Below, in pieces: positions 1 to 22,695 of a stretch of DNA of 22,695 nt. The notes below the pieces were generated by a model. The model was not told the DNA's origin and made no database searches. It worked only from the letters and a program-made list of their open reading frames with translations. The position numbers and the translations under genes were made by a program. How positions within the stretch are numbered: position 1 is the first letter of the stretch; each line of letters begins with the position of its first letter. The stretch lies in the IMG/VR virus record IMGVR_UViG_3300032805_000021, positions 1 through 22,695 of that record; one strand, 5' to 3'. This DNA is from a virus.

Positions 1-45
1 CGCTGGCGACCCGTCGGTGTAGCGCGCTTGCGGCTCGATTTTCAC
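1..45 (-). CDS. Partial small protein, N-terminus only
   Basis: Only the first 15 codons of a leftward gene are inside the window, beginning GTG AAA ATC GAG CCG and reading MKIEPQARYTDGSPA. A strong ribosome binding site (GAGGAGA, 52-58 on the minus strand) lies 6 nt upstream, which decides the start. The stop codon of the preceding gene (57-59) overlaps this ribosome binding site, so the two are probably co-transcribed and translationally coupled. Its opening residues resemble those of the neighbour (MEIEYRPF), hinting at a duplicated small-protein family. Function is unknown. Confidence 0.6.
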   Translation of the reverse strand, partial: MKIEPQARYTDGSPA

Positions 46-56
46 TTTCTGTCTCC

Positions 57-236
57 TCAAGGCGTCTCTGCGGTCTCTGTTTCGTAGATCCGGTAAATCG
101 AAAGCACGTAGGTCTGTCCGTCTCCCGTCTGGACTTCCGCGCTTGCGGTGTCAATGTCTTTGACGTATGTTGCCAGGCCGGGGCCGATCGCATAGACCTT
201 GTCGCCAGGTTTGAACGGTCGATATTCGATTTCCAC
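57..236 (-). CDS. Small conserved-type protein, possible SH3/KOW-like beta barrel
   Basis: A 59-aa protein starting at GTG 236 (MEIEYRPFKPGDKVYAIG...). The start is chosen because a perfect AGGAGG sits 6 nt upstream. The frame is open further upstream, to an ATG at 260 that lies 6 nt after a promoter -10 box and could act as a leaderless start, adding MDEMRRPE. Residues 5-45 alternate short hydrophobic strands with a KPGDKVY turn, as in small SH3-like or KOW-like barrels; this is a weak resemblance only. It is probably the first gene of a leftward transcript continuing into the partial gene at 1-45. Function not recognised. Confidence 0.6.
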   Translation of the reverse strand: MEIEYRPFKPGDKVYAIGPGLATYVKDIDTASAEVQTGDGQTYVLSIYRIYETETAETP

Positions 237-260
237 TTCTGGCCTCCTCATCTCGTCCAT

Positions 261-295
261 ATTTCTATTAGATCATACGCGTGACCGGGTGTCAA
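261..295 (-). promoter_or_regulatory. Sigma70-type promoter P1
   Basis: On the minus strand TTGACA (290-295), a 17-bp spacer and TCTAAT (267-272) form a near-consensus promoter reading into the 57-236 gene. The -10 box is followed after exactly 6 nt by ATG (258-260), so the expected transcript start coincides with a start codon. The -35 lies within an inverted repeat with 9-bp arms (285-293 and 299-307). Confidence 0.7.
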
Positions 296-307
296 ATCGA
301 CACCCGG
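285..307. repeat. Inverted repeat with 9-bp arms over the P1 -35 box
   Basis: Arms CCGGGTGTC (285-293) and GACACCCGG (299-307) are perfectly complementary around a 5-nt centre. The repeat lies 13 nt beyond the stop codon of the leftward 320-1204 gene, so it could be a terminator hairpin, but no T-run follows on the minus strand. It also covers the P1 -35 element, which makes an operator equally plausible. Confidence 0.5.
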
Positions 308-319
308 CCCCGGTCGCGG

Positions 320-1204
320 TCATTCGGGCTTGTACTGGTCGGTCTCGTAAATCTCCGAGATCACCAGGTCGGCCACCGGCTGGCGGAAACTCCAGTGCTC
401 GGCGGGCACGTTCTGGAAGTAACCGTCGTCGCCGTCCTGGCGCTCCCTGACTGCTGCTGCTGCCCAGTCGGCCCGGACCCCGGCAACCGCGAAGTGGGTC
501 TTGTTCCTCAGGTAGCGCCTGACCAGCGCGCGGTCCTCGGCGTTCACCAGCACCCGGCTGATCGACTGGTCCAGGTCCCACTTGAACTTCCTGGCGTCGT
601 GGCCCTGGACGAACCGCCTGCCGGACTTGGTGGCCTGTCCGCAGCCGCAGTAGCACTTGCCGTCGTCCCAAGCCGAATGCCATTTCGGGTCGTACCGCTT
701 GGTGCCGACCCCGGTGCAGGAGTGGAACGTGGTGTTGGCCATCGCGTCCTCGACGCTCATCGACTCCTCGTCGATGAAGTCCATCCAGAACTCGGCGGCT
801 GCGTCCTCGACCGACCGCACGGTCTCGGTCCAGTTCCGGTCGTAGCGCTTGCTGCCGATCGCCTTGCAGCCTGGCAGGTGGATCTCGGGCTCGTTCCCAC
901 GAGCGGTGGTGCAGGTCACGACCTCGACGGTGGCCTCAGGCTCGCTGTGGTCCTCGCTGTAGTGCCTGACCTCTTCGTGCGTGTGGTTGACGGGGGCCTG
1001 CTCGTCCAGGCTGGCCCAGAACTTGCCCGCGTAACCGCAGGAGAAGACCTCCTTGCCGTCTATCGTCACGCCGACCGGACCGGTTGGGGTCTCGCCCACG
1101 ACGCACGCGACGCCTGCCGCAGCGGGGGCCTTGCCGTTTCCGTAGTAGATGATCGCGCTTGCCCTGCCGTGGTCCTTCCAGGTCCCGCGCTTGGCCTCGC
1201 TCAT
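320..1204 (-). CDS. Hypothetical phage protein with duplicated GCK..GxKRYD..W motif and CxCGCG motif
   Basis: A 294-aa protein (MSEAKRGTWK...). The ATG at 1204 is chosen because a strong AGGGAGG lies 6 nt upstream. An in-frame GTG at 1237, 6 nt after the P2 -10 box, could give an 11-residue longer leaderless form. Two similar blocks occur, CKAIGSKRYDRNW (113-125) and CTGVGTKRYDPKW (163-175), about 50 residues apart, showing an internal duplication. Residues 184-206 read CYCGCGQATKSGRRFVQGHDARK, a Cys-rich pattern I associate with uncharacterised actinophage proteins and probably metal binding. No catalytic family is recognised. It has its own promoter and probably ends at the hairpin at 285-307. 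Confidence 0.75.
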   Translation of the reverse strand: MSEAKRGTWKDHGRASAIIYYGNGKAPAAAGVACVVGETPTGPVGVTIDGKEVFSCGYAGKFWASLDEQAPVNHTHEEVRHYSEDHSEPEATVEVVTCTTARGNEPEIHLPGCKAIGSKRYDRNWTETVRSVEDAAAEFWMDFIDEESMSVEDAMANTTFHSCTGVGTKRYDPKWHSAWDDGKCYCGCGQATKSGRRFVQGHDARKFKWDLDQSISRVLVNAEDRALVRRYLRNKTHFAVAGVRADWAAAAVRERQDGDDGYFQNVPAEHWSFRQPVADLVISEIYETDQYKPE

Positions 1205-1237
1205 TTCCTGCCTCCCTCTCTCGTCCATCAACCTCAC

Positions 1238-1272
1238 AAAACCATTAAATCATATTTTTGACTTCGTGTCAA
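1238..1272 (-). promoter_or_regulatory. Sigma70-type promoter P2 (TTGACA-17-TTTAATGGTTTT)
   Basis: On the minus strand TTGACA (1267-1272), a 17-bp spacer and TTTAAT (1244-1249) drive the 320-1204 gene. GGTTTT follows the -10 box and then GTG at 1237. The same TTTAATGGTTTT string occurs at P3 and P4. Confidence 0.75.
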
Positions 1273-1284
1273 GTCAAAAATATG
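1251..1284. repeat. Perfect 14-bp inverted repeat overlapping P2
   Basis: CATATTTTTGACTT (1251-1264) and AAGTCAAAAATATG (1271-1284) are perfectly complementary around CGTGTC. The arms are AT-rich, unlike the surrounding DNA, and contain the P2 -35 box at the arm/centre junction. This is typical of a dimeric repressor operator; it may also supply the T-run of the adjacent terminator (1288-1318). Confidence 0.65.
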
Positions 1285-1318
1285 GCTGAGCCCCGGGCCG
1301 GTCGAGAACCCGGGGCTC
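1279..1318 (-). terminator. Rho-independent-type terminator after the 1329-2503 gene pair
   Basis: Arms CCCGGGGCTC and GAGCCCCGGG (1309-1318 and 1288-1297) make a 10-bp GC stem with an 11-nt loop. On the minus strand the stem is followed by AGCCATATTTTT. It begins 11 nt after the stop codon of the 1329-1505 gene, as expected for the end of that leftward transcript. Confidence 0.6.
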
Positions 1319-1328
1319 GCTGGAGCTG

Positions 1329-1505
1329 CTAGCCGAAGTCGCGGCGCAGGAGCGTCCCGATCCGGCTCGCTTCGAACCGCTGCTCTTCGGTCATCTCCGC
1401 GATCGGCTGGGCCGCGACCCGGCCCAGCTTCTCACGCAGTGCCTGCCTGATGTCGTTGGCCTCGTCCAGCGTGACCTTGATCGTGAAGTTCGCGTTCGCG
1501 GGCAT
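1329..1505 (-). CDS. Small helical protein, unknown function
   Basis: A 58-aa protein (MPANANFTIKVTLDEANDIR...). Its ATG (1503-1505) overlaps the TAA of the upstream DUF2786-like gene as TAATG, so translation is probably coupled. Residues 5-14 look like a short beta strand and 15-56 like charged amphipathic helices (EANDIRQALREKLGRV, EEQRFEASRIGTLLRRDFG). No Cys, membrane segment or recognised motif is present. The tight coupling suggests it works with or is dosed with the DUF2786-like protein. A GC hairpin terminator follows directly. Confidence 0.7.
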   Translation of the reverse strand: MPANANFTIKVTLDEANDIRQALREKLGRVAAQPIAEMTEEQRFEASRIGTLLRRDFG

Positions 1506-2503
1506 TAGCTCAGTTCCTTCCTGGAGTTGTTGCTGACTGCCTTGTCGGTGCCCAGGACGGCCTGCTGGCCGTCCTGGTAGCCGGTCCAGCGGTAATCGGC
1601 GCCGACGCTCTCGCGGTACCGGTAACCGCCCGATGTGGGGCGCATGTCCCGGTGTTCCTGGCAGTAGCCCGACTTGGCGCTCTGGCACTTGCCGCACGCC
1701 TGCTGCTCCCGGATCCGCTGCTCGTAGCGCTCGCGAGCCTTGCGGTCCTGCTCGGCCCAGCGCTCGCGGTTGGCCGCGCTGGCTGCCTCCATCTCGGCCG
1801 TGGACTTGCCGTAGACGGCCAGGTGCATCGTGTTCCTGACCACCGCCCGGCGGTCGGCCAGCACCAGCTCGACGGACCGGCCGACGTTCGCTCCTGTCAG
1901 CATCGCCTGGTCGGCCAGTTCCTGCCGCTCGGCCTCCTGTGCCTGCTTGGCTGCTGCCTCGGCCGCTGCCAGCCTGGAGCCGATCGCTGCCGAGAAGCCC
2001 TGCAGGTAGTTGATACGGTAAGCGCGCTGGTCCTGGCCGAACTCGGCCTCGCCCTTGATCCTGCTGGCTCCGGCGATTGCCTGGTTGCGCAGGCTGGCGT
2101 ACAGCATCTCGATCCGCAGCATGTTCGACGAGTGGACGAACAGCCGCAGTCCGTACTGCCATGCGCCCTTGGTCCGGCCGCCGTGGTCGGTGGGGTCCCA
2201 CTGCTTCACGGTGCGTGCCTCGGCGCCCAGCGGCTGGGCGATCGCCCACAGCAGGTCGCGCATCGGCTCCGCGTACGGCCGGATTGCCCAGATCACCCTG
2301 TCGACGACCGGGTCAGCTTCCGCACCCGATTCCGCCAGCATCGCCCGGTCGATCCCGTACTTGGCCATCAGCTCGGCCGCGCGTTCGGTCAGGGCCTCGC
2401 GCTCGGACTCGGAGTCGGTCGATTCGGCCTTGTACAGCAGCTTCTGAACCAGGTTCAACCGCGAGTCGGTGTTCCTGGCCTCGGTGATCGGCTGGTTTGT
2501 CAT
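1505..2503 (-). CDS. DUF2786-family protein with C-terminal zinc-binding motif
   Basis: A 332-aa protein starting at ATG 2503 (MTNQPITEARNTDSR...), chosen because AGGAGGAAAG stands directly upstream; the open frame beyond it runs through the promoter and is not coding. Residues about 15-55 (LNLVQKLLYKAESTDSESER through AAELMAKYGIDRAML) match the DUF2786 N-terminal helical domain found in many actinophage and bacterial proteins of unknown role. A long Ala/Glu/Gln-rich stretch follows (about 170-200 and 235-268, probably coiled coil). Near the end C270, C273, C281 and H284 form a CxxC...CxxH zinc-site pattern. Expressed from P3. Family call is confident; biochemical function is not known. Confidence 0.8.
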   Translation of the reverse strand: MTNQPITEARNTDSRLNLVQKLLYKAESTDSESEREALTERAAELMAKYGIDRAMLAESGAEADPVVDRVIWAIRPYAEPMRDLLWAIAQPLGAEARTVKQWDPTDHGGRTKGAWQYGLRLFVHSSNMLRIEMLYASLRNQAIAGASRIKGEAEFGQDQRAYRINYLQGFSAAIGSRLAAAEAAAKQAQEAERQELADQAMLTGANVGRSVELVLADRRAVVRNTMHLAVYGKSTAEMEAASAANRERWAEQDRKARERYEQRIREQQACGKCQSAKSGYCQEHRDMRPTSGGYRYRESVGADYRWTGYQDGQQAVLGTDKAVSNNSRKELS

Positions 2504-2523
2504 CTTTCCTCCTGACGCGGTCG

Positions 2524-2540
2524 GCGGGGGCGGTCCCCGC
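2524..2540 (-). other. Leader hairpin between P3 and the DUF2786-like gene
   Basis: GCGGGG (2524-2529) and CCCCGC (2535-2540) pair around GCGGT in the predicted 5' leader, upstream of the ribosome binding site. It may stabilise or modulate the leader; no T-run follows, so it is unlikely to terminate. Confidence 0.4.
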
Positions 2541-2543
2541 CCG

Positions 2544-2581
2544 CAAAAACCATTAAACCACACCGCTTGACTCGGTGTCAA
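2544..2581 (-). promoter_or_regulatory. Sigma70-type promoter P3 (TTGACA-18-TTTAATGGTTTT)
   Basis: On the minus strand TTGACA (2576-2581), an 18-bp spacer ending GTGG and TTTAAT (2552-2557) precede GGTTTTTG. It drives the DUF2786-like gene. The -35 is half of a small inverted repeat, TTGAC-TCGGT-GTCAA (2567-2581), shared with the divergent terminase promoter region. Confidence 0.7.
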
Positions 2582-2590
2582 GTTCAGCCG

Positions 2591-2606
2591 TGGTACACTG
2601 CCCGGG
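2591..2606 (+). promoter_or_regulatory. Extended -10 promoter P7 abutting the terminase start
   Basis: TGG TACACT (2591-2599) is a TGn-TAnnnT extended -10 element. It is followed by 7 nt (GCCCGGG) and the terminase ATG with no ribosome binding site between, consistent with a leaderless mRNA. A TTGACT at 2567 is 21 bp away, too far for a normal -35. Confidence 0.5.
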
Positions 2607-4187
2607 ATGACGGTGCTGACGCCAGGGTTCGCGCTGCCAGCCGGAGACGAGTGGCGTAGCTGGCCCGTAGAGAAAAAGCGCAAGCTGCGCCGCAGGCTCG
2701 CCGCAGAGCGAGCCCGCCAGCGGATGCGCTTCTGGCGCCGTTATGCCCGTTACAAGCAGCTTCCCCCGGACGACCCGCGCCACGGCCTGGAGCAATGGCT
2801 GCCCGACGAGCGCGGCCAGATGCAGTATGTCTCTCCATGCCAGTGCCGTCTCCACGTGGAAGACGGCGGCTTGTGGACGCCGGACCAGGACTGGCTAATA
2901 TGGCTGATCATGTCAGGGCGGGGGTTCGGCAAGACGTGGGTCGGCTCGGCCTGGCTCGCTGAGCAGGCGCTCACGTTTCCTAACTCGGCCTGGGCCTGCA
3001 TCGGCCCGACCTACAGCGACACTCGCCGGATTTGTATCGAGGGCTCGACCGGCCTGATGCAGGCGTTCGCCAAGGAAGAGGTTGTCAACTACCGCCGGAA
3101 CGACCTGGAGATCGAGCTGGTCAACGGCTCCATCATCTACGGGTTCTCGGCCGACCGGCCCGACCGCACACGAGGCTCGAACCTGTGGGGCGCCTGGTGC
3201 GAGGAGCTTGGCTCGTGGCGCTATGAGGCGACCTGGCACGAGGGCCTGATGCCCGCTCTGCGGATTGGCGAGAAGCCACGGGTCGTCGTGACCACCACCC
3301 CGCGCGGGACCTCGCTGATGCGCGAGCTGGCCCAGCGCAGCGACGGTACTGTTCATATCACCCAGGGCTCGACATTCGAGAACGCTGGCAATCTGTCCGT
3401 GATCGCCCTGAGCGAGCTCAAGCGCCGGTACGGCGGTACCCGGATTGGCCGCCAGGAGCTTGAAGGCGAGCTTATCGCAGATGTCGAGGGCGCACTGTGG
3501 CGCCGTGCCTGGATCGAGCGCGGCAGGATCCCGGTCGGCCGCGACAACGAGGGCAACCTCATGTTGCCCGTCCTGCCCGACTTCACTCGCGTGGTAATCG
3601 GCATCGACCCCGCGACCACGAGCAAGAAGGAATCGGCCCTGTGGGGTATCGTCGTCGCGGCAATCACCGCAAACGGCCACTACTACGTGCTGGAGGACCT
3701 GAGCGAGAAGCTGACTCCGGGTCGCGCGATGCGAAAGGCGATCGCCGCCTACCACGACTGGAAAGCCGACCGCCTGGTCTGCGAAGTCAACAACGGTGGC
3801 GACTTCGTGGAAGAGCTGCTGCGCGTGTACGACGACGGCGTCAGCTACAAGTCGGTGACCGCGTCGCGAGGCAAGCAGACCCGAGCCGAGCCCGTATCCG
3901 CGCTGTACGAGAAAGACCCGGCGATAGCTCACCACGTGGGTGCGTTCCCGCAGCTCGAAGATCAGCTCACCACGTGGACGCCGCTCGACCCCGAGTCGCC
4001 CGACCGCCTAGACGCTCTGGTGTGGGCGCTGACCGAGCTAAGCCAGGGCTTCGACTGGACTTCGATGTACGGCAAGCCATACACCTGTCCCAAGTGCGAC
4101 CGCCTGTCGATCCTCATGCAGGGGCGGGACCGGTGCCCGCATTGCCACGAGCCGATCCCGCCCGGCTTGCTGCCTGAGGCTGCCTAG
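2607..4187 (+). CDS. terL: Terminase large subunit with extra C-terminal zinc ribbon
   Basis: A 526-aa DNA-packaging ATPase/nuclease that pumps phage DNA through the portal and cuts it. Walker A is GRGFGKT (104-110). Walker B with catalytic Glu is LWGAWCEE (193-200), and the coupling motif is VVVTTTPRG (226-234). The RNase H-like nuclease shows IGIDPATT (D334), EVNNGGDF (E393) and PDRLDALVWAL (D466/D469). The final 35 residues carry C494-x2-C497 and C510-x2-C513, a four-Cys zinc ribbon not part of the usual core. The first ATG is used: it has no ribosome binding site but stands 7 nt after an extended -10 box. No small terminase subunit is recognised nearby. Its stop codon overlaps that of the convergent 4184-4306 gene (cCTAGa). 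Confidence 0.95.
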   Translation: MTVLTPGFALPAGDEWRSWPVEKKRKLRRRLAAERARQRMRFWRRYARYKQLPPDDPRHGLEQWLPDERGQMQYVSPCQCRLHVEDGGLWTPDQDWLIWLIMSGRGFGKTWVGSAWLAEQALTFPNSAWACIGPTYSDTRRICIEGSTGLMQAFAKEEVVNYRRNDLEIELVNGSIIYGFSADRPDRTRGSNLWGAWCEELGSWRYEATWHEGLMPALRIGEKPRVVVTTTPRGTSLMRELAQRSDGTVHITQGSTFENAGNLSVIALSELKRRYGGTRIGRQELEGELIADVEGALWRRAWIERGRIPVGRDNEGNLMLPVLPDFTRVVIGIDPATTSKKESALWGIVVAAITANGHYYVLEDLSEKLTPGRAMRKAIAAYHDWKADRLVCEVNNGGDFVEELLRVYDDGVSYKSVTASRGKQTRAEPVSALYEKDPAIAHHVGAFPQLEDQLTTWTPLDPESPDRLDALVWALTELSQGFDWTSMYGKPYTCPKCDRLSILMQGRDRCPHCHEPIPPGLLPEAA

Positions 4188-4306
4188 ATCCGGTGCCCGC
4201 AGTTCTTGCAGAACAGCCGGAAGTTGAACTCTCTGAGTTCCACTCCGTGCTTGAATCGCAGCATGCACCAGGTAATCGTTGCCCACTTGCGCACCCAGCG
4301 TCTCAC
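4184..4306 (-). CDS. Tiny Cys-containing protein overlapping the terminase stop
   Basis: A 40-aa reading frame (MRRWVRKWATITWCMLRFKH... ending FCKNCGHRI). GTG 4306 overlaps the TGA of the upstream gene as GTGA, the normal coupling arrangement. The sequence is rich in Arg/Lys/Trp and ends in CxxCGH, half of a zinc-ribbon pattern. Its TAG shares three bases with the terminase stop codon on the other strand, so the genes converge tail to tail without a gap. Support is the coupling, low-ambiguity codon use and the CxxC end; there is no family match. Confidence 0.55.
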   Translation of the reverse strand: MRRWVRKWATITWCMLRFKHGVELREFNFRLFCKNCGHRI

Positions 4307-4482
4307 GTAGTCACCGTCTCTTCGTAGTAGAACTTGGCGGTGATCTGGCCTGGCTTGCCGTCGCCAGTCATCTCTACCTTGATGAACTCCGGGCTGACCC
4401 GCGTCGCGGTGACCTCCCAGCCGTATTCCCGCATCGTCGCGACTACCGAGTCGGTCAGGTCCTGGATCGTGCGCATTTTCAC
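4303..4482 (-). CDS. Small conserved-type protein, unknown function
   Basis: A 59-aa protein (MKMRTIQDLTDSVVATMREY...), start GTG 4482 with GGAAGGGAGC upstream; the frame upstream of this runs through the promoter and is not coding. An N-terminal helix (5-20) is followed by alternating strands (VTATRVSPEFIKVEM, QITAKFYYEETVTT), so an alpha+beta fold is likely. It heads a two-gene leftward unit with the 40-aa gene, embedded in an otherwise rightward region. The start (MKMRTIQ after GTGAAAATG) resembles other short leftward genes at the window's left end, suggesting the same early-gene class. Confidence 0.65.
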   Translation of the reverse strand: MKMRTIQDLTDSVVATMREYGWEVTATRVSPEFIKVEMTGDGKPGQITAKFYYEETVTT

Positions 4483-4506
4483 TGTGCGCTCCCTTCCGTC
4501 AGACCC

Positions 4507-4536
4507 AGTAGAGCACGGTAGTTGACAGCCTGGCAA
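4507..4536 (-). promoter_or_regulatory. Leftward promoter for the 4184-4482 gene pair
   Basis: On the minus strand TTGCCA (4531-4536), 18 bp and TCTACT (4507-4512) form a moderate sigma70-type promoter. It overlaps, back to back, the rightward promoter P6 (4522-4551), so the two should compete. Confidence 0.45.
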
Positions 4537-4551
4537 GCCCTGTGGTGTACT
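4522..4551 (+). promoter_or_regulatory. Rightward promoter P6 for the structured RNA region
   Basis: TTGACA (4522-4527), an 18-bp spacer ending TGTGG and TGTACT (4546-4551). The spacer end resembles those of P3 and P4. No start codon follows; transcription would enter the hairpin and tRNA-like region. Confidence 0.55.
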
Positions 4552-4566
4552 ACGTACCGGGACGGA

Positions 4567-4650
4567 CCAGGTTCGCGAGGGGACCTGGCGAGTCTCTAAC
4601 GTCACCCGTAGCCGGGCGGGTTGCCTGGAATGAAGCCGGGACGGGTGACG
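4567..4650 (+). ncRNA. Structured leader: three hairpins upstream of the tRNA-like element
   Basis: CCAGGT (4567-4572) pairs with ACCTGG (4583-4588). CGTCACCCGT (4600-4609) pairs perfectly over 10 bp with ACGGGTGACG (4641-4650). Inside that loop CCGGGC (4612-4617) pairs with GCCTGG (4623-4628). No reading frame with a ribosome binding site is visible across 4552-4828, so this stretch is probably RNA-level. GTGACGG (4645-4651) could alternatively pair with CCGTCAC (4765-4771) of the tRNA-like element, giving two exclusive folds. Confidence 0.5.
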
Positions 4651-4787
4651 GTGGCGTGTGGCAGAGTGGCCTAATGCGGGCGACAGCGACCAGTCTTGAT
4701 CCTCGCTGGAGCCGGGAGGCTGGCAGGGTGTGTGACTGGGCCAGCCCCCCCACGGGTTCGAATCCCGTCACGTCGCGAGGGACCTGG
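4573..4787. repeat. Direct repeat pair flanking the tRNA-like element
   Basis: TCGCGAGGGGACCTGG (4573-4588) and TCGCGAGGGACCTGG (4773-4787) differ by one G and lie 200 bp apart, bracketing the hairpins and the tRNA-like element. Each contains ACCTGG, able to pair with CCAGGT at 4567 or 4799. Confidence 0.6.
4652..4776 (+). tRNA. tRNA-like element, oversized (Ser-type cloverleaf with enlarged anticodon and variable arms)
   Basis: The acceptor TGGCGTG (4652-4658) pairs fully with CACGTCG (4769-4775), allowing two wobbles. The D-arm GCA-GAGTGGCCTAA-TGC (4661-4677) and the T-arm ACGGG-TTCGAAT-CCCGT (4752-4768) are textbook. Between D and T arms there are 74 nt instead of the ~35-45 of class II tRNAs. 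They fold as an extended arm (GGC, tandem GA/AG mismatch, CAGCGA/TCGCTG, 13-nt loop CCAGTCTTGATCC; 4679-4713) and a 7-bp GGCTGGC/GCCAGCC hairpin (4718-4746, 15-nt loop). The loop contains CTTGATC, which would put a UGA (Ser) anticodon after U33, but with U at position 37. CCA is not encoded. It may be a functional unusual tRNA, a decayed tRNA or a tRNA mimic. Confidence 0.55.
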
Positions 4788-4807
4788 GGCTGACCGCTCC
4801 AGGTCCC
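4779..4807 (+). terminator. GC hairpin after the tRNA-like element
   Basis: GGGACCTGG (4779-4787) pairs perfectly with CCAGGTCCC (4799-4807), 11-nt loop, starting 3 nt after the tRNA-like 3' end. Only a short TTTT follows, 15 nt later (4823-4826). It could end or process the RNA, or attenuate the genes downstream. Confidence 0.45.
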
Positions 4808-4828
4808 AGCCACTAGGAGGGGTTTTGA

Positions 4829-5062
4829 GTGAGCGCAGCGAAGATAGCCCAGTACCGCAAGGTGATAGCGGCGTTTCTGGGACAAGCCCTGACGTATGCG
4901 ACCCTGTGCTGGGGAAACGGGCCGGACGCCCGGTACGTCGCGATCGCCGTGGGAGTCGCCAGCGCGCTTGGCGTCTACGCCGTCCCAAACGCCTCATCCG
5001 GTTCAGCGGCGCCATCACCCACGGTCTCTTCGGCACCACCGTCCGCACCGAAGGCACCATAA
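4829..5062 (+). CDS. Holin-like small membrane protein with programmed-frameshift site
   Basis: A 77-aa protein with GTG start 5-7 nt after AGGAGGGG. Two hydrophobic segments (about 12-29 and 36-52) separated by a short charged turn, then a Ser/Pro/Ala tail. The core ending GVYAVPN resembles a widespread actinophage holin-like family. Codons 53-54 (CCA AAC, 4985-4990) with the preceding C form CCCAAAC, a canonical -1 slippery heptamer in the right phase. From exactly there, third-position G/C is high in the -1 frame and falls in this frame, so the Ser/Pro tail may be the minor or decoy end and a 162-residue frameshift product may be made (4829-5316). Confidence 0.75.
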   Translation: MSAAKIAQYRKVIAAFLGQALTYATLCWGNGPDARYVAIAVGVASALGVYAVPNASSGSAAPSPTVSSAPPSAPKAP

Positions 5063-5316
5063 GCACGGCGTCTTCACTCGGCCTGCTGCGGGGCCAGCAC
5101 GTTTGGCTGCAGCTCGACGACGAGACGATCAATGTGTTCGTCACCCACGTGGAAGGCGGCCGATTTGATTTCGTCTCCTGGCGCTGGTACGACCGGCTGC
5201 GCCCGGTCTACTGGCTGCGCCCGGTGCGGCGACTGCTGCAATCCTGTTGTTCTAAGCTTCGATGTCTTTACCGAGATCGGCCAGTATGCCCGCGTTGCCG
5301 AGGACCTTGGCCCTAA
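4990..5316 (+). CDS. Candidate -1 frameshift extension of the membrane protein
   Basis: This frame continues from the slippery heptamer CCCAAAC (4984-4990) for 108 codons (RLIRFSGAITHGLFGTT ... RGQHVWLQLDDETIN ... DFVSWRWYDRLRPVYWLRP). Codons to about 5240 have strongly G/C third positions, as expected of a real gene here, but there is no ATG or GTG with a ribosome binding site at its head. A TTG at 4825 and GTGs at 4909 and 5134 are the only alternatives. The Trp/Tyr/Arg-rich part looks like a beta domain on the cytoplasmic side of the membrane segments. The last ~25 codons overlap the YkgJ-like gene and look non-coding. It is either the product of programmed -1 frameshifting or a separate gene with an unusual start. 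Confidence 0.55.
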   Translation, partial: RLIRFSGAITHGLFGTTVRTEGTISTASSLGLLRGQHVWLQLDDETINVFVTHVEGGRFDFVSWRWYDRLRPVYWLRPVRRLLQSCCSKLRCLYRDRPVCPRCRGPWP

Positions 5317-5593
5317 CTACCGGTTCATTCCGCAGCACTGGCACCCGATCAGCGCCTACACCGACGAAAACGGCGAAGTCTGGCTCCGGCTGCGCTGTGA
5401 CGTGTTCGACCCGGACACCCTGACCTGTACCGCGTACGAGGACCGGCCGCCCGTGTGCAGCGACTTCCCCTGGTACGGCCAGGAGCCGGACAGCGTCAGG
5501 GCTCTGCACGACCGGTGCAGCTACTGGTTCGACATCCCTGCGGCTGACCGGCCCGCCCGTGCCCGGCCCCTGATCCCCCTGGAGGTTCTGTGA
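5132..5593 (+). CDS. YkgJ-family (CxxCC) zinc/iron-binding protein
   Basis: Up to 153 aa. The motif C32-GD-C35-C36-NPVVLS, then RCDVFDPDTLTC (C89, C99), RPPVCSDFPWYG (C109) and C129, matches the YkgJ/CxxCxxCC metal-chelating family, common in actinophages and of unknown chemistry. The start is uncertain: ATG 5132 has only a weak GACGAGA upstream; TTG 5165 has GGAAGGCGG. Either way the N-terminus overlaps the preceding -1 frame by 150 nt or more, so the true N-terminus may be close to C32 or may arise by another frame change near 5240. Its TGA overlaps the next GTG (GTGA). Confidence 0.7.
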   Translation: MCSSPTWKAADLISSPGAGTTGCARSTGCARCGDCCNPVVLSFDVFTEIGQYARVAEDLGPNYRFIPQHWHPISAYTDENGEVWLRLRCDVFDPDTLTCTAYEDRPPVCSDFPWYGQEPDSVRALHDRCSYWFDIPAADRPARARPLIPLEVL

Positions 5594-5823
5594 AGTACAC
5601 CAAGCTTAGTGGATTCAACCCGCCCGAGACCAACATCCCGTTTGGCGGCATCGACATCCGCGACTGCATGCGGCAGGCAGCCGACCAAGGTGAGCCGGTT
5701 CAGTTCGACGTCGGTAGCGACGTCACCCTGGCTGTGAGCAATGTGGGCGAGGTCGGCGCTACCCCGGGCGTCATGCCCGACATGTACCGGGGCAAGATCG
5801 TCGGCTTCTGGGACCACCGATGA
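5590..5823 (+). CDS. Small conserved-type phage protein
   Basis: A 77-aa protein (MKYTKLSGFNPPETNIPFGG...). GTG start with TGGAGG 4 nt upstream, overlapping the stop of the YkgJ-like gene. Residues 25-70 (MRQAADQGEPVQFDVGSDVT, LAVSNVGEVG, YRGKIVGFW) suggest a small beta-rich fold. No membrane segment, Cys pair or known motif. It ends ATGA into the next gene, so the three genes 5132-6284 form one coupled set. Function unknown. Confidence 0.7.
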   Translation: MKYTKLSGFNPPETNIPFGGIDIRDCMRQAADQGEPVQFDVGSDVTLAVSNVGEVGATPGVMPDMYRGKIVGFWDHR

Positions 5824-6284
5824 CGCAGCCCGGCATTCCGCCTGGCGGGTTCATCCCGCTGGCCGAGCCAGCCCGCGCTCCTGGTGTCGGTGTCGGCGGG
5901 TTCGGTGACCTGGCTATTCTGCAGCGCCGGATCGAGGCAGCTCGCATAGCGCAGCACCGGCCGCTGACCGACGAGGAAATGCAGGAGCTGACCGACGAGC
6001 CTGCCTGCATGCACTGCGGCGGAATACACGCTCGCGCCTGTCCCCGGGTCAAGCGACTGTTCTGGCATCCCAACGGGCGGATCGCCCGAGCCGACTACTG
6101 GCCGCACAACAAGATCAACTGGGAAGGCGTGATCTGGGAAGACCAGCGCACTCCGCCACCCGAAACGCCGGTCCAGTTCGAACGCCACGACCTCGATCTC
6201 CTGACCACTCTCCTCGACCGTGCCGAGGTCGAGCTAACCGACGACGAGCGGACCGCCGTGGAGCGCCTGGAGCGGCTTCTCTGA
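5820..6284 (+). CDS. Conserved actinophage protein with CxxCx3Hx3C zinc motif
   Basis: A 154-aa protein (MTQPGIPPGGFIPLAEPARA...), ATG overlapping the preceding TGA. The N-terminal 25 residues are Pro/Gly-rich and probably flexible. Residues 63-77 read CMHCGGIHARACPRV, a C-x2-C-x3-H-x3-C site resembling a short zinc knuckle. It is followed by RLFWHPNGRIARADYWP and VIWEDQ, a combination I recognise from uncharacterised actinophage proteins encoded near the head genes. The C-terminus (residues 120-154) is acidic and helical. A nucleic-acid-related role is possible but not shown. Directly followed by promoter P4. Confidence 0.75.
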   Translation: MTQPGIPPGGFIPLAEPARAPGVGVGGFGDLAILQRRIEAARIAQHRPLTDEEMQELTDEPACMHCGGIHARACPRVKRLFWHPNGRIARADYWPHNKINWEGVIWEDQRTPPPETPVQFERHDLDLLTTLLDRAEVELTDDERTAVERLERLL

Positions 6285-6285
6285 C

Positions 6286-6321
6286 TTGACACGGTGGCAC
6301 GTCCCGTGGTTTAATGGTTTT
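6286..6321 (+). promoter_or_regulatory. Sigma70-type promoter P4 (TTGACA-18-TTTAATGGTTTT)
   Basis: TTGACA (6286-6291), 18-bp spacer ending GTGG and TTTAAT (6310-6315), followed by GGTTTT and GTG 6322. The same -10 plus GGTTTT string appears at P2 and P3 on the other strand. No ribosome binding site lies between promoter and start codon, implying a leaderless mRNA. Confidence 0.75.
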
Positions 6322-6561
6322 GTGACAGTGAGACGAGCGGTTCGAGCCCTGAGGGCGGCCTTGCCAGCGTGGATGCTGGCGGTGTTTGCGGTTTGCGTGT
6401 TCATTCCTGGGCCATTCGACGAGATCGCGATGGTCCTGGTGGCGGGCACCATGATGGCAATCCAGCCAGTTCGCGCTCGTCGCGCTGCCTCCGCCTGGAA
6501 GGGCGGCAAGATTACGCGCGGAAGAATGGAACTCACGTATCGATACCCGGAGGCGCATTAG
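6322..6561 (+). CDS. Small membrane protein, predicted leaderless
   Basis: A 79-aa protein (MTVRRAVRALRAALPAWMLA...). GTG 6322 is chosen because it stands 6 nt after the P4 -10 box; the open frame upstream includes the promoter itself. A positively charged N-terminus (RR..R..R) is followed by two hydrophobic segments, about 16-33 and 36-51, and a basic tail (RARRAASAWKGGK). The positive ends suggest both termini in the cytoplasm. Family not recognised; a holin or membrane-anchor role is possible. First gene of the run 6322-7055. Confidence 0.6.
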   Translation: MTVRRAVRALRAALPAWMLAVFAVCVFIPGPFDEIAMVLVAGTMMAIQPVRARRAASAWKGGKITRGRMELTYRYPEAH

Positions 6562-6762
6562 ATGGCGGAGAACAAGCGGCAGGCCCTGATCGGGCACATT
6601 CGCGACTACCTGGAGCAGAACGAGGCATACGTCCGGCAGATCCAGACGATGGCCGAGTCTGGTGCGATGTCGGCCGCAGCGGCTGAGCAGGCGCTGTCTC
6701 AGGCGGCGACTGAGCACGACCGGCTGCAGGCAGCGGCCGACGCTCTAGCTGCGGGACAATAA
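6562..6762 (+). CDS. Small coiled-coil protein
   Basis: A 66-aa protein (MAENKRQALIGHIRDYLEQN...). ATG preceded by CCCGGAGG at 9-nt spacing. Almost the whole chain is predicted helical: residues 5-35 are an amphipathic helix, and 37-63 (SAAAAEQALSQAATEHDRLQ) a second, as in small coiled-coil hairpins. It ends TAATG into the next gene, which has the same architecture, so they are probably related or partners. Function unknown. Confidence 0.65.
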   Translation: MAENKRQALIGHIRDYLEQNEAYVRQIQTMAESGAMSAAAAEQALSQAATEHDRLQAAADALAAGQ

Positions 6763-7055
6763 TGGCGACCGAGAACCACCGCGAGGGACTGATCCACCGG
6801 CTCAAGGTGGCCATCGAGTTGTGGGAGCGCGAGCTGCGAACGCTGAACCGGATGCACGAGGACGGGTTGCTGCCGACCTCGGTCTACGACAGCCAGAAGG
6901 TCCAGCTAGAGACCGAGCTGGCCGCGATGCAGGACACCGTCGAGCACCTGGAGAGGGGGGCGCTGAACTGCGGTCGGCCGTCCTCCACGTGGAAGGGCGG
7001 CCTTGCCGTATGCGGAAGGCTACTGATATACTCCGCCCATGAGGCGGCGCCTTGA
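6762..7055 (+). CDS. Small coiled-coil protein, related in plan to its neighbour
   Basis: A 97-aa protein (MATENHREGLIHRLKVAIEL...). ATG overlaps the previous stop (TAATG). Residues 6-65 form a helical hairpin (LWERELRTLNRMHEDGLLPT then QKVQLETELAAMQDTVEHLE), parallel to the plan of the 66-aa neighbour: a turn after 'EDG/ESG', then a second helix. The last ~30 residues (GALNCGRPSSTWKGGLAVCG...) are coded by DNA that also forms a hairpin and the P8 promoter, and overlap the next gene by 17 nt. Function unknown. Confidence 0.6.
   Translation: MATENHREGLIHRLKVAIELWERELRTLNRMHEDGLLPTSVYDSQKVQLETELAAMQDTVEHLERGALNCGRPSSTWKGGLAVCGRLLIYSAHEAAP
6976..7002 (+). other. Hairpin directly upstream of P8
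   Basis: GGCCGTCCTCC pairs with GGAAGGGCGGCC over 11 bp (one G-T wobble, one bulged A) around an ACGT tetraloop. It ends at the first base before the P8 -35 box. It could terminate upstream transcripts, but has no T-run. Confidence 0.35.
7003..7038 (+). promoter_or_regulatory. Promoter P8 abutting the 7039 start codon
   Basis: TTGCCG (7003-7008), 18 bp and TATACT (7027-7032), followed after 6 nt by ATG 7039. No ribosome binding site fits, so a leaderless transcript is likely. The promoter lies inside the end of the preceding gene. Confidence 0.55.
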
Positions 7056-7380
7056 GCTGCTGCTACCGGCGGTGCTGGTGGTCGCGGTGGTCATCCTGAT
7101 GGTCTATCTGGACCACACTTCCGCGACCTATCGATCGTTCTTCTCATGGCCTAATGGCTCGACCTGGAGCAATCTGATCGAGCAGGTAGAGGGCATCGTC
7201 ATCGGCGTGTTCCTCACCTGGTACCTGCGCGACCACATCGGCAAGAGCGTAGCTGCCTGGATGCACCGCAACAGCCCGGAGCGGCAGGAGATTCACCAGG
7301 CCAGCGTGGACGCTCTCCACGTGGTGGTCGACCTATACAGGTATGTGACCGGAGACGAGCACCCAAAGGCGCCACAATGA
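7039..7380 (+). CDS. Two-helix membrane protein, predicted leaderless
   Basis: A 113-aa protein (MRRRLELLLPAVLVVAVVIL...). Hydrophobic segments at about 6-24 and 48-64, joined by a loop with Trp and Ser (residues 25-47, probably outside). The N-terminus RRR and the post-membrane RDHIGKSVAAWMHR are positively charged, so both ends are probably cytoplasmic. A 45-residue helical tail follows. ATG is 6 nt after the P8 -10 box. Length and topology would fit a holin or a membrane anchor, but no family signature is seen. Ends ATGA into the next gene. Confidence 0.65.
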   Translation: MRRRLELLLPAVLVVAVVILMVYLDHTSATYRSFFSWPNGSTWSNLIEQVEGIVIGVFLTWYLRDHIGKSVAAWMHRNSPERQEIHQASVDALHVVVDLYRYVTGDEHPKAPQ

Positions 7381-7703
7381 CAAACCTGACGCCTGGACGG
7401 CGCGTGCAGTCGATGGCCGAGATCCAGCATCCCGGCGATTATTTTGGCCCGACGACCGACTTCACGGGTACCCCGGCTGTATTCTTTCTCAAGCCGAACG
7501 CTCGCAACCCGGACACCCCGCCGAGGGGACGGTCAGTCGGCCACGTCTGCTCTCCCCCGCACACGTTCCGCGAGTGTCCGGACGGCTCGCTGGAGATCCG
7601 GCCCAGCATCTCGGAGTACACTGCCAATAGCCCGCAGGCGCTCGAGTTCAGTGACGGCTGGCACGGCTGGCTGGACGAGGGCAACGTCTGGAGACAGGTC
7701 TAG
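7377..7703 (+). CDS. DUF6527-like small protein
   Basis: A 108-aa protein (MTNLTPGRRVQSMAEIQHPG...). ATG overlaps the upstream TGA. The C-terminal half (HVCSPPHTFRECPDGSLEIR, ISEYT, SDGWHGWLDEGNVWR) resembles small phage and bacterial proteins of the DUF6527 type, where a Cys/His-containing beta domain ends in GWHG-L-DG-W. The resemblance is from memory of the pattern and not tested. Its TAG overlaps the portal-fusion GTG (TAGTG), placing it in the same transcript as the head genes. Confidence 0.6.
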   Translation: MTNLTPGRRVQSMAEIQHPGDYFGPTTDFTGTPAVFFLKPNARNPDTPPRGRSVGHVCSPPHTFRECPDGSLEIRPSISEYTANSPQALEFSDGWHGWLDEGNVWRQV

Positions 7704-10700
7704 TGGCAACTGACCCGACCGCTGTTATCGCGGCGATCAAGCGGACACGCGTCAAGAACGAGGTCCGCAAGCGGGTCAGCCCGCTCATGGCGCAGTACCA
7801 GGAGTGGACCGCCGGGCGCCCTGTCGGCCGCGACCTGCCGCGCGATCCGTACGAGTTTCTGCAGGCCCAGTTCGGCCCGCTCGCGCCGATCCAGGCGATG
7901 CCGCTGAACCCGCCCCTGGAAGGCGACCAGCGCGGCGCCCTGAGGCAGCGCGAGATGCCGGTCGGCTGGAACATGCCGGTCGGCGTGCCCGGGTCGGAAG
8001 GCTTCAAGCTTGCCAGTTTCGGCACCTTGCGGATGTACGCCGACCTGTACTCGGTGAGCCGGGCCTGCCTGCAGGTTCGCAAGAACGAGATCCGTGGCCT
8101 GGAGTGGGATATCGTCCCTACCCAGGAGGCCGAACGTGCGATGCGCGGGGACCAGAAGGCACACCGCGACTTCGCTGAGCGGCGAGCCAAGGTGGTCGCG
8201 TTCTTCCGCAAGCCCGACCCCGACTACAACAAATTCGGGAGCTGGATCGACGCCGTCTGCGAGGAGATGTTCTCGATTGACGGCCTGTCGCTGTACCTGC
8301 ACCCCACGAAGAAAAAGCACGGCGGTCCGTTCAACAGCGATGTCGCCGCGCTGGAGCTGATTGCTGGCCATACGGTCCGGCCCCTGGTCAACACCCGGGG
8401 CGGCATCCCCAAGCCACCTAACCCGGCCTACCAGCAGTACCTATACGGCGTTCCCCGCGTGGACCTGATGACGCTGATCTCAGGCCAGGACGAGGACATT
8501 CTTAAAGACTGCAAGCCCCTGGAGCAGTACCGGGGCGACCAGCTTATGTACCTGCCTTACACCGCTCGCTCGTGGACGCCGTACGGCTTCCCGCCCCTGG
8601 AGCGGTCGATTATCCCGACCATCACGGGCCTGCGCAAGCAGCAGTTCCAGATGGACTTCTTCGACGAGGGCACGATCCCCGGGAACTACATCAGCCCCGG
8701 CGAGCAGCTCGGCTGGACCCCGAACCAGCTTGAGCAGTGGCAGAACCAGCAGAACGCTCTCGCGGGCGACCCCGCGTGGAAGCACAAGAGCATCGCCCTG
8801 CCGCCCGGCTCCAAGGTGTTCCCGATGCGTCCCGTGGAACTAGCTGACCAGTTCGACGAGATCGTAATGACCCAGATCTGCATGGCGTTCGACGTGATGC
8901 CGATGGAGCTGGGGATCTCGCCCCGGGTGAGCACGACGCAATCACCTGGCGCTGCGAACCAGATGGCTAAGGCCAGCCAGGACACCAACGAGCGCAAGAG
9001 CCTCAAGCCGACTCTGGCTTTCCTGGTCGATATCTTCAACACCCTCATCCAGGACGTCTGGGACCAGAAGGACATGCGGTTCATGTTCGAGGGCCTGGAG
9101 GAGGACAAGGACGAGACCGAGCTGGTATCTCGCCTGGTCCAGATGATCCAGAACGGCCTGGCCACGATCGACGAGAGCCGGATCGCCCTGGGCAAGAGCC
9201 CGTACGGCCTGCCGATCACCAGCGATCCCGTGTTTGTCAGCCCGACCGCTGGCATGGTGCCACTCGGCTCGATCGACCCGACTACCGGCAAGCCACTCGG
9301 CATTCCCCCGCCCCCTGCCGTGGGCGCTCCGCCTGCTCCTGGTGGCGGTGGTCCCCCGGGAGCCCCGGGAGGGCCTCCGAAGCCAGCGCTGCCGCCGGGC
9401 GGCCAGACACCCCCGGGCGCAACTCCGAAGCTCGGGGAAGCCAAGCCGGAGCCGGGGAAGGCCCCTCCCGGCCAGCAGGCCCCCGGCCCGGACGCTCCGC
9501 CCCCGCCCGATCCCAAGGACCAGGCCCACCAGGACGCTCAGGCCGAACACCAGCGCACCATCCAGGAGACTCACAACGCGCTGCGCGAGCAGATCCACTC
9601 GGATTTCGCCGCAGGCAAGCCGGTAGAGCCTCCTGTCCGGCCGCCGATCAGCGACGCAGCCGACACCGACCACCACGAGGCCAGCACGGCGGTCAAGACA
9701 GTCGATGGGACGGTGAGCTACAGCCCGGCCGCTGTCCGCGCGGAGCTGGCCGCCCTGCTGCGCCACATGAACAAGGGCCGGAACCCGTCCACGTGGGAAT
9801 ATAAGCACGTCCCCTCGTGGATGCAGGCCGAAATCGCCAAGGGCGCAGCGCTGGGCACGACCGAGTTCGTTATCGCTACCATGGTCGAATTCGCAGCAGA
9901 CCGGATCCGCCCCGGCTCGCACAAAGCGGCTTCCGCCAGTGATGCTGGCCCAAAAGCTGGGACGAGTACGAGGGACTGGCCCGGATGGAGGTATGACCGC
10001 CAGCTCTCCGCCCTGTACGGTCCGCTCCTGAACGGGGCGATCAGCGGTGTCGTTGACATCAACGATCTGGTCGCAGGCTGGCGCCAGCAGACCAACCTGC
10101 CAATCGCTCTGGCCCGGGGACCAAAGCCAGCGAGCGAGGGTGCCTGGTCGTGGCTGAGTGCCAGACTGTTTGGTCCGCTCCAGGCGGCCATCCACAGGGT
10201 GTTGACGAACCTGTGGACGGAGGGCTTTGCTGTAGGGCGTGAGGCAGGCCGGGAGATGGTTGACTCGGCCTACAACTCCACGTTCTGGGACAACTGGCAG
10301 CCAGGAGACGCGGCTGCTGCGGCCAAAGTCGCGGGCGACGGCTTGCAGCGAATGCTCGACGAGTATGGCATCCCCACCATCAAGGCGATCGCACAGACGC
10401 GGATGACGCAGCTTGCCGACGCGCTTGCCGTGGGCGTGGACCAGGGCTGGAGCGGCCAGCAGATAGCCGACTCGATCCGGCCGATTCTGGACAACAAGCA
10501 GCGCGACCAGATGATCGCAGACACCGAGCTAGCTCGCGCTACCAGCCGCGCCAGCCAGGACGCCTACGTCGAGGCAGGCCAGACCGGCAAGTCGTGGGCC
10601 ACGGCCAAGGACGACCGTGTCTGTCCGGAGTGCAAGCAGAACGCCGAGGAAGGTGTTATCCCGATCGCTGGGGTGTTCGATTCCGGCGTTCCGGCTCCAC

Positions 10701-13700
10701 CAGCTCACCCCGGCCCCTGCCGCTGCGCCCTGCTCCCCGGCCATCTGCCAGCCGACCAGCGACCCCTGGCCCTGAAAGTCGGTCCTCACGGTTATGTTCA
10801 CGGCTGGCACTTCGAGGGAGTGCCTGACGCGCAGAGCCATCTTGCCCGGTCCGAGAAGTCGGGAATACGGGACGTCCAGGACCTGACCGGTGGCAAGCAG
10901 GCAACGACCAAGCTGGTCACGTACAACGACGGTAGCCGGTGGGTACACAAGGACTTTCACCAGCCTGCCACGGCAGGCGACCGCGTGCGAGGAACCGACG
11001 ACCTAGCAAACAGCGAAGAGGCTGCTTCGCTGGTAGCTCAGGCAGTGGGTGCCCGGTCTCCAGTCGTCGTCCGTACTGGGCGAAACTCTGTAGCGATGCC
11101 GTATGTTTCCAATGCTGGCACGTACAAAGACAAGCCGATGCCTAGCGACCGGCATATTGGGCTGCTCGACGGGCTGACAGCTAACAACGACCGGAACGAA
11201 GGAAATCTGCTAGCCACCCCTGACGGGCCGGTGGCTATCGACCACAGCGAGACGTGGCGGCACCCGGGCGGCCGATGGGAGGTAGGCAGCAAGCTAGCCA
11301 GCAGGCTGCAGCCGGGCGACTTCTCCAAGTCAGAGATGGACCGTATTGGTGAGCGCTTGGAGGCACTGCGCCCAGAGTTCGAACGGATATTCGGCGGCAC
11401 GCAGCAGCACGACGGCACGATGCGCGCATACAACCTGGTCGGTAGGTCGCTTGTTAAGCCCGCAACTAAAGCGCTCAAGTCGGACGGGCCAATCGCGGCT
11501 GGGCTCGCCGTCCACGCGGAGGAGACCAGCCGGGTGCTGATGATCCAGCGCGCATTCGACGAGAACGATCCGGCCGGGGGGCAGTGGGAGTTCCCGGGCG
11601 GACGGCTGGACGGCGACGAGACACCGGTCGAGGCAGCTACCCGCGAATGGCACGAGGAGACCGGCCTCGACGTCCCGCCCGGCAAGATCCGTCTGGGCTG
11701 GACCAGCAATGACGGCAAGTACCAGGGCTATGTCCTGGACGTCGCGACCGAGGACGCCTGCCCGATCCTGGACCGCGTCAAGGGCGCAAACCCCGACGAC
11801 CCGGACAACGACGAGACTGAGGCCCTGGCGTGGGTCGATCCGGATCACATCCGCGACAAGAACCCGATGGTCCGCGACGAGCTGATTGCCCACCCCAAGC
11901 GGGTCGCTCGCGCGCTCAAGTCGCTAGGCACGCTGGGTCGGATGGCGGCTTCTCTCCACGTGGATGCGCGGACGGTTTACGACCAGCTAGCCCAGAACTA
12001 CCCGCCCAAGTCGATCGAGTGGGTGCTGCGGGCGAGATGGCGTGGCCCGATGCTGGTCGGCTGGAATATGATCGACCACGACGACATGGACAAGTGGGCG
12101 GCCAGCCACCAGCCCGAGCGGGTCGATCACTTCGTGGACAAGATCAAGGCGGGCGATGACCCGCATCCGGCTATTCTGGTGCACGACCCGGACGGGAACT
12201 GGATCGACGTAGACGGCCACCACCGCGCCCTGGCCTACCACAAGCTGAATAGGCCAGTCCGCTCGTACTGCGGAGTCATCGACCCCGCCGACCGGCACGC
12301 CATGGAAGAGACCCATCTCGACCAGGTTCACGAGGGGAACGACCCGCTGAACAAGGTCGGTCCTCACGGCTACATTCATGGCTGGCACTACGTCGGCCCC
12401 GACAAAGCTAACGACGTGATCGAAGCAGTAAACGCTAGCTATCCGGGTACCTGGCGTGAAGGCGTCAAAGATGCCAAGACCGAAACAGTACCGCTAGCCG
12501 ATCTCGGTTCCCTGCACGACCGCCTTGACGCTGGTACGGTCAGTAACTACCGGTCCCGACTCCAGAACGGCGAGGACTTCGATCCCGCTGTGGCTGTCAA
12601 GAAAGACGGCAGTTACTACTTGATAGACGGAAACCACCGGGCTGCTGCCGCAGCAGAAGAGGGTCGGACGCATCTGAGGGTCAGAACTATCAACCTGGAC
12701 ACTGGTGTGGCCAACAAGGCAGCGGTGGACGGCCATCACGTCCCGGGCACGCCGTACACTTACCGGCACGGCTGGCACTTGCTCGACCCGGCGGACCGCG
12801 TCGCGGCTGGCGTCACAGACACCAGAGCCATGCACCGCACCGGCAGCGACTACACCGACGAGCGCAAGGCACTGCACAAGAAGATCGTTGACGACATCCT
12901 GGCGGGACACAAGCCAGAGGCTCACCCCGTGGCCGAGTTCCTGGGCGGCGGCCCGGCAAGCGGCAAGAGCAGTCTGGGCGAATCTCACTCCGGCGCTGTC
13001 ATCGACGTGGACGCGATCCGGACCAAGCTTCCCGAGTACCAGCAGATGCTCGACAACGGCGACTCGACTGCTGCCGCGTTTACGCACGAGGAAAGCAGCG
13101 AGATCAGCAAGATGGCCCAGGACGAGGCCAGGCGCAGGCACATCAGCTACACCCTCGACGGCACCGGAGATGCGAGCTACGAGAAGATGCGGGTCAAGCT
13201 GGCGCAGGCCAAGGCGGCTGGCTACACGACCCGGGGCCGGTATGTCACCGTAGACACGGACGAAGCAGTCAGGCGGGCGAACAAGCGCGCAGAGCGGACC
13301 GGCCGGGTGGTGCCTGAGTCGTTCCTGCGTGAGACTCACAAGAACGTGACCTCTACTTACCATCACCTGATCAACCACGACGACTTCGACGAGACCGAGC
13401 TGTGGGACAACACCGGCAGTAAGCCCGTGCTGGTCGGCCGTAAGCCTCTCGGCGGACAATGGGGGGTCGAAAATCCCGGAGCATGGGAGCGTTTCCTGAA
13501 AAAGGAACATGAGCAAGGTGCTGCCAAGGCAGCGGACGACGGCGAGATTGCTTACCGGCTGCTGATCGCAGCGGCTGGCCACCTGCCATTCCCAGCCGAT
13601 CAGGTGCCCGATACGGCGGCGAATATGTTGCGGTTCGCACAGTATCAGCTCGAAGTTGCGCGGGTGCCTCACGGCGCAGTGGTTGACGTACCTCACGAGT

Positions 13701-13714
13701 ACGTGCTGGATTGA
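7703..13714 (+). CDS. Giant portal-MuF fusion with kinase-like, Nudix, two ParB/Srx-like and zeta-kinase domains
   Basis: 2003 aa, GTG start overlapping the previous stop, GGAGACAGG upstream. Residues 1-525 are an actinophage portal protein (VSRACLQVRKNEIRGLEW; LMYLPYTARSWTPYGFPPLE). A Pro/Gly linker (about 533-612) leads to a MuF domain (about 800-1012; TELARATSRASQ, C974-PE-C977, HPGPCRC 1002-1008). K1025-W1035 is the first KVGPHGYVHGW element. A PI3/4-kinase-like domain follows (K1083, D1163-RNEGN, D1180-H). Nudix: a complete box at 1300-1322 (GX5EX7REWXEEXGL). ParB/sulfiredoxin-like domain 1: DGHHR 1504-1508. Second linker element from K1551, then ParB-like domain 2: DGNHR 1642-1646. A degenerate element (YRHGWH, 1687-1692) precedes a zeta-toxin-like kinase (GGGPASGKSS 1748-1757, DVDAIR 1768-1773, DGTGD), then a ~90-residue tail. 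Portal, MuF, Nudix and zeta calls are firm; the kinase-like call is moderate. The frame is uninterrupted. Confidence 0.9.
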   Translation: MATDPTAVIAAIKRTRVKNEVRKRVSPLMAQYQEWTAGRPVGRDLPRDPYEFLQAQFGPLAPIQAMPLNPPLEGDQRGALRQREMPVGWNMPVGVPGSEGFKLASFGTLRMYADLYSVSRACLQVRKNEIRGLEWDIVPTQEAERAMRGDQKAHRDFAERRAKVVAFFRKPDPDYNKFGSWIDAVCEEMFSIDGLSLYLHPTKKKHGGPFNSDVAALELIAGHTVRPLVNTRGGIPKPPNPAYQQYLYGVPRVDLMTLISGQDEDILKDCKPLEQYRGDQLMYLPYTARSWTPYGFPPLERSIIPTITGLRKQQFQMDFFDEGTIPGNYISPGEQLGWTPNQLEQWQNQQNALAGDPAWKHKSIALPPGSKVFPMRPVELADQFDEIVMTQICMAFDVMPMELGISPRVSTTQSPGAANQMAKASQDTNERKSLKPTLAFLVDIFNTLIQDVWDQKDMRFMFEGLEEDKDETELVSRLVQMIQNGLATIDESRIALGKSPYGLPITSDPVFVSPTAGMVPLGSIDPTTGKPLGIPPPPAVGAPPAPGGGGPPGAPGGPPKPALPPGGQTPPGATPKLGEAKPEPGKAPPGQQAPGPDAPPPPDPKDQAHQDAQAEHQRTIQETHNALREQIHSDFAAGKPVEPPVRPPISDAADTDHHEASTAVKTVDGTVSYSPAAVRAELAALLRHMNKGRNPSTWEYKHVPSWMQAEIAKGAALGTTEFVIATMVEFAADRIRPGSHKAASASDAGPKAGTSTRDWPGWRYDRQLSALYGPLLNGAISGVVDINDLVAGWRQQTNLPIALARGPKPASEGAWSWLSARLFGPLQAAIHRVLTNLWTEGFAVGREAGREMVDSAYNSTFWDNWQPGDAAAAAKVAGDGLQRMLDEYGIPTIKAIAQTRMTQLADALAVGVDQGWSGQQIADSIRPILDNKQRDQMIADTELARATSRASQDAYVEAGQTGKSWATAKDDRVCPECKQNAEEGVIPIAGVFDSGVPAPPAHPGPCRCALLPGHLPADQRPLALKVGPHGYVHGWHFEGVPDAQSHLARSEKSGIRDVQDLTGGKQATTKLVTYNDGSRWVHKDFHQPATAGDRVRGTDDLANSEEAASLVAQAVGARSPVVVRTGRNSVAMPYVSNAGTYKDKPMPSDRHIGLLDGLTANNDRNEGNLLATPDGPVAIDHSETWRHPGGRWEVGSKLASRLQPGDFSKSEMDRIGERLEALRPEFERIFGGTQQHDGTMRAYNLVGRSLVKPATKALKSDGPIAAGLAVHAEETSRVLMIQRAFDENDPAGGQWEFPGGRLDGDETPVEAATREWHEETGLDVPPGKIRLGWTSNDGKYQGYVLDVATEDACPILDRVKGANPDDPDNDETEALAWVDPDHIRDKNPMVRDELIAHPKRVARALKSLGTLGRMAASLHVDARTVYDQLAQNYPPKSIEWVLRARWRGPMLVGWNMIDHDDMDKWAASHQPERVDHFVDKIKAGDDPHPAILVHDPDGNWIDVDGHHRALAYHKLNRPVRSYCGVIDPADRHAMEETHLDQVHEGNDPLNKVGPHGYIHGWHYVGPDKANDVIEAVNASYPGTWREGVKDAKTETVPLADLGSLHDRLDAGTVSNYRSRLQNGEDFDPAVAVKKDGSYYLIDGNHRAAAAAEEGRTHLRVRTINLDTGVANKAAVDGHHVPGTPYTYRHGWHLLDPADRVAAGVTDTRAMHRTGSDYTDERKALHKKIVDDILAGHKPEAHPVAEFLGGGPASGKSSLGESHSGAVIDVDAIRTKLPEYQQMLDNGDSTAAAFTHEESSEISKMAQDEARRRHISYTLDGTGDASYEKMRVKLAQAKAAGYTTRGRYVTVDTDEAVRRANKRAERTGRVVPESFLRETHKNVTSTYHHLINHDDFDETELWDNTGSKPVLVGRKPLGGQWGVENPGAWERFLKKEHEQGAAKAADDGEIAYRLLIAAAGHLPFPADQVPDTAANMLRFAQYQLEVARVPHGAVVDVPHEYVLD

Positions 13715-13738
13715 CGGGGAGGCAACCGGTGTGCTGGG

Positions 13739-14167
13739 ATGCTGGTCATGAGCGCTGGCGACGACCACGGCGGACACGGACACCCCTGTCTGCATTGTCT
13801 GTTTCTCCACTCGCACGGGGAGATACTCGCCAGCTTGGAGTCTCTCCACAGAAAGGTGGACGCTTTGACCAACCAGCAGGAGGATCTGGCGAACGACGTC
13901 CAGGCGTTGCAGACCATGGTGTCCGACGTCCAGACGCAGACCGGCAACCTCACCAACACGATCATCCCGGCGATCCAGGCCGAGATCGCGTCGTTGCAGG
14001 AGCAGAACCCAGAGCTGGACCTGTCCAGCCTGGACGCGCTGGCGGGGCAGGCTGCCTCGATCAGCAGCAATCTCGATTCGGCGGTTGCTTCGGCTGCCGC
14101 CCTGGTGCCCGCAGCACCAGCCAGCACGAGCGCTCCGGTTGCCGGTCCGGCTCCGGCCAGCTCGTAA
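13739..14167 (+). CDS. Coiled-coil protein with His/Cys-rich N-terminus
   Basis: A 142-aa protein (MLVMSAGDDHGGHGHPCLHC...). Start uncertain: ATG 13739 is 16 nt after GGGGAGG; ATG 13748 is the other option. Residues 8-29 contain seven His and two Cys (HGGHGHPCLHCLFLHSH), a likely metal site. Residues 30-85 are a long heptad-type coiled coil (LESLHRKVDALTNQQEDLAN...). The end is Ala/Pro/Ser-rich and disordered. Between the portal fusion and other virion genes, a structural or scaffolding-accessory role is plausible, but no family is recognised. Confidence 0.65.
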   Translation: MLVMSAGDDHGGHGHPCLHCLFLHSHGEILASLESLHRKVDALTNQQEDLANDVQALQTMVSDVQTQTGNLTNTIIPAIQAEIASLQEQNPELDLSSLDALAGQAASISSNLDSAVASAAALVPAAPASTSAPVAGPAPASS

Positions 14168-14282
14168 CAAGCCCGGCCGTCCCTAAGCTTGCCAGCGCCA
14201 GGACGGTGCGGGGGCCGGATCAGGAGAGTCGCTGCACGGGCCTCGCTCCTGGTCCGGTCTGTATCCAGGGGAGGTTGGTCAG

Positions 14283-15566
14283 TTGACCGACACCAAGACG
14301 TTTACGACGGCGCAGCCTCTAGCCGAGTTCGACGGGGCGCAGGGTCTTGCTCCGCTTACGGTGGGCGACCAGCTCGACCCGTCCGAGTCTGAGGACGGCG
14401 ACACGACCAGTCGCCGCAGGAGGCGCCGCAAGCGTCCGGTTGTCCGGCGCAAGCTGCCTGGCGAGGCGATTCCCGACTTCTCCGCCATGACACTCAAGGG
14501 CGGCGATGCGCAGACCCTGCGCGACTACTGGTCGGGCCACGGGCACGCCGGGCCTAGCCACGGGGCCGAACGAGACGCTATCATGTGGGGGACACCGGGC
14601 GACTTCGACCGCTGTGTGACGATGGTCTCAGCTCACATGAGCCCTGAGCAGGCCAAGGGGTACTGCAACCTGAGGCACCACGACGCACTTGGCTACTACC
14701 CCGCTACTCACGCGAGAATGGACCGGGGCAAGATGCAGACAGCAGCCACCAACAAGGTCGGCCCGCATGGTTACGTACACGGGTGGATCAAGGTGAACAC
14801 TACCGGCGAAGTTCCCGTCCGAAAGGGCGAGGTAGTCTCCGCGCGGCACGAGAGCGGTACGGTGACCGGACTGCACGAGGGGTCCGGCGGCAAGGGCATA
14901 TCAAAGGTACGGGATGCCAGTGGCGTGATGCACAAGATCCCTAGTGACAGCATTCGCAGGGCGGCCCCCGACGAGTACATCGACCACGTCAATAGTAGCT
15001 GGAGTCATGCCGACACTCCCGAGAAGCGGCGGCAGCACATACTAACCTACGGGACGTCCCTGCCGTCGAAAGATATCTATCGGGAGAACGTAGCCAGGCA
15101 GCAGGGCAAGCCCGCAAGGTCAATCGGGCGAGAGACGGCGGAGCATGCTCTGGCGCATCCCGATTTTCGCGAGGACATGACCGATGTTGATCTCCAGGAC
15201 ACGGTCGACTACCTGGGCGGCAAGAAGAACCTTACTGACGAAGAGAAGGAACTGCTGTCCTGGTCGCGCGGTGAGCTGTCCCAGTCGGACAGCGAGGCAC
15301 CCAAGGCAAGCAAGTCGGCGCGCAACCCGCGCGACAAGCCTAGCGGCCGGTTTCGCCAGTTTGGGAACGAGGTTGACGAAGCGCACACGGCGATCAAGGA
15401 AGGCCGGGTCGGGGATGCCATGGACCTGATCGGCCAGGCCCGGACCAAGACTCGCGATCCCGACCACAGCGCACGGCTTAAGGCGCTGCAGGACTCGCTG
15501 GCCAGGTCCCGGTCGTCAGTACCCGACGCAATCGTGAAGCTGACGAAGGTGTACTTTGCTGGGTAA
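14283..15566 (+). CDS. Virion-region protein carrying the KVGPHGYVHGW element
   Basis: 427 aa from TTG 14283, supported by AGGGGAGG 8 nt upstream; no ATG/GTG fits better. A basic run (RRRRRRK, 44-50) follows an acidic N-terminus. Residues 72-150 contain MWGTPGDFDRCV and GYCNLRHHDALGYYPATHAR, a pattern I associate with actinophage virion-gene clusters, function unknown. K158-W168 is an exact copy of the linker element of the portal fusion. It is followed by a small beta domain (170-232; VRKGEVVSARHESGTVTGLH, possibly SH3-like) and a helical, charged C-terminus. The shared element implies the same maturation, linker or targeting role as in the portal fusion. Confidence 0.75.
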   Translation: MTDTKTFTTAQPLAEFDGAQGLAPLTVGDQLDPSESEDGDTTSRRRRRRKRPVVRRKLPGEAIPDFSAMTLKGGDAQTLRDYWSGHGHAGPSHGAERDAIMWGTPGDFDRCVTMVSAHMSPEQAKGYCNLRHHDALGYYPATHARMDRGKMQTAATNKVGPHGYVHGWIKVNTTGEVPVRKGEVVSARHESGTVTGLHEGSGGKGISKVRDASGVMHKIPSDSIRRAAPDEYIDHVNSSWSHADTPEKRRQHILTYGTSLPSKDIYRENVARQQGKPARSIGRETAEHALAHPDFREDMTDVDLQDTVDYLGGKKNLTDEEKELLSWSRGELSQSDSEAPKASKSARNPRDKPSGRFRQFGNEVDEAHTAIKEGRVGDAMDLIGQARTKTRDPDHSARLKALQDSLARSRSSVPDAIVKLTKVYFAG

Positions 15567-15960
15567 CAGCTCACAGCAGTGGGACCTGCGAGCGCCTCTC
15601 GGGTCAAACATCGCGTGGACCATGTCTATGTTCCAGTCGGACGGCATCACCCCGTTCCTGATCTCGGGCCACACGTTCGAGTACGTCGTGAACACCGAGC
15701 CAGGCGGCACGGCGGGGACCGAGGTTATCCGGCTGCGGAGCGACAGCCAGGGCAGCCCGGTTCCCCCGGGCGGTGGCCTGATCAGCATTATCAGTACCTC
15801 GGTCCAGGCGGCGATCCAGCTTGCCCTTTATCCGCCTGCGACCACCCCCCTTACTCCGACCACTTACTATCACGCGCTGTGGATGGACTACGCTGACCCT
15901 GTGAACGCACTAAACCTGTGGTGGGGCCAGCTCATGATCGACCCGGCGGTGCAACCGTGA
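15556..15960 (+). CDS. Beta-rich minor structural protein
   Basis: A 134-aa protein starting at TTG 15556 (MLGNSSQQWDLRAPLGSNIA...), overlapping the previous stop; GAAGG stands 9 nt upstream. Alternating hydrophobic strands, Gly/Pro/Thr-rich loops and TTYYHALWMDYADPVNALNLWWG near the end fit a small Ig-like or baseplate/decoration-type domain. No helix-rich section or catalytic motif. It stops TGA overlapping the next GTG. The call rests on composition and context. Confidence 0.65.
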   Translation: MLGNSSQQWDLRAPLGSNIAWTMSMFQSDGITPFLISGHTFEYVVNTEPGGTAGTEVIRLRSDSQGSPVPPGGGLISIISTSVQAAIQLALYPPATTPLTPTTYYHALWMDYADPVNALNLWWGQLMIDPAVQP

Positions 15961-16070
15961 ACCGGCTCGTCGAGGACCTAATCGCCGTAATCTTCGCTGC
16001 TGCCCTGCTCGCGGCAGCTTACTGGGGATGGCGCCTGATGCGCTGGGCGGGGAGGCTCCGTGGCAAGTAG
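15957..16070 (+). CDS. Tiny single-pass membrane peptide
   Basis: A 37-aa reading frame (MNRLVEDLIAVIFAAALLAA...). GTG overlaps the previous stop (GTGA). One hydrophobic segment, residues 8-26, then a basic Trp/Arg tail (WRLMRWAGRLRGK). The TAG lies 8 nt inside the next gene, whose GGGGAGG is within this frame, so the three genes are tightly packed. Supported by coupling, codon use and composition. Confidence 0.6.
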   Translation: MNRLVEDLIAVIFAAALLAAAYWGWRLMRWAGRLRGK

Positions 16071-16680
16071 CGCACAGCCGGTAGTCTATCTCGGCCCGAC
16101 CGAGCCGATCTGCCTGGAGATGTCCGATGACAATCCGGGCCAGCTAACCATGACGACGGGCGGATCGGGCGGAGCCGTCACCAGCGTGAACGGCGAGACT
16201 GGCGCGGTCACCACATCTCAGTCGGGCGAAATCCTCGCTATCAATTCGTACCAGCCTGGCACCAACACCACGCTGTCAGTTAGCACTGCGGCTTATGCAG
16301 CATGGTCGTCGGCCAACGTCAACACCGGCAGCTTCATCGCACCACCATCCGGTTCGGTCCTGGTTACTGTCTCGGCAGTCATCTTGCAGACAACAGCTAC
16401 GTCTGTGGTCGGCCTCGCCCTGGCCGCCCATGGCACGGTCAGTCCGCTGGTCTGCCCGGCCTACCAGTTCTCGGTACCAAACAACTCCGGGCACGCGCCG
16501 ACTACCATCCCGTTCCTGGTGACCGAACTGGCGCCGGGAAATACCTACAACTTCGACGTGCTGGGCGCTACGATTACTCCGGCCGACGTGCTCGAGATGT
16601 TTGCTGGAGCGCCGACAAACACCACGATCCAGGCAGGCGCTTTCGCGGCACCTGTGACGGTGATCACCCAGGCAATATAG
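16060..16680 (+). CDS. Fibre/decoration-like structural protein
   Basis: 206 aa, GTG start 5 nt after GGGGAGG. Residues 35-60 include AVTSVNGETGAVTTSQSGE, a repeat-like sequence typical of phage fibre and collagen-linked proteins. The remainder is Thr/Ser/Val-rich alternating strands (GSFIAPPSGSVLVTVSAVIL, PFLVTELAPGNTYNFDVLG) as in jelly-roll or TNF-like heads. Likely a virion surface protein. The neighbouring 16694-17191 gene has a similar composition and length, possibly a diverged paralogue. Confidence 0.7.
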   Translation: MASSAQPVVYLGPTEPICLEMSDDNPGQLTMTTGGSGGAVTSVNGETGAVTTSQSGEILAINSYQPGTNTTLSVSTAAYAAWSSANVNTGSFIAPPSGSVLVTVSAVILQTTATSVVGLALAAHGTVSPLVCPAYQFSVPNNSGHAPTTIPFLVTELAPGNTYNFDVLGATITPADVLEMFAGAPTNTTIQAGAFAAPVTVITQAI

Positions 16681-16693
16681 GGAAAGGCGCGGC

Positions 16694-17191
16694 ATGGTAT
16701 ACCGTCCCAACCTGATTTCGGTTGGTCCCCCGCCTGCTGCCTCTGGCGTCAAAGGCGACCACACCGTTGACGCTCTCGGCAACGTGTTTATTCATAACGG
16801 CACGGCCTGGGTCAGCGCAAACGGGCTGCAGCCTATTGGCTCGACCGGGCTTAACGGCTTTACTCTCCAGAACGCTACTCCCAACATTATCACATCAAAC
16901 TGGACTGCGCCCAACGACGGCAATATGCACCGGGCACTGGTATACGCGACGCTGGTTGTCTCCTCGACTGCGACAGGCGGCGAGATAAACGTCAACTTCA
17001 CCGACCCTGGAGGCACTGCGCGCAGCCGCATTTTGTTTGCTGCCAGCCAGACTGCCGGATACTACTCGCCCAACGGAGATACCCCGGCTCTCCCTCTCAA
17101 TATCGCCCCTAACTCGCAAATTGTCGTGCAAGAGAGTACTGCTCTCACGGCGGGTGCTGCTGTTCTCTGGTGCGAAGTCTGGGCATCATAA
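16694..17191 (+). CDS. Fibre/decoration-like structural protein
   Basis: 165 aa (MVYRPNLISVGPPPAASGVK...), ATG with GGGAAAGG 6 nt upstream. The N-terminal 30 residues (GDHTVDALGNVFIHNGTAWV) look like a fibre repeat. Residues 50-165 are alternating beta strands (HRALVYATLVVSSTATGGEI, LNIAPNSQIVVQES) ending in WCEVWAS. Probably a surface or decoration protein. It is the last gene before the internal promoter P5. Confidence 0.7.
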   Translation: MVYRPNLISVGPPPAASGVKGDHTVDALGNVFIHNGTAWVSANGLQPIGSTGLNGFTLQNATPNIITSNWTAPNDGNMHRALVYATLVVSSTATGGEINVNFTDPGGTARSRILFAASQTAGYYSPNGDTPALPLNIAPNSQIVVQESTALTAGAAVLWCEVWAS

Positions 17192-17196
17192 GGCAC

Positions 17197-17224
17197 TTGA
17201 CACCATAGCAACATTTGCTAGGAT
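17197..17224 (+). promoter_or_regulatory. Promoter P5 before the protease-scaffold gene
   Basis: TTGACA (17197-17202), 16-bp spacer and TAGGAT (17219-17224), the typical Streptomyces-type -10. It gives capsid genes their own promoter inside the structural cluster, with a leader of about 40 nt. Confidence 0.65.
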
Positions 17225-17244
17225 ATGACCCGATACGGTACCAT

Positions 17245-17263
17245 TCCGCTAGCGACTAGCGGA
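17245..17263 (+). promoter_or_regulatory. Leader hairpin overlapping the ribosome binding site
   Basis: TCCGCTA (17245-17251) pairs with TAGCGGA (17257-17263) around GCGAC. The 3' arm takes in the first three bases of the GGAGG ribosome binding site (17261-17265), so folding could limit translation of the 17271 gene. Confidence 0.45.
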
Positions 17264-17270
17264 GGCATGG

Positions 17271-19592
17271 GTGCCTGCAGACACCGACGAGGTCCGGTTC
17301 CACTTCCCGATTCTCAAGTTCAGGGAAACCGACGACGGTGATATCATCGTCTACGGCAAGTGCACAGACGGGACTCCCGATTCAGATCACCAGATCGTAA
17401 ATCCGGCCTGGTCCGGCCGTGCTCTGGAAGAGTGGCTGGATAAGGGCGGCAACATCCGCGTCCAGCACAGCCCGTTTCTGTACCCGGCGGGCAAGGGCCT
17501 GTCGCTGGAGATCGACCGCGACGGCGACGGCGCACACTGGCTCAAGGCCCGGGTGGTCGAGGACACAGCCAAGAAACTAGTCAAAAAGGGCGTGCTGCAA
17601 GACTTCTCGATCGGCGTCCTTGACCCGAAGTTGTCCTACAAGAACTTCCGGGCTCCGGAAGGCGAGATCATGGGCGGCCGGATTGGCGAGGTCTCCCTCG
17701 TGGACCGGGGCTCGAATCACAACTCGAAGTTCACGATCGTCAAGGCGGCCAGGAACGGACCGGCTGAGCTGGTAGCCCGGATGTCCTACGCGGCGACTCC
17801 GGCGGATGTCGCCCGCTCGCTGGCCAAGGGCTTCCCCAAGCCGGTGTATCCGAAGTACACCCCGATGCGCAACAGGCTCGACCCGGCCCTGCGCCGCGCC
17901 GAGTACAGCAAGCTGATCGTACCGCTCACGGCCAAAAAGCGGAAGAAGCTGGTCGACTCTGGCGGCCGGGACGTCAGCGACGTCCCCGACGAGGACTTCG
18001 CCGGGCCGGACCACACGTATCCGCTCAAGACCCAGGACGACGTCTCCGATGCCGCCAGTCTGGCGCATCACGCGGATAACCCGGCACAGGTCCGCTCCCG
18101 TATCCGCTCGATCGCCAACAGAAAGTGGCCTGGAATGACGATGCCGCCTAGCTTGGAAAGCAAGGCCGACGACGGCGAGGACTGCGACCTGTGCGACGGC
18201 ACTGGCAAGATTCGCGACGGGCACATGAAGTGCCCCGACTGCAACGGCACGGGCAAGAAGACCATCAACAAGGGCGGCGATGCGGCCGACGACTACGCGG
18301 GCGACACCACCGACGACACTTCTGAGGCCGACTACAACGCCGACGCCGACGCCGACGACGACGACGACAAGGACGGCGGAGACGACGACTCAACCGACAA
18401 GTGCGACGACGGCATGAAGAGGGCGCGCAAAGCCGAGAAGAAGCGCAAGAAGATTGGCCGGAACGACCCGTCCGCAGCGGCCGGGGGCGCCAAGGGCAAG
18501 CAAAGCAGGCCCGCTCCACTCCCCACCGGCCAGCTCGACGCCGACCCAGCAGGCAGCGACTGGTCGACCAAGTCGATCCCGGTTCAGATGCGCAAGCTGC
18601 ATGCTGCGGTCTGCCCGACCAAGCGCGCGGGTAAGGCGCGTAAGTCGCTCGGCCTGTCAGGGATCCATGACGCGCTGCCGATCCGCGAGCTGCAGGAGAT
18701 GACCGCAGCGGCCATCAGCAACGGCGACACCGGGGTGGCCGACTACATGCTCACGCTGATCAAGTCGGCGGAGGAGCTGCTCGACCTGCCGGAGGGCCTG
18801 CTGGCCCAGGTTCGCAAGTCCGGCCCGCCCTGGCCTGATCTGATCCCCAACACCCACCCGGCCCAGACCAACAACGTCAACCCGGGAATGTTCCAGGGCG
18901 GGTATCAGTCGGCCGGGCACCCTTCGCTGTCAGCCCAGGCAGCCGGATCCCCGCGCCCGAATGCGGCTGTCCGCCACGTGGACGCGGCCGATTTCACCCG
19001 CAGCTACATGACGGCCGGTCACCCCCCAGCATCGCCCGGAGAGGAGCGACAGGCCACGTTTGATAGCGCGGTCCTGGGCTCGGCGGCGAACGCCATGGCC
19101 CGGCTCCACAGCTACGCGAAGAGCACCTACCCAGAACTGTGCAACCTCAACGTCGAGCAGCGCAACTACGCGTCGGGCGACGGCTCCACAGGGATCAGTG
19201 CGGCGCACCCCCTGTCCGGCGAGCCGACTTCCCCTGGCGAAGCTGGGCTGATGGCGACGAATTACAACAAGTCGCAGCGAGCGCTGACCAAGGCAGCCAA
19301 GCAGCAGCGCAAGCTGCGCAAGATCGTCAAGGCACAGGAGGCTGAAATCGCCCGGCTCGGAGCGGAGCCCGACCCGGAGAAGGCAGCATTCCGTGGGCTG
19401 ATCGACCAGCCCGCATTCGGCGGTCCGGTGGACCGTACCAGTTTCATCGACAAGGCGACGGCGGGCGGTCCGGCGGACGACGGCGAGCGCGGCGAGTACG
19501 TGGAGTTCCTCAAGATGCTGGAGTCGTCGGGTGACCCGACAGTCCGGCAGAACGCAACAGCCGCAATCAAGAGCCTCCTAGTGGCTCCGTAA
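17271..19592 (+). CDS. Prohead protease-scaffold fusion with DUF6582-like and DnaJ-type zinc modules
   Basis: 773 aa, GTG 6 nt after GGAGG. Residues 1-160 are an HK97-type prohead serine protease: H66 (VQHSPFLYP), S113 (LQDFSIG) and E140 (GEVSLVDRG) fit its His/Ser/acid arrangement. Residues about 190-290 (YTPMRNRLDPALRR, FAGPDHTYPLKTQDDVSDAA, RIRSIANRKWPG) resemble DUF6582. Residues 305-328 hold two CxxCxGxG repeats (CDLCDGTG, CPDCNGTG), as in the DnaJ zinc domain. An Asp-rich run (about 337-383) precedes a basic stretch. The C-terminal ~330 residues are helical and flexible, with a coiled coil (QRKLRKIVKAQEAEIARLG), as expected of a scaffold. It sits directly before the capsid gene and is expected to build, then process, the prohead. 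Confidence 0.85.
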   Translation: MPADTDEVRFHFPILKFRETDDGDIIVYGKCTDGTPDSDHQIVNPAWSGRALEEWLDKGGNIRVQHSPFLYPAGKGLSLEIDRDGDGAHWLKARVVEDTAKKLVKKGVLQDFSIGVLDPKLSYKNFRAPEGEIMGGRIGEVSLVDRGSNHNSKFTIVKAARNGPAELVARMSYAATPADVARSLAKGFPKPVYPKYTPMRNRLDPALRRAEYSKLIVPLTAKKRKKLVDSGGRDVSDVPDEDFAGPDHTYPLKTQDDVSDAASLAHHADNPAQVRSRIRSIANRKWPGMTMPPSLESKADDGEDCDLCDGTGKIRDGHMKCPDCNGTGKKTINKGGDAADDYAGDTTDDTSEADYNADADADDDDDKDGGDDDSTDKCDDGMKRARKAEKKRKKIGRNDPSAAAGGAKGKQSRPAPLPTGQLDADPAGSDWSTKSIPVQMRKLHAAVCPTKRAGKARKSLGLSGIHDALPIRELQEMTAAAISNGDTGVADYMLTLIKSAEELLDLPEGLLAQVRKSGPPWPDLIPNTHPAQTNNVNPGMFQGGYQSAGHPSLSAQAAGSPRPNAAVRHVDAADFTRSYMTAGHPPASPGEERQATFDSAVLGSAANAMARLHSYAKSTYPELCNLNVEQRNYASGDGSTGISAAHPLSGEPTSPGEAGLMATNYNKSQRALTKAAKQQRKLRKIVKAQEAEIARLGAEPDPEKAAFRGLIDQPAFGGPVDRTSFIDKATAGGPADDGERGEYVEFLKMLESSGDPTVRQNATAAIKSLLVAP

Positions 19593-19610
19593 CCAGAAGG
19601 GCTTACCGCC

Positions 19611-21506
19611 ATGGTTGCTGTGATCGACCAGCGGTCGCAGATCGTCCAGGACGCTGAGGACGACGCCAACCGCTACACCAAGGCAATCGACCAGCTCGCG
19701 CAGTCGATGCCGTCCGCCTGCAAGGGCGTCGGCTTCGCACGGGTCGCGAACCGGGTCAAGGACGACACGACCGGTGTCGTCGCACTGGACGAGGGCGACC
19801 CCCGCGTCCTGGAGCTGGCGTTCCGCGCGAGCAAGTCGCTGCGCACGAGCGTCCGCAAGAGCTACAAGAACCCGCACAAGGTGATGAAGGGGCTGAACCC
19901 GAACTTCCTGAACAACTTCGGGTCGTTCATGGCAGCCCTGGACGCTCCGTCCGCCGGTACCGGCTGGATGCAGAACCTCTTCCAGCAGGTCGAGCAGGCC
20001 CTGGGCGAGCTGGGCAAGAACATCAACCTGACCGTCCCCCTCACGGCGACGACTCAGGGCCTGGTCCCCTACGACCTGGTCAACCCGTCCCGGCTGATCT
20101 ACCCGGTCTACTCCCCGATGCGGAACAAGATCCCGCGCGTGGCTGGGCAGGGCACCAGCCGCAGGGTCAACGTGGTCACCGGCATTAGCGGCTCGCAGAC
20201 CGCAGGCGGCACGGGTGGCGGCACGGGCGCGGTGGTGGACATCTCGCTCACCGACGTTCCGAACAGCTCGTTGACCATGCCGGGCGGCACGTTCCCGGTC
20301 AACATGCCAGTGACCGGCCAGCAGTCCGCAGTCGCTCTGAACATCCCGTACCAGTTCTTCGGGATGAGCGAAGCCCTGTCGTGGCTGGCACAGTTCGCCG
20401 GTCAGGGATACGAGGACATTTCGGCCCTGGCAAACCTGATCCTCCTCCAGCAGTTCATGATGATGGAGGAGTACCAGATGGTCGGCGGCAACACCGTCGC
20501 CATCACCGCTCCAACCACGGCTGCGACCTGCACCGTCCGGACCCCGGGCACCAACGAAGTCGGCATCACCGCCGGGCACGCCAACTTCGCCGTATTCCTG
20601 ACCGCCTTCAACTACTTCGGCCAGACCGTGGCCAACACCGTCTCGACCAACGTGAACCAGACCGCTGGTTCCGTCGTGGACGTGACCACGGGCCAGGCGC
20701 TCCCCGCCGGGGCAAACGGCTGGAACCTGTACGTCTCGACGAACGCTTCCCCGACGATCGCGAACGCGTTCTTCGTGGCGACTTTCGGCGGGACCCGCTA
20801 CACGGTCCAGGGACCGACCGTTCCCGCGAGCGGCGCTACCCCACCCGCGAGCGACAGCGGTACGTCGGCCTCCACGAGGATGCTGGGCATTATCCCCACG
20901 CTCACCGGGGCTGCCTCGACGGGCGCGAGCAACTACCCGTCCGGGGTAGGCTGGCAGGCTGGGTACTACCAGTCCAGCGTGGGGTCGCACCTGTCGATCT
21001 CGGCCCTGAACTCGATGCTCAACGGCCTGTACAACGGCTCGCCGCAGTACGGCACCGGATTCGGCGCCTTCAAGGCCGACCCGGCTGAGCTGATCGGCAA
21101 CTCCACCGACATCATGAACCTGTCGAACGACATCGTTCAGCAGGGGCAGGCGAACAACTACCAGATCCTTCTCGACCAGGGCCAGATGACCAACGTGATC
21201 GCTGGAGCGGCGATCTCGCAGTTCGTCAACCCGGTCACCCGGGGGCTGCTCAAGCTGCTGGTTCACCCCTGGTGGCCGCAGGGCACGACAGTCGCGATGT
21301 CCTACCAGGTGCCTTACTCCTGGTCGAACGTCTCGAACATCTGGGAGATGGTCCTGGTTCAGGACTACCTCTCGGTGTCGTGGCCCGTGATCGACCCGAC
21401 CTTCCGCTACTCGATGTTCATGTACGGCGCGCTCCTGTGCAACGCTCCGCAGTACTGCGGCGTCCTGACGGGCCTGCAGGCACACGACACCACTCCGTAC
21501 AGCTAG
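19611..21506 (+). CDS. Major capsid protein (HK97-type) with inserted beta domain
   Basis: 631 aa, ATG with AGAAGGG 11 nt upstream. Position after the protease-scaffold, length, and the pattern of an N-terminal helical segment, Gly-rich loops and beta-rich P-domain-like C-terminus (LLKLLVHPWWPQGTTVAMSY, FRYSMFMYGALLC) identify the shell protein; no single sequence motif proves it. Residues about 299-418 (TCTVRTPGTNEVG ... GANGWNLYVSTNASP ... RYTVQGPTVPAS) read like a fibronectin-III or Ig-like domain inserted between capsid segments, making the protein longer than typical. A strong hairpin follows the stop. Confidence 0.8.
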   Translation: MVAVIDQRSQIVQDAEDDANRYTKAIDQLAQSMPSACKGVGFARVANRVKDDTTGVVALDEGDPRVLELAFRASKSLRTSVRKSYKNPHKVMKGLNPNFLNNFGSFMAALDAPSAGTGWMQNLFQQVEQALGELGKNINLTVPLTATTQGLVPYDLVNPSRLIYPVYSPMRNKIPRVAGQGTSRRVNVVTGISGSQTAGGTGGGTGAVVDISLTDVPNSSLTMPGGTFPVNMPVTGQQSAVALNIPYQFFGMSEALSWLAQFAGQGYEDISALANLILLQQFMMMEEYQMVGGNTVAITAPTTAATCTVRTPGTNEVGITAGHANFAVFLTAFNYFGQTVANTVSTNVNQTAGSVVDVTTGQALPAGANGWNLYVSTNASPTIANAFFVATFGGTRYTVQGPTVPASGATPPASDSGTSASTRMLGIIPTLTGAASTGASNYPSGVGWQAGYYQSSVGSHLSISALNSMLNGLYNGSPQYGTGFGAFKADPAELIGNSTDIMNLSNDIVQQGQANNYQILLDQGQMTNVIAGAAISQFVNPVTRGLLKLLVHPWWPQGTTVAMSYQVPYSWSNVSNIWEMVLVQDYLSVSWPVIDPTFRYSMFMYGALLCNAPQYCGVLTGLQAHDTTPYS

Positions 21507-21513
21507 CAAGACG

Positions 21514-21550
21514 ACCTAGGGGGCCGGTCCTGTGCCCCGGCTCCCTAGGT
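21514..21550 (+). terminator. Strong hairpin after the capsid gene
   Basis: ACCTAGGGGGCCGG (21514-21527) pairs over 14 bp (one G-T) with CCGGCTCCCTAGGT (21537-21550), 9-nt loop, starting 8 nt after the stop. No T-run follows, so it may be a partial terminator or an mRNA stabiliser for the highly expressed capsid gene. Confidence 0.55.
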
Positions 21551-21596
21551 TCATCCTCGTGGACGGCGCAGATTTACTACGGCGAGAGGCAAGGCA

Positions 21597-21863
21597 GTGG
21601 CCGATACCTTCCGGTACGCGATCGGTTCGACGTCGCAGCTTATCCGCTCGCCGGGTAGCGCGAAGGAAAACCAGATCGTCACCAATGTCGGGCCTGGGAC
21701 CGCTTATCTGGGCCAGGCTACCGGCGTCACCACGGCGACTGGTGTCCCGTTCCCGCAGGGGTCGCGGCTCGAGATTTACAACAACGGAACTACGCTCTAC
21801 GCGATCGCTGCGGCCGGGCCACCTGCCAACCTCACGGTCGAGGCTGGGATCGGAGCGCAATGA
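21597..21863 (+). CDS. Small beta-rich structural-type protein
   Basis: 88 aa (MADTFRYAIGSTSQLIRSPG...), GTG preceded by AGGCAAGG. Short strands and Gly/Thr-rich turns (KENQIVTNVGPGTAYLGQAT, RLEIYNNGTTLYAIAAAG) suggest a compact beta sandwich, such as a capsid decoration or head-tail accessory protein. Position immediately after the capsid gene supports a virion role. Ends ATGA into the next gene. Confidence 0.65.
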   Translation: MADTFRYAIGSTSQLIRSPGSAKENQIVTNVGPGTAYLGQATGVTTATGVPFPQGSRLEIYNNGTTLYAIAAAGPPANLTVEAGIGAQ

Positions 21864-22342
21864 CCGGCAGCCCACTCCAGAACAGCCAGGGCTTGCCGGG
21901 CGCTGGTTTCCAGATCTCGCCCGGGGTGTTCGCCCCGGCCATGGTCGCGGTGGACTCGTCCGGCGCTGAGGTCTCTGGCGACACAACCGGCACTGGCCAG
22001 CCAGCAGGCAGCTCGGGTGTGTCGGTCGGTACCGTCGTCGATCTGGGCAAGGTCAGCGCTGCTCCAGCCATGCAGCTTACAGCTAGCGCAGCGCTCACGG
22101 CCGGTACTCTGCTGTTCCAGGGCTCGATCGACAACGTGAGCTGGTATACTATGGCCACGGTGACGGCTGCTACGGCGTTCTCTGGCGCAGGGGGCACGAT
22201 ACTGGTTGCTCCTGGCGAAACAGCGCCGACCGGCGTCACTGGCCCGGCGGTCGGCCAGGTTGTCCCGGCTCGTTACTTGCGAGCCAACATCACGGTGGCC
22301 ATCACTGGCGGCACAATCGCCGCTCTGCTTGGAGGAGTTTAG
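21860..22342 (+). CDS. Beta-rich structural-type protein
   Basis: 160 aa (MTGSPLQNSQGLPGAGFQIS...), ATG overlapping the previous stop. A Gly/Ser/Pro-rich first 55 residues is followed by alternating strands (TLLFQGSIDNVSWYTMATVT; VVPARYLRANITVAITGGTI). The SIDNVSWYT ... RYLRANIT pattern is common in phage head or tail surface proteins built on jelly-roll domains. No enzymatic motif. Same operon as 21597 and 22346. Confidence 0.65.
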   Translation: MTGSPLQNSQGLPGAGFQISPGVFAPAMVAVDSSGAEVSGDTTGTGQPAGSSGVSVGTVVDLGKVSAAPAMQLTASAALTAGTLLFQGSIDNVSWYTMATVTAATAFSGAGGTILVAPGETAPTGVTGPAVGQVVPARYLRANITVAITGGTIAALLGGV

Positions 22343-22345
22343 CTC

Positions 22346-22681
22346 ATGGCTCAGGCATTCGGCGCGATGATCGACATGCTCGATGGGAGCAACGGGTACG
22401 GCCAGATCATCGACGTTGCCTCCTCGTTCGGAGGCGGGGCTGCCGCGATTCCGAGCGCGGTGGCAGTGTCCGATTCTGGCGTCACAGCCGGGGCGGTCCA
22501 GCTCCAGTCCGGCGTTGCCAGCGCTACCGGCATCACCTGGACAAACGTTGGCTCGGCACAGAACATGGTCGCTGGGACCGGCGTCAAGCTGACCTCGCCG
22601 GGCGCAGCGGTCGCGCTGATCCGGGCGCTGGTAACGACCCCGATCGTCGGCGGCACAGTCACGGTGGTGATCACTCCGTGA
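22346..22681 (+). CDS. Beta-rich structural-type protein
   Basis: 111 aa (MAQAFGAMIDMLDGSNGYGQ...), ATG with GGAGGAG 10 nt upstream. Val/Ala/Gly/Thr-rich strands dominate (SAVAVSDSGVTAGAVQLQSG, VALIRALVTT, TVTVVITP). It looks like a further small virion surface or decoration protein, perhaps derived from its neighbour at 21860. Its TGA overlaps the next GTG. Confidence 0.65.
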   Translation: MAQAFGAMIDMLDGSNGYGQIIDVASSFGGGAAAIPSAVAVSDSGVTAGAVQLQSGVASATGITWTNVGSAQNMVAGTGVKLTSPGAAVALIRALVTTPIVGGTVTVVITP

Positions 22682-22695
22682 CGACCCGGGTACCA
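22678..22695 (+). CDS. Partial gene, first six codons
   Basis: GTG 22678 overlaps the preceding TGA and opens a frame (MTTRVP) that leaves the window. The coupling pattern matches its neighbours; nothing can be said about function. Confidence 0.4.

Follow-up and report, generated by a model that had tools for sequence, protein, structure and literature searches.

Genes and heptamers between the terminase and the portal

The stretch of DNA analyzed here, referred to as the window, is the full 22,695-base virus record IMGVR_UViG_3300032805_000021. The locus of interest lies between the terminase (2607-4187) and the portal gene (7703-13714) and consists of gene A, a coding-like segment B in the -1 frame, and gene C, all on the + strand. 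Gene A (4829-5062) encodes a 77-aa DUF7439-like (holin-like) membrane protein, and its start codon GTG 4829 lies 8 nt downstream of the Shine-Dalgarno (SD) sequence AGGAGG (4815-4820; duplex energy -10.7 kcal/mol). Upstream of gene A, a tRNA-like stretch was observed at 4640-4790 (GTTCGAATCC, acceptor-like ends), for which ARAGORN makes no call.

The product of gene A matched the membrane protein family PHROG 17495 (E=5.4e-7) and scored 23.2 bits (E=7e-5) against PF24220 (DUF7439), below the Pfam gathering cut-off of 27 bits. With the PHROG match, gene A counts as a likely relative of DUF7439 and no more. It resembles both families in its length, its hydrophobic segment and its terminal GVYAVPN, but it differs from them in falling below the Pfam cut-off, in its longer tail, and in having B after it in the -1 frame. 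Gene A is 57% identical to one relative (L001), and its C-terminus consists of GVYAVPN followed by a 23-residue Ser/Ala/Pro-rich tail. Among 31 distinct family members gathered through the GVYAVPN motif, the protein ends 1 to 23 codons past VPN in 30 and 118 codons past it in one, and the tail of gene A is longer than that of 29 of the 31. Since the relatives end soon after VPN, B starts exactly at the end of the conserved domain of gene A. Our literature search found no paper on DUF7439 or on frameshifting in a phage holin.

The heptamer CCCAAAC at 4984-4990, the sole copy on the + strand of the window, encodes the conserved VPN of gene A. Read from GTG 4829, its codons are GTC|CCA|AAC, which places C_CCA_AAC in the X_XXY_YYZ phase ahead of the 0-frame stop, as expected of a programmed -1 frameshift site and as the first-pass annotation had stated. 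Heptamers of this form are in phase at 5 of the 6180 codon positions across the genes of the window, and under the codon usage of the phage the probability of GTC CCA AAC given Val-Pro-Asn is 0.052. A second in-phase heptamer, G_GGA_AAC (4912-4918, + strand), lies within the 77 codons of gene A, and codon usage shows no sign of -1-frame coding after it.

Gene C (5165-5593) is in the frame of A and belongs to the CxxCxxCC (PF03692) metal-chelating proteins, with 34.8 bits against a cut-off of 23 and the Cys motif CARCGDCC; it is a neighbor of B, not part of it. Both codon usage and a phage relative favor TTG 5165 over ATG 5132 as its start: in the relative, from an Alicyclobacillus phage, the start lies 4 codons before the tblastn match, at the Cys motif. 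The sequence GGAAGG (5151-5156, + strand), 8 nt before TTG 5165, is the likely SD of gene C (site energy -6.5 kcal/mol).

In L140 and L141, the relatives closest by portal (72-76% identity), A, B, C and D are all missing between the terminase and gene E, where other genes are found instead, and two terminase relatives at 40-51% identity (L002 and L003) have no A-C downstream. On this comparison of gene content, the stretch from the terminase to gene E is a variable, mosaic region. A DUF2786 gene (1505-2683, - strand) is located upstream of the terminase in the window, whereas L140 and L141 have it on the downstream side, a rearrangement of the gene order at the terminase. Closer to the portal, C_CCA_AAG at 7362-7368, a strong slippery heptamer in E. 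coli, is in phase within another membrane-protein gene (7039-7380), five codons from its end, and the next gene (7377-7703) is in the -1 frame with an ATGA overlap; the AAAGG in this heptamer region also resembles an SD of the downstream gene, and L140 and L141 end this membrane-protein gene differently. In the 2003-aa ORF at 7703-13714, portal, MuF, NUDIX, weak ParB-like and zeta-toxin domains are combined, and VGPHGYxHGW motifs recur between the parts; the set varies in the counterparts from L140 (2406 aa) and L141 (1280 aa).

Coding signal and predicted fold of segment B

A codon model trained on twelve clear genes of the window placed the best change points from frame 0 to the -1 frame at 4992-4995 and back to frame 0 at about 5226-5241, and a six-frame codon-usage path that was given no information about the site recovered a -1 segment at 4991-5226. 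Both analyses agree with the earlier claim that the coding frame changes to -1 at the heptamer, and the return point matches the claimed end of -1 coding at about 5240. What has to be corrected is the continuation: past about 5240, coding switches back to the frame of A and now belongs to gene C, and after 5242 it is frame 0, not the -1 frame, that is coding-like. In segment B (4990-5316, stop 5314-5316), the coding-like part extends from about 4990 to about 5240, and the last 25 codons are not coding-like. The product sizes given in the first-pass annotation, 77 and 162 residues, are correct.

Over 4990-5214 (75 codons), the -1 frame scored +17.2, close to in-frame windows (mean 20.7, sd 8.7) and above the maximum of -9.5 among 848 out-of-frame windows, while none of the 1272 reverse-frame windows reached this score. 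Segment B has full-strength codon bias and no internal stop. A by-product of overlapping frames could in principle imitate such a signal without B being coding, given that the Ser/Ala/Pro codons of frame 0 place C at -1 third positions, but when the tail of gene A was recoded with normal codons the observed -1 score was reached in 0.06% of draws, and the signal runs 160 bases beyond the stop of gene A, which makes a non-coding B very improbable. Considering synonymous choices only, bases 4991-5059 read in the -1 frame depart from random (P=0.0001), and the tail of gene A read in frame 0 over the same bases is unlike coding DNA (P=0.0002). Together with the recoding, these tests indicate that coding in the -1 frame begins at the heptamer, and not just past the stop of A. 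We conclude that B looks like genuine protein-coding DNA.

The frame path from 0 to -1 and back to 0, with no start for B, would also fit a single polypeptide spanning A, B and C, in which the frame was lost and then regained through two indels or two shifts. Gene C comes with an SD and a TTG start of its own, and its phage relative starts at the Cys motif, so that C needs no frameshift; in addition, the DUF7439 relatives end after VPN. A continuous A-B-C product is thus highly unlikely.

No significant homolog of B was found in a peptide scan of viral contigs, by tblastn against phages up to E=10, or in genome contigs and plasmids, and comparison with Pfam, PHROGs and NCBIfam also gave nothing significant. 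A match in L062 (E=0.06) was rejected as chance, as it falls inside a 569-aa ORF in other sequence. Single-sequence AlphaFold2 modeling of B returned a five-stranded beta domain (pLDDT 66.3, pTM 0.55), which suggests that B may form a folded domain. The first two of the five strands fall inside 4990-5058, and a shorter model from 5059 on reached 60.9 compared with 66.3 for the whole -1 segment, a difference that is not decisive. Foldseek searches with the model against PDB and BFVD gave no match at E<=0.001, and the best VIA-align Z of 5.4 is in the range of common arrangements, a result that identifies no known fold and does not establish a new one.

Possible frameshifting and alternative starts

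The first-pass annotation had interpreted the locus as programmed -1 frameshifting at C_CCA_AAC with two products. Most ribosomes would then make the 77-aa protein, and a few would slip to produce the 162-residue form, which carries B as a soluble domain. Part of this interpretation holds, in that codon usage supports coding in the -1 frame past the heptamer. In favor of frameshifting, the heptamer sits exactly at the modeled frame change, in-phase heptamers are rare, B has no good start, and -1 coding begins ahead of the stop of A rather than at it. The label "canonical" fits eukaryotic sites, but AAC-ending heptamers shift poorly in E. coli, because re-pairing from AAC to AAA is badly tolerated by the bacterial ribosome, and the combination of a heterogeneous AAC with a pyrimidine X and A is a weak heptamer type (PMC4066793). 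In the same study, frameshift-prone motifs without a stimulator reached 2.1 to 10 times a background of about 0.055%, and all 64 motifs stayed at or below about 10 times this background (PMC4066793).

Neither of the stimulators looked for, a downstream structure or an upstream SD-like element, which are not universal in bacteria, was found at the heptamer. Folds of 60-100 nt downstream gave z values of 0.2 to -1.1, no better than shuffles, and the 60-nt minimum free energy after the heptamer is weaker than that of 89% of the contig, in line with the earlier remark that there was no clear downstream pseudoknot; no SD-like element occurs close upstream. As to conservation of the heptamer among GVYAVPN homologs, proposed earlier as a check, CCCAAAC is absent from all 31 (distant) family members, two further members, L105 and L109 (GVYQVPN), carry it with just a 15-codon -1 extension and no -1 domain, and none of the relatives found has B. 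With the heptamer itself a 5% outcome of codon choice, programmed frameshifting appears an unlikely explanation for B, although it ranks second among the readings considered.

The tail assembly chaperone G/GT of the lambda type offers a comparison, as here too an in-phase X_XXY_YYZ heptamer lies toward the 3' end of a short phage gene and the -1 extension lacks a good start. Unlike G/GT, the gene at this locus encodes a membrane protein near the terminase and does not lie just upstream of a tape measure gene, and its heptamer is weak, without a stimulator and with no conservation seen in the distant family members. It is doubtful that -1 frameshifting in this holin-like gene yields a minor variant of the membrane protein with a soluble beta domain, which would make it a frameshift-regulated membrane protein, unlike G/GT.

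The other route to a B product is translation from a start of its own. The earlier statement that the -1 frame has no conventional start does not fully hold, as it missed TTG 4825 (4825-4827, + strand) behind AGGAGG, which opens the B frame without a frameshift. The SD of gene A would be shared, at a short spacing of 4 nt, and the frame is open from TTG 4825 through 5316 (163 codons), so that the -1 frame, coding past the heptamer, also contains a start with an SD. A dual start on the ribosome-binding site of A is opposed by the -1 frame over 4828-4989, which is Arg-rich and not coding-like (P<0.0001 under coding). Further along the same frame, GTG 4906 and GTG 5134 have no good ribosome-binding site. 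Near-cognate restart, for example at ATA 5059 (5059-5061, + strand), which overlaps the stop of A (ATAA) and could be a non-standard restart site, would have GAAGG (5050-5054) upstream, but this SD is weak (-2.6 kcal/mol), and 4990-5058 is already coding-like in the -1 frame before ATA is reached. Initiation within the -1 frame by either means is also improbable, and we place it third, after frameshifting.

Origin of segment B and implications

The reading that we place first, at a little under even confidence, is that B is protein-coding DNA cut off from a start, either truncated at its 5' end or broken in frame, and not a programmed product. Gene A would be intact up to its conserved GVYAVPN end, and B may have been joined to its 3' end via mosaic recombination or split off by an indel of one base that arose either in the virus or during assembly; we infer one of these, recombination or an indel, as the cause of the frame break. 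Gene A would then be translated normally, its 23-residue tail being an out-of-frame reading of B, gene C would be translated from its own TTG 5165, and B would probably be translated little or not at all.

Several observations argue for a truncated or broken B. The conserved VPN alone yields the heptamer by a codon choice of about 5%, and because the B signal starts where the conserved domain of A ends, the position of the junction needs no slippage site. The tail codons of A resemble non-coding DNA, B is an orphan, and B lacks a near start, in which it stands alone among the forward coding segments longer than about 110 bases on the contig, all others having a start codon nearby. The apparent variability of the region, with the A-B-C block absent from the nearest relatives, is also consistent with this origin. 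According to a survey of frame transitions in prokaryotes, about one third of the unclustered orphans should be overlapping genes, and indels or sequencing errors would make up the remainder (PMC3711429). The present locus resembles such orphan singletons in being a single case whose second frame has no homolog and no stimulator, but it differs from them in having a slippery heptamer at the junction.

The placement of the heptamer right at the junction counts against a truncated or broken B, as does the plausible beta-domain model that the -1 segment gives as a whole, with the part ahead of the stop of A included, although the part past that stop by itself also reaches 61. The absence of internal stops and the full-strength codon bias imply that any break would have to be recent, and the six-frame path revealed no other frame break in the contig. 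Overall, an ordinary broken or patched-together gene explains B about as well as frameshifting, or better.

If frameshifting were true, -1 recoding in phages would reach beyond tail chaperones and include the gene of a membrane protein that may be related to lysis. On the present evidence, the locus illustrates how codon choice for a conserved peptide, VPN, can give rise to a heptamer that looks slippery, exactly at the position where homologs end, and such a VPN-derived heptamer at the end of a gene is a trap for frameshift searches.
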